Part shown: in pieces, positions 1-64,000 of the stretch
Layout: every line of letters starts with the position of its first letter
Numbering within the stretch: the first letter of the stretch is position 1
Assembly (NCBI GenBank): GCA_018402685.1
Contig: JAGYIJ010000002.1
Span: 186,001 to 250,000 of the forward strand
DNA: 64,000 nt
DNA from: Aquiluna sp.
Lineage (GTDB): Bacteria > Actinomycetota > Actinomycetes > Actinomycetales > Microbacteriaceae
Direction: 5' to 3'
Notes under the pieces: generated by a model
Databases searched by the model: none
What the model saw: only the letters and a program-made list of their open reading frames with translations
Told to the model about the DNA's origin: nothing
Made by a program: the position numbers and the translations under genes

Positions 1-1657
1 CGGCTTTTCGCTCGGCTATGGTTTGGCGTTTCTGGGCCTCTTTGGAGGCCTTGGCTGCCTTGGTTTCGGGGACTGCCTTTGAGATCCTGAACTCGCCACG
101 ACCCTTGTAGGACGCCTTTTGAGCTGTCAGGTCAAATCCCGACCAGCGGCTGCCGGAGGCAAAGAACTTGTTTCTTGCCAACAGCTGAACCATCGGGTGA
201 GTGAACATGGTCACAACCAAAAGGTCTATCAGAGTCGTGAGACCAAGGGTGAATGCGAAGCCTCGCACCGAGCTTGATGTGAGTAGGTAAAGAACAACCG
301 CAGCTGTGAAGCTCACCGCATCCGAGACCAAAATGGTTCGCAGGGCTCTCTTCCAGCCGGCCTCAACGGCAACCTCGAGGCTCTTGCCATCACGCAGCTC
401 ATCTCGAATACGTTCGAAGTAGACAATGAAGGAGTCAGCAGTAATACCAATCGCAACAATCAAACCTGCAACACCGGCTAGCGATAGGCGGTAGCCCTGC
501 CTCCATGACAAGAAGGCGATAAACAGGTAAACCAAGATCGCCGCAACAATCAAAGACCCTAAGACGATCGTGGCAAGACCTCGGTATTGGAAGGTCATGT
601 ACGCAACGACGATGATCAGACCTATCAAACCGGCAAGCAAGCCAGAGCGCAGCGACTCATCACCCAGTGTTGCAGAGATGTTTTCCTGAGACTGAACCTC
701 GAAGCCAATCGGCAAAGCACCATACTTCAGCTGGTCAGCAAGGATGGTCGCGCTTTCCTGCGTGAAGCTACCGGTGATTTGAGCCTGACCGTTGGTGATG
801 ACTGCGTTTGTCGAAGGCGCCGTGATGATGATGCCATCCAGGGTGATTGCAAACTGATTCTGGGGCGAGGGGAAGCCAAACAGTCTTGCCGTGACGTTAC
901 CAAAAGCAGTGGTGCCCTCAGCATCAAATTCCAGGTTTACCGCCCAGGTGTTGGTTGATGCTCCGGTTTGGGTCGTGATTGTTCCGGCTGAAGCGTCAGA
1001 GATGTTTAGACCCTGAACCTCAACTGGGCCAAGGATGTATTTGTTGGTCAAAGTCTCATCACAAGTGACTAGCGCAAGGTTCGGATCGTCAACCTGGCCT
1101 GGGCCCCTAAACGGAGTCGAGCAGTCAAGCTCTTCGAACTGGCGCTGGATTCGCTCCGAGATCCAGGCTGGATCAGAGGCGTTCACCGGTGTGGCGGTGG
1201 GTTCATTGCTAAGCGATTCGTAGTCAGAGAGCTCGGTTCCCTCGGCAAGCGGGGTTGAACCAGTGAAGGTGATGACCGGACGGAATTCGAGCAGTGCGCT
1301 CGCACGGATCAACTGAAGGGTGGTTGGGTTCGGAATGCCTGGGATTGCCACCACAATGTTTTCATTACCCTGAATCGAAACTTGTGATTCACCAACGCCC
1401 GAGCCGTCAATACGCTGACGAATAATGCTTACCGCCTGGCTCAGCTGCTCTTGAGATGCCTGCTGACCATCAGCGATGCTTGGGGTCAGGATGATCTGGG
1501 TGCCACCTTGCAAATCAAGGGCAAGTTCCGGGGCAAAGCTAGCTCCCGGCTGCGCCGTGACCACTCCCCAGACCATGAGGCCTGCAAAGAATGCGGCAAT
1601 ACCAGCTAGCCAGGAGACCTTCCGTTTTGCGGAGGCCGCCGTTGTATTTTCAGCCAA
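1..1657 (-). CDS. secD: Protein translocase subunit SecD (partial, cut by window edge)
   Basis: SecD is the large membrane subunit of the SecDF-YajC accessory complex that helps pull secreted proteins through SecYEG using the proton motive force. About 552 codons are visible and no stop is reached before the edge, so only a short C-terminal tail should be missing. After a basic start there is one membrane helix, then the extracytoplasmic region beginning with DLQGGTQ (about residue 47), and near the C-terminus a block of hydrophobic helices with the motif VAIGITADSFIVYFERI typical of SecD/SecF. The tail is Lys/Ala-rich. I chose the TTG at 1657: it lies 2 bases after the yajC stop and has AGGAG upstream. 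It is the last visible gene of the yebC-ruvCAB-yajC-secD run. Confidence 0.93.
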   Translation of the reverse strand, partial: MAENTTAASAKRKVSWLAGIAAFFAGLMVWGVVTAQPGASFAPELALDLQGGTQIILTPSIADGQQASQEQLSQAVSIIRQRIDGSGVGESQVSIQGNENIVVAIPGIPNPTTLQLIRASALLEFRPVITFTGSTPLAEGTELSDYESLSNEPTATPVNASDPAWISERIQRQFEELDCSTPFRGPGQVDDPNLALVTCDETLTNKYILGPVEVQGLNISDASAGTITTQTGASTNTWAVNLEFDAEGTTAFGNVTARLFGFPSPQNQFAITLDGIIITAPSTNAVITNGQAQITGSFTQESATILADQLKYGALPIGFEVQSQENISATLGDESLRSGLLAGLIGLIIVVAYMTFQYRGLATIVLGSLIVAAILVYLFIAFLSWRQGYRLSLAGVAGLIVAIGITADSFIVYFERIRDELRDGKSLEVAVEAGWKRALRTILVSDAVSFTAAVVLYLLTSSSVRGFAFTLGLTTLIDLLVVTMFTHPMVQLLARNKFFASGSRWSGFDLTAQKASYKGRGEFRISKAVPETKAAKASKEAQKRQTIAERKA

Positions 1658-1659
1658 AT

Positions 1660-1917
1660 CTAATTCTCCTTAGCGGGAACGATCTGTCGCACCGCTTGCC
1701 TAACCACCTTGAGCTTTACGCCAGGTGTTGTCTCAATCTCGATGTCCGACTCTTCGAGCAATTTAGTGATTTTGCCCTTAATTCCGGAGTGCAAAAGCAC
1801 CTCTGCGCCAACATCTAGCGAACTAACCAACAGCTCTGCCTCACGTTTGCGCTTCCGGTTCTGCGAGACCAAAAGAAGAATCATTACGGCGAGCACGCCG
1901 AGTAACAAAAGATCCAA
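1660..1917 (-). CDS. yajC: Preprotein translocase subunit YajC
   Basis: YajC is a small single-pass membrane protein associated with SecDF. The 85-residue product starts with a hydrophobic helix (residues 2-18), then a cluster of basic residues (RKRKRE), then the YajC soluble domain with the LxxGxxVxxxxGIxGxI pattern (VGAEVLLHSGIKGKI) and a short C-terminal basic/hydrophobic stretch. Length fits the family, slightly short. It is 58 bases downstream of ruvB and directly abuts secD, the usual actinobacterial order. No alternative identity is plausible. Confidence 0.9.
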   Translation of the reverse strand: MDLLLLGVLAVMILLLVSQNRKRKREAELLVSSLDVGAEVLLHSGIKGKITKLLEESDIEIETTPGVKLKVVRQAVRQIVPAKEN

Positions 1918-1975
1918 AAGCTTTCCTCACCGATTCGGTACCCCGAAATTATAGGCGGATAAAGAACTTTCTGCC

Positions 1976-2950
1976 TCAAACAATCCCGAGGTGAACCAAT
2001 CCCGCCTTGGTTATCTCTCTTCCACGCGGTGTTCTTTGAATCAGACCGGTGCGAATCAGGTAGGGCTCCACGACAGATTCGATGGTGTCCGGCTCTTCGC
2101 CAATTGCCACGGCCAATGTTGAGAGCCCCACCGGCTTGGCACTGAACTTGGTTGCTAAGAGGTTCAGTAGCGCTCTGTCGACTCGATCTAGACCCATCTC
2201 ATCTACCTCAAACAGCTCCATTGCCATTGAGACGATATCGGGTGAAATACTTTCATGCCCCTTCACGCTGGCGAAATCTCTTACTCGACGCAGTAGTCGG
2301 TTGGCGATTCGCGGAGTTCCGCGTGATCGAGAGGCCAGTAGAGCCGCTGCATCTGGGGGTATCTCGATGCCGAGCTTTATCGAGCTATTTGCAATCACGC
2401 TGGAGAGCTCTTGCGGGTCGTAATACTCCAAAAAGGCGGTGAAACCGAAGCGATCTCGCAATGGAGTTGGGAGCATGCCACTTCTGGTCGTGGCCCCAAC
2501 CAAGGTAAACGGCGAGATCTCTAGGGAAATGGAAGATGCGCCAGGGCCTTTGCCCACCATGACATCCACTCGGAAGTCCTCCATCGCCAGGTAGAGCATT
2601 TCCTCAGCCGAGCGAGACATTCGGTGGATTTCGTCAATGAATAAGACGTCGCCTGGTTCAAGGGCCGACAAGATTGATGCGAGGTCCCCCGCCGATTGCA
2701 CCGCAGGACCGCTGGTGAGCTTGAGGGTTCGATTTGACTCTGTGGCAACAATCATGGCGAGTGTGGTTTTCCCAAGTCCTGGGGGTCCTGCTAGCAAGAT
2801 GTGGTCCGGAGTTCGGTTACCGATTTTGGCAGCTGCTATAACGAGCTTGAGCTGTTCCACAACCTTTGATTGACCAACAAAATCCGCCAGGTTATTTGGC
2901 CTGAGAGCCTGCTCTAGCTCCCTGTCCTCGTAGGAAAGCTCATCAACCAT
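1976..2950 (-). CDS. ruvB: Holliday junction branch migration helicase RuvB
   Basis: RuvB is the hexameric AAA+ motor that drives branch migration of Holliday junctions with RuvA. The 324-residue protein has the family start ([12 protein letters not shown]), Walker [10 protein letters not shown] (about residue 55), Walker B DEIHR, sensor-1 GATTR, the arginine-finger region RDRFG, and the C-terminal winged-helix domain ending in [16 protein letters not shown]. The start overlaps the end of ruvA by 8 bases, so translation is probably coupled. It is in the ruvC-ruvA-ruvB order normal for actinobacteria. Length and motifs are complete. Confidence 0.97.
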
Positions 2951-3509
2951 TTAGCTTGCCCTTTCCTAGTTCAGTGAGGGCAAGTTTGAGAAGCTCAGCA
3001 TCCGAGGCGTCTTTTGGCAGTAGCTCAAGCACTTTGATAGCCCGTGAGCTATCGGTGCCAAGTTGAGTAAGTGCCTGCAACACGGTCTGATTCACGCTCG
3101 CACTTGCACTCAGGCCAACCTTGCCCCCAAGGGATATCAATAGCAGTTTTGCGGTCTTGGGACCTACTCCCGGGATCGCTCTAAAGACCGCCTCGTCTTG
3201 CAGGTTCACGGCGTTGGTAATGCCCTGGGAATCAAGCCCGCCAAGAATGGTCATCGCGAGTTTTGGTCCAATGCCACTCACTGAGCACAAGAGGTCAAAA
3301 TACTCGGCATCGGTGGCAGATTCAAAGCCGTAGAGCGACAGGTCATCTTCTCTGACAACGAGCTTGGTTTGAAGCGAAACTTCTTGACCACTAGATAGCT
3401 TTAGGGCGTGTTTTGGGGTAATTGCAACCGAGAACCCAACTCCCCCAACCAACACCACGGCGCGATCCAGCGTGAGCTCGATTAGCTTGCCGTGGAGTTG
3501 GGATATCAC
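2943..3509 (-). CDS. ruvA: Holliday junction branch migration protein RuvA
   Basis: RuvA binds the Holliday junction as a tetramer and recruits RuvB. The 188-residue product has the N-terminal OB-fold ([12 protein letters not shown] start), two helix-hairpin-helix motifs in the middle ([13 protein letters not shown] near residue 78 and [13 protein letters not shown] near residue 112), and a C-terminal three-helix domain that contacts RuvB. The length is close to the usual 190-205. It begins 4 bases downstream of ruvC and overlaps ruvB. Confidence 0.96.
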
Positions 3510-3513
3510 TTCG

Positions 3514-4044
3514 CTAACCTAACCGTCTGTTAGCTTTTTTGGCTGCTGCGACCCACTTCTGCTGTGCGGCGGTTCCGACGCCAAGTGCTCGCTTGTGGGC
3601 ACAAACCGCAACGGCTAGAGCGTCTGCCACGTCCGCTGGCTTGGGCTTTTCCTCAAGCTTCAAAAGCGTCGCAACCATTTGTGCGACCTGGTCTTTGGCA
3701 GCCCTACCATGACCGGTAACCGCAAGCTTCACCTCGGAGGGGGTAAAGAACTGCAGCGGCACGTCGTGCTTGTGGGCGGATGCCATCAAAGCACCAGATA
3801 TCTGAGCGACTCCCATAACCGAGCGCAAATTTGCCTGTGCGAAGACTCGCTCCAGGGCAATTAGGTCTGGCTTGTATTTCAATATCAGCTTCTCAAGTTC
3901 TATCGCGATCATCCCGACTCGATCCCTGGGATCGGTTCCCGCGGTGGTTTGAAAAAGACCAAAGTCAACAGCCTTGAGCCCAGATTCAACGACTCCAAAC
4001 CCGCATCTGGTCAACCCGGGGTCTACCCCGAGAATCAATGCCAC
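3514..4044 (-). CDS. ruvC: Crossover junction endodeoxyribonuclease RuvC
   Basis: RuvC is the dimeric Mg-dependent resolvase that cuts Holliday junctions. The four acidic active-site positions are visible: Asp in VDPGLTRCGFG at the N-terminus, Glu in ALERVF, and Asp residues in KDQV and DVADALAVAVC. At 176 residues it is of normal length, with a short basic tail. The start is a GTG whose G is the last base of the yebC stop TAG, so the two genes are translationally coupled. Confidence 0.96.
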   Translation of the reverse strand: MALILGVDPGLTRCGFGVVESGLKAVDFGLFQTTAGTDPRDRVGMIAIELEKLILKYKPDLIALERVFAQANLRSVMGVAQISGALMASAHKHDVPLQFFTPSEVKLAVTGHGRAAKDQVAQMVATLLKLEEKPKPADVADALAVAVCAHKRALGVGTAAQQKWVAAAKKANRRLG

Positions 4045-4799
4045 TAGCCCTGCGCCTCTAGTTGACCGAGTACCTCAGGTGATAGGTCCATGTTGGTGTA
4101 GACGGCTTGAACATCGTCTAGATCCTCTAGAGAGTCAATCAGCCTAATTACCTTGTTCGCGGTTTCAAGATCGGCCGCGATCTTCAAGCTGGAAACAAAT
4201 TCGACATCCGCAGAGTCATAGTCGATACCAGCTTCTTGGAGGGCGGTTCGGGCTGCGACCATCGAGCTTGGGTCGCTTGTCACCACGAAGTTATCGCTAC
4301 CAACCGCAATGTCCTCGACGTCGTGCTCCAAAGTTGCCTCCAAGATCGCATCCTCGGTTGGCCCTTCGGGGACAATGATTACGCCCTTGCGGGCAAACTG
4401 ATAAGAGACGGAGCCGGGGTCCGCCATGCTGCCACCGTTTTTAGTGAAGGCCAGCCGGACCTCGGCCGCGGCCCGGTTCTTGTTGTCTGTCAAACACTCA
4501 ACTAGAACGGCGATGCCGTTCGGGCCATAGCCCTCATACATGATGTTTTGGTAGTCGACCCCGTCGTTGCCATCACCCGAGCCACGCTTTACCGCTCTGT
4601 CGATATTATCGTTTGGTACCGAGCTTTTTCGGGCCTTATAGATCGCGTCATAGAGAGCTGGGTTGCCCTCCAAATCTGGCCCGCCACTTCTGGCTGCGAC
4701 CTCGATATTGCGAATTAGCTTGGCCCAGAGTTTCGCGCGCTTGGCGTCGTTAGCGGCCTTTTTGTGCTTGGTGGTTGCCCACTTGGAGTGTCCTGACAT
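4044..4799 (-). CDS. YebC/PmpR family DNA-binding regulatory / translation-associated protein
   Basis: A 251-residue YebC (TACO1) family protein. It starts with the signature [23 protein letters not shown] and carries the family blocks [19 protein letters not shown] and FTKNGGSM. Members have been described as transcriptional regulators (PmpR, and regulation of ruv genes) and more recently as relieving ribosome stalling; which applies here cannot be read from sequence. It heads the ruvCAB operon. A possible -10 box TAATTT (4809-4814) lies 9 bases before the ATG, with no Shine-Dalgarno, so the transcript may be nearly leaderless. Confidence 0.93.
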
Positions 4800-4808
4800 A
4801 GTGCTACT

Positions 4809-4828
4809 AAATTAGCGCCTATTGGCGC
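4809..4828 (-). promoter_or_regulatory. Small hairpin at pdxT stop plus putative yebC -10 box
   Basis: On the minus strand GCGCC-AATA-GGCGC (4815-4828) overlaps the pdxT stop codon and is followed at once by TAATTT (4809-4814). The hairpin could weakly end the thrS-pdxT transcript. TAATTT fits the actinobacterial TANNNT -10 pattern for a new yebC-ruv transcript starting at or just before the ATG. Confidence 0.35.
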
Positions 4829-5385
4829 GAATCGATTTCAGTTATCAACAAGCTGTGTAAATGTGTGCTGCCGGTGATCTCGGGGTGATAGCAAGCTGCC
4901 AGGATGTTGTTTTGTTGAACTGCAACGGGTTGACCTTGATAGGTAGCAAGGACCTTGGCGCTCTTGGTGTCCAAAATCTTTGGAGCTCTTATGAATGCAA
5001 CCGGTTCGGTCGTGTCCTCATACTGGACAGTTGCCTCGAAGGAGTTGGCCTGAGAGCCATAAGCGTTTCTTGAAGAAACGATGTCCAGCCCACCAATCAA
5101 CTCTTGGTCATCAAGCCGACCCTCAACCTGGTCGGAGAGCAATATCAGCCCGGCACATGTGCCAAGAACTGGTTTGGTTGCAACGAACTCCCTAAGCGTT
5201 TGCATCAGGTCAAAAATGCCAATCAACTTTGAGATCGCAGTTGATTCGCCACCTGGTATAACCAGGCCGTCTAGGTTCTTGAGATCCTCTTTGCGTCTGA
5301 CCCAAACAGCTTCTGCACCTAGGGATTCTAAAATCCGTTGATGCTCCCTGACATCACCCTGAAGCGCTAAGACTCCAACGCGCAA
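4819..5385 (-). CDS. pdxT: Pyridoxal 5'-phosphate synthase glutaminase subunit PdxT
   Basis: PdxT hydrolyses glutamine and channels ammonia to PdxS in the DXP-independent route to vitamin B6. The 188-residue class-I glutaminase shows the oxyanion-loop start GVLALQGDVREH, the nucleophile Cys in GTCAGLILL (about residue 78) and the catalytic His-x-Glu in CYHPEIT near the C-terminus. It begins directly after the pdxS stop (no gap), so the two subunits are co-translated. Confidence 0.96.
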   Translation of the reverse strand: MRVGVLALQGDVREHQRILESLGAEAVWVRRKEDLKNLDGLVIPGGESTAISKLIGIFDLMQTLREFVATKPVLGTCAGLILLSDQVEGRLDDQELIGGLDIVSSRNAYGSQANSFEATVQYEDTTEPVAFIRAPKILDTKSAKVLATYQGQPVAVQQNNILAACYHPEITGSTHLHSLLITEIDSRQ

Positions 5386-6279
5386 TTACCAGCCACGCTC
5401 CGCAAGGCGGTGCGGTGCTGGTAGGTCGTTGACGTTTATGCCGACCATTGCCTCGCCCAGGCCTCTGGATGCTTCTGCCACTACCGCTGGGTCATTGAAT
5501 GCTGCGGTTGCCTTCACAATCGCCCTCGCACGTGCGACTGGGTCGCCCGATTTAAAGATTCCAGATCCCACAAAGACGCCGTCTGCGCCAAGCTGCATCA
5601 TCATTGCAGCATCGGCCGGGGTTGCGACACCGCCGGCAACAAATAGCACCACTGGCAACTTGCCATTCTTTGCGACGTTTTTCACAAGCTCATAGGGGGC
5701 CTGGAGCTCTTTCGCAGATACGAACAGTTCGTCGTCGCTCTTCGCGCTTAGAGCCCGTATCTCTCCAAGAATGGTGCGAATGTGCTTGGTGGCCTCGGAC
5801 ACGTCACCGGTGCCGGCCTCCCCTTTGGAGCGAATCATGGATGCACCCTCGGTGATCCTCCTGAGTGCTTCGCCGAGGTTCGTGGCACCACAAACAAACG
5901 GAACACTGAAGCCCCACTTGTCGATGTGGTTTACGTAGTCGGCAGGCGATAGCACTTCGGACTCGTCAATGTAGTCAACCTTTAGCGACTCGAGAACCTG
6001 CGCCTCAACAAAGTGGCCGATTCTTGCCTTTGCCATGACCGGGATTGACACGGTCTCGATGATCTGGTCGATCAAATCTGGGTCGCTCATCCTGGCAACG
6101 CCGCCCTGCGCACGAATGTCAGCTGGAACGCGCTCGAGTGCCATAACTGCCACGGCACCGGCGTCTTCGGCAATCTTGGCCTGCTCGGCGTTGACCACAT
6201 CCATGATCACACCGCCCTTAAGCATCTCTGCCAGGCCGGACTTAACTAGTGGTGTTGCGGAAGTCTTCTCAGTTGTCAT
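5386..6279 (-). CDS. pdxS: Pyridoxal 5'-phosphate synthase lyase subunit PdxS
   Basis: PdxS condenses ribose 5-phosphate, glyceraldehyde 3-phosphate and ammonia to PLP as a double hexameric ring with PdxT. The 297-residue TIM barrel has the family blocks [46 protein letters not shown], the [13 protein letters not shown] phosphate-binding stretch and [13 protein letters not shown]. The C-terminus ends with the typical RLAERGW. In mycobacteria, genes for phosphatidylinositol and PIM synthesis sit between the HIT gene and pdxS; here only 9 bases separate them. Confidence 0.97.
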
Positions 6280-6288
6280 GACTAAATC

Positions 6289-6822
6289 CTAAATCTCGCT
6301 GGCAATGTTTTGAGCAATAGCTTCCCTAACCTCACCCAAGAGCCTCGGCATTGCCTTGGTTTGCGCGATGATCGGGAAGAAATTTGAATCAGCGCTCCAG
6401 CGTGGAACTATGTGCTGGTGCAGGTGAGAGGCGATTCCGGCTCCGGCGACCGCCCCCTGATTCATCCCAATGTTGAACCCGTGAGTCCCTGAAACATTCC
6501 GTAATGTGCGCATTAGCCCTTGCGTAATTTTGGCAACCTCGGCCACTTCTTCTTCGGTTGCCTTGTCGTAGGTGTCGAAGTGGCGGTATGGAACCACCAG
6601 CAGGTGCCCTGGGTTATAGGGAAAAAGGTTCAAAAGTGCGTAGCAAGTTTCACCGCGATAAACAATCAAACCGTCCTCGTCCGATTTGGTAGGAGCCTCG
6701 CAAAACGGGCACTCATCGTCTGGCGGCTGCTGCAGATCGCGCAGGTAAACCAGTCGGTGCGGCGTCCACAACCTCTCGAACCCGTCGTGCATCGGGTTCA
6801 TGGAGTCTAAAAACTCGGTCAA
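6289..6822 (-). CDS. HIT domain protein (AP4A phosphorylase/hydrolase-like)
   Basis: A 177-residue histidine-triad protein. The N-terminal CPFCEAP motif gives two cysteines of a possible zinc site, and the triad HLHQHIVPRW lies near residue 138. The closest actinobacterial group is the AP4A phosphorylase-like protein encoded beside thrS; dinucleoside polyphosphates are by-products of aminoacyl-tRNA synthetases, which fits the context. It starts one base before the end of thrS spacing and is followed after 9 bases by pdxS. The substrate is inferred from family and neighbourhood. Confidence 0.88.
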   Translation of the reverse strand: MTEFLDSMNPMHDGFERLWTPHRLVYLRDLQQPPDDECPFCEAPTKSDEDGLIVYRGETCYALLNLFPYNPGHLLVVPYRHFDTYDKATEEEVAEVAKITQGLMRTLRNVSGTHGFNIGMNQGAVAGAGIASHLHQHIVPRWSADSNFFPIIAQTKAMPRLLGEVREAIAQNIASEI

Positions 6823-8808
6823 CTAAACCTGTCTCTTTTCTCTGATTGCACTAAGAATCATTTCCTTAGCTTTATCAATTGGAACATCATTTTCTTGAGA
6901 ACCATCCCGGTAGCGGAAACTCACGGTCTTGGCCTCCTGGTCTCTAGCTCCGGCAAGCAGGATAAATGGAACTCTTTGCATGGTGTGATCGCGAATCTTT
7001 TTCTGCATGCGGTTATCGGAATGATCAATTTCGATTCTTACCCCGTGCTGACGAAGATCGTCGGCGATCGCTTCTAGGTAGTCACCAAACTCATCGGCGA
7101 TGGGAACACCCACCACCTGCACCGGAGCCAACCACGGTGGAAAGTGACCGGCGTAGTGCTCTGTGAGAACTCCAAAGAAGCGCTCTATTGAACCAAACAG
7201 AGCGCGGTGAATCATGATGGGTCGGTGACGATCGCCATCGGAACCCACGTATTCGAGATCAAAACGCTCAGGGAGGTTGAAATCAAGCTGGATTGTGCTC
7301 ATCTGCCAGGTTCTTCCAATGGCATCTCTTGCCTGAACCGAGATCTTTGGGCCATAGAAGGCGGCGCCTCCCGGATCTGGAATCAATTCCAGGCCGGAGG
7401 CTTTCGCTACTGATTCCAGTGTCTTAGTTGCGCTGTCCCAGATCTTGTGATCGCCAACGAATTTTTCGTTCCCCTCTTCTCTGGTTGAGAGCTCTAGGTA
7501 GAAATCATTTAGCCCATAGTCGCGTAGCAGGTTCAGAACGAAATCAAGGACGCCCTTGAGCTCGTTCTCTAAATCATCCTGGGTAACAAACAGGTGGGCA
7601 TCATCCTGGGTCATTCCGCGGACCCTGGTTAGTCCGTGCAACACTCCAGATTTTTCGTATCTGTAAACAGAACCAAACTCAAACATCCTCAGCGGCAGCT
7701 CCCGATAGCTGCGAGACCGGGACTTGAAAATGAGAATGTGGAACGGGCAGTTCATTGGTTTTAGGTAGTAGTCCGCGCCCTGGCGCTTTAGGGCGCCGTT
7801 CTCGTCATACTCAGCATCGAGCTTCATCGGTGGGAACATGCCCTCCGAATACCAGCTCAAATGACCCGAGGTTTCAAACAGGTTCGACTTGGTTATGTGC
7901 GGTGAATAGACAAACTCGTAGCCACCTTTTTCGTGGGCCTCACGGGAGTAGTCCTCCATGACCTTGCGGATGATGCCACCCTTTGGGTGAAAGACAGCTA
8001 ACCCGGATCCGATCTCATCGGGAAAGCTGAATAGATCAAGCTCGACGCCCAGTTTGCGGTGATCACGCTTCGCGGCCTCTTCGAGGCGAACTTTGTAGTC
8101 CTCCAGTTCTTCGGTTGTTGGCCAGGCGGTGCCGTAGATGCGCTGCAGCTGCTTATTAGCCTCGTTGCCTCGCCAATAGGCTGCTGCTGAGCGCAGGAGC
8201 GAAAAGCCCTTGCCAACCATCCTGGTGTTGGGAAGGTGAGGACCTCGGCAAAGATCCATCCAGGCCACTGTGCCATCGGGGTTTAGGTTTTCATAGACCG
8301 AGAGCCCTCCAGCTCCAACCTCGGCTGAACCCTCTCCGACATCCTCGGATTTCAAACCGATGAGTTCGAGCTTGTAGGGCTCGTTCTTCATCAGCTCTTT
8401 CGCCTCCTGGTCACTCACCTCGCGACGCACAAAGCGCTGGGATTTACCAACCAGCTCCTTCATTCGCTTCTCGATCTTTTTCAGATCCTCCGGAGTGAAT
8501 GGATCGGCAACATCAAAATCAAAGTAGAAGCCATCGGTGATTGGTGGTCCAATGCCCAGCTTGGCCTCATCAAACAGCTCCTGAACGGCCTGAGCCATGA
8601 CGTGGGCGGCGGAGTGGCGCAAAATGCTCAAGCCCAAATCGCTTGACACATGAACCTTGGTGACGTCGTCTGACTCTTTCAGTTGATAGCTGAGGTCTTT
8701 TGGTTCACCGTTTACTAATAGGGCAACGATTGATCTGTCCTCATAGAGGTCGAATCCGGTGGCACCCTCACTTACCTGGTGAGTTTCTCCATCGAGCAAA
8801 ATGTTCAA
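6823..8808 (-). CDS. thrS: Threonine--tRNA ligase
   Basis: Charges tRNA-Thr with threonine. The 661-residue protein has an N-terminal TGS domain, the editing domain with the [11 protein letters not shown] zinc-type motif (about residue 64), the class-II catalytic core (motif 2 region [14 protein letters not shown]; zinc-ligand Cys in [11 protein letters not shown]; motif 3 [16 protein letters not shown]) and a C-terminal anticodon-binding domain. The start is TTG at 8808 with TTAGGAG six bases upstream. No T-box leader is present in the 87-base gap; instead a -10 box TAGAGT (8829-8834) implies a leader of about 14 bases. Confidence 0.97.
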
Positions 8809-8827
8809 GTTGGCTCCTAACCCTGAA

Positions 8828-8834
8828 TACTCTA
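8828..8834. promoter_or_regulatory. Symmetric -10 element TACTCTA between thrS and the VIT gene
   Basis: Plus strand TACTCT (8828-8833) and minus strand TAGAGT (8834-8829) both fit TANNNT and overlap in six bases. The minus box gives a thrS leader of about 14 bases containing TTAGGAG. Use of the plus box for the VIT gene (start 8896) is less certain, since the leader would be about 55 bases without a clear ribosome site. Confidence 0.45.
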
Positions 8835-8895
8835 CCGAGAGTGGTTAGGTGAGCCTTGCTAGCGGCTGGCCAGTTATGAGAGCAAGATAAGCCTC

Positions 8896-9429
8896 ATGTC
8901 AGAAAACGAGCGTCAACTAGAGGTAAAGCTCAATTGGCTCAGGGCCGCGGTGCTAGGTGCCAATGACGGCATCGTTTCTGTGGCTGGAGTTGTAATGGGC
9001 GTGGCTGCTGCTGGCGCGCGGTCCGAAACCGTATTGATCGCTGGCATTGCAGCGGTGGTTGCAGGTGCCATCTCGATGGGAGGTGGTGAGTATGTCAGCG
9101 TTAGCGCTCAGCGTGACAGCGAGGCCTCCTTCGGTAGGTCCAAGTCCGAGATAAACGCAAGACCATGGTCCGCTGCGTGGAGTTCATTTGTGGCATTTAG
9201 CGCCGGTGCCATCTTGCCTCTGATTGCCATTACGGGTCCGTGGGAACCGATCAGGATTCCACTGACGGTAGGTGCAGTGGCCGTAGCGCTAGCCCTAACC
9301 GGTTGGTGGGCCGCATGGGTTGGTAAAGCCTCCGTTTGGAAGTCGGTTTTCCGCAACGTTTCAATCAGTGTCCTCACTATGGGTATTTCATACCTAATTG
9401 GCTCGTTACTGGGGGTTGCGCTCCTTTAG
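8896..9429 (+). CDS. VIT1/CCC1 family transporter, shortened (no cytosolic metal-binding domain)
   Basis: A membrane protein of the VIT/CCC1 (DUF125) family, whose members move ferrous iron or manganese. The first two helices carry the family motifs (LRAAVLGANDGIVSVAGVV; GGGEYVSVSAQRD), and helices 3-5 follow (about residues 96-177). Family members are usually around 230 residues with a helical cytosolic domain of roughly 50-60 residues between helices 2 and 3. Here only a short linker (about residues 76-95) replaces it, giving 177 residues. There is no frame disturbance across the junction, so this looks like a real internal deletion. It lies 18 bases upstream of mqo. Transport substrate is unproven. 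Confidence 0.85.
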   Translation: MSENERQLEVKLNWLRAAVLGANDGIVSVAGVVMGVAAAGARSETVLIAGIAAVVAGAISMGGGEYVSVSAQRDSEASFGRSKSEINARPWSAAWSSFVAFSAGAILPLIAITGPWEPIRIPLTVGAVAVALALTGWWAAWVGKASVWKSVFRNVSISVLTMGISYLIGSLLGVALL

Positions 9430-9434
9430 CCCGC

Positions 9435-9440
9435 TACCCT
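9435..9440 (+). promoter_or_regulatory. -10 box for leaderless mqo
   Basis: TACCCT followed by 7 bases and the ATG of mqo. That spacing places transcription start at the start codon, and no Shine-Dalgarno is needed. Confidence 0.5.
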
Positions 9441-9447
9441 AGAAGGC

Positions 9448-10913
9448 ATGCCAGAAATAGCGAAATACGACCTTGCCTTGATAGGCGGCGGCATCATGTC
9501 CGCCACTTTGGGCGTGCTCGTGAAGCTGGTTTCTCCTGAAACAAAAATCGTGATGTTCGAACGGCTCGCTGAGCCCGGTCTCGAGAGTTCAAACCCCTGG
9601 AATAACGCTGGCACTGGCCACGCAGCACTTTGTGAGCTGAACTACATGCCCGATTCCAAAGACGGTTCACTCCCAGATCCTGCCAAGGCAATCACCATCA
9701 ACGAGCAGTTCCAGGTCTCAAGGCAGCTTTGGTCCTATCTGGTTTCCAAAAAGGTTTTGGGTAAGCCCGAGAGCTTCATCAGAACAGTTCCACACCTCAC
9801 CTTTGTCCAAGGGGAAAAGGATGTCGATTACCTCAGGCGCAGGTTTGAAGTCCTCAAGACCCAGCCCCTTTTTGCCGGCATGGAATACACCGAAGATCTA
9901 GAAAAACTTGCAACTTGGACCCCGCTGATGGCCGAGGGTAGATCACCCGGCCCAATCGCGGCAACTCGGATCGAGCAGGGCACCGATGTCGATTACGGCA
10001 CCATGACCAAGGACATGGTGAATTGGCTCAAGGCTCAGGGTGTTGAGATTAGGACTAGCACCGAAGTGAAGTCCGTCCACCAGTTCCCCTCTGGTAGCTG
10101 GGAGCTTTGGCTTGGTCGCGTCGCAGAAGAGTTTGTCCATGCAGACAGAGTCTTTGTCGGAGCCGGCGGCTGGGCACTAAAGCTCTTGCAGTCCTCTGGC
10201 ATCGATGAGATTCAGGGCTATGGCACCTTCCCGGTGTCGGGTCACTTCTTGAGAACCGATGACCCTGAACTGGTCAAAAACACAGAGCAAAGGTTTATTC
10301 TCAGGCGCAGGTCGGTGCTCCCCCAATGTCAGTTCCGCACCTTGACACCAGGGTTGTCGACGGCAAAGAGTCTTTGCTGTTTGGACCATTCGCAGGCCTA
10401 AATCCAAAGTTCCTCAAGCACGGCAGTGTTCTAGATCTCCCGCTTTCGGTTCGTCCCAAGAACCTCATCCCCTACCTCTCAGTCGCACTGAAGAACTTCG
10501 ACCTCGTTGTTTACCTCCTCAAAGAAGTAAGCAAGAGCCGCAAGAAAAAGCTCGAATCTCTCAGGGAGTTTGTTCCAAACGCCAAGGCTGAGGACTGGAC
10601 CTACTACGAGGCAGGTCAAAGGGCTCAGGTCATCAAGCCAGCCAAGGGCGGCGGAGTCTTGCAGTTTGGCACCGAGGTCATTGCAGCCAAGGATGGAACC
10701 ATTGCCGGGCTCTTGGGCGCCTCTCCAGGAGCTTCGGTGAGCGTTAGCGTGATGCTAGAAGTGATGGAGCACCTCTACAAAGAGGACTTTAAGAACTTCG
10801 CTCCCGCTCTCAAGGAAATGATCCCCTCCTACGGCCAAGAGCTGAACCCAAAGCCGACTCTGGCCAAGAAGATCCTTGCTCAGACGGCAAAGACGCTAAA
10901 ACTTAGGGCCTAG
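9448..10913 (+). CDS. mqo: Malate:quinone oxidoreductase (frame-broken at about 10290)
   Basis: Mqo is the peripheral membrane FAD enzyme that oxidises malate to oxaloacetate and reduces quinone. The N-terminal part has the FAD-binding start YDLALIGGGIMSATLG and the block NPWNNAGTGHAALCELNY. The product is split over two frames: the first reads to about FLRTDDPELVKNTEQ, the second continues from VYSQAQVGAPPMSVPHLDTRV to the end (TLAKKILAQTAKTL). Adding one A in the run CAAAGG near 10287-10293 restores one continuous protein of about 488 residues, the normal length. A sequencing error is more likely than a real mutation. A bidirectional terminator follows. Confidence 0.92.
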
Positions 10914-10929
10914 CAAACAGGCAAAAGAA

Positions 10930-10953
10930 AAGGGCCCTGTTTCCAGGGCCCTT
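10930..10953. terminator. Bidirectional terminator between mqo and the 5'-nucleotidase gene
   Basis: AAGGGCCCTG-TTTC-CAGGGCCCTT is a perfect 10-bp stem with a 4-base loop. CGCTTTTATT follows on the plus side and A-rich sequence precedes it (T-rich on the minus side), so it can end both convergent transcripts. Confidence 0.8.
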
Positions 10954-10965
10954 CGCTTTTATTGC

Positions 10966-12920
10966 CTAGTCAACCCAGGTGAATCTTCCTTCACCGGTTT
11001 GCTTGGCGTAGCGCACATCAGACGCTGGAACAGTTGGAACGCCATCTGCATCGACCGGGAAGTTCCTTAGGTACTGAACCAGTGCATCTTCGTAGGTGAT
11101 TCCGATGTTGGTGTATCCAAGTGGCTTCAGCATTGAGTAGTTGTCGCCACCCTTAGCGGTGAAGTTTGTCGTTACCAAAGAGACTGTCGGGGCGCCAGCC
11201 ACCACAGCTCCAGCAGTAACAATCTTGGTTCCGTCAGTTAGCTCAATTGACTGCACCCGAGTTCCTTCAGCAGTGATGACACCATCAGTGTCAATTGCTA
11301 TGGCATCGCCTGTGCTGTTGCAGGTGACCGTTAGTCCAGAGAACTGCAGGAATTGTCCACCACCGCTTGTTCCAGAGGCACAGCTTCTTTCAAAGACCTG
11401 CTTCAGGATCGCTGGAGTGACACCTTCAACAACGCTCACAGCTGTTTCCGAATGGCAGCATGTCGTAGGTCTCTGCTCTGGAGATTGTTCCTGGCTCACC
11501 AGAGTTTGGGGTTTCATCGCCACCGTTTTGGCGAATACCACCACCGTTGCTTGCAGCAATCACACGGTTGGTAGCAGATGCTGGCGCTAGGCCAAAGTCA
11601 GCCGCCTGCTGGCTGTAGGCAAACATGAATGAGTCTGCCACCATGTTTCCAGCATTTGTCTCTCCAGTTCGCACACCAAGTGTGGTGGCCGAGCCTCGTG
11701 CATTCAGAAGCACCACCTCAGAGTTTGCAATGACGTTGTTCTCTAGAGCCTGCGGAGCAGGACTCCACGGGAGTGATTGCCTGTGCAACGATTCGAGAGT
11801 CAGGTGTAACAGCGTCAGTAATTCCGAGCGCGGTTGCTTCAGCCGACTTTGGAATAACGCGGTAGGGCCTGCTGGTCTCCTCGTTGTGGCTTACGTAGTT
11901 GCCGTTCGCGTCAAAGTTGATGTCAATGCGACCTACGTACTTGTAGTTACCAACCGAAGTAACAAGAGGCACGACCTTCCCAGACTTGTCTGTGACCAGT
12001 GTTGGGTAGTCACCAACCGGCTCCGCCTCACCGGGCAATAGCTGAATCTCGTTTGAGATTTTCGGATTGGTGAGTAGGTCATCTCCACCACCTGCTACCG
12101 CAACGTCAACGCCACTTAGCAACTCGATAAGAGCCTTGTCATTCTCAAATCCCTGAAGGTGAGAGACCAAAACGATCTTGTTCACACCCCTTTTCTCGAG
12201 CTCACGAATCTGGAACTGCAGAAGCTTTGCGGTCTCTTCAAGGTCAGCTGTGGTGAGGCGAACAGTTCCTGGAGAGGAGATTGTGGGTAGAAGCGGGGTG
12301 GTAGCAGCAACCACGCCAAATCGCTCTTTAGTGATCGAGTCTGTGTGGATGTAGACGCGCCCGATTGTCTTGTCGGTGGCAATTTCGCCACGCTCCAAAA
12401 TCGCGCCACCAAAGTTGTCGCGCAGATCTGCGTTCTTCGAGAAGTCCATGTTTCCGCTAATAAACGGGGTGGGGCGAGTCTTGGATTTTGCAAACTGTCC
12501 GATGTATCGGTCTAGGAATTTCGTACCGAAGTCAAATTCGTGGTTACCAAACACGTAAACGTCGTATGGCATCAAGGATTGAGCAACGGCATCGTGGATG
12601 GTTGCCGTGGAGTTTGGGTCACCTGGCTCGGCGCAAAGGATTGTCTTGGAGGGCAAGAATGAGTCGCCGGCGTATACGTTCAGGACAGAGTTGCCGCTTG
12701 CCCTGGCATCCCTCATCTGTGCGCGGACTACCTGCACGAACGCTCCAGCGTTTCCTACTGGAAGGCCATCAATCTCTTGACCATAGAGCGCAGATTCGCC
12801 GTCGTTATTGTGGAAAAGAGAGAGTGTTACGTGCCCTGGTGAAGCGACAGCCGGAGTTAGCGCACCAATTGACAGTGCCGCCACCGCCATGGTGGCGAGT
12901 ACTGAAAGTCTTTTTTTCAT
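10966..12920 (-). CDS. Secreted bifunctional 5'-nucleotidase / metallophosphoesterase (two frame breaks)
   Basis: A UshA-like enzyme that would remove phosphate from extracellular nucleotides. The start is the ATG at 12920, preceded by AGGAGG; a signal peptide follows (basic MKKRLSVL, hydrophobic core, AVA-SPG cleavage). The N-terminal metallophosphoesterase domain has HNNDGES, VYAGDSF, GNHEFDFG and LVSHLQG; the C-terminal nucleotidase domain has NGGGIRQNG, ETYDMLPFGN and GGDNYSML. The reading frame breaks twice, near 11755 (LxVE to ALENNVIANSE) and near 11443 (one extra A after FGN, then AVSVVEGVTP). Removing one base at each site restores about 650 residues. Frame breaks cluster in this part of the window, so sequence error is suspected. 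Confidence 0.82.
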
Positions 12921-13069
12921 TGTTCCTCCTAGTGAATTTATTTGGAGGATAGAGCTGAGTTTCTTAGTGGAACTACTCTTTTCGTGAATCACAGTGAAAC
13001 AAGAATTGAACTCTTGGCGATGAGCGAGCCATTGGTCGACGCAGGATCGCTTCGATCATCAGGGACTGG

Positions 13070-13141
13070 TGGGCGATACTGGGTTCGAACCAGTGACCTC
13101 TTCCGTGTCAGGGAAGCGCGCTACCACTGCGCCAATCGCCC
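13070..13141 (-). tRNA. tRNA-Val(GAC)
   Basis: Minus-strand cloverleaf with 5' GGGCGAT, D-loop, anticodon stem CTTCC/GGAAG around loop CTGACAC (anticodon GAC), T-loop GGTTCGAACCC and a matching acceptor. The CCA is encoded (13067-13069). Confidence 0.95.
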
Positions 13142-13155
13142 AGGTTGTTACTTGG

Positions 13156-13226
13156 AGGTGAAGACGGGATTCGAACCCGTGTACACGGCTTTGCAGGCCG
13201 CTGCCTCGCCTCTCGGCCACTCCACC
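13156..13226 (-). tRNA. tRNA-Cys(GCA)
   Basis: Minus-strand cloverleaf with acceptor GGTGGAG/CTTCACC, anticodon loop CTGCAAA (anticodon GCA), T-loop GGTTCGAATCC, discriminator U and an encoded CCA (13153-13155). Confidence 0.95.
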
Positions 13227-13246
13227 GTTCAGGGGTTAATCCTGAG

Positions 13247-13319
13247 AGCGGATGACGAGACTCGAACTCGCGACCCCAACCTTGGCAAGGTTGTGCGCTA
13301 CCAACTGCGCTACATCCGC
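13247..13319 (-). tRNA. tRNA-Gly(GCC)
   Basis: Minus-strand cloverleaf with acceptor GCGGATG/CATCCGC, anticodon stem CAACC/GGTTG around TTGCCAA (anticodon GCC), and T-loop AGTTCGAGTCT. The CCA is not encoded (CTC follows the discriminator). First gene of the Gly-Cys-Val tRNA run. Confidence 0.94.
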
Positions 13320-13343
13320 ACGCTCTCTTTCGAGAACTCTGAA

Positions 13344-13349
13344 ATTATG
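13344..13349 (-). promoter_or_regulatory. Probable promoter -10 of the tRNA-Gly-Cys-Val operon
   Basis: CATAAT (5 of 6 to TATAAT), preceded by TGTGG, lies 25 bases upstream of the tRNA-Gly 5' end. No convincing -35 at standard spacing. Confidence 0.45.
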
Positions 13350-13380
13350 CCACAAAAAGCCATTTGGTGTTAGCAAGTGA

Positions 13381-13406
13381 AAGGCGGGAGGTTTCCCTCC
13401 CGCCTT
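13381..13406 (-). terminator. Terminator downstream of amt
   Basis: AAGGCGGGAGG-TTTC-CCTCCCGCCTT is a perfect 11-bp stem 18 bases past the amt stop, followed on the minus strand by TCACTTGCT. Confidence 0.75.
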
Positions 13407-13423
13407 CACTTTGACGTTACTGT

Positions 13424-14645
13424 CTATGCCTTGCTGGTCTCGTCCTGACCGAAGCTGTAAGCAGCCTCGCCGTGGACGACCAGGTCGACACCGGCGATCT
13501 CATCCTCGCTCTTTACCCTGAAGCCGATGGTCTTCTCGATACCGAAGCCAATGACAAGGGCTACAACGAAGCTGTAGAACAAGTACTCCGAAGGCTGCGA
13601 TTGCTTGGACAATCAGCTGACCGAAGTCGCCACCGGTGAACAATCCGGTGTCGGTTGCGAAGAATCCGAGGAACAGAGTTCCGATCATTCCGGCAACCAG
13701 GTGGATTCCGACAACATCAAGTGAGTCGTCGTAGCCGAGCTTGAACTTGAGGTCGACAGCCAGAGCTGCGGCCACACCGGCGATAACACCTAGAACCAGT
13801 GCCCAGAACGGAGTCACGTTCGCACAGGCTGGAGTAATAGCCACCAGACCTGACACGGCACCGGATGCGGCACCGATTGATGTGGCCTTACCCTCTTTGA
13901 GCTTCTCGATTATCAGCCAGCCCAAGATGGCGGCTGCGGTTGCACCCAGAGTGTTGACCGTGATGAGTCCAACATTTTCCATGTTGTTGAGGAACTCTGC
14001 ACCAACGTTGAATCCGAACCAGCCGAACCATAGAAGTGCTGCACCCAGCATTACTAGCGGCACGTTGTGTGGCTGCATGATGCCCTTAGCAAAACCAAAA
14101 CGCTTACCGAGCACTATTGCTAGTGCGAGAGCTGCGGCACCAGCGTTGATGTGTACCGCTGTGCCACCGGCGTAGTCAATAACGTCTGGCATGTCTAGCC
14201 AGCTGCCTAGCTCCATGATCCAGCCGCCACCCCATACCCAAGCTGCAACTGGGAAGTAGGCAACGGTTGCGAACAGACCAGCAAACACCAACCATGCTCC
14301 GAACTTTGCACGGTCTGCGATTGCACCAGAGATCAGTGCAACCGTGATGATGGCGAAGGTTGCGCCAAAGGCTGCTCCGATCAAGCCGTCGTTATCCAAA
14401 CCTTCCAACCCGAAATTCGTGAACGGGCTACCTGCGAAGTCAGTGGGAGCAGAAACTGCTGACATGCTGAATCCGTAGAGCACCCAGAGCACGCCTATCA
14501 AGGCCATTGAGCCAAAGCTCATCATCATCATGCTGACTACGGACTGGGCCTTTACTAGACCGCCATAGAAAAAAGCTAAACCGGGGGTCATTAGCAAGAC
14601 CAGAGCGGTTGCCATCACCGCCCAAGCCAAAGAACCTGTATCCAT
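13424..14645 (-). CDS. amt: Ammonium transporter Amt (frame-broken near the C-terminus)
   Basis: An eleven-helix AmtB/MEP ammonium channel. It starts in LAWAVMATALVLLMTPGLAFFYGGLV, the family signature of the first helix, and includes the typical DYAGGTAVHINAGAAAL block with the pore region and GVVGIHLVAGM-like DVVGIHLVAGMIGT. Translation leaves frame after QAIAAFGVLV; one extra C at about 13577 would have to be removed to continue with YSFVVALVIGFGIEKTIGFRV and the C-terminal tail, giving about 406 residues. No glnK or glnD follows. The gene is preceded by a perfect GlnR-type box (14732-14747), so nitrogen-limited induction is likely. Confidence 0.92.
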
Positions 14646-14731
14646 TTGTACACCTCTCGTAAGTTGTATTGGTGGCTTTCACCACTAGCTGAGAGTTTGG
14701 AGAGGTTCTGTTTCGTGAGATGACCGCTTTG

Positions 14732-14747
14732 GTTACGGCTGTGTTAC
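14732..14747 (-). promoter_or_regulatory. GlnR-type binding box upstream of amt
   Basis: Minus strand GTAAC-ACAGCC-GTAAC matches the published actinobacterial GlnR consensus GTnAC-n6-GnAAC at every fixed position (AC-n9-AC core). It sits about 95 bases upstream of the amt start codon, a usual place for an activator site. Regulator identity is inferred. Confidence 0.6.
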
Positions 14748-14757
14748 AAAACCAGAT

Positions 14758-15756
14758 TCAGTAGAGCTCGCAGAGCGCTCCGATTCGAGATATGGCTCTG
14801 AGGTATTTTTTCCGATAACCACCCTCGATCATGGTTTTTGAGAAGACCTGGGTGGCAGGTACCGTTCCTGATGTTCGAAGCGGGATCTGTTGCTCATACA
14901 TTCGGTCTATGAATGCAACGAACCGAAGCGCAGGAACCTGATCTTGCAACTGATAGATGTCCTTTATCGCAATTGCACCTGCGTGTTTTACCAGCGCCCG
15001 GAACTTGGTGGGATGCAGGGTCGCAAGATGCGTTAGTAGCTGACTGAAGTCATCCACATAAACATCCTCTTGGTAACTGACCCAGTCCTTTAGCTCGCGA
15101 GGTTCGAGGTTGTTTGACTCTGCCTCGGAGTCGCGGTGACGGTAATCTTCACCGTCAACCGAGATCATCAGGAATCTCTCGCCCAAGCCCTGGATTTCGC
15201 GCTTGAAGTCCTCCGCCGCAAATCTTCCTTGGCCAAGGGCGTTGGGTGGAGTGTTAGAGGTTGCAGCAAAGCGAACTCCGGCTTGTTCGAGCTCTTTCAG
15301 AAACCGAGACATGATCATGGTGTCGCCGGGATCGTCTAGTTCGAATTCGTCTATGCAGATCAGCTGGTACTTGGCGAAGAGCTTGATGGCCTTGGCAAAG
15401 CCGAGATAGCCAACCAGTGAGGTGTATTCCAGGAAGCTTCCAAAGGCTTTTGTGCCACTAAAACCATGCCAAATGCTTGCTAGCAGGTGGGTTTTTCCAA
15501 CACCAAATCCGCCATCGAGGTAAATACCCGGAGCGCCAGAGCCCTTTCCAAACACCTTGCGATCTCTGGTTACGAATTGTTTAGCCTGATCCAATGCCGC
15601 CTGCTGACTAGTGAAATTGGGGTCCGGGCGGTAGTTCTCGAAGCGAGCCGAAGCAAATTCTGGCGGCGGGGTGAGCTGTCGCATAAGCTCGTCAATAGAA
15701 AGTTCGGGAGAGAGCCCCATTAGGGAATTGGGTCCTTGTTGACCTTGTTCTTCCAA
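14758..15756 (-). CDS. zapE: Cell division protein ZapE (AFG1-like ATPase)
   Basis: A 332-residue AFG1/ZapE family P-loop ATPase; in proteobacteria ZapE acts on the Z ring during late division, in actinobacteria the role is less studied. Walker A is GGFGVGKTHLLAS (about residue 84), Walker B is CIDEFELDDPGD, and sensor-1 is ATSNTPP. The start is TTG at 15756 with GAAGGG eight bases upstream. It is divergent from the rhodanese gene and convergent to nothing; amt follows on the same strand. Confidence 0.9.
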   Translation of the reverse strand: MEEQGQQGPNSLMGLSPELSIDELMRQLTPPPEFASARFENYRPDPNFTSQQAALDQAKQFVTRDRKVFGKGSGAPGIYLDGGFGVGKTHLLASIWHGFSGTKAFGSFLEYTSLVGYLGFAKAIKLFAKYQLICIDEFELDDPGDTMIMSRFLKELEQAGVRFAATSNTPPNALGQGRFAAEDFKREIQGLGERFLMISVDGEDYRHRDSEAESNNLEPRELKDWVSYQEDVYVDDFSQLLTHLATLHPTKFRALVKHAGAIAIKDIYQLQDQVPALRFVAFIDRMYEQQIPLRTSGTVPATQVFSKTMIEGGYRKKYLRAISRIGALCELY

Positions 15757-15806
15757 AATAGAACCCTTCGCCGATGCACAAGTTTAGATAAAGAAATAGG
15801 GAGTAA

Positions 15807-16682
15807 ATGTCACAAACAGAGAAATTCAAGGGTTATGCCCACACCGATGTTCTGGTTTCAACGCAATGGCTTAAAGCCAATTCAGAGGACGTGGTGATTG
15901 TTGAATCCAACGAAGACATTCTGCTCTATGACACCGGCCACATCCCCGGTGCAGTGAAGCTTGATTGGCACACCGAGCTCAACGATCCGTTGACTCGCGA
16001 CTATGTCGATGGTGCCGGTTTCGCAGCTCTTATGGACAAAAAGGGCATCGGTCGCGATGACACCGTTGTTCTCTATGGCGACCGTTCCAACTGGTGGGCC
16101 ACCTATGCCTTTTGGGTCTTCAAGCTCTTTGGCCACGAAAACATAAAGTTGTTGGATGGCGGCAGGGCTAAGTGGATAGCAGATGGCGGTGAGCTGACCA
16201 AGGACCTCCCCAGCCGCCCATCCAAGAACTACCCGATTGTTGAACGCAAGGACAGCGAGATTCGGGCTTTCCGTGATGAAGTTCGTGCTCACATTGGTAA
16301 GCCACTGGTTGATGTTCGCTCTCCTCAGGAGTACTCCGGTGAGCGACTTCACATGGCAGATTTCCCAAACGAGGGAGCAACCCGCGGAGGTCACATTCCA
16401 ACCGCAGCCTCTATCCCTTGGGCCAAGGCGGTCATGGAGGACGAAACCTTCAAGCCTGTAAATGAACTAGAACAGCTGTACTTTGGCAACACCGGTTTTG
16501 ATCGCAACAGCGACTTCATTGCCTATTGCCGCATTGGGGAGCGCTCAAGCCACACCTGGTTTGTTTTGAAGTACCTGCTGGGTGTCGAATCTGTCAGAAA
16601 CTACGACGGTTCATGGACCGAGTGGGGAAACCTAGTGGGTGCCCCGATTGTTACCGGGGAAGAGCCAGGAGCGCTTTCTTGA
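15807..16682 (+). CDS. sseA: Thiosulfate sulfurtransferase (rhodanese, SseA type)
   Basis: A tandem-domain rhodanese that transfers sulfane sulfur. The N-terminal inactive domain contains [13 protein letters not shown] and [11 protein letters not shown]; the C-terminal active domain has [23 protein letters not shown] and the active-site loop CRIGERS (about residue 239), which matches the CRxGxR thiosulfate sulfurtransferase loop. The 291-residue length is normal. The ATG has GGGAG upstream. The stop overlaps the start of sufE, and the pairing of a rhodanese with SufE is standard in actinobacteria, suggesting delivery of sulfur to Fe-S assembly. Confidence 0.93.
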
Positions 16683-17104
16683 TTCCTTCAGCTCTTGAGG
16701 TAATCGAGGATTTCACTTTGGTGCCGGACTCTGAAAAGCTGCAGCTGCTACTCGAATACTCAGAGGCTCTGCCAGAACTAGACCCGAGATTTGGAGATCA
16801 CCCCGAACTCATGGAGCGGGTTGAGGAGTGTCAATCGCCAGTGTTTATTGCCGTTGAGGGGTCCGCTGAAAAGGTCAACCTGCACTTTTCGGCACCGCGG
16901 GAATCTCCTACCACTCGCGGCTTTGCCTCAGTTCTCAATAGTGCATTGAATGGCCAGAGCGCTCAAAACATTCTTGATCTGCCAGACGACTTTCCTTCCG
17001 ATCTTGGGTTAGATGCCCTCATTTCACCCCTTAGGGTCAGGGGCATGAGGGGCATGCTCGGTCGTATCAAGCGCAAGACACGTGAGCTCATTGCCCAGTC
17101 TTGA
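16679..17104 (+). CDS. sufE: SufE family sulfur acceptor protein
   Basis: SufE accepts persulfide sulfur from a desulfurase and passes it to Fe-S assembly. I start it at TTG 16679, which overlaps the rhodanese TGA and has AGGAG 7 bases upstream; an in-frame upstream extension lies inside the rhodanese gene and is not family-like. The 141-residue product has the SufE fold with the conserved cysteine in [11 protein letters not shown] (about residue 43) and the C-terminal [18 protein letters not shown] block. Length fits the family. Confidence 0.9.
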
Positions 17105-17657
17105 TCCGGCCCTGCTTTCAGCTATTAACAAAGCAGAGATCACCAGTTCGTTTGTGGTGGATGAGATCGGCTCTTTCGTAAACGAGGCCGGGAACTCAAA
17201 GGGAATCGGCAATCAAACAGATCTGGAACTACTCAGAGCCCTAAGGGCTAAATCCGAGGTGGTCCTAACAAGCGGCCTCACAGCTCGAGCCGAACAGTAC
17301 AAAATGCCCAAGCATGCCGACCTGGCCATCTTCACCGCTCGCGGTGTTAGCGGGCTGGGTCTAAAACCCAGGGCGGGACAGAAGCTCCAGATTCTCACTC
17401 CCCCACTGGTAACGAGTTACCAAGCTGCCATAAGCGCCATCAAGACCCAGTACCAGTTCATCCATGTCGAGTTTGGATTTGAGGGGACCAAGGCCATCAG
17501 GAATCACATTGATTTGTTCATCCTGTCCTCAAAGCAACGTCAGGGCATCGACATCTTTGTGGAGAAGTTGGATTTATCCCCAACAGCAAGTTTTGAGCTC
17601 CCAGATCTTTCCATAACGCTGGCCGTTGGGCGTGGCAAGGCTCTAAACCAAAGCTAA
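17082..17657 (+). CDS. RibD C-terminal/dihydrofolate reductase-like protein
   Basis: A 191-residue protein with the LLRALRAKSEVVLTSGLTARAEQY block of pyrimidine-reductase (RibD C-terminal) and DHFR-like proteins. The usual N-terminal SLDG substrate motif is reduced to EIGSFVNEAG. It starts at a GTG inside the 3' end of sufE (23-base overlap) without a strong ribosome site; TTG at 17091 is an alternative. The enzyme may be a reductase of unknown substrate; nothing around it points to riboflavin synthesis. Confidence 0.65.
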   Translation: MSSLPSLDPALLSAINKAEITSSFVVDEIGSFVNEAGNSKGIGNQTDLELLRALRAKSEVVLTSGLTARAEQYKMPKHADLAIFTARGVSGLGLKPRAGQKLQILTPPLVTSYQAAISAIKTQYQFIHVEFGFEGTKAIRNHIDLFILSSKQRQGIDIFVEKLDLSPTASFELPDLSITLAVGRGKALNQS

Positions 17658-17662
17658 CTAGG

Positions 17663-17668
17663 TATCTT
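17663..17668 (+). promoter_or_regulatory. -10 box for leaderless DUF3000 gene
   Basis: TATCTT lies 6 bases before the GTG at 17675 and there is no Shine-Dalgarno, the pattern of a leaderless transcript. Confidence 0.4.
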
Positions 17669-17674
17669 TTTCGA

Positions 17675-18235
17675 GTGGAGCTGGACCTAAGTGGAATCAA
17701 AGACCCCTTCAAGGGGATGCTCGCCGGTCTCACCCAAATTGAGGTCCGCGAAGAGATTTCCCTCACGCAGATTCCGTCCCCCAAGGGCATAGCCCCCGAG
17801 GCGATAGCCATTTCTGCGGAGATCAACCACGAAATATCATCCGATCACGGGATCAGCAGACTGGTGTTCTGTAGAGATCCGGATCAGCCCGAGGGTTGGA
17901 ATTCGGATTTTCGAATTATCGGCTATGCCAAGAGCCCCATTGAATTAGAAATGGCTCAGGACGACTACTCGGCAGCACTGGCGTGGGAGTGGCTAAAAGA
18001 CTCGCTGTTGAACGCTGGCGCCGACTTTGCAGCCGAGGCTGGTACCACCACCACAGTGGTCTCCACCGGCCACGGAGGTCTCATCACCCAACCCCAGCAT
18101 GCCGAGCTTGAGATACGGGCCTCTTGGGCTCCTGCAAGCTATGACCTAGCGGCACACCTGAGCGCCTGGATTGAACTCCTCGCGATGATCTCTGGATTGC
18201 CACCTAAGAATTCGAAAGTTGTGAGGATCGGTTGA
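17675..18235 (+). CDS. DUF3000 domain protein
   Basis: A 186-residue actinobacterium-specific protein of the DUF3000 family; function unknown. Recognisable blocks are RLVFCRDPDQPEGW, the DDYSAALAWEWL region (about residue 102) and the C-terminal ASWAPxxYDLxxHLSAWxELLAMxSGLPP pattern. It directly precedes and overlaps the RNase D gene, the same order as in mycobacteria and streptomycetes, so a link to RNA turnover is possible but unproven. No signal or membrane segment. Confidence 0.82.
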   Translation: MELDLSGIKDPFKGMLAGLTQIEVREEISLTQIPSPKGIAPEAIAISAEINHEISSDHGISRLVFCRDPDQPEGWNSDFRIIGYAKSPIELEMAQDDYSAALAWEWLKDSLLNAGADFAAEAGTTTTVVSTGHGGLITQPQHAELEIRASWAPASYDLAAHLSAWIELLAMISGLPPKNSKVVRIG

Positions 18236-19435
18236 AGTTAGACAAGCCAAGACGAGAAACAATCATGGTTACCGACTTCTCAGGGGTTCAAGAGTTGATT
18301 ACCCAGCTATCCGAAAATGAGGGTTCAATCTCGATTGATGCCGAGCGGGCAAGCGGATTTCGTTACTCCCAAAGGGCCTATCTAATTCAACTGTCGCTGC
18401 GCGATAAAGAGATCTTCATGGTGGATCCGATTGTTCTTAGGTGAGGTAGCCGAGGGCTGGAACATAGAACTTGCAAAACAGCTAAATGATCGCACCTGGA
18501 TTCTGCATGCCGCGACTCAGGACCTGCCCTGCCTGGCAGAGCTTGGTTTCATGCCAAAGGCAATTATCGACACCGAGCTTGGAGCCCGGCTAGCCGGCTT
18601 TGAGAGGGTCGGACTGGGTTCGCTGGCTGCAGAACTCCTCGAAATCGAACTTGCCAAGGAGCACTCTGCTGCCGACTGGTCGCTTAGACCACTGACGCAG
18701 GCAATGCTGGACTACGGAGCACTTGATGTTGACATCCTCCACGAGCTTTGGGACGCGGTGGAGGCAAACCTCTCCGAACAGAACAAGCTTGGCTGGGCTC
18801 AAGAGGAATTTGATCACCTTTTGAGCTTTAGGCCAAAGGCTCAACTCCCCGAACCTTGGAGAAGTCTGCCTGGACTATCCAAAATCAAGGACGAGCAAAA
18901 GCTAAAGATCGCGGCCAGCCTGTGGCTGACTCGTGATCGAATCGCTAGAGCCGAGGACATCGCCCCAGGAAGGTTGGTGCCCGACCGCTCCATCATGGCG
19001 GCAGTGGAGCAAAAACCACGCAGCAAGCGTGAGCTTGCAAGCAACAAGGCATTTCAGGGTCGCGCATCCAGAACTCGACTTGGTGACTGGTGGGAAGCTA
19101 TCGAGAATGCCCCTGCTGTCGTCATTGACGAAAACCCTGAGCGGGGTAATGGGATACCAAACCACCGCAGTTGGGAGAAGCGCTTCCCCGAAGCACACAT
19201 TCGTCTCAACGCGGTTAGACCGCTGATGGCGGAGCTAGCGACCGAGCTAAAACTGCCGATCGAGAATCTACTAACCCCCGATTATCTTCGAAGAGTCATG
19301 TTCGAGCCCAGCAAAGACATTGCTGCTCAGCTCAGTGAGCTAGGCGCGAGACCATGGCAAGTCGACACGGTGCTGCCGATTATTACAGCCGGTCTGATTC
19401 AAGCTCAGCCTGCGATTGACTCTCTAACGGCTTAG
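18232..19435 (+). CDS. rnd: Ribonuclease D with HRDC domain (frame-broken at about 18438)
   Basis: A DEDD-family 3'-5' exonuclease for structured RNAs. The first fragment carries exonuclease motif I (SIDAERASGFRYSQRAYLIQ, the DxE pair) and stops at 18444; the second carries motif II (WILHAATQDLPCL) and motif III (YGALDVDIL), followed by an HRDC domain (about residues 210-290) and a C-terminal helical region. Dropping one A in CTTAGGTGAGG joins them as VDPIVLGEVAEGW. The full product is about 400 residues. Start TTG 18232 overlaps the DUF3000 stop and has GAGG upstream; ATG 18265 is an alternative. Its 3' end overlaps dxs by 53 bases in convergent orientation. Confidence 0.88.
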
Positions 19436-21320
19436 CGTGAGGGAGCTTCGAGCCCAGCACCTGCGCCACGATGTCTCTGGCGATTGATTTAGCCGTTAGC
19501 CCCAGTCGTTCCAAGATCTCCTCGCGCTCGGCGTGCTCTAGGAACTCAGCCGGAATACCAACCTCGTTCAAGCCAGTGTCGACCTCGTTCTCCCTAAGGT
19601 CTTGACGCAGCCTGGTTCCAAAGCCACCAACTCGGACACCGTCTTCCAAGGTGACTACGAGCCTGTGGTCGGCAGCGAGTCCAATTAGATCCTTGGAGAT
19701 CGGAAGCACCCACCTTGGATCCACAACCGTTGCACCGATTCCCTGATCGGCAAGCATCTTGGCGACCTCGATGGCGGTGTTAGCGAAGCTGCCAACAGCA
19801 ACCAGTAGAACATCCTTGCTTGGTGCCTGGTACAAAAGGTCAACTCCCCCGGGCATCCTGCGGATCGCCTCAATTGGCAATGGAATGCTGCCCTTGGGGA
19901 ATCTCACAACGCTAGGGGCGTCCTCAATGGCGATTGCCTCTCTTAGCTCTTCCTGCAATCGAATACCGTCACGCGGGGCAGCAATGGCTATCCCCGGCAC
20001 AACCTGCAAAATTGAGAGATCCCAGACCCCGTGATGTGACGCGCCATCCGGGCCAGTGATGCCCGAACGATCTAGAACGAAGGTAACCCCGGCCTTGTGT
20101 AATGCGACATCCATCAAGAGCTGATCAAACGCCCTGTTTAGGAAGGTCGAGTAGATCGCAACCACCGGATGCAACCCACCAAATGCCATGCCGGCCGCTG
20201 ATGCGACCGCGTGCTGCTCGGCAATACCGACATCAAACACTCGGTCAGGGTACTTGGCTGCAAACTTGTGAAGCCCAACTGGAATTAGCATGGCGCCGGT
20301 AATGCCGACAACCTTTTCATTCTGAGATGCAATCTCGACCATCTCGTCTGCAAATACAGAAGTCCAGGAGGGAGTCGAGCTCTTTTTGATTGGCAAACCA
20401 CTCTCGGCGTCGATTTGGCCCACCGCATGAAACTGGTCCGCTTCGTCACTGAGTGCAGGGTTGTAGCCGCGTCCCTTTTGGGTAACGGCGTGCACGATAA
20501 CCGGAGCATTTAGGCTCTTTGCCCTAGTTAGAGCCTCCTCCATTGCACCAAGATCATGACCATCGATTGGACCGATGTATTGGATGCCGAGATTTGGGAA
20601 AATCCCCCTTGGCGCGCTTTGGCTAAAGAATCCGTCAAAGCCGGCGTGAATCGAATTAAAAAGGGCAAGGCCTGGTCTTCCAAAGACAGAGAAGACCTTC
20701 TTGGAGATGTGGTAGCCGCGGCGATACCAGGCCTCGGTTCGCATCGTGCTCAGGGTCTTGGCAAGACCTCCAATGGTTGGCGCATAGGAGCGACCATTGT
20801 CATTGACCACGATCACGAGCTTGCGATCGTTGTCATCAGTGATGTTGTTCAGCGCCTCCCAGCTCATGCCTCCAGTCAGGGCGCCATCACCAATCACTGC
20901 GACAACGTGGCGGTCCTTTTGACCGGTTGCCCCGAATGCTCTTGATATGCCATCGGCCCATGACAGCGAAGACGATGCATGGGAGGACTCAACAATGTCG
21001 TGTTCGGACTCCGCTCGCTGCGGGTAGCCAGCGATGCCGCCCTTTTGGCGCATCGAAGAGAGATCTTTTCTGCCCGTCAGGAGTTTGTGAACATAGCTCT
21101 GGTGGCCAGTGTCATAGACAATGGCATCGCTCGGTGAGTCAAAAACCCTGTGCAGTGCCACGGTTATTTCAACCACGCCTAGGTTCGGACCCAGGTGCCC
21201 GCCGGTCTTAGAAACCGACTCGATTAGGTACTCACGGATCTCTTGGCACAGGGCAACCAACTCGAGCTTGCTAAGACCATCCAGGTCTCTTGGTGTGTTG
21301 ATGCGCTCTAGAAAACTCAC
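19383..21320 (-). CDS. dxs: 1-deoxy-D-xylulose-5-phosphate synthase
   Basis: First enzyme of the MEP isoprenoid pathway: condenses pyruvate and glyceraldehyde 3-phosphate using TPP. The 645-residue protein has the thiamine-pyrophosphate motif GDGALTGGMSWEALNN (about residue 148), the GHLGPNLGVVE and YDTGHQSYVHK blocks, the transketolase central region DVGIAEQHAV and the C-terminal domain. Because PLP here is made by PdxST, DXP is needed for isoprenoids and thiamine only. The start is GTG at 21320. The C-terminus overlaps rnd on the other strand. Confidence 0.96.
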   Translation of the reverse strand: MSFLERINTPRDLDGLSKLELVALCQEIREYLIESVSKTGGHLGPNLGVVEITVALHRVFDSPSDAIVYDTGHQSYVHKLLTGRKDLSSMRQKGGIAGYPQRAESEHDIVESSHASSSLSWADGISRAFGATGQKDRHVVAVIGDGALTGGMSWEALNNITDDNDRKLVIVVNDNGRSYAPTIGGLAKTLSTMRTEAWYRRGYHISKKVFSVFGRPGLALFNSIHAGFDGFFSQSAPRGIFPNLGIQYIGPIDGHDLGAMEEALTRAKSLNAPVIVHAVTQKGRGYNPALSDEADQFHAVGQIDAESGLPIKKSSTPSWTSVFADEMVEIASQNEKVVGITGAMLIPVGLHKFAAKYPDRVFDVGIAEQHAVASAAGMAFGGLHPVVAIYSTFLNRAFDQLLMDVALHKAGVTFVLDRSGITGPDGASHHGVWDLSILQVVPGIAIAAPRDGIRLQEELREAIAIEDAPSVVRFPKGSIPLPIEAIRRMPGGVDLLYQAPSKDVLLVAVGSFANTAIEVAKMLADQGIGATVVDPRWVLPISKDLIGLAADHRLVVTLEDGVRVGGFGTRLRQDLRENEVDTGLNEVGIPAEFLEHAEREEILERLGLTAKSIARDIVAQVLGSKLPHAKPLESQSQAELESDRL

Positions 21321-21354
21321 GGTTTTATAAACATGGCGGGCTTAGGAAAACTTC

Positions 21355-24028
21355 CTAGGCGACCAAGCTCCTGAGCACATACTGCAAGATGCCACCGTTT
21401 CGGTAGTAGTCAGCTTCGCCTGGTGTGTCGATCCTCACAACAGCATCGAACTCGACGACCGCCTTACCCTCAGCTGAGTGAGAGGTGGGCTTAGCTATCA
21501 CTCTCACGCTCTTTGGGGTTACGCCATCGTTCAGAGCCTCTATGCCGATGAAATCGAATTCCTCTGTACCGTCTAGCCCGAGTGACTCTGCATTTTCACC
21601 CTTTGGATATTGCAATGGGAGAACTCCCATGCCAATCAGGTTGCTGCGGTGGATTCGCTCAAAGCTCTCAGCGATTACCACCTTGATGCCTAGCAGGCTG
21701 GTGCCCTTGGCTGCCCAGTCACGAGAAGAACCAGAACCGTACTCCTTGCCAGCAAGTGCAACAAGCGGCGTGGAGTTCTCTGCATAGGCCTCGGCTGCAT
21801 CAAAGATGAAGCTTTGCGGGCCATCTGCCTTGGTGAAGTCCCGGGTGTAGCTACCCTCGACATCACTAAGGAGCTGGTTGCGCAACCTGATGTTTGCGAA
21901 CGTGCCACGAATCATCACCTCGTGGTTACCGCGACGTGAACCATAGGAGTTGAAATCAACCCTCGAGATTCCTCGGTCTGCTAGATACTTACCAGCGGGT
22001 GAGTCTGCCTTGATTGAGCCGGCCGGTGAAATGTGATCGGTGGTGACCGAGTCGCCAAGCTTCACGAGAACACGCGCTCCTGAGACATCGGTCACAGGTG
22101 TGGTTTCTAGCTTCATGCCGTCGAAGTAGGGCGGGCGCTTTACATAGGTTGAATTCTCATCCCATTCAAAGATCGCGCCCTCTGGTGTTGGCAGCGACTT
22201 CCAGCGCTCATCGCCTTCAAAAACCGAGGCGTACTGGGTTGTGAACATCTCCGAATTGATTGAGGAGTCAATGGTGCTCTGAACTTCTTCTGGAGTAGGC
22301 CAGATGTCGGCCAGGAAGACATCGTTGCCACCCTGGTCCTGACCCAAGGCATCCTTGACAAAGTCGAAGTCCATCGTGCCGGCAAGTGAGTAGGCAATCA
22401 CAAGTGGTGGTGATGCCAGGTAGTTCATCTTCACATCGGGATTGATTCGACCTTCGAAGTTTCGGTTTCCGGACAGCACTGCCGTCACGGCAAGGTCGTT
22501 CTCGTTGATGGCATCTGAAATCTCAGCGTCCAAAGGACCAGAGTTACCGATACAGGTCGTGCAGCCATAACCAACCAGCTGGAAGCCAAGCTCATCTAGT
22601 GACTTGGTAAGTCCAGCCTTCTCGTAGTACTCGGTGACAACTTTTGAACCAGGAGCCAAAGAGGTCTTCACCCAGGGCTTTGCCCTGAGCCCCTTTTCGA
22701 CGGCCTTCTTGGCCAATAGTCCGGCGGCCAACATGACCGATGGGTTTGAGGTGTTGGTGCAGGAAGTGATAGAGGCGATGGTGACAGCCCCGTGGTCAAT
22801 CGCGAAGTCTTTACCCTTCACATTTGCAGGCGAGCTGTGGGCTGCGGTGTAGTTTTTGAGATCTCTTTCGAAGCTGCTCTTTGAGTTGCTTAGCTGAATG
22901 CGGTCCTGCGGGCGCTTTGGCCCTGCGATGGATGGAACCACGGTGGATAGGTCGAGCTCAAGGTACTCAGAGTAGACCGGTTCGATGCTTGGGTCATGCC
23001 ACAGCCCCTGAGCCTTGGTGTAATGCCTCGACGAGGTCGACCTGCTCCTTGGAGCGGCCTGTGATTCTCAGGTAGTCAAGAGTCACTTCGTCAATTGGGA
23101 AGATTGCAACCGTGGAACCGAACTCAGGCGACATGTTGCCAATGGTTGCTCGGTTTGCCAGCGGGACCTTGGTCACACCCTCACCGTAGAACTCAACGAA
23201 CTTTCCAACCACACCGTGCTGCCTGAGCATCTCGGTGATGGTCAAAACAACATCGGTTGCGGTTGCTCCAGTTGGGATGTTTCCAACCAGCTTGAAGCCA
23301 ACAACTCGAGGGATCAGCATTGAAACCGGCTGGCCAAGCATCGCCGCCTCGGCCTCGATTCCGCCTACTCCCCAGCCAAGAACACCAAGACCATTGACCA
23401 TGGTGGTGTGTGAGTCAGTACCGACACAGGAGTCTGGGTAGGCAACCAACTCACCGTCTTGCTCCTTGACCATGACGGTCCTAGCTAGGTATTCAATGTT
23501 GACCTGGTGAACGATTCCGGTTCCTGGTGGAACCACCTTGAAGTTATCGAATGCGGTTTGACCCCAGCGCAAGAACTGGTAGCGCTCGCCGTTGCGCTGG
23601 TATTCATACTCCACGTTGCGCTCAGCGGCATCCGCGGTGCCGGCAACATCAATGACGACGGAGTGGTCGATGACCATCTCGGCGGGTGCCAGCGGGTTGA
23701 TTTGCTGTGGGTCGCCGCCTAATTCCTTGACAGCCTCACGCATGGTGGCTAGATCGACGATGCATGGAACTCCGGTGAAGTCCTGCATGATCACTCTTGC
23801 TGGGCTGAACTGAATCTCGGTGTCGGGCTCCGCGCTTGGGTCCCAACTAATTAGCGCCTTGGCGTGAGCATCGGTGACATTTGCACCGTCGTGCGTCCGA
23901 AGCATATTCTCGAGAAGGATCTTCAGGCTGTATGGCAGCTTCTCGACGCCGAGCTCAGCCATGCTGAAGTAGTTATAGGTTTTGTTGCCAACCGAGAGCT
24001 TGCTGGCATTTTCGAAATTGTTGGACAT
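21355..24028 (-). CDS. acnA: Aconitate hydratase AcnA (frame-broken at about 23023)
   Basis: Aconitase isomerises citrate and isocitrate with a [4Fe-4S] cluster. The N-terminal part has the AcnA/IRP-type [14 protein letters not shown] and [20 protein letters not shown] blocks; the C-terminal part has the cluster cysteines in [12 protein letters not shown] and [12 protein letters not shown], and the swivel domain with [11 protein letters not shown] and [14 protein letters not shown]. Between them the frame breaks: after VDLVEA, one base (a T in GCATTACACC) must be dropped to continue [20 protein letters not shown]. The joined product is about 890 residues, normal for the family. GGAGGG precedes the ATG. 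Aconitase is central to the TCA cycle, so an inactive gene would be surprising. Confidence 0.93.
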
Positions 24029-24064
24029 GTAATTCCCTCCAGGTAACCCCCTAATCTACCCGAC

Positions 24065-24718
24065 TCAGGAAACCTTAATCCTCCTGAGCAGCACCCAAGT
24101 TAGAGCAAGCAGTCCTGCATACAGCGGCGCACCCATAACGGCCCTGGCTAGAGCAAGGGCCTCGACGGCTCCAGCGAAGTAAAGGGGCAGCTGAACAGCT
24201 AGTCGAGCAGAGAAAAAGCCCACCCAAATCAGAGTGACCAGACGAAGCCTTCTATAACTGGGTTTATGTTCGCGCCATCGGGCCAAACCAAATAGCAATT
24301 GCGCGACATATCCCATGATTGGTCTTCGAATCAGCACTGACACTAAAAGCACCGACCCATAGACCGCATTTGTGATGAATCCGGGGATGAAGTAGTCAGC
24401 TGCTTGCCCGCCATCCCGGAGCGCCAAAAAGGCAGCCAGCGCAATCGCTAGCGCTCCAACAATCGCCTGGGTGAGTGCTTTGCGCTGAATCAGCCTGATT
24501 GCAATGAATATCAGCGAGCTGCCCGCCGCGACGCCAACGGCAATCAGTGCGTCTTGAAAGATCGCGTAGCTAAAGGAGAACAGCGTGGCCGGTAGCACTG
24601 CTTCAAGAATTCCAAGCGGTCCGCCAATACTGTCCAACAGAGATTTCTTGTTTAGCTCATAGCCATTCTCAGTGTTCTCAAGACCGAGTTTTTTTGCAAC
24701 GTTCTCCTGGTTACTCAT
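24065..24718 (-). CDS. DUF3159 family membrane protein
   Basis: A 217-residue polytopic membrane protein with about six hydrophobic helices, of the DUF3159 family found in actinobacteria; function unknown. The start of the membrane region, DSIGGPLGILEAVLPATLFSF, is the family signature. The start codon overlaps the DUF3710 stop by 8 bases, so it is in the dut-DUF3710-DUF3159 operon, an order conserved in actinobacteria. An OB-fold gene that often sits between the two is absent. Confidence 0.82.
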   Translation of the reverse strand: MSNQENVAKKLGLENTENGYELNKKSLLDSIGGPLGILEAVLPATLFSFSYAIFQDALIAVGVAAGSSLIFIAIRLIQRKALTQAIVGALAIALAAFLALRDGGQAADYFIPGFITNAVYGSVLLVSVLIRRPIMGYVAQLLFGLARWREHKPSYRRLRLVTLIWVGFFSARLAVQLPLYFAGAVEALALARAVMGAPLYAGLLALTWVLLRRIKVS

Positions 24719-25271
24719 TGTTCTGCACTGGCAATCTCAAGGGCAACAGCTCGCCCGGAGGCAGGGCAATGTCGCCCCTACTAACGGCGGTGGTGCGGAA
24801 CACCTCGACCAACTTTCCGTAGTGGTAATCATCAAGACCAGGAGAGTTGATAACGCCACGCAAAAACCATCTCGGGCCATCAACGCCCATAAACCTGCTG
24901 TAGCGAACTTCCTTTTTCCCAGCGACTTCAACTGGCACGCTCGCATGTAGCTCCAGCCCCAACAGTCCCTGGTGTCTGGACGAGTTGCCATTTTGGGCTT
25001 TTAGTCCCGCCTCAATCGCGGTGATGGTTGTCAACCACAAGCCCTCGGACTTGCTCGCGGCAAATGCCTGCAGCTGCAACCGATGGCCGGAGAGCTCAAC
25101 GGTCAGGGCAACTATTTTCTTGGTGGTCTCTTCGACATCGGCGCGGATTTGAAGACCCTGTCTTGGCGCAATTCGGATGGAGCCAAAATCGAGATAAGGC
25201 GTCAGTAAGCCAATCTCTTCAATATCAAATGGGCCACCAGTGGCGCGATCTTGGGGGGCACTCTTGGTCAT
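24711..25271 (-). CDS. DUF3710 family protein
   Basis: A 186-residue soluble protein of the actinobacterial DUF3710 family; function unknown. The family blocks GPFDIEEI, YLDFGSIRIAP, LQLQAFAA and the C-terminal GPRWFLRGVI are present. It starts immediately after the dut stop with no gap and overlaps DUF3159, so the three are co-translated. Its constant pairing with dut suggests nucleotide or DNA metabolism but this is only association. Confidence 0.85.
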   Translation of the reverse strand: MTKSAPQDRATGGPFDIEEIGLLTPYLDFGSIRIAPRQGLQIRADVEETTKKIVALTVELSGHRLQLQAFAASKSEGLWLTTITAIEAGLKAQNGNSSRHQGLLGLELHASVPVEVAGKKEVRYSRFMGVDGPRWFLRGVINSPGLDDYHYGKLVEVFRTTAVSRGDIALPPGELLPLRLPVQNNE

Positions 25272-25703
25272 CTAGTTCTTCCCGGAGGAGCCAAAGCCGG
25301 TTTCACCCCTGGAGCTCTCAGGTAGCGCACTAACGGGGATAAACCGCGCTATCTCAATCCTTTGAAACAGTAGCTGCGCGATTCTGTCACCCTTTGCAAT
25401 CTCGAAGTCCTGATCCGAGGTGTTCAAAAGTGGAACCATAATCTCTCCGCGATAACCAGCATCTATGGTGCCAGGAGCATTAAGGACCGTGATGCCGTGC
25501 TTCACAGCCAAACCTGATCGGGGATGCACCAGACCGACATAGCCGTCTGGCATCGCGATCTTCACTCCGGTAGGAACAAGAGCCCTTTGGCCAGCACCAA
25601 GAACCAGTTGCTGGAAGGATCTCAGATCTGCTCCTGCGTCACCCGGCTTGGCGTAGCTTGGTTCAAAACCTGGCTCCGCTATTAATAAAACCTCTAAATG
25701 CAC
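25272..25703 (-). CDS. dut: Deoxyuridine 5'-triphosphate nucleotidohydrolase
   Basis: dUTPase hydrolyses dUTP to dUMP, keeping uracil out of DNA and supplying thymidylate synthesis. All five motifs of the trimeric family are visible: PGDAGADL, HPRSGLAVKHGI, NAPGTIDAGYRGEI, KGDRIAQLL and the C-terminal RGETGFGSSG. I start it at GTG 25703 (143 residues); upstream in-frame sequence is not family-like and overlaps the promoter. The start is only 22 bases from the divergent DUF3093 start, with a shared -10 element between; AAGGA abuts the GTG, so the leader would be about 5 bases. Confidence 0.93.
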   Translation of the reverse strand: MHLEVLLIAEPGFEPSYAKPGDAGADLRSFQQLVLGAGQRALVPTGVKIAMPDGYVGLVHPRSGLAVKHGITVLNAPGTIDAGYRGEIMVPLLNTSDQDFEIAKGDRIAQLLFQRIEIARFIPVSALPESSRGETGFGSSGKN

Positions 25704-25713
25704 TCCTTGAGCG

Positions 25714-25720
25714 TAATCTA
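25714..25720. promoter_or_regulatory. Interlocked divergent -10 boxes (TAATCTA) for dut and DUF3093
   Basis: Plus TAATCT (25714-25719) is 6 bases before the DUF3093 GTG; minus TAGATT (25720-25715) is 11 bases before the dut GTG. Both fit TANNNT and share five bases, and the whole gap between start codons is only 22 bases, so a shared opened region must serve both directions or one gene has a different start. Confidence 0.55.
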
Positions 25721-25725
25721 TTGAG

Positions 25726-26173
25726 GTGTCAAATCCCCTTTTTTCTGAGCGACTCAATCCGAGCGTGGGAACTGTGCTGGCGCTTTTACTTTCCTCACCA
25801 ATGGTTTTATTGGCAGCACTGCCTTTTGACCAGCTGCTTGCTTTCATCTTGGCCGTGCTGGTTCCGATGTCGCTCTTGGCCGTGAGTGTTCAGCTTGGCC
25901 CCCAAGATCGTGCTGACTGATCAGACCTTGCTGGTTGGCAAAATGGTGCTTCCGTTGTCTGTGCTAGGAGAGGCAAATTTCCTAGAGGGAGACCAGGCGA
26001 TTTTTGAGCGTGGCCCAGGATTGAGCCCCGGGTCTCAGCGGCTCTTTCGAGGCGACATCAGCTCTGTGGTGAAGATAATGATCACGGATGAAAACGATCC
26101 AACAGAATATGTTCTGTTCTCTTCTAGAAAGGGTGCGGATCTAGTGAGCGCACTCGATGCAAACAGGACCTAG
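25726..26173 (+). CDS. DUF3093 family membrane protein (frame-broken at about 25895)
   Basis: An actinobacterial DUF3093 protein, function unknown, of about 148 residues once joined. The first frame gives SERLNPSVGTVLALLLSSP, the family start with two hydrophobic helices; the second gives PKIVLTDQTLLVGKMVLPLSVLGEA and ends with PTEYVLFSSRKGADLVSAL, the family C-terminus. Removing one C from the CCCCC run near 25895 joins them. It is divergent from dut, as in other actinobacteria, and its 3' end overlaps the DUF4193 gene by 33 bases on the opposite strand. Confidence 0.75.
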
Positions 26174-26422
26174 CTTGGTCTTGGATGCGTGCTGCGATTG
26201 CGGCTTCACCAGGAAGCATTGCACGCAGGTGAACTCGTTTTCCTGAACCGGTAGGACTACTACCTCGAGCTCTTCATTTACAACATCGGGGATGGAGAAA
26301 CTGTCCGCGTTGTCACCGTCATCATCGCTGATCGTTGGTTTCGCGGGGATTCGTTCTTTGATTGCTTCCAGGGATTCGGTGTCGTCCTCGTTCTTGCGCT
26401 GGGCATCGTAATCAGTTGCCAT
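26141..26422 (-). CDS. DUF4193 zinc-ribbon protein
   Basis: A 93-residue acidic protein of the actinobacterial DUF4193 family. It starts MATDYDAQRKNEDD, has a long acidic middle, and ends in a probable zinc ribbon with CVQC and CIEC (about residues 65-91). I start at ATG 26422; upstream codons are not family-like. Function is unknown. It is divergent from sepH and convergent with DUF3093. Confidence 0.85.
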   Translation of the reverse strand: MATDYDAQRKNEDDTESLEAIKERIPAKPTISDDDGDNADSFSIPDVVNEELEVVVLPVQENEFTCVQCFLVKPQSQHASKTKLGPVCIECAH

Positions 26423-26510
26423 AAGCTGCGCCTTCCTGTTGCTCCATCGGCGTGAACTATGCCCTAGCAAGTCAATTTTTGCAAGTGAGGCTCGCCGAAT
26501 GGCAAATTAG

Positions 26511-26572
26511 TTCCAGCAAACTCACCGCTGGAAATAACCACCCATGGGTCGCTTTGGTGCCAAACTTCCAGC
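26511..26572. repeat. Three copies of TTCCAGC in the DUF4193-sepH gap
   Basis: TTCCAGC occurs at 26511-26517 and 26566-26572 in direct orientation (each followed by AAA) and inverted as GCTGGAA at 26527-26533. The first and inverted copies form a 7-bp dyad with a 9-base spacer. The last copy runs into the sepH ribosome site AAAGGAG. An operator or a stem-loop is possible. Confidence 0.4.
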
Positions 26573-26587
26573 AAAGGAGCCAGAACT

Positions 26588-27322
26588 ATGGAGCTAAGGT
26601 TTGTGGCACGGCAGAGTGACTACCTTCTTGTCGAGGCCGAGGATGGCACTAGCCACCAGTTGCTTATCGACGATCAACTCAAGGAAGCAATCAAGAACAC
26701 TCAGGAAATTGTTTCTTCAGGGATTGTTCCAAAAGACGTGCAAAACAAACTCCGCGCAGGTCTAAGCGTCGAAGAGGTTGCAGCCGAACTTGGTGTTACC
26801 GAATCCGCAATCGAACCATTTGCTGCGCCCATTCTGGATGAGATTCGTTACGTATTGCAGACCGCTCTTTCAACCGAGTTATCCGATGGGCAAAACATGA
26901 AGACCCTCGAGGAGCTAGTTACCCTGTCGCAGCCAGAGTCAAAGTTTTCAGCGCACCGTTCCGACAGCGGTTGGATCATCACCGCCAAGGGTGCACACAG
27001 CTACACCTGGTCCTATGACCCACGCGCAAAGTTACTCGAGGCAACTAGTGAGGCGGCAAAGAAGCTTGGCACTTTGCACAGCGCAAGAGATGTTGTGACA
27101 CAAACCGTTCCAGTTCGGACAGAGGAACCGAAAGTAGCTGCCGTTGATACTTTCGAGGATGCAGCTGAGTCGAGTGCCTCGGTTCATGATTTGGTTCAGG
27201 AGCTCCGCTCCAGAAGAGACGCCAAAGAGCAAGATCTCAAGCCCTCAAGTTCAAAGGGTCGGGCTTCGCTTCCAAGCTGGGATGAAATCGTCTCGGGTGC
27301 TCACCTTGACAGTGAAGACTAA
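26588..27322 (+). CDS. sepH: Septation protein SepH
   Basis: SepH is an actinobacterial cell-division protein that binds and stimulates FtsZ assembly. The 244-residue product has the N-terminal DUF3071 domain (ELRFVARQSDYLLVEAEDG start) with a helix-turn-helix region (LSVEEVAAELGVTESAIEPF, about residue 60), an Ala/Glu-rich linker, and the conserved C-terminal SLPSWDEIVSG tail. AAAGGAG lies 8 bases before the ATG. It is shorter than streptomycete homologues mainly in the linker. The stop codon overlaps the convergent phosphodiesterase gene by 4 bases. Confidence 0.9.
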   Translation: MELRFVARQSDYLLVEAEDGTSHQLLIDDQLKEAIKNTQEIVSSGIVPKDVQNKLRAGLSVEEVAAELGVTESAIEPFAAPILDEIRYVLQTALSTELSDGQNMKTLEELVTLSQPESKFSAHRSDSGWIITAKGAHSYTWSYDPRAKLLEATSEAAKKLGTLHSARDVVTQTVPVRTEEPKVAAVDTFEDAAESSASVHDLVQELRSRRDAKEQDLKPSSSKGRASLPSWDEIVSGAHLDSED

Positions 27323-28443
27323 ATACCAAACCTAATTAGTGGGATTCTGGTTTCTGCTGGCGATAGCGCGCCGTGGTGGGCAATCATCTCAAAGCTACGG
27401 GCCTTGAAGTACTTCGAGTGATACAGCGTGTAGTTACTTTTTCCCAACAGCAGTAGTTCTGGGAGTCGATCACTGGCCTGTTTGCCAACCGGACCAAACC
27501 AGCCGGCCTTGACTGCCTCCGAGGTCAAAACCATGTCGAAGGCGTAGGAAACTGGCTCCAGGTTCGCAACAACTTTCTCGATGGAGCTGGAATCATCCAG
27601 GTAGACAAAACCAACCCGAGTATCCCCACCATAGAACTGGGTATGAGAGCCATCATCCAGGTAGTCATCAAGAACCAGCTGCCGCTCCTTAGTGGTCTCG
27701 ATCATGCCGTGATCGGCGGTGACGACAACACCCACGTCCCGGGGCAGCTTTGCTACAAAGTTTCTTATCTCAACATCAAGATCTTCGAGCATGGTCGCAT
27801 AACCGGAGGAGCTCCAGCCGTTTTTATGACCGTACTTATCAAGCTCGGGAATATACAGATAGCTAATTGATGGCTCAGGGCTTGAAAGAATTTCCCTGGC
27901 CCGGCTAAAGCGATCGGACCATTTCTCGGCGGCGGAGAACGTAGCGTCCTTCATGGTGATTTTGGTGAAGGGCGTGTCTTTGTATTCCGCTGCTCCGATA
28001 ACGTGAGCGGCAATGCCGGCTTCTATTGCCCTCGATGCAATCGTTTGATGTGGTTGCCATTCAAGGGGATCGGTGCGTTCGTTCCAACCAACCAGCAGGT
28101 TCAGTTTTTCGTCATGGTGCCTATCCCAAACCAGGTGACCTATTAGCCCGTGCTCCCCCGGCCAGAGTCCAGTGCCAAACGAGCCAATGTTAACGCTCGT
28201 GGTTGCTGGGAAAGAGGTGTGGGTAATCGTGGCTTTGTTGAGAAGTGAATTCAGCCACGGTGCGTGTCCGGCACGCTGTTTGATCTGTTCAATGCCAAGA
28301 CCATCGACCATCACGACCACAATCTTCTTCGCGGGTCGGAAATCGAGAGGATTGGGCTTGGCCTGCACCGCAAGTAGTGCAGAAGAGAACACGTGCCGAA
28401 TGGTGCCGAGAGCTTGGGGATGTGGAGGTAAAGTCAAAGGCAC
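27319..28443 (-). CDS. Alkaline phosphatase superfamily protein (nucleotide pyrophosphatase/phosphodiesterase type)
   Basis: A 374-residue type-I phosphodiesterase-like enzyme. Metal and nucleophile motifs are [12 protein letters not shown] (first Asp), [15 protein letters not shown] (nucleophile Thr, about residue 80), [11 protein letters not shown] (Asp/His) and VTADHGMI (Asp-His). No signal peptide or membrane helix is seen, so a cytosolic substrate is likely but unknown. The gene lies between sepH and parC in many actinobacteria. It starts with GTG, 27 bases from the divergent parC start. Confidence 0.85.
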
Positions 28444-28470
28444 CCCACAAGTTTTACACAGCTAGGAACC

Positions 28471-30816
28471 ATGGCCGACAATCAAGAGCGAATCGTTGAT
28501 ATCGATGTCGCTAAGGAAATGCGGGAGTCATTTCTCGAATACAGCTATTCGGTTATCTATTCGAGGGCACTTCCAGACGCCAGGGATGGTCTTAAACCAG
28601 TCCAAAGACGAATCGTTTATCAAATGGGTGAAATGGGGCTGCGCCCCGATCGAGGCCATGTTAAATCGGCTCGGGTTACCGGCGAGGTCATGGGAAAGCT
28701 CCACCCACACGGTGATGGTGCAATCTACGATGCCCTAGTTCGAATGTCGCAATCCTTTAGCCTGCGGGTCCCATTGATTGATGGGCATGGAAACTTCGGG
28801 TCACTTGACGATGGTCCTGCCGCCGCCAGATACACCGAGGCTCGACTCACCAAAGCGGCAACGCTGCTCAATGAATCCTTGGACGAGGATGTGGTGAGTT
28901 TTGAACCCAATTACGACGCTCAGCTATTAGAGCCAGCGGTGCTGCCGGCTGCTTTTCCAAATCTTTTAGTCAATGGCGCCAGTGGCATTGCGGTTGGCAT
29001 GGCCACAAATATGGCCCCTCACAATCTTCGTGAGGTGGTCTCCGCAATCATCGCTTTGATTGCAAACCCTCAGATCACACTTACCGAGCTGATGGAGTTT
29101 ATTCCTGGTCCAGATCTACCATCGGGCGCAGTCGCTCTCGTCGGAGAGGGCCTCAAGGACGCTTATGAGACTGGTCGGGGCAGTTTCCGAATGCGGGCGA
29201 AGATCTCGGTTGAGACGGTGGGTCCAAGGCGCACCGGTCTGGTTGTCACGGAGCTGCCCTACCTTGTTGGACCAGAGCGGGTAATAGACAAGATCAAGGA
29301 TGCAGTTGGAGCAAAGAAGCTCGAGGGTATTCACAATGTGGTGGATCTAACCGACCGAGAAAACGGCCTGCGATTGGTCATCGAACTCAAGTCAGGTTTT
29401 GACCCTAACTCGGTTATAGAAGCGCTCTACCGGCTAACCCCGCTGGAAGAATCCTTTGGAGTGAACAACGTTGCTTTAGTTGAGGGCAGACCGCAACAGC
29501 TTCCTCTGAAAGCGCTACTAGAGGTCTACCTGCTGCATCGAATCGATGTTGTAACTAGAAGATCAAAGAATCGTCTGGATAAGCGCAGGGCGAGACTGCA
29601 CCTTTTGGATGGTTTGCAGATTGCCGTTTTGAACATCGATGAGGTGATCGAGGTGATTCGGACCTCCGACACCGCCGATAACGCTCGTGAGCGGTTGCGA
29701 ACCGTGTTTGATCTAAGCGAATTGCAAGCTGAATACATTCTTGAACTGAGACTTCGCAGGCTGACTCGGTTTTCAATAATCGAATTGGAGCAGGAAGCCG
29801 ATCAATTGCGCTCCGAGATCGCTGATCTTGAGAAATTACTGAGCTCAGAACAACTCATAAGAACTCAGGTTGCCAGAGAGCTCGAACAGGTGGCTGCGGA
29901 ATTCGGCGACGATAGGCGCACGCAGCTCATTGACAGCGAGGGGATCACCGTCTCTCGTAAGGCCATTTCGGTAACAGAGATCGAGGACTCACCAGCCGTG
30001 GTGGTCCTGAGTCCCACTGGAATCGCCTATCGGGTCACCGAGGCCAGCGAGGTTGACCCAGGCGTGTTGGTACCGAGTTCGACCAGGGCTGATGTTGGTT
30101 TCGTTACTGGTTCTGGTCGAGTAATTAGGGTTCATGTGAGCGATCTGCCCACCAAAACCGCAGGGGTTTCTGGTGACATGCCCGATGCCAAGAACTACTT
30201 GGGTCTTGAGAGCGACTCCGTGGTTGGCTTAATCGCCTGGGATTCTTCTCACACCTACGCCCTTGGGACCTCTCACGGAGTCGTGAAGCGCTTCACCGGA
30301 CCGCTGCCAGACAAAGATGAAGTCGAAATCATCTCTTTGAAAGACATGGACGAGGTAATTGGGATTGGCACTAGTGAAGATTCCACCCAGCTGGTCTTCG
30401 TCTCGTCAGAGGCAAACCTGCTGGTTTTCGATGCCGCCAGCGTTCGGCCCCAGGGTTTAGCCGCAGGCGGTATGGCAGGAATGAATCTGGCCGGCAGTAG
30501 GGCGGTTTTCTTTGGGGTGAGCGATGGTAGTGAGAACCTGGTCACAGCAGCCAACAGCTCGCAGGCACTGGGTGCTACAGACCCCGGGTCGATGAAGACA
30601 ACGCCGCTTTCCGCATACCCCAAAAAGGGAAGAGCGACACAGGGTGTCAGGTGTCAGAGATTGCTAAAGTCCGAAGACCAGATCTATTTCGCTGGATTGG
30701 CGGCAAGTGGTGTGGTTTTGGATTTAGACGGAAAGCCAATCAGCAGCCCAGAGCTTGATCCAAGAAGGGATGCTAGCGGCAAGCCCACCTCCAGTTATGT
30801 CGCTGCCTGCTACTAG
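28471..30816 (+). CDS. parC: DNA topoisomerase IV subunit A (ParC-type)
   Basis: Breaks and rejoins DNA with subunit B to decatenate chromosomes. The 781-residue protein has the winged-helix CAP domain with the quinolone-determining region ([17 protein letters not shown]) and the catalytic Tyr in [11 protein letters not shown] (about residue 120), the coiled-coil gate (about residues 370-480) and a C-terminal beta-pinwheel. I call it ParC rather than GyrA from its placement opposite parE in the actinobacterial sepH-parC-parE region and from the poorly conserved pinwheel without a clear GyrA box. A GyrA assignment would need a search to exclude. Confidence 0.88.
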
Positions 30817-32867
30817 GCGTCGATTTTTTCGCGGTCAAAGCTGTCCGCTGAGGAAACAATGAAGTCTCTTCTTGGGGCAACCTCATTACCCATCAAAAGT
30901 TCAAATACGGTGGCTGCCTCTTCGGCGTCTTCGGCGGTGATTCTTCGCAGCATTCGGTTTTGCGGCATCATCGTGGTCTCGGCTAGCTGATCGGCGTCCA
31001 TCTCCCCCAGGCCCTTGTAGCGCTGAATGGGTTGCTGATAGCTCGTTCCATTTTTCTCAAGAGCTGAAAGCAACTCGTTTAGTTCCTGTTGTGAGTAGGT
31101 GTAGCGCGCTTCTTTTACTCGACCCTTTTGGATCATTACTCGGTGAAGTGGTGGAACCGCTGCGTATACCCGACCCGCCTCAACAAGTGGTCGCATGTAA
31201 CGGAAGAAAAGGGTCAAGAGCAAGGTCCTAATGTGCGCACCATCGACATCGGCGTCGCTCATCAGAATGATCTTTTCGTAGCGCACCTGATCTAGTTCAA
31301 AGGTTCGTCCCGAACCCGCACCCAAGACCTGGATGATGGCAGCGCACTCAGCGTTTGAGAGCATGTCCGACAGGGAAGCCTTTTGAACATTCAGAATCTT
31401 TCCTCTGATAGGCAACAGCGCCTGGAAGGAGGAGTCTCTTGCGAGCTTGGCGGTTCCCAGGGCGCTGTCTCCCTCAACGATAAACAGCTCCGAACCCTTG
31501 GTTGCATCCGCCCTGCAATCGACCAACTTGCTGGGAAGCGATGAGGATTCCAGGGCGTTCTTGCGGCGCTGGGTGTCCTTCAATGACCTAGCAGAGATTC
31601 TCGCTTTAGCCTCTGAGACGACCTTGTCCAAGAGGTTCTCCACCTCTTGCTTAGTCCCACGTTGCTTGCCCAGCAGGTATTCATCAAACCACTTCGCAAC
31701 CACACCGGAGACCAGAGATTTGATGGCGGGAGTTCCCAGCACCTCCTTGGTTTGACCTTCAAACTGTGGCTCTGGGAAACTCACAGAAACCACTGCCGTG
31801 AGACCAGTCATGATGTCGTCGCGTTCAATCTTTAGACCGGTTGCCTTGAGTTTTCTGGCTGATTGCTCGATAGCGGCGCGGAAGGCCTTGATAAGCCCCT
31901 GCTCAAATCCCGCTAGGTGGGTGCCACCTTTTGGGGTGGCAATGATGTTAACAAAGCTTCTAACCTCGGTATCGAAAGCGGTTCCCCAGCGAAGCGCTAT
32001 GTCGATCTTGCAATCCCGCTCGACCTCCCTTGAGACCATCGCACCTTGATTCTCATCCAGCACAGGAACGGTCTCTTTGAAGTGGACATCGCTTTGGATT
32101 CGGTGAATCTGTGTGGTCGGGTCGTCCTTGCTGAGGTGTTCAACATACTCGGCTATCCCGCCCTGGAACTGATAGCTCTCAACGTTCTTATCCTGATCGG
32201 TGAGGGTGAGAAGTAGTCCGGGAACCAAAAATGCTGTCTGGCGAAGCCTCGATGCGAGATCAGCTGGAGAGAACACCGCGCTCGGTTCAAAGATTTGGGG
32301 GTCTGGCCAGTAATGCACTCGGGTTCCGGTGACGCCCTTAGCCACTTTGCCAATGGTTCTGAGCTCACTTTGGTCGGTGAAGGGATTGAAATTAGCATCC
32401 GGACCTGGACCATCGAACACGCCGGGTTCGCCGCGCTTGAAGCTCATGGCATGGGTCTTGCCGTTTCTATCAACCTCAACATCCAGTCTCGCACTGAGTG
32501 CATTCACCACGGAGGCGCCGACACCGTGCAAACCACCAGAGGCCCCGTAAGAGCCACCACCAAACTTGCCGCCGGCATGCAGCTTCGTGAAAACGACCTC
32601 AACGCCGCTCAGTCCGGTTCTAGGTTCTGCATCAACCGGCACGCCGCGACCGTCATCGGATATCTTCAAAGAGCCATCCGAAAACGCCTCCACGGCAATT
32701 GTTTTTCCGTGTCCGGCCAAAGCTTCATCAACAGAGTTATCAATAATTTCCCAGAGGCAGTGCATGAGTCCGCGAGCGTCTGTAGAGCCTATGTACATGC
32801 CTGGGCGCTTGCGCACGGCCTCTAGGCCCTCTAGCACGGAAAGATGTCTGGCGTTGTAATCGGTCAC
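30813..32867 (-). CDS. parE: DNA topoisomerase IV subunit B (ParE-type)
   Basis: ATPase subunit of the type-II topoisomerase. The 684-residue protein has the GHKL ATP-binding motifs ([43 protein letters not shown]), the transducer domain, and the TOPRIM motifs [10 protein letters not shown] and [13 protein letters not shown]. It is convergent with parC, the two stops sharing CTAG. The GTG start is 6 bases after TAGTGT (32874-32879) with no Shine-Dalgarno, so it is likely leaderless. Confidence 0.9.
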
Positions 32868-32873
32868 GCCAGA

Positions 32874-32879
32874 ACACTA
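32874..32879 (-). promoter_or_regulatory. -10 box for leaderless parE
   Basis: Minus strand TAGTGT, then TCTGGC, then the GTG start. Six-base spacing fits transcription starting on the start codon. Confidence 0.45.
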
Positions 32880-32968
32880 ACTAGCAACCGAGGTTTATCG
32901 CACCTGCCACTTCGCAGTTAGCGAAACAGGCCCTAATGCGGAATTAGTTTGGCGTGTTCGTGCTTGAA

Positions 32969-32974
32969 TACTCT
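32969..32974 (+). promoter_or_regulatory. Possible -10 box upstream of the DUF7455 gene
   Basis: TACTCT lies 4 bases before the ATG at 32979. The spacing is shorter than for the other leaderless genes here; the true start codon could be slightly further in. Confidence 0.3.
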
Positions 32975-32978
32975 CACA

Positions 32979-33176
32979 ATGGAAGACATCAGAGAAGTAG
33001 AGAAGCTGGTCGCAACAGACCGATGCGACGTGTGTGGAGCCCAGGCTTACATCAGGGTTCAAATGGATAGCGGCGAACTTCTGTTCTGCGCTCACCACGG
33101 CAACGCCAACAAGACCAAGCTTCAGCCTCTGGTTATCAACTGGCACGATCAGTCTGAAGAGCTCAACAAAAAATAG
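32979..33176 (+). CDS. DUF7455-type small zinc-binding protein
   Basis: A 65-residue actinobacterial protein with CDVCGAQAY and LLFCAHHG, giving a likely CxxC...CxxH zinc site. Function is unknown; homologues sit beside parE or the sigma factor gene in many actinobacteria. I start at ATG 32979 (MEDIREVEKL); an in-frame TTG at 32964 is possible. It ends one base before the gatD-like gene on the opposite strand. Confidence 0.8.
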   Translation: MEDIREVEKLVATDRCDVCGAQAYIRVQMDSGELLFCAHHGNANKTKLQPLVINWHDQSEELNKK

Positions 33177-33707
33177 CTAGAGCTTCTCAATCCAGCTCCG
33201 CTGGTGATCGCTGACACTAACTTGCAACCCCAGACCCTGAGCCATGTGCTGTAGCAGTGAAATGTTCTTGGCTAAGACTGGTCCAAACAACGTGGTTGCA
33301 ACGAAGTGCCCTGAGAGAAACAGATCCGAATCAATCACCTCGCTGTTTCTGTAACCCTTCACCGCAATGTCGTTAGACCTCACCTCTCTAAACTCACTGA
33401 CCCGATCGCCGTAGCTCAGTATTGGCAGGCCCGAGAGTTTGGGGGCGAAGAACTCATAAGCACTTCCAACGATCAGAGTTGGTAGACCGGCTTGAAGGCG
33501 CTTTTCTAGAGCAGGGACAAGGGAATCCAGTTCATCGCCAAACTCCCTGATCGCCGCTCTTGAACCATCACCAAACAGCGCGAACTCGGCATCGTCAATC
33601 GCCACTGTTGAAATTTCCTGATCCGTAAAGTGAGCAAGCGCTTCGAGGTTGCCCTGGTCGCCGTTGTTGTTGAAGTATTCCGGCCTGAAACTAAATACCC
33701 GGATCAT
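33177..33707 (-). CDS. GatD-like glutamine amidotransferase fold protein, catalytic residues missing
   Basis: By position and sequence this is the partner of MurT, homologous to GatD, the glutaminase of the lipid II isoglutaminyl synthase. The 176-residue product keeps the N-terminal GDxGN motif (residues 16-20), LPTLIVGSAYEF where the nucleophile loop (ICGGYQF in Staphylococcus aureus GatD) should be, and LFGPVLAKN where LHGPILPKN should be. The nucleophile Cys aligns with Gly81 and the catalytic His with Phe141; the whole protein contains no cysteine. So it cannot be a standard Cys-dependent glutaminase. It overlaps murT by 4 bases (ATGA), indicating that the complex is still made. See findings for a possible role. 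Confidence 0.75.
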   Translation of the reverse strand: MIRVFSFRPEYFNNNGDQGNLEALAHFTDQEISTVAIDDAEFALFGDGSRAAIREFGDELDSLVPALEKRLQAGLPTLIVGSAYEFFAPKLSGLPILSYGDRVSEFREVRSNDIAVKGYRNSEVIDSDLFLSGHFVATTLFGPVLAKNISLLQHMAQGLGLQVSVSDHQRSWIEKL

Positions 33708-34912
33708 TTCGCCACCTGGGTGTGTCTTCTGAATCGTCGCATGGCATCTGCAGAGAACAAAATGGTTGGGTTCTCACCGTCAAGCTTTGAAAATGCCCTG
33801 GCGGCCTCCGAAATCTCAGGCAAGACTTCCCCAACCTCGACCCCCGCAACACTGAGCCTCAGCGCCAGCTCATAAGCATTGAATCCGGCGACCACGTCAA
33901 CCTTTTTCAGCGCACTGAAATCAACCGTCCAGAGCCAGCTCGGATCGTGGATGTCGCTGCCCGCCATCAGCATCAGTGGAGCGACATCCTTTGGAAGTTC
34001 ATCGACATTGAGCTGAAAGCTCGTGGGGTTCTGGACCAGCCTGAGGTTCACGGATCTTCCCATGATCTGCGCTTGCTCATTGCGTGCAAAGACTCCCTGG
34101 GTGTTGCTGAATGTAGCTGCAACCTTTGTCGCATCGAGCTCAATTAGCGAACTGGCTGCCGCGAGAGCTGCTGCGTAGTTCAGTGCCAACTCTGGGCTCT
34201 GCACCGGGGTCTTGAAACGTTCTGATCCCATGGCGATTTGAAAGCCGGCATCTGCGATGACCTGAACCGAGCGCACGATGTCAGGGTGCTGGCCAAAGTT
34301 CAGGGCGTATTTAGGAGCCACATCGCTACTTCTTAGATCATCGGAAAGACCAAAACCAATTGCACGCTGATGACTAGCAGCGAACTGGGTGAGATTCTTA
34401 TCGTCGGAGTTGCAAACGATTTGTTCGGAGGCACTCGCGATTGCTGCAAGCTTTTCGGTCACCAGCTCTGGATCGACGAACCTGTCCAGTTGATCTGAGA
34501 GCACGTTGGTGAAAATGGCCAAGTTAATGTTGAGCTCTTCTGCCAACATCGCACCATGACCCTCGTCCCACTCGAGAACAGCTATGTCGTGGTTGATTTT
34601 CCCGGCGAGGTTTGCCTCTTTCAATACCGCTGAAAACAATCCCTGCTTGATGTTGGCGGTCGAGGGATTTGTGAAGACCTTGAGAGAATGCGCTTCGAGA
34701 AGCTTCACCAGCAAAGAGGTGGTGGAGGATTTTCCTGCAGACCCAGAAATAACCACCAGCCCCTTAGGGCAACTAGCTATCGCTTTTATAAGAAGTTGAG
34801 GATCGATTTTGCTTGCGATGAGTCCTGGAAATGCGGAGCCGCCTCCGCGTCTAAAGATTCGAATGAATAAGCGAAGCAGTTTGCCAATCGACACTGCCAG
34901 CAGCGTGCGCAT
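33704..34912 (-). CDS. murT: MurT-like Mur ligase (lipid II isoglutaminyl synthase homologue), divergent
   Basis: A 402-residue Mur-ligase family protein. In MurT/GatD the ligase activates the alpha-carboxyl of D-Glu in lipid II and adds ammonia. Visible features: N-terminal hydrophobic/basic segment, FPGLIASKIDP, ATP loop GSAGKSSTT (58-65; GTNGKTTT in classical MurT), EWDEGHG, LSDQLDRF (138-145; FRDQLDR usually), NSDD, and a C-terminal MurT domain with DPSWLWTVDF. The four-cysteine zinc ribbon expected near residues 195-225 is absent. The start ATG overlaps the sigA stop (TAATG). Divergence matches that of the GatD partner. Confidence 0.8.
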   Translation of the reverse strand: MRTLLAVSIGKLLRLFIRIFRRGGGSAFPGLIASKIDPQLLIKAIASCPKGLVVISGSAGKSSTTSLLVKLLEAHSLKVFTNPSTANIKQGLFSAVLKEANLAGKINHDIAVLEWDEGHGAMLAEELNINLAIFTNVLSDQLDRFVDPELVTEKLAAIASASEQIVCNSDDKNLTQFAASHQRAIGFGLSDDLRSSDVAPKYALNFGQHPDIVRSVQVIADAGFQIAMGSERFKTPVQSPELALNYAAALAAASSLIELDATKVAATFSNTQGVFARNEQAQIMGRSVNLRLVQNPTSFQLNVDELPKDVAPLMLMAGSDIHDPSWLWTVDFSALKKVDVVAGFNAYELALRLSVAGVEVGEVLPEISEAARAFSKLDGENPTILFSADAMRRFRRHTQVAK

Positions 34913-35985
34913 TAGTTGTCCAGGTAGTCCCTGAGCAGCTGAGAGCGCGAAGGGTGCCTGAGCTTGGACATGGTCTTTGATTCAATCTGCCTGATGCGCT
35001 CTCTGGTGACGCCGAACTTCTCGCCTATTTGATCCAGTGTCATCTGAACACCGTCTCCCAATCCAAAACGTGATTTGATCACGCCTGCCTCGCGGGGGTG
35101 CAAAGATTCGAGAACTCGCTCCAGCTCTTGCTGCAGCATTGTGAAGCCGACAGCATCCGCCGGAACTACCGCTTCGGTGTCTTCAATCAGGTCGCCAAAT
35201 TCGCTGTCGCCGTCTTCTCCCAGTGGAGTCGAAAGCGAGATTGGTTCGCGGCCATACTTCTGGACCTCGACAACCTTCTCCGGAGTCATGTCTAGCTCTG
35301 CTGCCAATTCCTCTGGTGTTGGCTCACGGCCCAGATCCTGCAGCAGCTGGCGCTGAACTCTGGCAAGTTTGTTAATCACTTCAACCATGTGAACTGGAAT
35401 ACGAATGGTTCTAGCCTGGTCAGCCATGGCTCGGGTGATGGCTTGACGAATCCACCAGGTGGCATAGGTGGAGAACTTATAACCCTTGGTGTAGTCAAAT
35501 TTTTCAACCGCGCGAATCAGACCCAGGTTTCCCTCTTGAATCAGATCTAGAAACTGCATGCCCCTGCCGGTGTAACGCTTCGCAAGAGAAACAACGAGGC
35601 GAAGGTTAGCCTCCAAGAGGTGACTCTTGGCGCGCTGGCCATCTTTGACTACCCAGTTCAGGTCTCTTTTGTCTGCTGCGGAGAGTTTCTTGTCCGAGCC
35701 AAGTTTCTCCTCGGCAAAAAGGCCAGCCTCAATGCGCTTGGCCAGCTCAACCTCGAGCTCGGCGTTTAGCAGGGCGACCTTACCAATTTGCTTGAGGTAG
35801 TCCTTGACTGGATCGGCTGTTGCACCGGTAATGGTCAGGTTTTGAACCGGAATGTCGTCTTCGTCATCTTTGATTACAAGAGCATCGCTTGGCAAGAGAA
35901 TTGCCCCGGTTACTGGATCAGTCTCGTCTGACTCGGCAACCGTACCATCGGCGCTCAGATCGACTGCCTCCTGCGCCTCTTTCAC
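34912..35985 (-). CDS. sigA: Principal RNA polymerase sigma factor SigA/RpoD (N-terminus probably extends to 36108)
   Basis: The housekeeping sigma-70 factor. Region 1.2 ([16 protein letters not shown]), region 2 ([40 protein letters not shown], cited in parts; [14 protein letters not shown]), region 3 and region 4 with the helix-turn-helix ([20 protein letters not shown]) are complete. The first canonical start is GTG 35985, but it has no ribosome site. Upstream, the same frame is open for another 41 codons that read as a typical actinobacterial sigma N-terminus (Lys/Ala-rich, then acidic). The best-placed start for that extension is ATC at 36108, five bases after AAGGAAG. murT is translationally coupled downstream. 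Confidence 0.93.
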
Positions 35986-36136
35986 AATGCCGGTGACATC
36001 TAAATCTTCGTTGGAATCATCTTCTGCTAATTCATCAACAGGTGCGGCTTTCTTACCGCGCGGCTTGGCAGCGGTGGCCTTGGCTTTTGCCTTCGAAACT
36101 GTTGCGATGATATCTTCCTTGACTTGGGCAGACTTT

Positions 36137-36171
36137 AAACCCTTGTCAAGTCGTTAGACCTGAAAGGGTTT
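36137..36171. repeat. Inverted repeat upstream of sigA
   Basis: AAACCCTT (36137-36144) and AAGGGTTT (36164-36171) are a perfect 8-bp dyad with a 19-base spacer, located just upstream of the sigA ribosome site. It may be an operator or a hairpin in the sigA leader. Confidence 0.45.
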
Positions 36172-36229
36172 CAATAAGTATGCCACGCGATTACTCGTGC
36201 AAAGGTTGAAAAGCAAAATTTAGCTGAAT

Positions 36230-37132
36230 TTATTCCTCAGTTTTGCGTTTTCGCATTGTGGTGAGGTATTGCTCCAATTCTTCGGCCAACTCATCTGCAG
36301 TGAGTGGGCTCGCAGTTGGTTTGCCGATAGGAGCCCTCGAAGGACCGGACTCTCCTGAGGCATAACCCTGCTCCAATGTTTGGACCAGTTTCGCAAGCTC
36401 GGCGTTCTCGCTTACCTGAGACTCGACCTTGGCGTCGAATTTCACCGCTCGCTCTCTGAGTTCATCCGCTGGGAAGACAAGGCCGGTGGCTGCGGTGATC
36501 ATCTCTATGCCGCTGAGAGCGGCTTTTGGAACCTCATTGTCGGCAAGGTAGTGAGGCACTAAAAGCACAAACCCCGAGACCGCAAGACCAAATTGGCTCA
36601 GCCGGTACTCAAGCAGGTGAATGACATTGCCTGGAACTTGGGTCTGGGGCTTCCACTCGGAGAACCTCTCGATCATGTCGCTGCGATTTCCGCTCACAGT
36701 CACGCCAATGGGCCTTGAGTGAGGGATTGGAAATGGAATTGCATGCACCCATGTGAAGCTCTTGACCTCTAATAGCTGAACAAGTTCGACCATGGCCTCA
36801 GCAAACGCCTCCCAGCGCATGTCTGGTTCGTAGCCTTCTAGAAACAGAAATGGCTGGTCGGCCTCATCCAAGACCTTGTAGATGGCCAAGGTTTGTGGTT
36901 CGTAGGACTCAATGTGGTCTTTTTCGAAAAACAGCGTGGGTCTTCTCGACCGGTAATCCAATAGTTCGTCGTTATCGAAACGCAAAACAATATCGTTGTC
37001 CAGGCTCGAGAAAAAGTGTTCCGATATCTGGCCGATTGTGGAGCCGGAATCGGTGAAGCCAGAGAGCATCGCAACCATTGGAAGGCCCTTGATTGATTCA
37101 AAGTCTCCATAAATCTTGTAGAGCTTGCTCAT
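36230..37132 (-). CDS. PAC2 family protein (proteasome assembly chaperone-like)
   Basis: A 300-residue PAC2 (DUF75) protein. Visible family parts are MVAMLSGFTDSGSTIGQ near the N-terminus, DYRSRRPTLFFEKDHI, FLFLEGYEPDMRWEAF and the central HAIPFPIPHSRPIGVTVSG block. In actinobacteria these proteins are conserved but of unknown role; no proteasome genes are visible here. The ATG is 6 bases after TAGTAT, suggesting a leaderless transcript. The C-terminus has a Lys/Arg tail. Divergent from pepA. Confidence 0.85.
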   Translation of the reverse strand: MSKLYKIYGDFESIKGLPMVAMLSGFTDSGSTIGQISEHFFSSLDNDIVLRFDNDELLDYRSRRPTLFFEKDHIESYEPQTLAIYKVLDEADQPFLFLEGYEPDMRWEAFAEAMVELVQLLEVKSFTWVHAIPFPIPHSRPIGVTVSGNRSDMIERFSEWKPQTQVPGNVIHLLEYRLSQFGLAVSGFVLLVPHYLADNEVPKAALSGIEMITAATGLVFPADELRERAVKFDAKVESQVSENAELAKLVQTLEQGYASGESGPSRAPIGKPTASPLTADELAEELEQYLTTMRKRKTEE

Positions 37133-37138
37133 GAGGCG

Positions 37139-37157
37139 ATACTAACCCACCTACACT
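37139..37157. promoter_or_regulatory. Back-to-back -10 boxes for leaderless PAC2 and pepA
   Basis: Minus TAGTAT (37139-37144) is 6 bases before the PAC2 ATG; plus TACACT (37152-37157) is 8 bases before the pepA ATG. The two start codons are only 33 bases apart and neither has a Shine-Dalgarno sequence. Confidence 0.5.
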
Positions 37158-37165
37158 TTTGGTTC

Positions 37166-38563
37166 ATGGACGCACTCACAGTAAAAACACAGAAGCCCAC
37201 TGGTCTATACCAACTTGTAGTTGGAATCGAAGAGGGGGCAAATCACCCAGAGCTAGCTGGCATGACCGCAGCTCAGCTTGAGCTTTTGAAGATTGACTCC
37301 AAGCCCAAGTCCGTCGCGGTAATTGGCAAAGACTTTGGTTCGTTGATAGCCATTGGGATCGCGGATCGCAAAAAACTCAAGGATTTTGGTGCCGCTGGCG
37401 TCCGAGCTGCTACCAAAGATCAGCCACTGGTTCTGGATCTTCGCGGTTTTACCGAACAAGAGATCTCCGATGTCGCCCTGGGCGCTCTCATCGGTGGAAA
37501 AACCAAGACTCCTTATAAAAAGAAGCACGATGCGCCAAGTTCTATCACCCTGTTGGTCGATGAGGGGGTAACACCAGATCTTGCGGACATTGAGGTCTTG
37601 GCTCAGGAAGTGGTTATGGTCCGCGAACTGATCAACACCCCTGCGAACGATCTTTGGCCCGAAAAACTAGCGGAGATCGTGGAAGAGCACTTCAAAAAGA
37701 CCAAGGTCGAGACCGAGGTTTGGAATGAAAAGCGTCTTGAAAAAGAGAAGTGCGGTGGAATACTCGCCGTTGGCAAAGGCTCTGCAAGGGGTCCAAGGCT
37801 TGTAATCATGCGTTACCGCGGTGGCGGGAAACACTTGGGGTTGGTTGGGAAAGGCATCACCTTTGACACCGGCGGGCTGTCATTGAAGCCAGCAGATGGC
37901 ATGGTCGGAATGAAATACGACATGGCCGGATCCGCCACCGTCTTTGGTGCGGTATCGGCTATTGCCAAACTCGGACTCAAAGTCGATGTCACAGCCGTGA
38001 TGGCGATTGCCGAGAACATGCCCTCCGGCCAGGCAACCAGGCCAGGCGATGTCATAACGATGCGCAATGGCAAAACCGTGGAGGTCATCAACACCGATGC
38101 GGAGGGTCGCCTGGTCCTCGGGGACGGCCTAGATGTTCTTGCGGAATACAAGCCAGATCACATTGTCGACGTTGCCACCTTGACTGGAGCTGCGACCATT
38201 GCGCTTGGAAATCGCTATGCCGGAGTAATGGGCCATGGGGCAGCAATCGAACACATGCTGGACGCAGCAAGAGATGCTGAAGAGCTCCTTTGGCACATGC
38301 CACTTCCTGAGGAGCTGAAGCAAGTTCTTGATTCTGACATCGCGGATATGACAAACGCAAAGGTTGGAAATCGAGCCGGCGGAATGCTGGTTGGTGGATG
38401 GTTCCTCAGCGAATACGTCAACCCCGAGCAGTCCTGGGCTCACCTAGACATCGCAGGACCAGCAAACAACGCGGGCTCCGCCTACTCAGTCAACCCTCCG
38501 GGAGCAACTGCAATCATGTTGCGCTCTTTGGTGGAAATGGCTCGAAAGCTTGCGTCCAACTAG
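37166..38563 (+). CDS. pepA: Leucyl aminopeptidase (M17)
   Basis: A two-zinc M17 cytosolic aminopeptidase that releases N-terminal amino acids. The 465-residue protein has a variable N-terminal domain and a catalytic C-terminal domain with GKGITFDTGGLSLKP, KYDMAGSATVFG (metal and catalytic Lys/Asp) and the signature NTDAEGRLVL (about residue 310). The end is GATAIMLRSLVEMARK. First gene of the run toward lpdA-sucB-lipBA, the same order as in mycobacteria. Probably leaderless. Confidence 0.95.
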   Translation: MDALTVKTQKPTGLYQLVVGIEEGANHPELAGMTAAQLELLKIDSKPKSVAVIGKDFGSLIAIGIADRKKLKDFGAAGVRAATKDQPLVLDLRGFTEQEISDVALGALIGGKTKTPYKKKHDAPSSITLLVDEGVTPDLADIEVLAQEVVMVRELINTPANDLWPEKLAEIVEEHFKKTKVETEVWNEKRLEKEKCGGILAVGKGSARGPRLVIMRYRGGGKHLGLVGKGITFDTGGLSLKPADGMVGMKYDMAGSATVFGAVSAIAKLGLKVDVTAVMAIAENMPSGQATRPGDVITMRNGKTVEVINTDAEGRLVLGDGLDVLAEYKPDHIVDVATLTGAATIALGNRYAGVMGHGAAIEHMLDAARDAEELLWHMPLPEELKQVLDSDIADMTNAKVGNRAGGMLVGGWFLSEYVNPEQSWAHLDIAGPANNAGSAYSVNPPGATAIMLRSLVEMARKLASN

Positions 38564-38604
38564 GTATTAGACTTGGGCTGTTTTCGCAGATTTTTGGAGC
38601 TAAA

Positions 38605-39981
38605 TTGGCCGACAGTAATTTTGACCTCGTAATCCTTGGCAGCGGAAGCGGTGGCTACGCCGCCGCTTTGAGAGCAGCACAACTCGGAATGAGTGTGGCG
38701 CTAATTGAGCGAGACAAACTTGGCGGCACATGCCTTCACCGCGGCTGTATTCCTACCAAAGCGCTATTGCACTCCGCTGAGGTAGCTGACACGACACGGG
38801 AAGCCGGTAGCTTCGGAGTTCAGGCCACGTTCCAAGGCATCGACATGCCACAGGTGAACAAGTACCGCGATTCAATTGTGGACAAGCTCTACAAGGGGCT
38901 AACAGGACTTGTTTCGATGCAGAAGGCCATCACCTTTGTTGAGGGCGAGGGTCACATGACCGGCCCCAAGACCATCACCGTTGGCAGTGACACCTACACC
39001 GGCAAAAACGTTGTGTTGGCAACCGGGTCCATCACCAAGACCCTCGGCATCGAGATTGGTGGACGTGTCATCACAAGCGATCAGGCACTTTTGATGGACT
39101 GGATACCAGGACGAGTAGCAGTACTAGGTGGCGGAGTCATCGGCGTTGAGTTTGCTTCCGTTTGGCGCTCATTCGGTTCCGAGGTCGTCGTGATAGAAGG
39201 CCTAGATCGACTGGTAGCAAATGAGGACCCTGCAATGTCTAAGGGTCTTGAGCGCGCCTATCGGAAGCGCGGCATTGAAACCAAGCTTGGCAGCAGGTTC
39301 AAAAGCGTCACCCAGTCGGATAACGGCGTGACCGTGGAGTTAGAAAACGGCGAAATTGTCAACGCAGAGCTGCTCCTTGTAGCAGTTGGTCGCGCTCCGA
39401 ATGCAACTGGTTTTGGCTATGAGGAGCAGGGCGTAGCGATGGATCGTGGTTTTGTTCCAACCAATGATCGCCTGATGACCAATCTCGAGGGCGTCTACGC
39501 CGTTGGAGACATTGTGCCTGGCCTGCAGCTTGCCCACCGAGGCTTTATGCAGGGCATCTTCGTGGCTGAGGAAATTGCTGGTCTGAACCCAATGCGAGTC
39601 GAGGAATCTGACATTCCACGCGTCACCTACTGTGAACCTGAGATTGCTTCTGTTGGTCTCACCGAGGCTGAGGCCAAGGAGCACTACGGTGCTGACAACA
39701 TCTCAATTTACGAATACAACCTGGCCGGCAATGGCAAGAGCAACATCCTAGGAACCGCAGGCGTTGTCAAACTAATTCGTGAGAACAATGGCCCCGTTAT
39801 TGGCTTCCACATGATCGGTTCTCGAGCCGGAGAGCAGATTGGTGAGGCGCAACTGATTGTGAACTGGGAGGCCTACCCAGAGGATGTTGCGCCTTTGGTT
39901 CATGCCCACCCAACCATGAACGAAGCCATCGGAGAGGCACACCTTGCTCTCGCCGGAAAACCGCTGCACGCACACGCGTAG
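38605..39981 (+). CDS. lpdA: Dihydrolipoyl dehydrogenase
   Basis: E3 of the 2-oxoacid dehydrogenase complexes; reoxidises lipoamide with FAD and NAD. I start at TTG 38605, seven bases after GGAG; the frame runs upstream into pepA but is not family-like. The 458-residue product has FAD motif GSGSGGYAAALRAAQLG, the redox disulfide GGTCLHRGCIPTK (about residue 40), NAD motif LGGGVIGVEFASVW and the C-terminal active-site HAHPTMNEAIGEA with catalytic His-Glu. It is followed after 18 bases by sucB. Confidence 0.96.
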   Translation: MADSNFDLVILGSGSGGYAAALRAAQLGMSVALIERDKLGGTCLHRGCIPTKALLHSAEVADTTREAGSFGVQATFQGIDMPQVNKYRDSIVDKLYKGLTGLVSMQKAITFVEGEGHMTGPKTITVGSDTYTGKNVVLATGSITKTLGIEIGGRVITSDQALLMDWIPGRVAVLGGGVIGVEFASVWRSFGSEVVVIEGLDRLVANEDPAMSKGLERAYRKRGIETKLGSRFKSVTQSDNGVTVELENGEIVNAELLLVAVGRAPNATGFGYEEQGVAMDRGFVPTNDRLMTNLEGVYAVGDIVPGLQLAHRGFMQGIFVAEEIAGLNPMRVEESDIPRVTYCEPEIASVGLTEAEAKEHYGADNISIYEYNLAGNGKSNILGTAGVVKLIRENNGPVIGFHMIGSRAGEQIGEAQLIVNWEAYPEDVAPLVHAHPTMNEAIGEAHLALAGKPLHAHA

Positions 39982-39999
39982 ATTGAAAGAAGAGATCCA

Positions 40000-41415
40000 A
40001 TGAGTGAAGTAGTCCTACCAGCACTTGGGGAATCGGTTACCGAGGGAACCGTTACCAGGTGGCTAAAGAAGGTCGGCGATCAGGTTGCTATTGATGAGCC
40101 GTTGGTAGAGGTCTCCACCGACAAGGTAGACACCGAGATCCCTTCACCAGTAGCCGGCACCTTGCAGCAGATCATGGTCCAAGAGGACGAGACCGTTGAG
40201 GTTGGCGCCGTGTTGGCAATAGTGGGTGAAGGCGCCGCGGCTCCTGCAGAAGATGCTCCGCCAGCCGCCCCCGTTGCCGCTGAGCCACCCGCCGCTCCCC
40301 CAGCTCCAGCTGCTCCGCCAGTCGCAGAAGCACCAGTGGCTGCTCCACCGGCACCTCCTGTTGCGCAGGAGCCAGTTGCAGCACCACCTGCGCCTGTGGC
40401 CGCACCTGTGGCACCACCAGCACAAGCTCCCGTGGCCGCTCCGGTGGCTCCACCAGCACCAGCAGCCCCAACACCTGTGACACCCGCTGTGAGCGGACTA
40501 ACGGGCTCTGAGGGTGACTCGACTTATGTAACGCCAATTGTTCGCAAGCTAGCGAGCGACATGGGCGTGGACATCACTAAGGTCCAAGGAACCGGAGTCG
40601 GAGGAAGAATCCGCAAGGAGGACGTGCTGGCGCACACCGCTGGCGCATCAGCTTCCCCAGTCGCTCCAAAGGCCGCTGTGAAGCTTGAGCCATCTCCGCT
40701 TCGCGGAACCACCGAGCCAATGTCTCGATTGCGCAAGGTGCTAGCAGAGCGCGCTGTTGCTTCAATGCAGGCCTCCGCTCAGCTAACCTCAGTTGTTGAA
40801 GTTGACGTCACTCGTGTGGCTCAGATGAGGACTCGGGTTCAGGCAGACTTCACCGCTAAGGCGGGCACAAAGCTCAGCTTCATGCCGTTCTTCACTCTCG
40901 CTGCCGCGGAGGCACTTGCTGCTCACCCCAAGATCAACTCAACCGTTGAGGGTGAAAGCATCGTTTACCACCCAGCGGAAAACATTTCGTTTGCGGTTGA
41001 CACTGAGCGTGGGCTGCTGACACCTGTCATAAGGGACGCATCGACTTTGACATTGGCTCAGATAGCTCAGCAGATTGCCGATCTGGCAGATCGCACCAGG
41101 ACCAACCAGCTAAAGCCCGATGAGCTTTCTGGTGGAACATTCACCCTCACCAACACTGGTTCAAGAGGTGCTCTGTTTGACACACCAGTTGTCTTCTTGC
41201 CGCAGTCTGCAATCCTCGGAACTGGCATTGTCGCAAAGCGACCCGCAGTCGTGAAGGATGTCGACGGTAATGAAACCATCGCGATCAGGTCTTTGGTCTA
41301 TCTAGCCTTGAGCTACGACCACAGAATCATTGACGGCGCAGACGCTTCTCGCTATCTGATGGACGTGAAGGCTCGTCTTGAAGAGGGCAACTTCGAGCCG
41401 AATCTAGGTATCTAA
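40000..41415 (+). CDS. sucB: Dihydrolipoamide acyltransferase E2 (SucB/DlaT type)
   Basis: Core acyltransferase of 2-oxoglutarate and/or pyruvate dehydrogenase. The 471-residue protein has one lipoyl domain with the lipoylated Lys in EVSTDKVDTE (residue 43), an unusually Ala/Pro-rich linker of about 80 residues (about 86-165) made of APVAAPPAP-like repeats, a peripheral-subunit-binding domain (TPIVRKLASDMGVDITKVQG), and the catalytic domain ending in SYDHRIIDGADASRYL with the active His and Asp. In actinobacteria such an E2 serves both AceE and Kgd; the aceE gene lies 16 kb downstream. Followed by lipB and lipA, which make its cofactor. Confidence 0.94.
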   Translation: MSEVVLPALGESVTEGTVTRWLKKVGDQVAIDEPLVEVSTDKVDTEIPSPVAGTLQQIMVQEDETVEVGAVLAIVGEGAAAPAEDAPPAAPVAAEPPAAPPAPAAPPVAEAPVAAPPAPPVAQEPVAAPPAPVAAPVAPPAQAPVAAPVAPPAPAAPTPVTPAVSGLTGSEGDSTYVTPIVRKLASDMGVDITKVQGTGVGGRIRKEDVLAHTAGASASPVAPKAAVKLEPSPLRGTTEPMSRLRKVLAERAVASMQASAQLTSVVEVDVTRVAQMRTRVQADFTAKAGTKLSFMPFFTLAAAEALAAHPKINSTVEGESIVYHPAENISFAVDTERGLLTPVIRDASTLTLAQIAQQIADLADRTRTNQLKPDELSGGTFTLTNTGSRGALFDTPVVFLPQSAILGTGIVAKRPAVVKDVDGNETIAIRSLVYLALSYDHRIIDGADASRYLMDVKARLEEGNFEPNLGI

Positions 41416-41622
41416 TGGTTTTTTTATAACTACCAGGTTTGCCCGAGGATTCTTTTCGAGTGCTACGTCCTCAAGTTGCTTGGGGTCACCTGCTAATAGA
41501 AGTATGCGTTTTCCGACTGAGATTGCTAATGGTTTCATGCAGGCAGTCTCTACCCTGGTGACAATACCAGCAAGATTTTGTTGCTGCAACTGTTTATAAC
41601 TGGCAAAACCCAAGGCATGTGA

Positions 41623-42258
41623 ATGCCTGAGTTCAGGGTGGTTGGTCTGGACCCAGATTTTGTTGATTACGAATCTGGGTATCAGTTGCAGCTTGAAACT
41701 CATAGGGATGTTGCAAGCGGCAAAAGGCCCAACACCGTTTTGCTCTTGGAGCACTCCCCCGTCTACACGGCTGGAAAAAGAACTGAAGAGCACGAACTGC
41801 CAGATGATGGCAGCGATTTCGTGGAGACCAACCGTGGCGGCAAAATCACCTGGCATGGTCCAGGGCAACTAATTGGCTATCCGATCATGCGACTTCCCCA
41901 ACCAATTGATGTGGTTGCCTATGTGCGCTGGCTAGAAGAGGTTTTGATCTCGGTAATTGCTGAGTTCGGAGTAAAGGGCGTGAGAGTTCCAGGAAGGACC
42001 GGTGTCTGGGTAGAGACCGCTCTTGGCACGCAGAAGATAGCTGCAATTGGAATTCGAATATCGGAAAAAGTCACAATGCACGGATTTGCCCTGAACTGTT
42101 CGAATTCGCTAAGCGCTTTTGAGCACATCGTGGCCTGCGGAATTTCCGACGCCACAAACACAACTTTGTCAGTAATCACTGGGAAGCTAATCACGCCTGA
42201 AATGGCAGCTAACCTTGTAATGGAAAAAATGGGAGAGATACCAAATGCCAGAGGCTAA
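41623..42258 (+). CDS. lipB: Lipoyl(octanoyl) transferase LipB
   Basis: Transfers octanoate from acyl carrier protein to lipoyl domains, the first step of lipoate synthesis. The 211-residue protein has [32 protein letters not shown] (conserved His/Gly), [19 protein letters not shown] (catalytic Lys) and [23 protein letters not shown] (catalytic Cys, about residue 173). The 207-base gap before it holds a possible small minus-strand ORF (see findings). It overlaps lipA by 14 bases. Confidence 0.95.
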
Positions 42259-43237
42259 GCCAGAGCGCAAGCTCCTCAGACTTGAGGTGCGCAACAGTGC
42301 TGTTCCTATCGAGCGCAAGCCCGAGTGGATCAGAACCACGGCGAAAATGGGTCCCGAATACAAACAGCTTCAGTCCCTTGTTAAGGAAAAGAACCTCAAC
42401 ACCGTCTGCCAGGAGGCTGGCTGCCCAAACATCTTTGAATGCTGGGAGGACCGTGAGGCAACCTTCCTAATTGGCGGCTCTCAGTGCACCAGAAGGTGCG
42501 ACTTCTGCCAGATCGACACTGGTAAGCCTGCTGCCTTTGACGCGGATGAGCCAAGACGCGTTGGGGTTTCAGTGCGTGAGATGCAGTTGCGCTACGCAAC
42601 TGTGACCGGTGTAGCGCGAGACGACCTCCCGGACGAGGGTGCCTGGCTCTACGCCGAAACTATTAGGCAGATTCACAAGAAGTCACCTGGCACCGGTGTT
42701 GAAATTTTGATTCCAGATTTCTCCGGAAGACCTGAGCTACTAAAGAAGATCTTCGATGCCAAGCCCGAGGTGTTTGCCCACAACGTCGAGACCGTTCCGA
42801 GAATTTTCAAAAGAATCCGTCCTGCCTTCACTTATGAGCGCTCGCTCGATGTCCTTACTCAAGGCCGTGAGGCAGGGATGGTCACCAAGTCAAACCTAAT
42901 CTTGGGTATGGGCGAGGAGATCGATGAGGTGCACCAGGCGCTGCAGGATCTTTACGATGCCGGCACCGACATCATCACAATCACTCAGTACTTGAGACCA
43001 TCGCCTCGGCACCACCCGGTTGAGCGTTGGGTTAAGCCCCAGGAGTTTGTTGAATTGGCAAAGGTGGCCGAGGACATGGGCTACCTCGGTGCCCTTGCCG
43101 GGCCACTGGTCCGATCGAGCTATAGAGCAGGAAGATTGTGGGCAAGATCGATGATGGCCAAGGGCCGCGAAATTCCCGAAGAGCTTCAGCACCTGGCCGA
43201 TAAGGTCGAGTTCCACCAAGCAAGCGCTGTTGCGTAA
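42245..43237 (+). CDS. lipA: Lipoyl synthase LipA
   Basis: Radical SAM enzyme that inserts two sulfurs into octanoyl groups. The 330-residue protein has the auxiliary cluster cysteines in [12 protein letters not shown] (about residues 52-63), the radical SAM motif CTRRCDFCQ (about residue 78), the GMGEEIDEV and [13 protein letters not shown] blocks, and ends with RSSYRAG, which carries the conserved RSSY serine ligand. Overlap with lipB suggests coupled translation. Confidence 0.97.
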
Positions 43238-43238
43238 G

Positions 43239-43244
43239 TAAGAT
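43239..43244 (+). promoter_or_regulatory. -10 box for leaderless DUF4191 gene
   Basis: TAAGAT lies 7 bases before the ATG at 43252, immediately after the lipA stop, and there is no Shine-Dalgarno. Confidence 0.4.
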
Positions 43245-43251
43245 TACTCAG

Positions 43252-43950
43252 ATGGCTAAGAAGGATAAAAAACCAGGACGCATGCGCCAGCTGTGGCGCA
43301 TATACAAAATAACGGCTAAAAAAGATCCAACTTCAGTCTGGTTAGCTCTTTTGGGAATGCTGATCTCGATTGCAGTTGGGCTACTAATAGCGTTTCTGAC
43401 CTCAAGCCCCAGCTCATTCACCTTCTGGCTCTGGCCCGTTACCGGCACCACCACCGGAATCCTCATTGCCATGATCGTGATGAGTCGGCGTGCAGAGCGC
43501 AACGCTTATATGCAAATCGAGGGACAGGCCGGCGCAGTTGGCGCGGTACTTGACTCCCAGATCCGTAAGCGGTGGTCCGCAGTGCCAACACCAATAGCGG
43601 TGAACGCAAAAACCAGGGAGGCCGTCTATCGCATGATTGGTCCAGCTGGAGTAGTTCTTATCGGCGAGGGTTCCTCTCCCCGAGTCACTCAGATGCTTGA
43701 GGATGAGGGCAGGAAAGCTCAGCGAGCGGTCCCAGGGGTGACAATCCACAAGCTCAAAGTGAACCAGGATCAGGGCGGCATTCGGCTTCACGCACTTCTC
43801 AAGACCGTCTACAAGCTAAAAAAGGCGCTGACGCGCTCCGAGGTCTCTGCGGTTCTGAATAGGCTCTCTGCCCTTGGTAACTCAGCGGCAATGCCGATTC
43901 CCAAGGGCATTGACCCAAACAAGGTGCGTGCCCCAAAGCGCAAGGTTTAA
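43252..43950 (+). CDS. DUF4191 family membrane protein
   Basis: A 232-residue actinobacterial DUF4191 protein, function unknown. It has a basic N-terminus (AKKDKKPGRMRQLWRIY), two membrane helices (about residues 25-47 and 53-75), then a basic cytosolic domain with RRAERNAYMQIEGQAGAVGAVL and ending in KVRAPKRKV. It sits between lipA and glnA as in mycobacteria. Confidence 0.88.
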   Translation: MAKKDKKPGRMRQLWRIYKITAKKDPTSVWLALLGMLISIAVGLLIAFLTSSPSSFTFWLWPVTGTTTGILIAMIVMSRRAERNAYMQIEGQAGAVGAVLDSQIRKRWSAVPTPIAVNAKTREAVYRMIGPAGVVLIGEGSSPRVTQMLEDEGRKAQRAVPGVTIHKLKVNQDQGGIRLHALLKTVYKLKKALTRSEVSAVLNRLSALGNSAAMPIPKGIDPNKVRAPKRKV

Positions 43951-43962
43951 CATTCCCGAAAC
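43947..43962 (+). promoter_or_regulatory. GlnR-like box upstream of glnA
   Basis: TTAAC-ATTCCC-GAAAC matches GTnAC-n6-GnAAC in all fixed positions except the first base; the AC-n9-AC core is kept. It starts in the DUF4191 stop codon and lies about 70-80 bases before the glnA start. The neighbouring palindrome CCGAAA-CA-TTTCGG (43956-43969) overlaps it. Confidence 0.4.
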
Positions 43963-43970
43963 ATTTCGGC

Positions 43971-44006
43971 ACTAGTTTTTATCCCATCCGACCGGAAAAA
44001 ACTAGT
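43971..44006. repeat. Inverted repeat in the glnA leader
   Basis: ACTAGTTTTT (43971-43980) and AAAAACTAGT (43997-44006) form a perfect 10-bp dyad around a 16-base spacer. It ends 23 bases before the glnA ATG and just before the AGAGGGA ribosome site. Could be an operator, or a hairpin that ends the DUF4191 transcript. Confidence 0.5.
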
Positions 44007-44029
44007 TAGACCCGAAAGAGGGACCCCCA

Positions 44030-45454
44030 ATGTTCAAAACAGCGTCCGAGGTTCTCAGTTACATCAAAGAGAACGACGTCAAGTTTCTAGATGTCCGCTT
44101 CACCGACTTACCAGGCGTCCAGCAACACTTCAATCTTCCTGTTTCTCAAATCGACGAGCAATTCTTCGCCGACGGCCAGCTCTTCGACGCATCCTCAATT
44201 CGAGGCTTTGCATCAATCCACGAATCAGACATGCAGTTGATTCCGGATGTCACAACTGCCTACATCGACCCTTTCAGGATCGAAAAGACCCTGATCATTA
44301 GCTTTGACATCTACAACCCACGAAATGGCGAGCTGTATCACCGTGATCCGCGTCAAGTCGCTCACAAGGCAGAGCGTTACCTAGCCTCCACAGGAATCGC
44401 GGACACCGCATTCTTCGCTCCTGAAGCAGAGTTCTTTATCTTCGATGAGGTTCGCTACGAGATCAAGTCCAACACCGCTTTCCACATCGTGGACTCTGTT
44501 GAGGGAGCTTGGAACACTGCTCGTCATGAAGAGGGCGGGAACCTAGGCAACAAGACCGGCCACAAGGGTGGCTACTTCCCAGTTTCACCAGTTGACCACC
44601 TGGCCGACATTCGCGATGCCATCGTTCTGGAGCTTGAAGCTGCAGGCCTAGACGTCGAGCGCAGCCACCACGAGGTTGGAACAGCCGGCCAGTGCGAGAT
44701 CAATTACCGCTTTGACACACTGGTGAAGGCCGCCGATGATGTTCTGAAGTTCAAGTACATCGTGAAGAACGTTGCTAACCAGTACGGCAAGACCGCAACC
44801 TTCATGCCAAAGCCGCTATTTGGTGACAACGGATCGGGTATGCACGTTCACCAGTCACTATGGAAAGACGGCAAGCCACTGTTCTATGACGAGTCCGGTT
44901 ACGGTTCACTCTCCGACACCGCACGCTGGTACATCGGTGGAATCCTGAAGCACGCTCCATCGCTATTGGCTTTCACCAACCCGTCAATCAACTCTTACCA
45001 CCGCTTGGTTCCAGGCTTCGAGGCACCAGTGAACCTGGTCTACTCAGCTGGTAACCGCTCCGCTGCGATTCGTATCCCGATGACAGGTGCCAACCCCAAG
45101 GCCAAGCGAATCGAGTTCCGTGCGCCAGATGCATCTGGAAACCCATATCTAGCCTTCGCAGCAATGTTGATGGCTGGACTAGATGGCATCAAGAACCGCA
45201 TCGAGCCACACGAGCCTGTAGACAAAGACCTCTACGAGCTTCCAGCTGAAGAAGCGAAGCTAATTCCGCAGGTTCCAGGAACCCTGGAAGAGGTATTGCA
45301 GGCTCTCGAGAACGATCACGAATATCTCATGGAGGGCAACGTATTCACCAAGGAGCTAATCGAGACTTGGATTGACTACAAGCGTGAAAAGGAAATCAAG
45401 CCAATGGCTCAGCGTCCACACCCCTACGAGTTCGAGCTCTACTACGGGGTATAA
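44030..45454 (+). CDS. glnA: Glutamine synthetase type I (GlnA1)
   Basis: Assimilates ammonia into glutamine. The 474-residue GSI-beta protein has [28 protein letters not shown], the ATP-binding [18 protein letters not shown] region, [27 protein letters not shown] and the adenylylation site region [11 protein letters not shown] with its Tyr (about residue 402). Presence of that Tyr and of the adjacent glnE means that activity is controlled by adenylylation. Upstream sequences suggest control by GlnR. A shared terminator separates it from convergent glnE. Confidence 0.97.
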
Positions 45455-45468
45455 GAAAACCAAAGTGG

Positions 45469-45494
45469 AAGGCGAGGGAGAAATCCCTCGCCTT
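45469..45494. terminator. Bidirectional terminator between glnA and glnE
   Basis: AAGGCGAGGGA-GAAA-TCCCTCGCCTT, an 11-bp perfect stem with a GAAA loop, followed by TTCC on the plus side. It lies 15 bases after the glnA stop and 4 bases from the glnE stop, so it serves both. Confidence 0.8.
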
Positions 45495-45497
45495 TTC

Positions 45498-48377
45498 CTA
45501 TTTCAAGAACAGCTCTTCGAAAACCTGGCGTGATTTCCTTGTGGTGGCTAGGTACCGCTCTTCTAAATCTGCTGCGGAACCAGGCGCAAACCCAAGTATC
45601 CTCGCCACCACCTCGAGCTGAGTTCGATCAGCCGGCAGTGTGTCAGTTGATTTATCCTGACCCAAAACCACTGCGCTGCGGATTTGCGAAGAAAGCTTCC
45701 AGGCAGCGGACAACTTCTCGGCTTGTTCGCTAGTCACATGCTTTTGTGAAGCCAATTTACTCAAAGTGCTAAGGGTTCCAAGAGTTCTCAAGTCCTCGGA
45801 TTGATTCGCGAAACGCAGCTGGTAGAGCTGGACGAGCCACTCAACGTCTGAGATTGAACCCCGCCCAAGCTTCAGATGCCGATTGGGATCCGCCCCTTGA
45901 GGTAGACGTTCGGACTCAACCCTTGCCTTTATTCTGCGTATCTCCAGGAGCTGTTTTGTGCTCAGCTCTGATGGGAAGCGGTATTGGTCAATCAGCTTCA
46001 AGAACTCGGCTGTGAGCTCGGCAGAGCCCGTTATTGGCCTTGCTCTAATGAGTGCCTGGTACTCCCAGGTGTCTGCCCACTTCTCGTAATAGCCAATGTA
46101 AGCATCCAGCGATTTAATCCTTGGCCCATTCTTACCCTCTGGCCTTAGGTCAAGATCAAGTTCAAAGTTCAGGATTGGATCTTTGATCTTGGCTAGGAAT
46201 GTCGCTGTGAGTTTCTCTGCAGCCTGCTGTGACTCTTCAGCGCTACCGCGGTAAACCAACATCACATCGGCATCGGAGCCAAACCCGAGCTCACCGCCAC
46301 CTAGTCGACCCATTGCGACCACGCACAAATCGATCTCAATGTTCTCGGCGAACTTGGCGTGCTCAAGCATGGAGGCGATGTAGCAATCGGTGATGTCGGA
46401 TAGCGCCTGGCTGGATTCCAAGATGTCGGTATTTCCAATCACGGCCGCTACGGCACTTCTCAGCACCTCGCGGCGCCTAATCTGCCTTAGCCCCTCGGCA
46501 ACGCTGTCCTGTTGTTTACCTCTTTCGACCAGCGCCATCATCTCGCCCAATAGCTCGGTTTTGGTGATAGCCGTGAACTGGTCCTTGCTGGCGAACCAGG
46601 CTGAGGACTCAGGGATGTGCTCTAAAAGTCTTGAGGCGAAGGCGCTGAGTGAGAGTGTCATCATCAGGCGCTCAGCCGCACCACTTGAGTCGCGCAACAT
46701 CTTCAAAAACCAGTGCGACTCCCCCAAGCGCTCACTCAGTCGCCTGAAGGTGACCAGGGCCCGATCCGGTGCCGTTCCCTCCGCCATGTAGCGAATCAGC
46801 ACTGGTAGCAACGTCCTTTGAATAACTGCCCGCCGCGACAGCCCCGAGGTCAGAGCCCTAATGTGGCCAATAGCACCTTTGGGATCGATAAAGCCAAGCG
46901 CGGTCAGGCGGCTTGCCACCTCCTCGGGTGACAGCGACACCTCGCCCGGGCTTAGAGCAGCTGCAGTTGCCAACAGCGGGCGGTAGAACACTGTGTCGTG
47001 CAGCGCGGAAACCTCTGTTCTGGTTTTTTGCCAGAGCGCCTCGAGAGCTGCGGCATCCATTGCCGGATCTAACGAGCGAGCGATTCGTCGCTTTTCTAAA
47101 TCCTCGGTTGGCAGCAGATGTGTTCGCCTGAGCTTTAGGAGTTGAACCCTGTGCTCGATAGATCGCAAAGTTATGTAGTGGGCGCGGAAACTTGCTCTGT
47201 CTTCTCTTCCCAACAAGCCAGCTGCGGAGAGCTCGTCTAAGGCGTCAAGAGTATTCATGACCCTCAGGGATTCGTCTGCCACCCCGTGAACCAGCTGCAG
47301 TAGCTGAGCGGTGAATTCAACATCGCGTAGCCCACCTCTGCCGAGCTTGATCTGACGTTCCTGCTGCTCCAGCGGTATGTGATCTAGCACGCGCCTTCTG
47401 AGGTTTCTAGCGCTCTCGACTATCTCTGCCCGATTTTCCCGGCTCCAGATCATGGGTTTGATTCGGGCTATGTAGTCGTTGCCAACGTCTTTATCCCCTG
47501 CAACAAATCTTGCCTTTAGCAGGGCCTGAAACTCCCAAGGGTGGGCCCACTTTTGATAGTAGGCAAGGTGACTGTCCACGCTTCTTACCAAAGCGCCATC
47601 TTTGCCCTCGGGTCTGAGATTGGGGTCTACCTGCCACAGACCCGCTTCGATACCTGGCTCGTCAATCACCAGGGCAAGACGCGCGGCTATCTTGCCGGCG
47701 TTCTGGACACTTTGATCGCTATTGCCACAGGCGTATATGACATCCACGTCGCTGAGGTAATTGAGCTCTCTAGCCCCGCACTTTCCCATCGCTATAACAG
47801 CTAGACCTGCGCTATTAGCCTGCTCGCTGGTTAGTCTTTCCTCAGCCACCAGCTCGGTTATCGCCACCTCAACGCCGGCCTCGAGGGTGGCGGTCGCCAA
47901 GTCACTCAGCGCCACGCTCACGCTTGCGTAGCTATCTTGGTATCGATTCGCTAGGTCCCAGTCAGCTATTTGAAACAAGTACTTTCGATAATCCATGCGC
48001 AGAGTGGCACGGTCGTTGCGACTTAGGGAAAAATCAGCGGGCAACTTTGCCGACTTGCTTAGTGAATCCGCTAGTTCGGGTCTTCTAAGTATCAGATCTG
48101 CAAGGGCGTCCGAGGCGCCTGCTATCGAACAGAGCCGCCTGGCTGAGGCTTCGGAACCCATGAGCTTAGAGACCAGCTTTGGTTCTGCCTCCGCAAATCT
48201 AATCAAGAACCTAAGTGCGCTGTCCGGGGAACCACTCGAAGACAGTGGAACTACCGCGACTCTTGCCCGATCGCCGATCAGCTCGATGAGTCGATCAAGA
48301 TTCTTTAGCGCTTCGCTGAGCTCCTCAAAGCCATACCGAGCTAGTTCGGATAGGGGGTTGGAGCGCTCTCTGGCCAT
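45498..48377 (-). CDS. glnE: Bifunctional glutamine synthetase adenylyltransferase/deadenylylase
   Basis: Adds or removes AMP on the regulatory Tyr of GlnA. The 959-residue protein holds two nucleotidyltransferase domains: an N-terminal one with MGKCGARELNYLSDVDVIY (about residue 205) and a C-terminal one with MGRLGGGELGFGSDADVMLVY (about residue 690), each followed by a GlnE helical domain with KLGRGGLRDVEF and KLGRGSISDVEW. The start directly abuts the glnA2 stop. The glnA/glnE/glnA2 order is that of mycobacteria. No glnK or glnD is visible, so the upstream signal is unknown. Confidence 0.96.
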   Translation of the reverse strand: MARERSNPLSELARYGFEELSEALKNLDRLIELIGDRARVAVVPLSSSGSPDSALRFLIRFAEAEPKLVSKLMGSEASARRLCSIAGASDALADLILRRPELADSLSKSAKLPADFSLSRNDRATLRMDYRKYLFQIADWDLANRYQDSYASVSVALSDLATATLEAGVEVAITELVAEERLTSEQANSAGLAVIAMGKCGARELNYLSDVDVIYACGNSDQSVQNAGKIAARLALVIDEPGIEAGLWQVDPNLRPEGKDGALVRSVDSHLAYYQKWAHPWEFQALLKARFVAGDKDVGNDYIARIKPMIWSRENRAEIVESARNLRRRVLDHIPLEQQERQIKLGRGGLRDVEFTAQLLQLVHGVADESLRVMNTLDALDELSAAGLLGREDRASFRAHYITLRSIEHRVQLLKLRRTHLLPTEDLEKRRIARSLDPAMDAAALEALWQKTRTEVSALHDTVFYRPLLATAAALSPGEVSLSPEEVASRLTALGFIDPKGAIGHIRALTSGLSRRAVIQRTLLPVLIRYMAEGTAPDRALVTFRRLSERLGESHWFLKMLRDSSGAAERLMMTLSLSAFASRLLEHIPESSAWFASKDQFTAITKTELLGEMMALVERGKQQDSVAEGLRQIRRREVLRSAVAAVIGNTDILESSQALSDITDCYIASMLEHAKFAENIEIDLCVVAMGRLGGGELGFGSDADVMLVYRGSAEESQQAAEKLTATFLAKIKDPILNFELDLDLRPEGKNGPRIKSLDAYIGYYEKWADTWEYQALIRARPITGSAELTAEFLKLIDQYRFPSELSTKQLLEIRRIKARVESERLPQGADPNRHLKLGRGSISDVEWLVQLYQLRFANQSEDLRTLGTLSTLSKLASQKHVTSEQAEKLSAAWKLSSQIRSAVVLGQDKSTDTLPADRTQLEVVARILGFAPGSAADLEERYLATTRKSRQVFEELFLK

Positions 48378-49718
48378 CTAGAGGCTGCGAAGGTTTTGCT
48401 CAATCTCAAATGGGGTTACCTGAGCTCGATACATCGCCCACTCCCTGCGCTTATTGGCAAGCACGAAGTTGAATACGTTCTCCCCCAGCACCTCCGCTGC
48501 CAACTCTGATTCTTCAAGTTTGCGAATCGCGTGATCTAGCGACTGCGGCAGTGCTTCGATTCCCATGGCCCTGCGCTCCATGTCACTAAGTGACCAAACA
48601 TCGTCCTCAGTCTCGGGAGGGAGCTCGTAGCCATTCTCAATGCCCTTGAGTCCAGCTGCTAGCAACAAGGCGTAGGCGAGGTAGGGGTTGGCAGCCGAAT
48701 CCATAGCGCGGTATTCGATTCTGGTGCTTTGAGATTTTTCAGGCTTGTGAAGCGGAACCCTTACCAACGCTGAGCGGTTGTTGTGGCCCCAGGAGACATA
48801 GCTAGGCGCTTCTCCCCCACCCCAGAGTCGCTTATAGCTGTTCACAAACTGGTTTGTGACCAAAGTGATCTCTGGTGCGTGCTTTAGAACACCGGCCATG
48901 AACTGCCTTGCGGTGTTAGACAAGTGATACTCGGCCCCAGAGTCGAAGAATGCGTTCTTATCGCCTTCGAACAGCGAGAAGTGGGTATGCATACCGCTTC
49001 CAGGCTGGTCGGTGAATGGCTTTGGCATGAAGGTCGCATAGACACCCTGCTCGATTGCCACCTCTTTCACGACTGTTCTGAAAGTCATGATGTTGTCGGC
49101 CATAGACAATGCGTCTGCATACCTAAGGTCGATTTCGTTTTGGCCAGGACCACCTTCGTGGTGGGAGAATTCGACGCTAATGCCAAGTTGTTCGAGCATC
49201 GTCACTGCCCTGCGACGGAAGTCGTGCGCCGTTCCGCCAGGCACGTTGTCAAAGTAGCCGGCGTTATCAACCGGAGAGGGCATGCCATCTTCACCGAGCT
49301 CACTTGATTTCAAGAGGTAGAACTCGATTTCGGGATGAACATAGAAGCTAAAGCCAAGCGCAGCTGCCTTGTCTAGCGCCCTGCGAAGAACATTCCTAGG
49401 ATCCGCTGCAGCTGGCTTGGAATCCGGTGTTGCGATGTCGCAGAACATTCTGGCGGCTGGGTCCACTGTCCCGCGCCAGGGCAAAATCTGGAAGGTTGCA
49501 GGGTCTGGTATCGCGAGCATGTCAGCCTCAGAGGAACGGGCGAGACCTTCAATGGCGGAGCCATCAAATCCGATGCCCTCGCTGAATGCTCCCTCTATCT
49601 CGGCAGGTGCGACAGCGACTGATTTCAAAGTGCCGGCAACGTCGGTAAACCAAAGTCGAATGAACTTAACTCCGCGCTCTTCAATCGTTCTGAGCACGAA
49701 CTCTTGCTGCTTGTCCAT
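48378..49718 (-). CDS. glnA2: Glutamine synthetase GlnA2 (type I alpha)
   Basis: A second type-I glutamine synthetase, 446 residues, as in other actinobacteria. It contains FTDVAGTLKSVAV, EGIGFDGSAIEG, FYVHPEIEFYLL, SHHEGGPGQNEIDL, MPKPFTDQPGSGMHTHFSLF, NSYKRLWGGGEAPSYVSWG and RSALVRVP. The Tyr site region of adenylylated enzymes is replaced by ETEDDVWSLSDMERRAMG, so this enzyme is probably not controlled by GlnE. The ATG is 4 bases after GGAGG; its -10 overlaps that of nadE. Homologues may act on other amino donors; this cannot be decided here. Confidence 0.93.
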   Translation of the reverse strand: MDKQQEFVLRTIEERGVKFIRLWFTDVAGTLKSVAVAPAEIEGAFSEGIGFDGSAIEGLARSSEADMLAIPDPATFQILPWRGTVDPAARMFCDIATPDSKPAAADPRNVLRRALDKAAALGFSFYVHPEIEFYLLKSSELGEDGMPSPVDNAGYFDNVPGGTAHDFRRRAVTMLEQLGISVEFSHHEGGPGQNEIDLRYADALSMADNIMTFRTVVKEVAIEQGVYATFMPKPFTDQPGSGMHTHFSLFEGDKNAFFDSGAEYHLSNTARQFMAGVLKHAPEITLVTNQFVNSYKRLWGGGEAPSYVSWGHNNRSALVRVPLHKPEKSQSTRIEYRAMDSAANPYLAYALLLAAGLKGIENGYELPPETEDDVWSLSDMERRAMGIEALPQSLDHAIRKLEESELAAEVLGENVFNFVLANKRREWAMYRAQVTPFEIEQNLRSL

Positions 49719-49739
49719 CTAGCCTCCAAACCTTGCTAA

Positions 49740-49746
49740 TAGGCTA
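49740..49746. promoter_or_regulatory. Interlocked divergent -10 boxes (TAGGCTA) for glnA2 and nadE
   Basis: Plus TAGGCT (49740-49745) lies 7 bases before GTG 49753 of nadE; minus TAGCCT (49746-49741) implies a glnA2 leader of about 16 bases that contains GGAGG. Both fit TANNNT and overlap in five bases. Confidence 0.55.
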
Positions 49747-49752
49747 GTGCTT

Positions 49753-51357
49753 GTGCGCAATCTAAGAGTGGCATTTGGACAGACCAACCCGGTGGTTGGG
49801 GATTTCAATCACAACCTACGCCAGATTCAGGATGCCATCGAGATCGCGCATGGCAACGCCGACCTAATTGTCTTCGGAGAGCTTGCTCTTTGCGGTTATC
49901 CACTGGGAGATCTCAGCTATCGCAGGGACATCATTGATGGTTCTGAGAGTGCTCTTCAGACGCTTATTCAGTTCAGCAAAAGCTACGATGCGCTCACCAT
50001 CGTGGTGGGTCATGCTTCGCATGCGTTGGGCAAGCCGGTTGCCACCCAGGAATCGTTCGCCATTGCCCACAACTCCGCCTCGGTTATCGAAGCCGGAGAG
50101 CTTATCGGCACCTACCACAAGCAGCTTTTGCCAAACTTCGACGTCTTTGATGACTGGCGTAATTTCGTTCCAGGTTCTGAGGAGCTGTTCTTTAGCGTCA
50201 ATGGTGTCAAATGCGCCCTAGCCATCTGTCAGGACATCTGGACCGAAGACGATCAACGCTCAAAGGCCCTTGCCGCCAGTGGAGTTGAGTTACTGGTGGT
50301 GCCAAACGGCTCGCCATTTGGAAAGGGTAAGCACGAAACTAGATTGACCGCAGCGCGAAAGTTTCAGCGCGGTTTTGGCATTGCCTATGCAAATCTCTCG
50401 GGCGGTCAAGATGAACTCGTTTTTGATGGCAGCGGTTTTCTCCTGCATCCTGACGGCACACTCGCCTTCCAAGCCGGCATCACCGAGGGTGTCCAGCTGT
50501 CAACGACTGAGTCCGTTGAGCACACCGAGACAGAGCGCCTCTGGGAGGCGTTGGTTGTTGGTTTGCGCGATTACCTAGCGAAAACAGGCCAGCGCAAGGT
50601 CATTCTTGGTCTAAGCGGTGGGATTGACTCAGCGCTAAGCGCGGCAATCGCCTGCGAGGCAATCGGACCAGAAAACGTCTACGGGGTTGCCCTACCATCG
50701 CGTTACTCATCTGAGCATTCGATTGCCGATGCCAAAGCTCTCGCAGAGAACCTCGGATTGAACTACTCCCTGATCGAAATCGATCAGGCCCACAAAGCCT
50801 TCGAGCACTTGGTGGAACTGGGTGATGTGGCGGGTGAAAACATTCAAGCTCGAATCAGAGCAGTGATCCTGATGGGCATTTCCAATACTGATGGCCAGTT
50901 ATTGCTGTCTACCGGAAACAAGTCTGAGATCGCGGTTGGCTACTCAACCATGTACGGCGATTCCGCCGGCGGCTTCGCTCCAATCAAAGACCTCTACAAG
51001 ACAGAGGTCTGGGCTCTTGCGACTTGGCTGAACAAATCGAAGGGTAAAGAGCTGATTCCACAAAACTCAATCTCGAAGCCCCCTAGTGCTGAACTGCGAC
51101 CAGACCAGTTAGACAATGATTCTTTGCCTGAGTATGAAGTTTTGGACAGGGTTATTGAGGCACTGGTCGAAAAATCATTGACCATTGACGAGGTTGCGGC
51201 AACAGGTATTAATCGTGAGCTCGTGGTCCAAATCGATGATTTGATTCGCAAGGCCGAGTGGAAAAGAGCCCAGGGTGTCATCGGCACCAAGGTCAGCGCA
51301 GTAGCATTTGGAAGCGGAAGACGGGTCCCCTTGACAACCAGATTCGAGAAGCTTTGA
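49753..51357 (+). CDS. nadE: NAD(+) synthase, glutamine-hydrolysing
   Basis: Last step of NAD synthesis: amidates nicotinate adenine dinucleotide using glutamine. The N-terminal nitrilase-like glutaminase has the Glu-Lys-Cys triad (GELALCGYP, YHKQLLPNFDVFDD, CALAICQDIW), and the C-terminal synthetase has the P-loop LGLSGGIDSALSAAIA and STGNKSEIAVGYSTMYGD. I start at GTG 49753, 7 bases after a -10 box (leaderless); GTG 49747 two codons upstream is possible. Length 534 residues is on the short side of the glutamine-dependent family but complete. Overlaps panB. Confidence 0.95.
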   Translation: MRNLRVAFGQTNPVVGDFNHNLRQIQDAIEIAHGNADLIVFGELALCGYPLGDLSYRRDIIDGSESALQTLIQFSKSYDALTIVVGHASHALGKPVATQESFAIAHNSASVIEAGELIGTYHKQLLPNFDVFDDWRNFVPGSEELFFSVNGVKCALAICQDIWTEDDQRSKALAASGVELLVVPNGSPFGKGKHETRLTAARKFQRGFGIAYANLSGGQDELVFDGSGFLLHPDGTLAFQAGITEGVQLSTTESVEHTETERLWEALVVGLRDYLAKTGQRKVILGLSGGIDSALSAAIACEAIGPENVYGVALPSRYSSEHSIADAKALAENLGLNYSLIEIDQAHKAFEHLVELGDVAGENIQARIRAVILMGISNTDGQLLLSTGNKSEIAVGYSTMYGDSAGGFAPIKDLYKTEVWALATWLNKSKGKELIPQNSISKPPSAELRPDQLDNDSLPEYEVLDRVIEALVEKSLTIDEVAATGINRELVVQIDDLIRKAEWKRAQGVIGTKVSAVAFGSGRRVPLTTRFEKL

Positions 51358-52139
51358 AAATAAGAACCGGAACGCTCGCCGAGCACAAGGCCCAGGGCAA
51401 AAAGTTTGCCTGCCTGACCAGTTACGACAACCAGACGGCACAGATCTTTGATGAAGCTGGTGTTGCGGTTTTGCTGGTTGGGGACAGTGCATCGAACGCA
51501 GTCTTGGGAAACCGTGACACCGTCCCCATCACCCTTGCTGAAATGATTCCGTTCGGTAGAGCTGTTGCCAGCGGTGCAAAAAATGCCCTTGTGGTTTTAG
51601 ATCTTCCCTTTGGAAGCTACGAGGTTTCGAGCGCTCAAGCGCTTGAATCGGGTTTTATGGCAATGAAGCAAACTGGCTGTGCTGCGGTGAAGTTAGAAGG
51701 CGCAAAGTTAGAGCAGATCAGGGCACTCGTTGACGCCGGCATCCCCGTGATGGGTCACGTTGGTTTCACGCCGCAATCCGTAAATGCACTTTCTGGCTAC
51801 AAAGTCCAAGGAAGGGACGAACAAGGTGCGGCCCGAATCATGCAGGAGTGCAAAGACATCGAGGCAGCTGGTGCGTTTGCGATTGTTCTCGAGATGGTCC
51901 CGAGCGAGTTGGCAAGTGAGATTACCGAAGCGTTGAGCATTCCAACAATTGGCATTGGTGCTGGTAATGGCTGTGATGGACAGATTCTGGTTTGGACTGA
52001 TTTTGCAGGGCTGGATGCCAGAAGCCCTGGTTTCTCGAAGCAATACGTGAATCTAAGGAAGCTACTTTCCGACGCAGCTAGTGACTATGTCGCCGAGGTG
52101 TCAGCTGGAGAGTTTCCGACAAAACAACAGTCCTTCTAG
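51354..52139 (+). CDS. panB: 3-methyl-2-oxobutanoate hydroxymethyltransferase
   Basis: First committed enzyme of pantothenate synthesis, making ketopantoate. The start is TTG 51354, overlapping the nadE stop; longer in-frame versions lie inside nadE. The 261-residue TIM barrel has FACLTSYDNQTAQIFDEAGVAVLLVGDS (metal Asp, cited in parts), GFMAMKQTGCAAVKLEG, PVMGHVGFTPQSV, EMVPSELASEI (catalytic Glu) and TIGIGAGNGCDGQILVWTD. Its stop shares CTAG with the convergent 62-residue gene. No panC or panD is visible. Confidence 0.94.
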   Translation: MKIRTGTLAEHKAQGKKFACLTSYDNQTAQIFDEAGVAVLLVGDSASNAVLGNRDTVPITLAEMIPFGRAVASGAKNALVVLDLPFGSYEVSSAQALESGFMAMKQTGCAAVKLEGAKLEQIRALVDAGIPVMGHVGFTPQSVNALSGYKVQGRDEQGAARIMQECKDIEAAGAFAIVLEMVPSELASEITEALSIPTIGIGAGNGCDGQILVWTDFAGLDARSPGFSKQYVNLRKLLSDAASDYVAEVSAGEFPTKQQSF

Positions 52140-52324
52140 TCCCACTTCTCTTCCGCTTCGCTCTCCTCGCGAATTTTTCTTGCTCTCTCGGCGATTATCT
52201 CTGGGGCACGTTTAGCCTCTGCCTCCGAAGAAAAAGGGCCCACTCGCTCAAGCGAAATTGATTGTGGTCCGTATTCAACCTCTTTGGTTTTGGTGTTGAA
52301 CCAATATTCGCGGCTTGGCTGCAA
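52136..52324 (-). CDS. Small SPOR-like conserved actinobacterial protein
   Basis: A 62-residue charged protein: [34 protein letters not shown], then a Glu/Arg-rich helix. The pattern of an aromatic start, a VGPF turn and a helix resembles a half SPOR domain, and small proteins of this kind lie beside panB/map in Microbacteriaceae as I recall. Start TTG 52324 follows AGAGGGA. No signal or membrane segment, so peptidoglycan binding outside the cell is unlikely. Function unknown. Confidence 0.65.
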
Positions 52325-52352
52325 TGTCCCTCTTTCTTTGGGCTATCAAAAA

Positions 52353-52359
52353 TAGACTA
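52353..52359. promoter_or_regulatory. Interlocked divergent -10 boxes (TAGACTA) for map and the SPOR-like gene
   Basis: Plus TAGACT (52353-52358) is 7 bases before the map ATG (leaderless). Minus TAGTCT (52359-52354) gives a leader of about 22 bases with AGAGGGA for the 62-residue gene. The boxes share five bases. Confidence 0.5.
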
Positions 52360-52365
52360 TCCCGC

Positions 52366-53229
52366 ATGCCCAAGGATGCCTCAGGAAAACTAATCCCTGG
52401 GAAGATTGCACCCACTCGGATTGTGCCGGAAGGGATTCCCAGGCCCGAGTATGTCGGGAAATCTGCACCCTCAAAGCACATTGGTGGCGACCGCTACGAC
52501 GAAGAAATCATCGCAAAGATAAGAAGCGCGTCAAAGCTTGCGGCTCAAGCGTTGCAATTGGTACTGGAGAGCGCAAAGCCCGGTGTCACCACCGACTACC
52601 TAGACAAAATCGGCCACGAGTTCCTGATAGCAAATGGGGCCTACCCATCCACTCTTGGCTATCGCGGTTTTCCCAAATCACTCTGCACCTCTGTCAACGA
52701 GGTAATTTGCCACGGAATACCTGACAACACTGTGTTAGAAGATGGCGACCTCGTGAACGTTGACATAACGGCCTTCATCGGTGGCGTTCACGGTGATAAC
52801 AACGGGACGGTTTTGGTGGGCGATGGCCCCCAGGAACTAAAAGACCTGATTCAAAGAACCCATGAAGCAATGATGCGCGGAATCAAAGCAGCGCTACCTG
52901 GTCGTGAGGTGAATATCATTGGACGATCCATTGAGGCCTACGCCAAACGCTTCGGTTATGGAGTGGTGCAGGATTTCACGGGCCACGGAGTTGGCACCAG
53001 CTTCCACACCGGCCTGATCATCCCGCACTATGACGCACCCGAATACAACACCCTGATAGAGCCAGGCATGGTCTTCACAATTGAACCGATGATTAATCTC
53101 GGGACTCACGAGTGGGAAATGTGGGATGACAACTGGACAGTAGTAACCAAAGACAAAAAACACACCGCGCAGTTCGAGCACACAATCTTGATTACTGAGG
53201 CCGGTCCTGAAATTCTCACGGAGGCATAG
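52366..53229 (+). CDS. map: Methionine aminopeptidase type I
   Basis: Removes the initiator methionine from nascent proteins. The start ATG 52366 gives 287 residues with an N-terminal extension ([17 protein letters not shown]) typical of the actinobacterial MetAP1c form, then the pita-bread fold with [23 protein letters not shown] (cited in parts), metal ligands in [18 protein letters not shown], the [17 protein letters not shown] His region, FTIEPMIN Glu and QFEHTILIT Glu. Overlapping upstream codons belong to the divergent gene. Apparent leaderless start. Confidence 0.95.
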
Positions 53230-53230
53230 T

Positions 53231-53986
53231 TTGGCAAAGCGAGCAATCGGAATAGACATTGGTGGCACCGGGATCAAGGCAGCCATCGTCGACACCAAAA
53301 CAGGTGAGCTACTAACCGAGAGGCTCCGAGTTGGAACTCCAGACGGAGGAGAGCCTGAGGACATCGCTCAGGCTGCCAGAGAACTAGTTGAGAGGCTTGA
53401 GCCCAAGCCAAACTTGGCGGTTGGTGTTTGTTTCCCGGCCGTCGTTCGTCACGGCTTTACTCAATCCGCGTCCAATGTCTCAAACGAGTGGATCGGGCTA
53501 AATGCGCACTCGCTCTTTGAGGCCTACCTCGGCAGGCATGTGCACGTCATAAACGATGCCGACGCAGCTGGAGCGGCAGAGATGAAGTTTGGTGCGGGCA
53601 AAGGTGCCAAGGGACTCACCATAATGACCACGCTTGGCACCGGCATTGGTACAGCGCTTTTCTATAACGGAGTGCTGATTCCCAACTCTGAGTTGGGTCA
53701 CCTCGAGATTGATGGTGAGAACGCAGAGGAAAGAGCAGCCTTCTCTGCCAAGGAGCGCGAGGAGTTGAGCTTCTCTGAGTGGGCAAAGCGATTAGAGCGC
53801 TACTACAAGACACTCGAAATGCTGTTTAGCCCAGACCTGTTCATTGTTGGAGGGGGCATCAGCAAATCTCACGAAGAGTTCCTACCACTAATTGATATTG
53901 ATACCAAGATCGTCCCGGCCCGCACGAAGAATGCGGCCGGCATTATTGGGGCTGCCTCGCTGGCCTACCGATCCCAGTCTGATTAG
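53231..53986 (+). CDS. ppgK: Polyphosphate glucokinase
   Basis: A ROK-family kinase that phosphorylates glucose with polyphosphate (and ATP). The 251-residue protein has the phosphate-1 motif IGIDIGGTGIKAAIVD, phosphate-2 LGTGIGTALFYNG, the AEMKFGAGKG block and FIVGGGISKSHEEFL near the C-terminus. The start is TTG 53231 with GGAGG upstream, one base after the map stop. The gene is usual beside the sigma factor in actinobacteria; here it follows map instead. Confidence 0.92.
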   Translation: MAKRAIGIDIGGTGIKAAIVDTKTGELLTERLRVGTPDGGEPEDIAQAARELVERLEPKPNLAVGVCFPAVVRHGFTQSASNVSNEWIGLNAHSLFEAYLGRHVHVINDADAAGAAEMKFGAGKGAKGLTIMTTLGTGIGTALFYNGVLIPNSELGHLEIDGENAEERAAFSAKEREELSFSEWAKRLERYYKTLEMLFSPDLFIVGGGISKSHEEFLPLIDIDTKIVPARTKNAAGIIGAASLAYRSQSD

Positions 53987-53989
53987 TTG

Positions 53990-54340
53990 GAGGGGTCGGC
54001 CGATACGCCGGGTTCTGTCACACCGAAGTGTGTGACGGCCATCTATCTCGGCCAGCAATTGCTCACTGGCTCTAGCGACCTACCCGAAGACTCGAGCGAG
54101 CAGCTCTCAAGCGCCTTCTGCATGGTCTTGCTCCCGGTGAGGTTTACCTAGCCAGGCTGGTCACCCAGCCTGCTGGTGGTCTCTTACACCACCGTTTCAC
54201 CCTTACCCTTGCGGGCGGTTTGCTTTCTGTTGCACTTTTCTCTCAGGTTTCCCTGGGTGGGTGTTACCCACCACCGTGCTCTGTGGAGCCCGGACGTTCC
54301 TCGGCAATGCCGCGACCGTCTGGCCGACCCTTCCAGCCAA
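53990..54340 (-). ncRNA. rnpB: RNase P RNA (bacterial class A)
   Basis: Catalytic RNA that matures tRNA 5' ends. On the minus strand the 5' core GAGGAACGTCCGGGCTCC, the middle GGTAAGGGTGAAACGGTG and GTAAGAGACCACC, and the 3' core GACAGAACCCGGCGTATCGG are clear, and the ends GGGTCGGCC / GGCCGACCC pair as P1. The ends are approximate. It fills the only sizeable gap between ppgK and the RNase H fusion gene, downstream of that gene on the same strand, as in mycobacteria. Confidence 0.95.
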
Positions 54341-54345
54341 CGAGC

Positions 54346-55455
54346 CTAGTCAGAAATTAGGTGTTGGCAAGAGTTGATGACGAACTGCTCGGCAAAGCCA
54401 GTGCCATAGAACCTAACGATGGTTACCGAGCCCGGGGAAAAGTTCGTGCTCCAAAACATGTTTGGAGCCCCCGGAGCACTTAGTGCCGTGATGGTTCTAA
54501 CCGGCATCATGTGTGAAACGAGCACCACCGTCTCTCCAGAGTGCTCGCTTGAGACCTCGGCGATCAGAGGCCTGATGCGTGAAACAAGATCGTCTATCGA
54601 CTCCCCGCCCTCGGGACTAACACTCATAGAGCCTTGCCAACTTCTAACCAGCTCGGGATGGTCAGCGACGATCGTGGTCATCTCTTGGCCATTCCAGCTG
54701 CCAAAGCCAATCTCACGCAATCTCTCATCGGGTTGCAATGTGATTCCAAGTTCCAACCCAATTGTTTGTGCGGTTTGAGAGGTGCGGGTCATTGGTGAGT
54801 GGATAATCGTCGATGCCTTGGGGAGCTTGAAATACTCGAGCAGCTTTGGGATGGCCTCCGCTGCAGCCCTTGCATCTAGCTGCCCCAATTCGCTCAGTTC
54901 CGGGTCGGAGCCATCTCCCCCAGCAATTAGGTCTTTCTCGGTCATCTGGGTGTGACCGTGCCGAACGAGCACCAGAGTCACTGGCTCTTTTGTCTGCCTC
55001 GGGGCTCTAATGCTTCTTGGTTGAATCCCTGATAGCTCAATCTCTGCTGCCGCAAACTCTTCGACCTCGCCATCGAGAGCGAGGTTGGCTAGTTCGTCTG
55101 CTCGAGAGTTTTCTTCTCTTGGGATCCATTCCAGCTTCGCATCGAAGGGTCCAAGTAATCTGCTGGCCTCTGCAACCAACTCGCGCATGTCGGGAGATTT
55201 GACCTTCCAGCGCCCTGCCAACTGTTCGATGACGAGCTTGGAATCCATCCGGACTGTGATTTCCCGATACTCGGTACCGGAGAGGTATCGAAGGGCTGCA
55301 ATCACGCCCTGGTATTCGGCGTAGTTATTGGTCCTGACACCGAGCTTCTCTCCAAACTCAGCGATCACCTCGCCATTGGCATCCACAATGCTCACACCAT
55401 AGGAAGCGGGCCCAGGATTGCCTCTTGAGGCTCCATCACAGTAAATAAAGATCAT
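54346..55455 (-). CDS. Bifunctional RNase HI / histidine phosphatase
   Basis: An actinobacterial fusion of an RNase H type I domain with an acid-phosphatase domain. The RNase H part (about 1-130) has YCDGASRGNPGPASYG, NNYAEYQGVIAAL and the VRMDSKLVIEQL block with catalytic acidic residues; the phosphatase part (about 165-369) has LVLVRHGHTQMTEK, the RTSQTA block and LVSHMMPVRTI with both catalytic His. I start at ATG 55455, overlapping the upstream stop (TAATG); the longer ORF starts inside the neighbour. Homologues degrade RNA in hybrids and some dephosphorylate alpha-ribazole phosphate. Confidence 0.93.
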   Translation of the reverse strand: MIFIYCDGASRGNPGPASYGVSIVDANGEVIAEFGEKLGVRTNNYAEYQGVIAALRYLSGTEYREITVRMDSKLVIEQLAGRWKVKSPDMRELVAEASRLLGPFDAKLEWIPREENSRADELANLALDGEVEEFAAAEIELSGIQPRSIRAPRQTKEPVTLVLVRHGHTQMTEKDLIAGGDGSDPELSELGQLDARAAAEAIPKLLEYFKLPKASTIIHSPMTRTSQTAQTIGLELGITLQPDERLREIGFGSWNGQEMTTIVADHPELVRSWQGSMSVSPEGGESIDDLVSRIRPLIAEVSSEHSGETVVLVSHMMPVRTITALSAPGAPNMFWSTNFSPGSVTIVRFYGTGFAEQFVINSCQHLISD

Positions 55456-56168
55456 TATCGAACCAGTATCGCAGTGCACTCCGGGCAGCGTGCCAGCTCA
55501 TCGCCAGGAACCTTATGCAAATCATTTAGCGCAGTTGAGGTCAGGCTCATGTTGCAAGCCCCGCAGGTTGATTTCAACAGCTTGCCAATTGGCACACCTC
55601 TGAGAGCTCGCTGATCGAAGATCGCAAGCACGTCCTCGGGTGCACTCGCTCGCAATTTGCCAATCTTGTCCTCAAGTTCCAAGATGGCGCCTTCAAGGGA
55701 TGCAAGATCAGATTTGCTGGCTGCCTTTGCGGAATCGAGCTCATTTTCCAAGACTCGCTTGTGCTCCAAGAGCTGCTCCAACTTTGAGGTCTCATCGTCG
55801 ATGGACTCCATCATTTCAAGCTCAATTGTTTCGAGTTCGTCCTTGCGCTTGGTCAGGGTCTCCATCTCGTGCTGAATTCCTTGGATGTCCTTGGGGTTGG
55901 TCGATTGATTGACCAGTGCAAGGTCTTTTTCAATGCGCTTCTCAACTAGCTCGAGATCTCCCGCTACGCGCTTGGTTTCCCGCTCGATGTCCTCAACCTT
56001 GGAACGCTGCGCGGATACTTCTTGCGCGACTGCCAAGATGTCGTCCTGCTTTTGAATCAGGTGTGCGCCACTTGAGAGCACCTCGTGCTCTGACCTGATT
56101 TTTTTGAGCTCGGTCTGCTTATCGAACAGCTCGATCAGAGCTTCCAACTGAACGCTTTCAACCTTCAC
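55455..56168 (-). CDS. Coiled-coil zinc-ribbon protein (CT398/C4-type)
   Basis: A 237-residue protein with a long heptad-like coiled coil (about residues 10-180) followed by a C4 zinc ribbon with CGAC and CPEC (about residues 198-232). The family is conserved next to nif3 and RNase H fusion genes in actinobacteria; its function is unknown, though the structure resembles factors binding RNA polymerase or secretion parts. I start at GTG 56168, which overlaps the nif3 stop as GTGA. Confidence 0.85.
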   Translation of the reverse strand: MKVESVQLEALIELFDKQTELKKIRSEHEVLSSGAHLIQKQDDILAVAQEVSAQRSKVEDIERETKRVAGDLELVEKRIEKDLALVNQSTNPKDIQGIQHEMETLTKRKDELETIELEMMESIDDETSKLEQLLEHKRVLENELDSAKAASKSDLASLEGAILELEDKIGKLRASAPEDVLAIFDQRALRGVPIGKLLKSTCGACNMSLTSTALNDLHKVPGDELARCPECTAILVR

Positions 56169-56974
56169 TGCATCACCGCGAAATCCCATGGGTCGGTTCT
56201 AAGTTCACTCACTTCAAACACCACGTCCGAGTGTCTCTTGGATAGCTCTTTTTGCACCAGAGGCAGCCACATCGATTCAGCTGCCCAGTGACTAATGTCC
56301 ATAAGAGCCAATTGCCTGCCAGTCTGATTGGACTCCATGTAGTCCTGAGCAAGGTGGTGTCTGAGATCCGATGTGATAAACAAGTCCACCTTTGCCCTAA
56401 GTGCTTGCTCCATGAAGCTATCCCCCGCCCCTGGTGCCATTGCGATTGAAGAAATCAATTGCTCTGGGTCGCCGGCAACCTTCAACCCGGCAGCAACGCT
56501 TGGAAGTATCTTTGCCAACCTTGTGCTGAAGGCTATGAGGGTTTCTGGCTTATTCAACTTCGCTACAAACCCGTGACCAGAATCCTTGTCTAGCGGACCC
56601 AAGACGGTTGCATCGATAGCTAAAGCCAGCGCGGTGCCGGTGCCAATCTCTGATTTGTCAGCGTTGGTGTGGGCCGAGAACACCGCGATGTCGTTCTTGA
56701 TAGCCAGACTTGCAATGTTTCCCTTGATAGTTGCGGTGCCAAGTTCATTGACTCCGCGAAGCAACACAGGGTGATGGGCCAGCAACAACTGACAGCCTTT
56801 GTCTATCGCCTCTTGAATAACCGCCGCCGTGACATCGACAGAGAGTAAAACCCTGTTTATTTCTGAGTCCTTAGAGCCAAAGGCAAGACCTGGGTAATCC
56901 CAGTCGTCTTTAGACGAAATTGGCCATAGTTCTTCGAAGGTCTGAGTAAGAACTTCCAGAGAAACCATGGCCAA
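56165..56974 (-). CDS. Nif3-like dinuclear metal centre protein
   Basis: A 269-residue NIF3/YbgI family protein (hexameric ring, two metals per subunit). Metal-binding motifs LLLAHHPVLLRGVNEL (about residue 66) and VFSAHTNADKS are present, and the C-terminal DISHWAAESMW carries the last His and Glu; the family often has GHYxSE at that place. Suggested roles include GTP cyclohydrolase-like activity but none is proven. First gene of the nif3-zinc ribbon-RNase H run. ATG at 56968 is an alternative start. Confidence 0.88.
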   Translation of the reverse strand: MAMVSLEVLTQTFEELWPISSKDDWDYPGLAFGSKDSEINRVLLSVDVTAAVIQEAIDKGCQLLLAHHPVLLRGVNELGTATIKGNIASLAIKNDIAVFSAHTNADKSEIGTGTALALAIDATVLGPLDKDSGHGFVAKLNKPETLIAFSTRLAKILPSVAAGLKVAGDPEQLISSIAMAPGAGDSFMEQALRAKVDLFITSDLRHHLAQDYMESNQTGRQLALMDISHWAAESMWLPLVQKELSKRHSDVVFEVSELRTDPWDFAVMQ

Positions 56975-57019
56975 CCAAATCGTGTCTATGGCGAACGCTA
57001 GGCGTCCGGGGTGTTCGAG

Positions 57020-57092
57020 TGGGCCCTACCGGGCTCGAACCGATGACATCCACGGTGTAAACGTGGCGCTCTACCAACTGAGCTAAAGGCCC
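57020..57092 (-). tRNA. tRNA-Val(TAC)
   Basis: Minus-strand cloverleaf with acceptor GGGCCTT/AGGGCCC, D-arm TAGCTCAGTTGGTAGAGC, anticodon stem CCACG/CGTGG around TTTACAC (anticodon TAC), and T-loop CGGTTCGAGCCCG. CCA is not encoded. Confidence 0.95.
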
Positions 57093-57121
57093 GCCCGAAA
57101 TACTACTACCAAATCGCCTCG

Positions 57122-57580
57122 CTAGAGAAGCTCGAGGGCCTTTTTGTAGGCAGCTAGATCCCTTGGCTCTCCAGGCGAGGTGATGAACCTTGCGACCAGC
57201 GTGCCCTCGGTATCGATCAGGAATGTCCCGCGAGTTCCGTGGCCACGTTCAGGAAGGAAAACTCCGTAGGAATTAGTGACTTCACCGTGAGGCCAAAAGT
57301 CCGCCAGTAACTGGAACTTGTAGCCCTCAGATTCTGCAAATTTGGCCTGAGTGAACTTTGAGTCAACCGAGATACCAATGAGTTCAACACCCGCGGTTTC
57401 GAAGATGGACATGTTGTCCCTCAGCTCACAAAGTTCATCGGTGCAGGTGCCCGAGAATGACAGTGGATAGAAAACTAATGCAACTGGGCTTTTGCCTCGG
57501 TAGCTACTCAGGGTCACCTCTTCACCGTGCTGATTTGTCAGTGTGAAATCTGGTGCGCTCTCTCCAACGGAAATGCTCAT
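57122..57580 (-). CDS. Peroxiredoxin, AhpE type
   Basis: A thiol peroxidase that reduces hydroperoxides. The start ATG 57580 follows AGGAG and gives 152 residues. The catalytic Cys lies in YPLSFSGTCTDELCELRDN (about residue 46), with the conserved Thr/Ser before it (SGTC, where PxxxTxxC is the usual pattern, here PLSFSGTC) and a later Cys in ELC. The C-terminal RGTFLIDTEG block is typical. In mycobacteria AhpE also lies near aceE. Reductant unknown. Confidence 0.9.
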   Translation of the reverse strand: MSISVGESAPDFTLTNQHGEEVTLSSYRGKSPVALVFYPLSFSGTCTDELCELRDNMSIFETAGVELIGISVDSKFTQAKFAESEGYKFQLLADFWPHGEVTNSYGVFLPERGHGTRGTFLIDTEGTLVARFITSPGEPRDLAAYKKALELL

Positions 57581-57697
57581 GTCGGGCTCCTTGTCATTTG
57601 AATTGTCGGTGTTGTCAGAAATATCATCTCTAATCTCAATAGACTTTAGAGGTCCACACAACGGACTCTAGCTAATTAGCCACGAAAAGAGGCTTCG

Positions 57698-60421
57698 GTG
57701 TCATTTAACAACCAGGACCCATTTGTTCCTGCAACCCCAGACCGCGACCCACAAGAAACCGCGGAGTGGATTGAATCGCTAGAGGCGTTAGCCCAGGTTC
57801 ATGGCAGAGGACGCGCTCGCGAGATCATGCAATCGCTGCTTCGGCGATCTAGCGATCTGCAGTTGAATGTTCCACTGGTTCCAACCACCGACTACATCAA
57901 CACGATCTCACCCGAAGATGAACCCAAGTTCCCAGGTGACGAGGCTATTGAGCGCACCTATCGCGCCTGGATGCGCTGGAATGCCGCGATCATGGTGCAT
58001 CGCGCCCAGCGCCCGGAAATCTCCGTTGGCGGCCACATCTCATCATTTGCCTCATCCGCTTCGCTATACGAGGTTGGTTTCAATCACTTTTTCAAAGGCA
58101 ATGACCACCCTCAGGGTGCTGACCAGATATTTATTCAGGGTCACGCCTCCCCCGGTCCCTATGCAAGAGCATTCCTCGAGGGAAGACTCACCCCGGAGGA
58201 CATGGACGGTTTCCGTCAGGAGAAGTCCCGCCCTGGAAGGGGGCTGCCAAGCTACCCACACCCAAGATTGATGCCGGATTTCTGGCAGTTCCCAACCGTG
58301 TCAATGGGATTGGGCCCCATCAACGCAATCTACCAAGCACAGTTCAATCGCTACCTCCAGGGCCGAGGGTTCAAGGACACCTCCGAGCAGCACGTCTGGG
58401 CCTTTTTGGGCGATGGTGAGATGGATGAGGTCGAGAGCCGTGGTGCGTTGCAAATGGCCGCAAACGATGGCCTTGACAACCTAACCTTCGTTGTGAATGC
58501 CAACCTTCAGCGCCTCGATGGACCAGTCCGCGGCAATGGCAAGATCATCCAGGAGCTCGAGAGCTTCTTCCGCGGAGCGGGCTGGAATGTCATCAAGGTG
58601 ATTTGGGGTAGGGAGTGGGATGCCCTGCTATCCAAAGACAATGACGGCGCCCTGGTTGATCTGATGAACAAGACACCAGATGGCGACTACCAGACCTACA
58701 AGGCAGAATCAGGTGGCTTCATCCGAGAGAACTTCTTTGGACGCGACCTGAGAACCCGCCAGATGGTCGAAGGTCTAACGGATGACCAGATCTGGGGTCT
58801 AAAGCGCGGTGGTCACGACTACAACAAGATCTACGCTGCCTACCAGTCGGCTATGAACCACAAGGGCCAGCCAACGGTAATCATTGCAAAGACCATCAAG
58901 GGCTATGGCCTGGGAAAGAGCTTCGAGGGCCGAAACGCTACCCACCAAATGAAGAAACTCACCCTGGACAACCTCAAGGACTTCCGGGATGAGATGAGAG
59001 TGCCAATCACTGACGCACAGCTCGAAGCGGATCCATATCAGCCTCCCTACTACCACCCCGGGCAAGACAACCCCGAGATTCGCTACATGCAGGAGCGCAG
59101 GCGCGAACTCGGTGGCTACCTCCCGGAGCGTCGCAAGGATTTCGTCAGCTTCGCTCTTCCAGAGGACAAGGTCTATGAGGTTGCCAAAAAGGGCAGCGGT
59201 AACCAGGAAATTGCGACCACCATGGCGTTTGTCAGGATGCTCAAGGACCTATTGCGCTCCGAGGAGTTCGGACCAAGAATCCAGCTGATCATCCCGGATG
59301 AAGCCCGCACCTTCGGTATGGATGCCTTCTTCCCAACCGCAAAGATCTACAACCCCTACGGTCAAAAGTACTTATCGGTAGACCGCGAACAGCTGCTGAG
59401 CTACAAAGAGGCCACCAACGGCCAGATCCTTCACACCGGAATCAACGAAGCTGGATCGGTTGCCGCGTTTACTGCATCGGGATCCTCCTATGCCACTCAT
59501 GGACAACCAATCATCCCGTTCTACGTCTTTTACTCGATGTTTGGATTCCAGCGCACCGCCGATGCAATCTGGCTTGCAGGCGATCAAATGGTCCGTGGCT
59601 TCATGATTGGTGCGACTGCAGGTAGAACCACCCTTACAGGCGAGGGACTTCAGCACGCCGATGGCCACTCCCCCGTGATTGCAAGCACCAATCCTGCTGT
59701 TATCAGCTATGACCCCGCCTACGGGTACGAAATAGGCCACATCGTCAAAAGCGGTTTAGAGCGGATGTATGGGGGCAATCACAAAGATCCAAACGTGATG
59801 TACTACATGACCGTCTACAACGAGCCAATGCTGCAACCGGCCGAACCAGATGATGTCGACGTCGAGGGAATCACTAGGGGTATTCACCTGATCTCAAAGA
59901 ACTCAGCACAGGGCCACAAGGCCCAGATCTTGGCCTCTGGCGTTGCAGTCCCCTGGGCCCTTGAGGCCCAGCAACTGCTGCTGGAGTGGGGTGTCTCAGC
60001 AGATGTTTGGTCTGTCACCAGTTGGACCGAGTTGCGCAGAGATGGACTCAGGGCTGATGAACACAGGTTCCTCTACCCAAACGAGGATGCACCAATGCCA
60101 TACATCGCCCAAAAGCTTGCGGATGCAATAGGACCAAAGCTAGGTGTTTCCGACTACATGCACTCCGTTCCCGACATGATCAGACCTTGGGTTCCCGGAA
60201 AGTATGCAACTTTAGGAGCCGATGGCTTTGGTTTCAGTGACACCAGGGCAGCGGCCAGAAGGTTCTTCAAGATCGATGGCCCTTCAATAGCGGTTCGAGT
60301 CTTGGAGCAGCTTGTTGAGAAGGAAAAGATTGCTAGTGAGATCCCGCAGCGGGCAATCGAGAAGTATGACCTTCACAATGTAGCGGCCGGAACCAGTGGA
60401 TCGGCCGGTGGTGACGCCTAA
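57698..60421 (+). CDS. aceE: Pyruvate dehydrogenase E1 component (homodimeric)
   Basis: TPP-dependent decarboxylation of pyruvate, the entry to acetyl-CoA. The 907-residue homodimeric E1 has [21 protein letters not shown], the TPP motif [20 protein letters not shown] (about residue 246), the central pyrimidine-binding region ([23 protein letters not shown], cited in part) and [12 protein letters not shown]. The start is GTG 57698 with AAAAGAGG upstream. It runs into the PucR-type regulator gene with overlap, then into the fatty acid synthesis genes, so the acetyl-CoA supply and its use are co-transcribed. Confidence 0.96.
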
Positions 60422-61571
60422 TTCGCTCACCTGGCTAAAGTCGATAGCCGGGGAGTTGGCCACCGCGACACTCACGCGGCTCGACCAAACATTGCCCTGG
60501 TATAAAAACATGCCGCCGGCGAGAAGAGCCGCGGTTGGCTCGGTAGCTCAGAACGGCATCACCAGCTTCATCCGGTGGTATGAGGAGCCGTCCTCGCAGC
60601 CCATGGTCGCAGCTGATGTCTTTGGAAGCGCCCCAAGGGAGCTGCTGAGATCCATCTCTCTGCAAGAAACCCTCCAGGTAATCAGGGTGGTTGTCGAGAT
60701 GGTTGAAGAGCTAGTTGTTAAAGAACATCCAGATCTCCACGAATCCATACTGCGCTACTCAAGAGACATCGCATTTAGTGCCGCAGACGTCTATGCCAAA
60801 GCGGCTGAGGCCAGGGGCCTTTGGGACGCTCGTTTAGAAGCGCTGGTTGTCGACTCGGTAATAAGTGGTGAAAGCTCTCAAGAGATTTCATCGCGCGTTG
60901 CAGCTCTTGGATGGAGATCCGATGGTCAGGTTGCTGTTCTTCTTGGAACCTCACCAAAAGAGCCAGACCCGGATGCAATCCGGAAGATTGCGCGCAAGTC
61001 AAAGTGTGACGTCTTGATTGGCATTCAGGGCCGTCGCCAGGTCGTCGTCATTGGACTAATCGAGACCTCGGCCGATGCCCAGTTGGAGATCACCGAACTT
61101 GCCTTTTTGATTGAAGCTTTATTTGCTGCTGGACCCCTGGTCTTGGGCCCAGTGGTCCCAACGGTCTCTGAGGCCTCTAGGTCTGCAAAGGCAGCCCTAG
61201 CCGCAAACTCAGTAGCTGCCACCACAAGCTTTTCTCACAGGCCAATACTCGCCGACGAACTTCTACCAGAGCGGGCACTGGCTGGAGATGCTCTTGCCAA
61301 GCAAACCCTCCTGCAGAGTCTTTACCACCCCATTGCAGATGCTTCCACAGAGCTGCTAAACACCCTCAAGACCTACCTGGAATGTGGCAGAAGCCTGGAA
61401 GCGACCTCAAAGGTGCTATTTGTTCACGCCAACACGGTGAGATACCGACTCAGGCGAATCCAGGAGATCCTGGGTGAAGACGCAACAAACCCTCGCACCG
61501 CATTTGTCTTGCAGGTTGCGCTGGCGCTAGGCGCGATATCTGATTCTGAAACAGGAGTGAAACGAGATTGA
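60396..61571 (+). CDS. PucR/CdaR-type transcriptional regulator (FasR-like) of the fatty acid operon
   Basis: A 391-residue regulator with a C-terminal PucR-type helix-turn-helix ([30 protein letters not shown], cited in parts: [20 protein letters not shown]) and an N-terminal RsbT-like region. Proteins of this type encoded just before fabD in streptomycetes and mycobacteria activate the fabD-fabH-acpP-fabF operon; this position is kept here. The ORF begins inside aceE; GTG 60396, 60408 or 60411 are all possible starts, the last two having better spacing from a GGATCGG-like site. The stop overlaps fabD. Confidence 0.85.
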
Positions 61572-62461
61572 CCACGATTGTTGTAGCACCCGGACAAGGC
61601 TCCCAAACGGCCGGCTTTTTGACTCCTTGGATCACTGACGTCCCGGGCTTCCGTTCACAACTGGAGGCTTATTCCGAAGTGGTGGATTTGGACCTGATTG
61701 AACTTGGCACTGAGGCCCCCGAGGAAACAATCAAGGACACGGCAATAGCACAACCGTTGATTGTTGCCGCTTCGCTAGCCAGCTACCGCACGATGCCCAA
61801 TTTTGAGATTGATGGTGTGGCAGGTCACTCAGTTGGTGAGTTCACCGCTGCTGCAATAAGCGGAGTGCTGAGCGACCAGGACGCACTGAAGATGGTGAGC
61901 GTAAGGGCGAGGGCAATGGCTCAAGCATCTGCCAAAGCCGCCACCGGTATGGCAGCCATCATTGGCGGGGAGCTAGCCGAGGTCAATGCCAAGCTTGAGC
62001 AACTTTCGTTAGTGGGCGCAAACCACAACGGGGCTGGCCAGTTGGTTGCCGCTGGATTGAAAACAGACATTCAGAAATTGCTAGAGAATCCGCCGGAGAA
62101 ATCGAGGGTCATAGAACTCAAGGTCGCCGGGGCGTTTCACACTCCTTTCATGGATGACGCTCGCCTCGCACTGAAGACCTACACTGAGCAAATTGTGCCC
62201 ACAGATCCCTCCATGAAGCTTTGGAGCAACGAGTCGGGTCAGCTGGTTGAATCGGGTAAAGAATTTCTCAGGCTATTGGTTCATCAGGTTGCAAACCCAG
62301 TGCGCTGGGATCTTGTAATGAGAAACTTCGAGGGGCTGGAAGCGAACGTCGTTGAGCTAGTTCCAGCGGGGGCTTTGTCGGGTTTACTCAAAAGAGCGGT
62401 CCAAGATTGTAGAGCTTTACCACTTCGAACACCCCAAGACTTTGAGAAGGTTGCTGAGTGA
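61568..62461 (+). CDS. fabD: Malonyl-CoA:ACP transacylase
   Basis: Loads malonyl groups onto acyl carrier protein. The 297-residue protein has the PGQGSQ start (VVAPGQGSQTAGFL), the nucleophile Ser in GHSVGEFTAA (about residue 93), the catalytic His in VAGAFHTPFM and the C-terminal ELVPAGALSGLLKR block. TTG start 61568 overlaps the regulator stop; the stop overlaps the fabH start as GTGA, so the operon is tightly coupled. Confidence 0.95.
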   Translation: MTTIVVAPGQGSQTAGFLTPWITDVPGFRSQLEAYSEVVDLDLIELGTEAPEETIKDTAIAQPLIVAASLASYRTMPNFEIDGVAGHSVGEFTAAAISGVLSDQDALKMVSVRARAMAQASAKAATGMAAIIGGELAEVNAKLEQLSLVGANHNGAGQLVAAGLKTDIQKLLENPPEKSRVIELKVAGAFHTPFMDDARLALKTYTEQIVPTDPSMKLWSNESGQLVESGKEFLRLLVHQVANPVRWDLVMRNFEGLEANVVELVPAGALSGLLKRAVQDCRALPLRTPQDFEKVAE

Positions 62462-63456
62462 AACAACTACTACAGAGCGAACCCGTTAGCTTCAGCAAAA
62501 TCTATGCACTGGGAGCCGCCAGGGGTGACATGGTTGTCACCAATGACGATGTAGCGGGCCCCATTGATTCATCTGACGAGTGGATTCGCCAGCGAACCGG
62601 CATCGCCACCCGGAGAAGAGCCACCCAAGACCAGTCTCTGATGGACATGTCCGTCTCGGCATCTAACGAGGCCATCAACAAAGCGGGCATCGACCCTGCC
62701 GAGATTGACGCGGTGATCCTCGCCACAATTTCTTTTCCCTACCAAACCCCCTCGGGAGCGTCGCTTCTAAGTGAATTAGTGGGCGCCAAGGGTGCTGCAA
62801 GCTATGACATCTCGGCTGCTTGCGCTGGATACTGCTATGGCATCGCGCAAGCTGACTCACTGGTGCGATCTGGAACCGCAAAGTATGTCTTGGTGGTTGG
62901 CGCGGAAAAGCTCTCGGATTTTATTGAGCCAACGGACCGCTCAATCTCCTTCTTGCTGGGAGACGGAGCAGGTGCCGCGATTGTTGGACCAAGCGATCAC
63001 CCTGGGATTTCAAAGACAATCTGGGGTGCTGATGGAGCCAACTGGGACAAGGTTGGAATGACTGATTCACTCCTTGATTTCCGAGACGGAAAAGCTGCCT
63101 GGCCAACACTGGTGCAAGAGGGTCAATCTGTCTTCCGCTGGGCGGTTTGGGAAATGGCCAAGGTCGCCAAGGAAGCCCTTGAGGCTTCTGGCCTTCAGGC
63201 AGAGGATCTGTCCGCATTGGTGACCCACCAGGCCAACGAGCGAATTATCGACGAGCTTGCCAAGCAGCTAAAGCTCCCAGAAAACGTTGTTGTTGCGCGG
63301 GACGTTGTTGACACTGGAAACACCTCAGCTGCCTCCATACCGCTTGCTATGCACCGCATTTTGAACGAGGGCTTAGTGAAGCCAGGTGGCTACGCGCTAG
63401 AAATTGGTTTTGGCGCAGGGCTTGCCTATGCCGCTCAAGTTGTAGAACTCCCATAA
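62458..63456 (+). CDS. fabH: 3-oxoacyl-ACP synthase III
   Basis: Condenses acetyl- (or branched acyl-) CoA with malonyl-ACP to start fatty acid chains. The 332-residue thiolase-fold protein has SDEWIRQRTGIATRRRA, the nucleophile Cys in DISAACAGYCYG (about residue 122), His in VTHQANERIID and Asn in VDTGNTSAAS. The usual Phe before the active Cys region and other pocket residues cannot be judged for chain preference from sequence alone. GTG start overlaps the fabD stop. Confidence 0.95.
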   Translation: MKQLLQSEPVSFSKIYALGAARGDMVVTNDDVAGPIDSSDEWIRQRTGIATRRRATQDQSLMDMSVSASNEAINKAGIDPAEIDAVILATISFPYQTPSGASLLSELVGAKGAASYDISAACAGYCYGIAQADSLVRSGTAKYVLVVGAEKLSDFIEPTDRSISFLLGDGAGAAIVGPSDHPGISKTIWGADGANWDKVGMTDSLLDFRDGKAAWPTLVQEGQSVFRWAVWEMAKVAKEALEASGLQAEDLSALVTHQANERIIDELAKQLKLPENVVVARDVVDTGNTSAASIPLAMHRILNEGLVKPGGYALEIGFGAGLAYAAQVVELP

Positions 63457-63493
63457 AATAAACCGACATCCAAGAATCACTTTAGGAGAAAAC

Positions 63494-63742
63494 ATGGCAC
63501 TCACAGAAGCCGAAGTACTAGCAGGACTAGCAGAGCTAGTAAACGACGAGACTGGCATCAGTGCCGACGCTGTCCAAATGGACAAGTCATTCACCGACGA
63601 CCTGGACATCGACTCAATCTCGATGATGACCATCGTCGTAAACGCCGAAGACAAGTTCGGCGTGAAGATCCCGGACGAGGAAGTAAAGAACCTCATCACA
63701 GTGGCTGACGCAGTCAACTTCATTAGCTCCAACCAGGGCTAG
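63494..63742 (+). CDS. acpP: Acyl carrier protein
   Basis: Carries growing fatty acids on 4'-phosphopantetheine. The 82-residue acidic protein has the modification site in DDLDIDSISMMTIV, the Ser being about residue 41. The usual DSL is DSI here, a mild change. AGGAG lies upstream of the ATG (63494), 37 bases after fabH. Followed by fabF. Confidence 0.95.
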   Translation: MALTEAEVLAGLAELVNDETGISADAVQMDKSFTDDLDIDSISMMTIVVNAEDKFGVKIPDEEVKNLITVADAVNFISSNQG

Positions 63743-63745
63743 CCC

Positions 63746-64000
63746 ATGCGCCGCGTCGTCATCACCGGGCTCGGTGCTACCACTCCCCTAGGTGGTGACG
63801 TCGCGAGTAGCTGGGAAGCTTTGCTTCAAGGCAAATCTGGCATCAGCACACTCGAACAAGACTGGGTTGCAAAGTATGAACTCCCAGTAACTTTCGCAGG
63901 TCAGGCAAAGGTCTCTGCTGATGCCATTTTGACCCCGCAAGAACAAAAGCGTCTTGACCCCTCCTCGCAATTTGCACTGATTAGTGCTCGCCAGGCCTGG
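63746..64000 (+). CDS. fabF: 3-oxoacyl-ACP synthase II (partial, cut by window edge)
   Basis: Elongating condensing enzyme of fatty acid synthesis. Only the first 85 codons are visible: [19 protein letters not shown] is the classical FabF/KAS-II start, followed by [11 protein letters not shown] and [16 protein letters not shown]. The gene begins 3 bases after the acpP stop and stays open to the edge. Active-site residues lie outside the window. Confidence 0.93.

Follow-up and report, generated by a model that had tools for sequence, protein, structure and literature searches.

We propose that two adjoining genes of Aquiluna sp. (Microbacteriaceae), located between sigA and a parE-like topoisomerase gene, probably encode a peptidoglycan ligase that works without a glutaminase. 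Its MurT-like subunit would couple the alpha-carboxyl of D-Glu to a free amino acid, for which a D-diamino acid is the likeliest candidate, and its GatD-like subunit would have a structural role. Canonical MurT/GatD catalyzes the glutamine-dependent amidation of this carboxyl in lipid II. In B-type peptidoglycan, a long-used chemotaxonomic marker that is also found in lineages such as Erysipelothrix and other Firmicutes, the alpha-carboxyl of D-Glu carries the cross-link bridge. We infer the substrate, the donor and the role of the GatD subunit from comparing this locus with its counterparts in other genomes. With less confidence, we rather favour a broader reading, in which the sigA-parE interval (the slot) is a swappable B-type island where at least two MurT/GatD lineages that lost their glutaminase separately and a divergent protein of the CofE type take one another's place as the ligase for the D-Glu cross-link, partly fed by a split heterodimeric diamino-acid racemase.

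If this is true, the ligases of the slot would be the first enzymes to which the B-type cross-link can be assigned, a step for which candidate genes can now be named, and the pair is apparently a case of an amidotransferase becoming an amino-acid ligase by loss of its glutaminase function and retention of the subunit. Among the open-access matches listed, the titles and the beginnings of the abstracts assigned no enzyme to the B-type cross-link, and none tied MurT/GatD or CofE to cross-links of this type.

The gene pair between sigA and parE

Both genes lie on the minus strand of the window (the whole stretch of DNA that was analysed, 64,000 nucleotides). The gatD-like gene (33177..33707) encodes a GatD homologue of 176 aa without the glutaminase residues, and the murT-like gene (33704..34912) a Mur-type ligase of 402 aa, which belongs to class A of the slot proteins. 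The two genes overlap by ATGA. The upstream border of the slot is sigA (34912..35985, minus strand), the stop codon of which overlaps the murT start by one base (TAATG), and the downstream border is the parE-like topoisomerase gene (30813..32867, minus strand). A small reading frame with CDVCGAQAYIRVQMDSGELLFCAHHG is present on the opposite strand between gatD and parE (32937-33173, plus strand).

The preliminary description of this DNA had reported a GatD-like protein devoid of cysteine, with Gly and Phe at the places of the catalytic Cys and His. Indeed, there is no Cys in the 176 aa, and alignment to canonical GatD places Gly81 (TLIVGSAYEFF; codon 33465-33467, minus strand) at the nucleophile position and Phe141 (context ATTLFGPVLAKN; codon 33285-33287, minus strand) at the position of the catalytic His. 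The MurT-like protein contains two Cys and no C..C...C..C ribbon, and its P-loop (codons 34718-34744, minus strand) reads GSAGKSSTT, in line with the earlier reading.

The Pfam domains Mur_ligase_M and MurT_C were both found above cut-off in the window MurT. The window GatD matched no Pfam family, and one of its relatives (L043) exceeded the GATase_3 cut-off. The corresponding NCBIfam models gave 114.7 bits for MurT and a weak match for GatD (E 8.5e-5, 22.5 bits), so that both proteins missed the equivalog cut-offs (MurT 800 bits, GatD 450 bits with a Staphylococcus model); a profile built from the family picked up the window GatD at 135 bits. Among the MurT chains of the PDB, the window MurT matched 7q8e_A (E 8e-24) and 6fqb_A (E 1e-23). 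A search of the window genome (1.48 Mb, rated 93% complete) with PF08353 and the slot-A profile returned a single MurT, and thus no second, intact murT-gatD, the search for which had been recommended. In the MurT tree, the window protein groups with Candidatus Aquiluna sp. IMCC13023 (L232) and genomes of the same genus, with Rhodoluna as the sister group.

Loss of the glutaminase residues is family-wide

PF08353 is present in 275 of 398 Microbacteriaceae genomes. The glutaminase-less state of slot GatD is a family-wide feature: among the loci listed, none of the 89 distinct readable genes between sigA and parE encodes the nucleophile Cys (G in 64, A in 11, H in 8, S in 3, N in 2 and Q in 1), and the catalytic His is retained in 35 of them. 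These 89 genes are the readable ones from 107 loci with slot MurT. Since no exception was found among them, the absence of Cys is not due to chance.

Off the slot, 41 of 44 GatD proteins of the family have both Cys and His. They come from 46 GatD on stretches without sigA, which comprise these 41 (at least two of them second looks at the same genomes), two slot genes whose sigA was cut off (L156 and L198) and three dead ones. Dead pairs outside the slot were seen at L035, L036 and L104; the first of these (L035:2563-4634, genome G005) has N and L at the Cys and His positions and lies on a stretch of 43% GC that is possibly a contaminant from another lineage. As a control, we searched 40 of 83 genomes from other families of the order: 17 of the 40 matched PF08353 and 23 gave no match, and the proteins found had Cys in 17/17 GatD and His in 16/16 readable cases. 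The S. pneumoniae structure paper describes the operon as universal in Actinobacteria.

Without a glutaminase, the attacking amine has to come from ammonia or an amino acid in free form. Ammonia would leave the pair an amidotransferase that makes D-isoglutamine, with GatD needed for assembly only. This is compatible with the retained ligase residues and with the activity of S. aureus MurT/GatD, which can work with ammonia at pH 8.5, GatD being required even then (PMC6085368). Nevertheless, we regard it as unlikely: a canonical Cys/His pair coexists with a dead pair in five genomes, with the dead pair in the slot in four of them (G149, G395, G050 and G060) and on a contig other than that of sigA in the fifth (G225). 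The occupants of the slot and the wall chemistry, described below, speak against it as well.

Both genes evolve under purifying selection in relatives, as had been supposed from their intact frames. In 11 pairs of relatives, several of them with dS >1, dN/dS was 0.09-0.32 for gatD and 0.08-0.25 for murT; dS was saturated in two further pairs, which contain the window sequence. A regulatory or structural pseudo-enzyme, or a pair in decay, is thus very improbable, even though the fast evolution of the window GatD, which is 41-49% identical to its counterparts in nine relatives from the genus group, would fit it: dN/dS is well below 1 in relatives, the frames are intact, the ATP-site residues are invariant, and one clade has been kept across many genera.

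Slot MurT retains the ligase residues

We compared 52 slot-A, 29 canonical and 9 slot-B MurT sequences. K61, N82, N87, E114, D116, E117, N136, D140, R144 and N168 (window numbering) are identical in the three groups, and D171 is kept in at least 96% of the sequences. According to the structure papers, activity is lost on changes at T60, E108 and N267 of S. aureus MurT and at Asn85 and Asp112/Glu113 of S. pneumoniae MurT. By alignment, the counterparts of Asn85 and Asp112/Glu113 are N87 and D116/E117, and that of S. aureus E108 is E114. At the position of S. aureus Thr60, 92% of slot A has Ser, which is a conservative replacement, and the counterpart of N267 was not located. The P-loop changes noticed in the window are common to the whole of class A (T58S in 94%, T62S in 92%). 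Because this ligase anatomy is kept, slot MurT should still phosphorylate a carboxyl.

The class-specific changes of slot A lie beside Asp323. This residue (codon 33944-33946, minus strand) is by alignment the equivalent of S. aureus MurT D349, the third member of the catalytic triad, which contacts GatD-His189. It is present in 52/52 slot-A sequences, and in slot B the position holds N (8/9) or M (1/9). Just before it, 52/52 slot-A proteins have a three-residue deletion. Slot A has further acquired an S-x-Q-x-N-L-D stretch, with Ser298 in 51/52, Gln300 in 48/52, Asn302 in 51/52 and Asp304 in 46/52; the 26 canonical sequences reaching there mostly have G, R, G/A/S and A at these four positions. 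On the other side of the interface, GatD retains the G-P-x-L-x-x-N-P motif, the prolines of which touch MurT in S. aureus.

The zinc ribbon is missing from class A and kept in class B. Its absence from the window MurT, as initially described, stands, but it is not special to dead pairs: the canonical family members L002-L031 have no ribbon either, and we rejected the idea that losing it indicates repurposing.

Ligases replace one another in the slot

Among 185 distinct loci listed, the slot contains MurT in 106, a CofE-type protein in 47, both in one and neither in 31 cases; 23 of these 31 are closed by parE. The census started from 192 loci, of which seven identical sigA ends were merged, and left out 13 second looks at the same genomes as well as the entire block L113-L141, which holds four family loci (MurT at L113, L114 and L116; CofE at L123). 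Named genomes were sampled (at least 120 loci) with a sigA signature pattern that matches 77 of 78 family loci and 0 of 25 outside. "Neither" means that none of the genes sought was there: L083 and L091 hold a transporter, and L095 and L097 a Mur ligase. For two of the eight open loci with neither ligase (L182 and L208), titles and low sigA scores suggest an origin from other families. Neither a slot ligase nor MurT was found in four family genomes (G017, G045, G047 and G057).

Several loci deserve separate mention. The Mur ligase in the slot of L095 (3340-4899) and L097 (1720-3405), two small genomes of one genus, has three domains and is MurE-like as judged by eye. Microbacteriaceae-type sigA loci occur in records titled Stenotrophomonas maltophilia P13 and Planococcus sp. 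APC 4015 (L143 and L259), which are probably contaminated or mislabelled. The murT gene of Curtobacterium flaccumfaciens CP121450 (L241; G508:C1:2351655-2352852) is split over two frames, perhaps by an assembly error.

The slot CofE is a divergent member of PF01996, the F420-gamma-glutamyl-ligase family, and occupies the sigA-parE interval in many genomes that have no MurT. Proteins of the CofE family join an amino acid to a carboxyl. Often, slot CofE is accompanied by an ATP-grasp protein (PF14397), by an alanine-racemase-like pair or by a class-III aminotransferase of the EctB type. The slot-A profile found no MurT at E 1e-20 in 11/11 CofE-slot genomes searched. Conversely, the MurT-slot genomes searched for CofE gave strong F420-type matches or none, except for the genus of L036 and L100, which gave a weak match of the slot type. 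In this genus, CofE, a zinc-ribbon MurT and a dead GatD adjoin each other, off the slot at L036 and in the slot at L100, where the neighbouring genes are sigA, CofE, MurT, GatD and the racemase pair; its MurT forms a separate lineage.

In the MurT tree (a quick search with 88 rows, L009 not used, and long branches flagged for L035, L036 and others), slot-A, slot-B and canonical MurT form clades with SH-aLRT values of 98, 97 and 79, respectively. As the two slot clades stand apart from the canonical one, the simplest account is that genes sharing the slot lost the glutaminase on two or more occasions. Mapped on one rough FastTree tree of SigA and ParE, in which many rows lack ParE and L149 was dropped, the state of the slot, empty included, needs 30 changes; 14 changes of the MurT class A label and eight of the CofE label are required even if just the well-supported branches are counted. 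Judged from these sequences, the ligases replace one another in place within the slot.

The suggestion that the pair is a repurposed Mur-type ligase with GatD as a non-glutaminase subunit gains support from the retained ligase residues, the swap with CofE and, sometimes, the racemases. The alternation with CofE, and the racemases that part of the slots carry, are at odds with an amidotransferase that uses ammonia. An action of the slot genes on another peptide or polymer than peptidoglycan is a distant alternative. The CofE and ATP-grasp families do have other substrates elsewhere, and the slot chemistry is what we infer for these proteins; against this stand the descent from MurT, the racemases, the three-domain Mur ligase in the slot of two small genomes, and the absence of slot genes within 1500 bases downstream of sigA at 25/25 out-of-family loci.

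Racemase, ATP-grasp and donor-pathway genes

The companions of the two ligases differ. Among the loci listed, a racemase pair is present in 14 of 66 closed MurT slots versus 12 of 25 closed CofE slots, and an ATP-grasp gene in 4 of 66 versus 22 of 25. The racemase pair is missing from 52 of the 66 closed MurT slots, including that of the window.

In 39 slots, two alanine-racemase genes adjoin in a way that resembles a split enzyme (e.g. L051, L072, L074, L075, L174 and L186). In a simple motif scan, which left many motifs unread, the long gene had the PLP-lysine motif (KADAYGHG type) in 24/39 and the VSYG.T. tyrosine motif in 0/39 cases, and the short gene had the tyrosine motif in 21/39 and R replacing the lysine in 15/39. 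We take the lysine and the tyrosine of these motifs to be the catalytic residues. The two products may form a heterodimeric diamino-acid racemase.

The window genome has one full-length Alr-type match, and the number of alanine racemases turned out to be uninformative about its donor. EctB, which serves in the synthesis of 2,4-diaminobutyrate (Dab), was above cut-off in just 4 of 31 genomes, so it is not a useful marker of Dab walls; it was not above cut-off in the window genome or in those of the Rhodoluna-titled L161 and L222, so the pathway does not confirm the donor.

In a different order of events, the slot pair would first add glycine, or some residue other than a D-diamino acid, and another enzyme, for instance the ATP-grasp protein, would then bring in the diamino acid. 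Glycine occurs in the B bridges of Microbacterium, and some slots have the ATP-grasp gene. However, 62 of the 66 closed MurT slots are without it, and the wall peptides reported for Rhodoluna lacicola (Mur-Gly, Gly-D-Glu and D-Ala-D-Dab; PMC4156110) put Gly at position 1 and join D-Dab to D-Ala. This order of events is therefore improbable. Glycine, which had been named as a possible donor, is less supported than a D-diamino acid, to which the racemase partners and the published bridges with D-Dab and D-Orn point.

Slot ligases and B-type peptidoglycan

Rhodoluna lacicola has B2beta peptidoglycan with Dab and homoserine (PMC4156110), and both Rhodoluna-titled loci (L161 and L222) carry the MurT/GatD pair. 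The wall of Herbiconiux is described as B2gamma and contains D- and L-Dab; the strain of L179, which has a MurT slot, likewise contained Dab (PMC10011130). Subtercola and Agreia are both B2gamma, the former with Dab and the latter with L-Dab and D-Orn (PMC5945732); of the loci of these genera, L184 and L234 have the pair and L261 has MurT, where the stretch ends. Agromyces aureus is B2gamma (PMC5217419), and the Agromyces loci L198, L238 and L257 carry the pair. Among the loci listed, Microbacterium-titled ones have CofE in 31/35 and MurT in 4/35 cases, and Salinibacterium-titled ones CofE in 3/5. The walls contain D-Orn, L-Lys or Dab in Microbacterium (PMC10757982), and Lys and Orn in the type B wall of Salinibacterium (PMC7033078).

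Hence, slot MurT matches B-type peptidoglycan at the level of the genus in Rhodoluna, Herbiconiux, Subtercola, Agreia and Agromyces, but not in Leucobacter, which is B-type without slot MurT. The peptidoglycan of Leucobacter chironomi DSM 19883 is of the B type and contains Dab and GABA (PMC4511665), and Leucobacter taxa are tabulated as type B (PMC4804768). All four closed Leucobacter slots (L150, L192, L228 and L233) are empty, and each of the five Leucobacter genomes searched, that of L. chironomi DSM 19883 included, has one canonical Cys/His pair, which belongs to a different clade and lies at a different locus from the slot pairs. B-type peptidoglycan can thus be made without a slot ligase, which counts against the proposed role of the pair. 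We also rejected the rule that a kept Cys/His pair means a wall other than B-type. The link to B-type walls drawn earlier gains support from the match by genus; the expectation that B-type relatives lose the Cys/His pair fails in part, in Leucobacter.

Proposed reaction and comparison with known ligases

Slot MurT would begin as MurT does, using ATP to activate D-Glu, which occupies position 2 of the wall precursor, at its alpha-carboxyl. A free amino acid, rather than the ammonia derived from GatD, would then attack with its amine, and the resulting branch would later become the B-type cross-link. GatD would remain at the interface, where it would give the donor site its shape or cap it. Ammonia, proposed earlier as an alternative donor, is disfavoured: the swap with CofE, the racemase partners and a wall chemistry in which the bridge already occupies the alpha-carboxyl speak for an amino acid. 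D-Dab, D-Orn or D-Lys are the favoured candidates because the bridges contain D-configured diamino acids, and by analogy with the sister genus Rhodoluna the donor in the window organism would be D-2,4-diaminobutyrate.

Compared with characterized MurT/GatD (PDB 6gs2/7q8e and 6fqb), the slot pair has the same two subunits, gene order, MurT domains and ligase residues, and its GatD shares the G-P-x-L-x-x-N-P interface motif. It differs in a GatD that has no Cys nucleophile (0/89) and has His in 35/89, and in a class A MurT with the three-residue deletion, the new S-x-Q-x-N-L-D stretch and no zinc ribbon. The reaction proposed for slot MurT, in which ATP drives the attachment of a free amino acid to a stem-peptide carboxyl, would be chemically the same as that of MurC-MurF; unlike these, slot MurT has a GatD partner and no N-terminal UDP-binding domain, the lack of which is a mark of MurT. 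The alternative occupant of the slot belongs to the same family as CofE (F420-0:gamma-glutamyl ligase, PF01996) and is unrelated to MurT. In whole genomes, it matches this family with E values of about 1e-10 to 1e-12, in contrast to 1e-45 or better for the F420-type copies, which are found in some of the same genomes.
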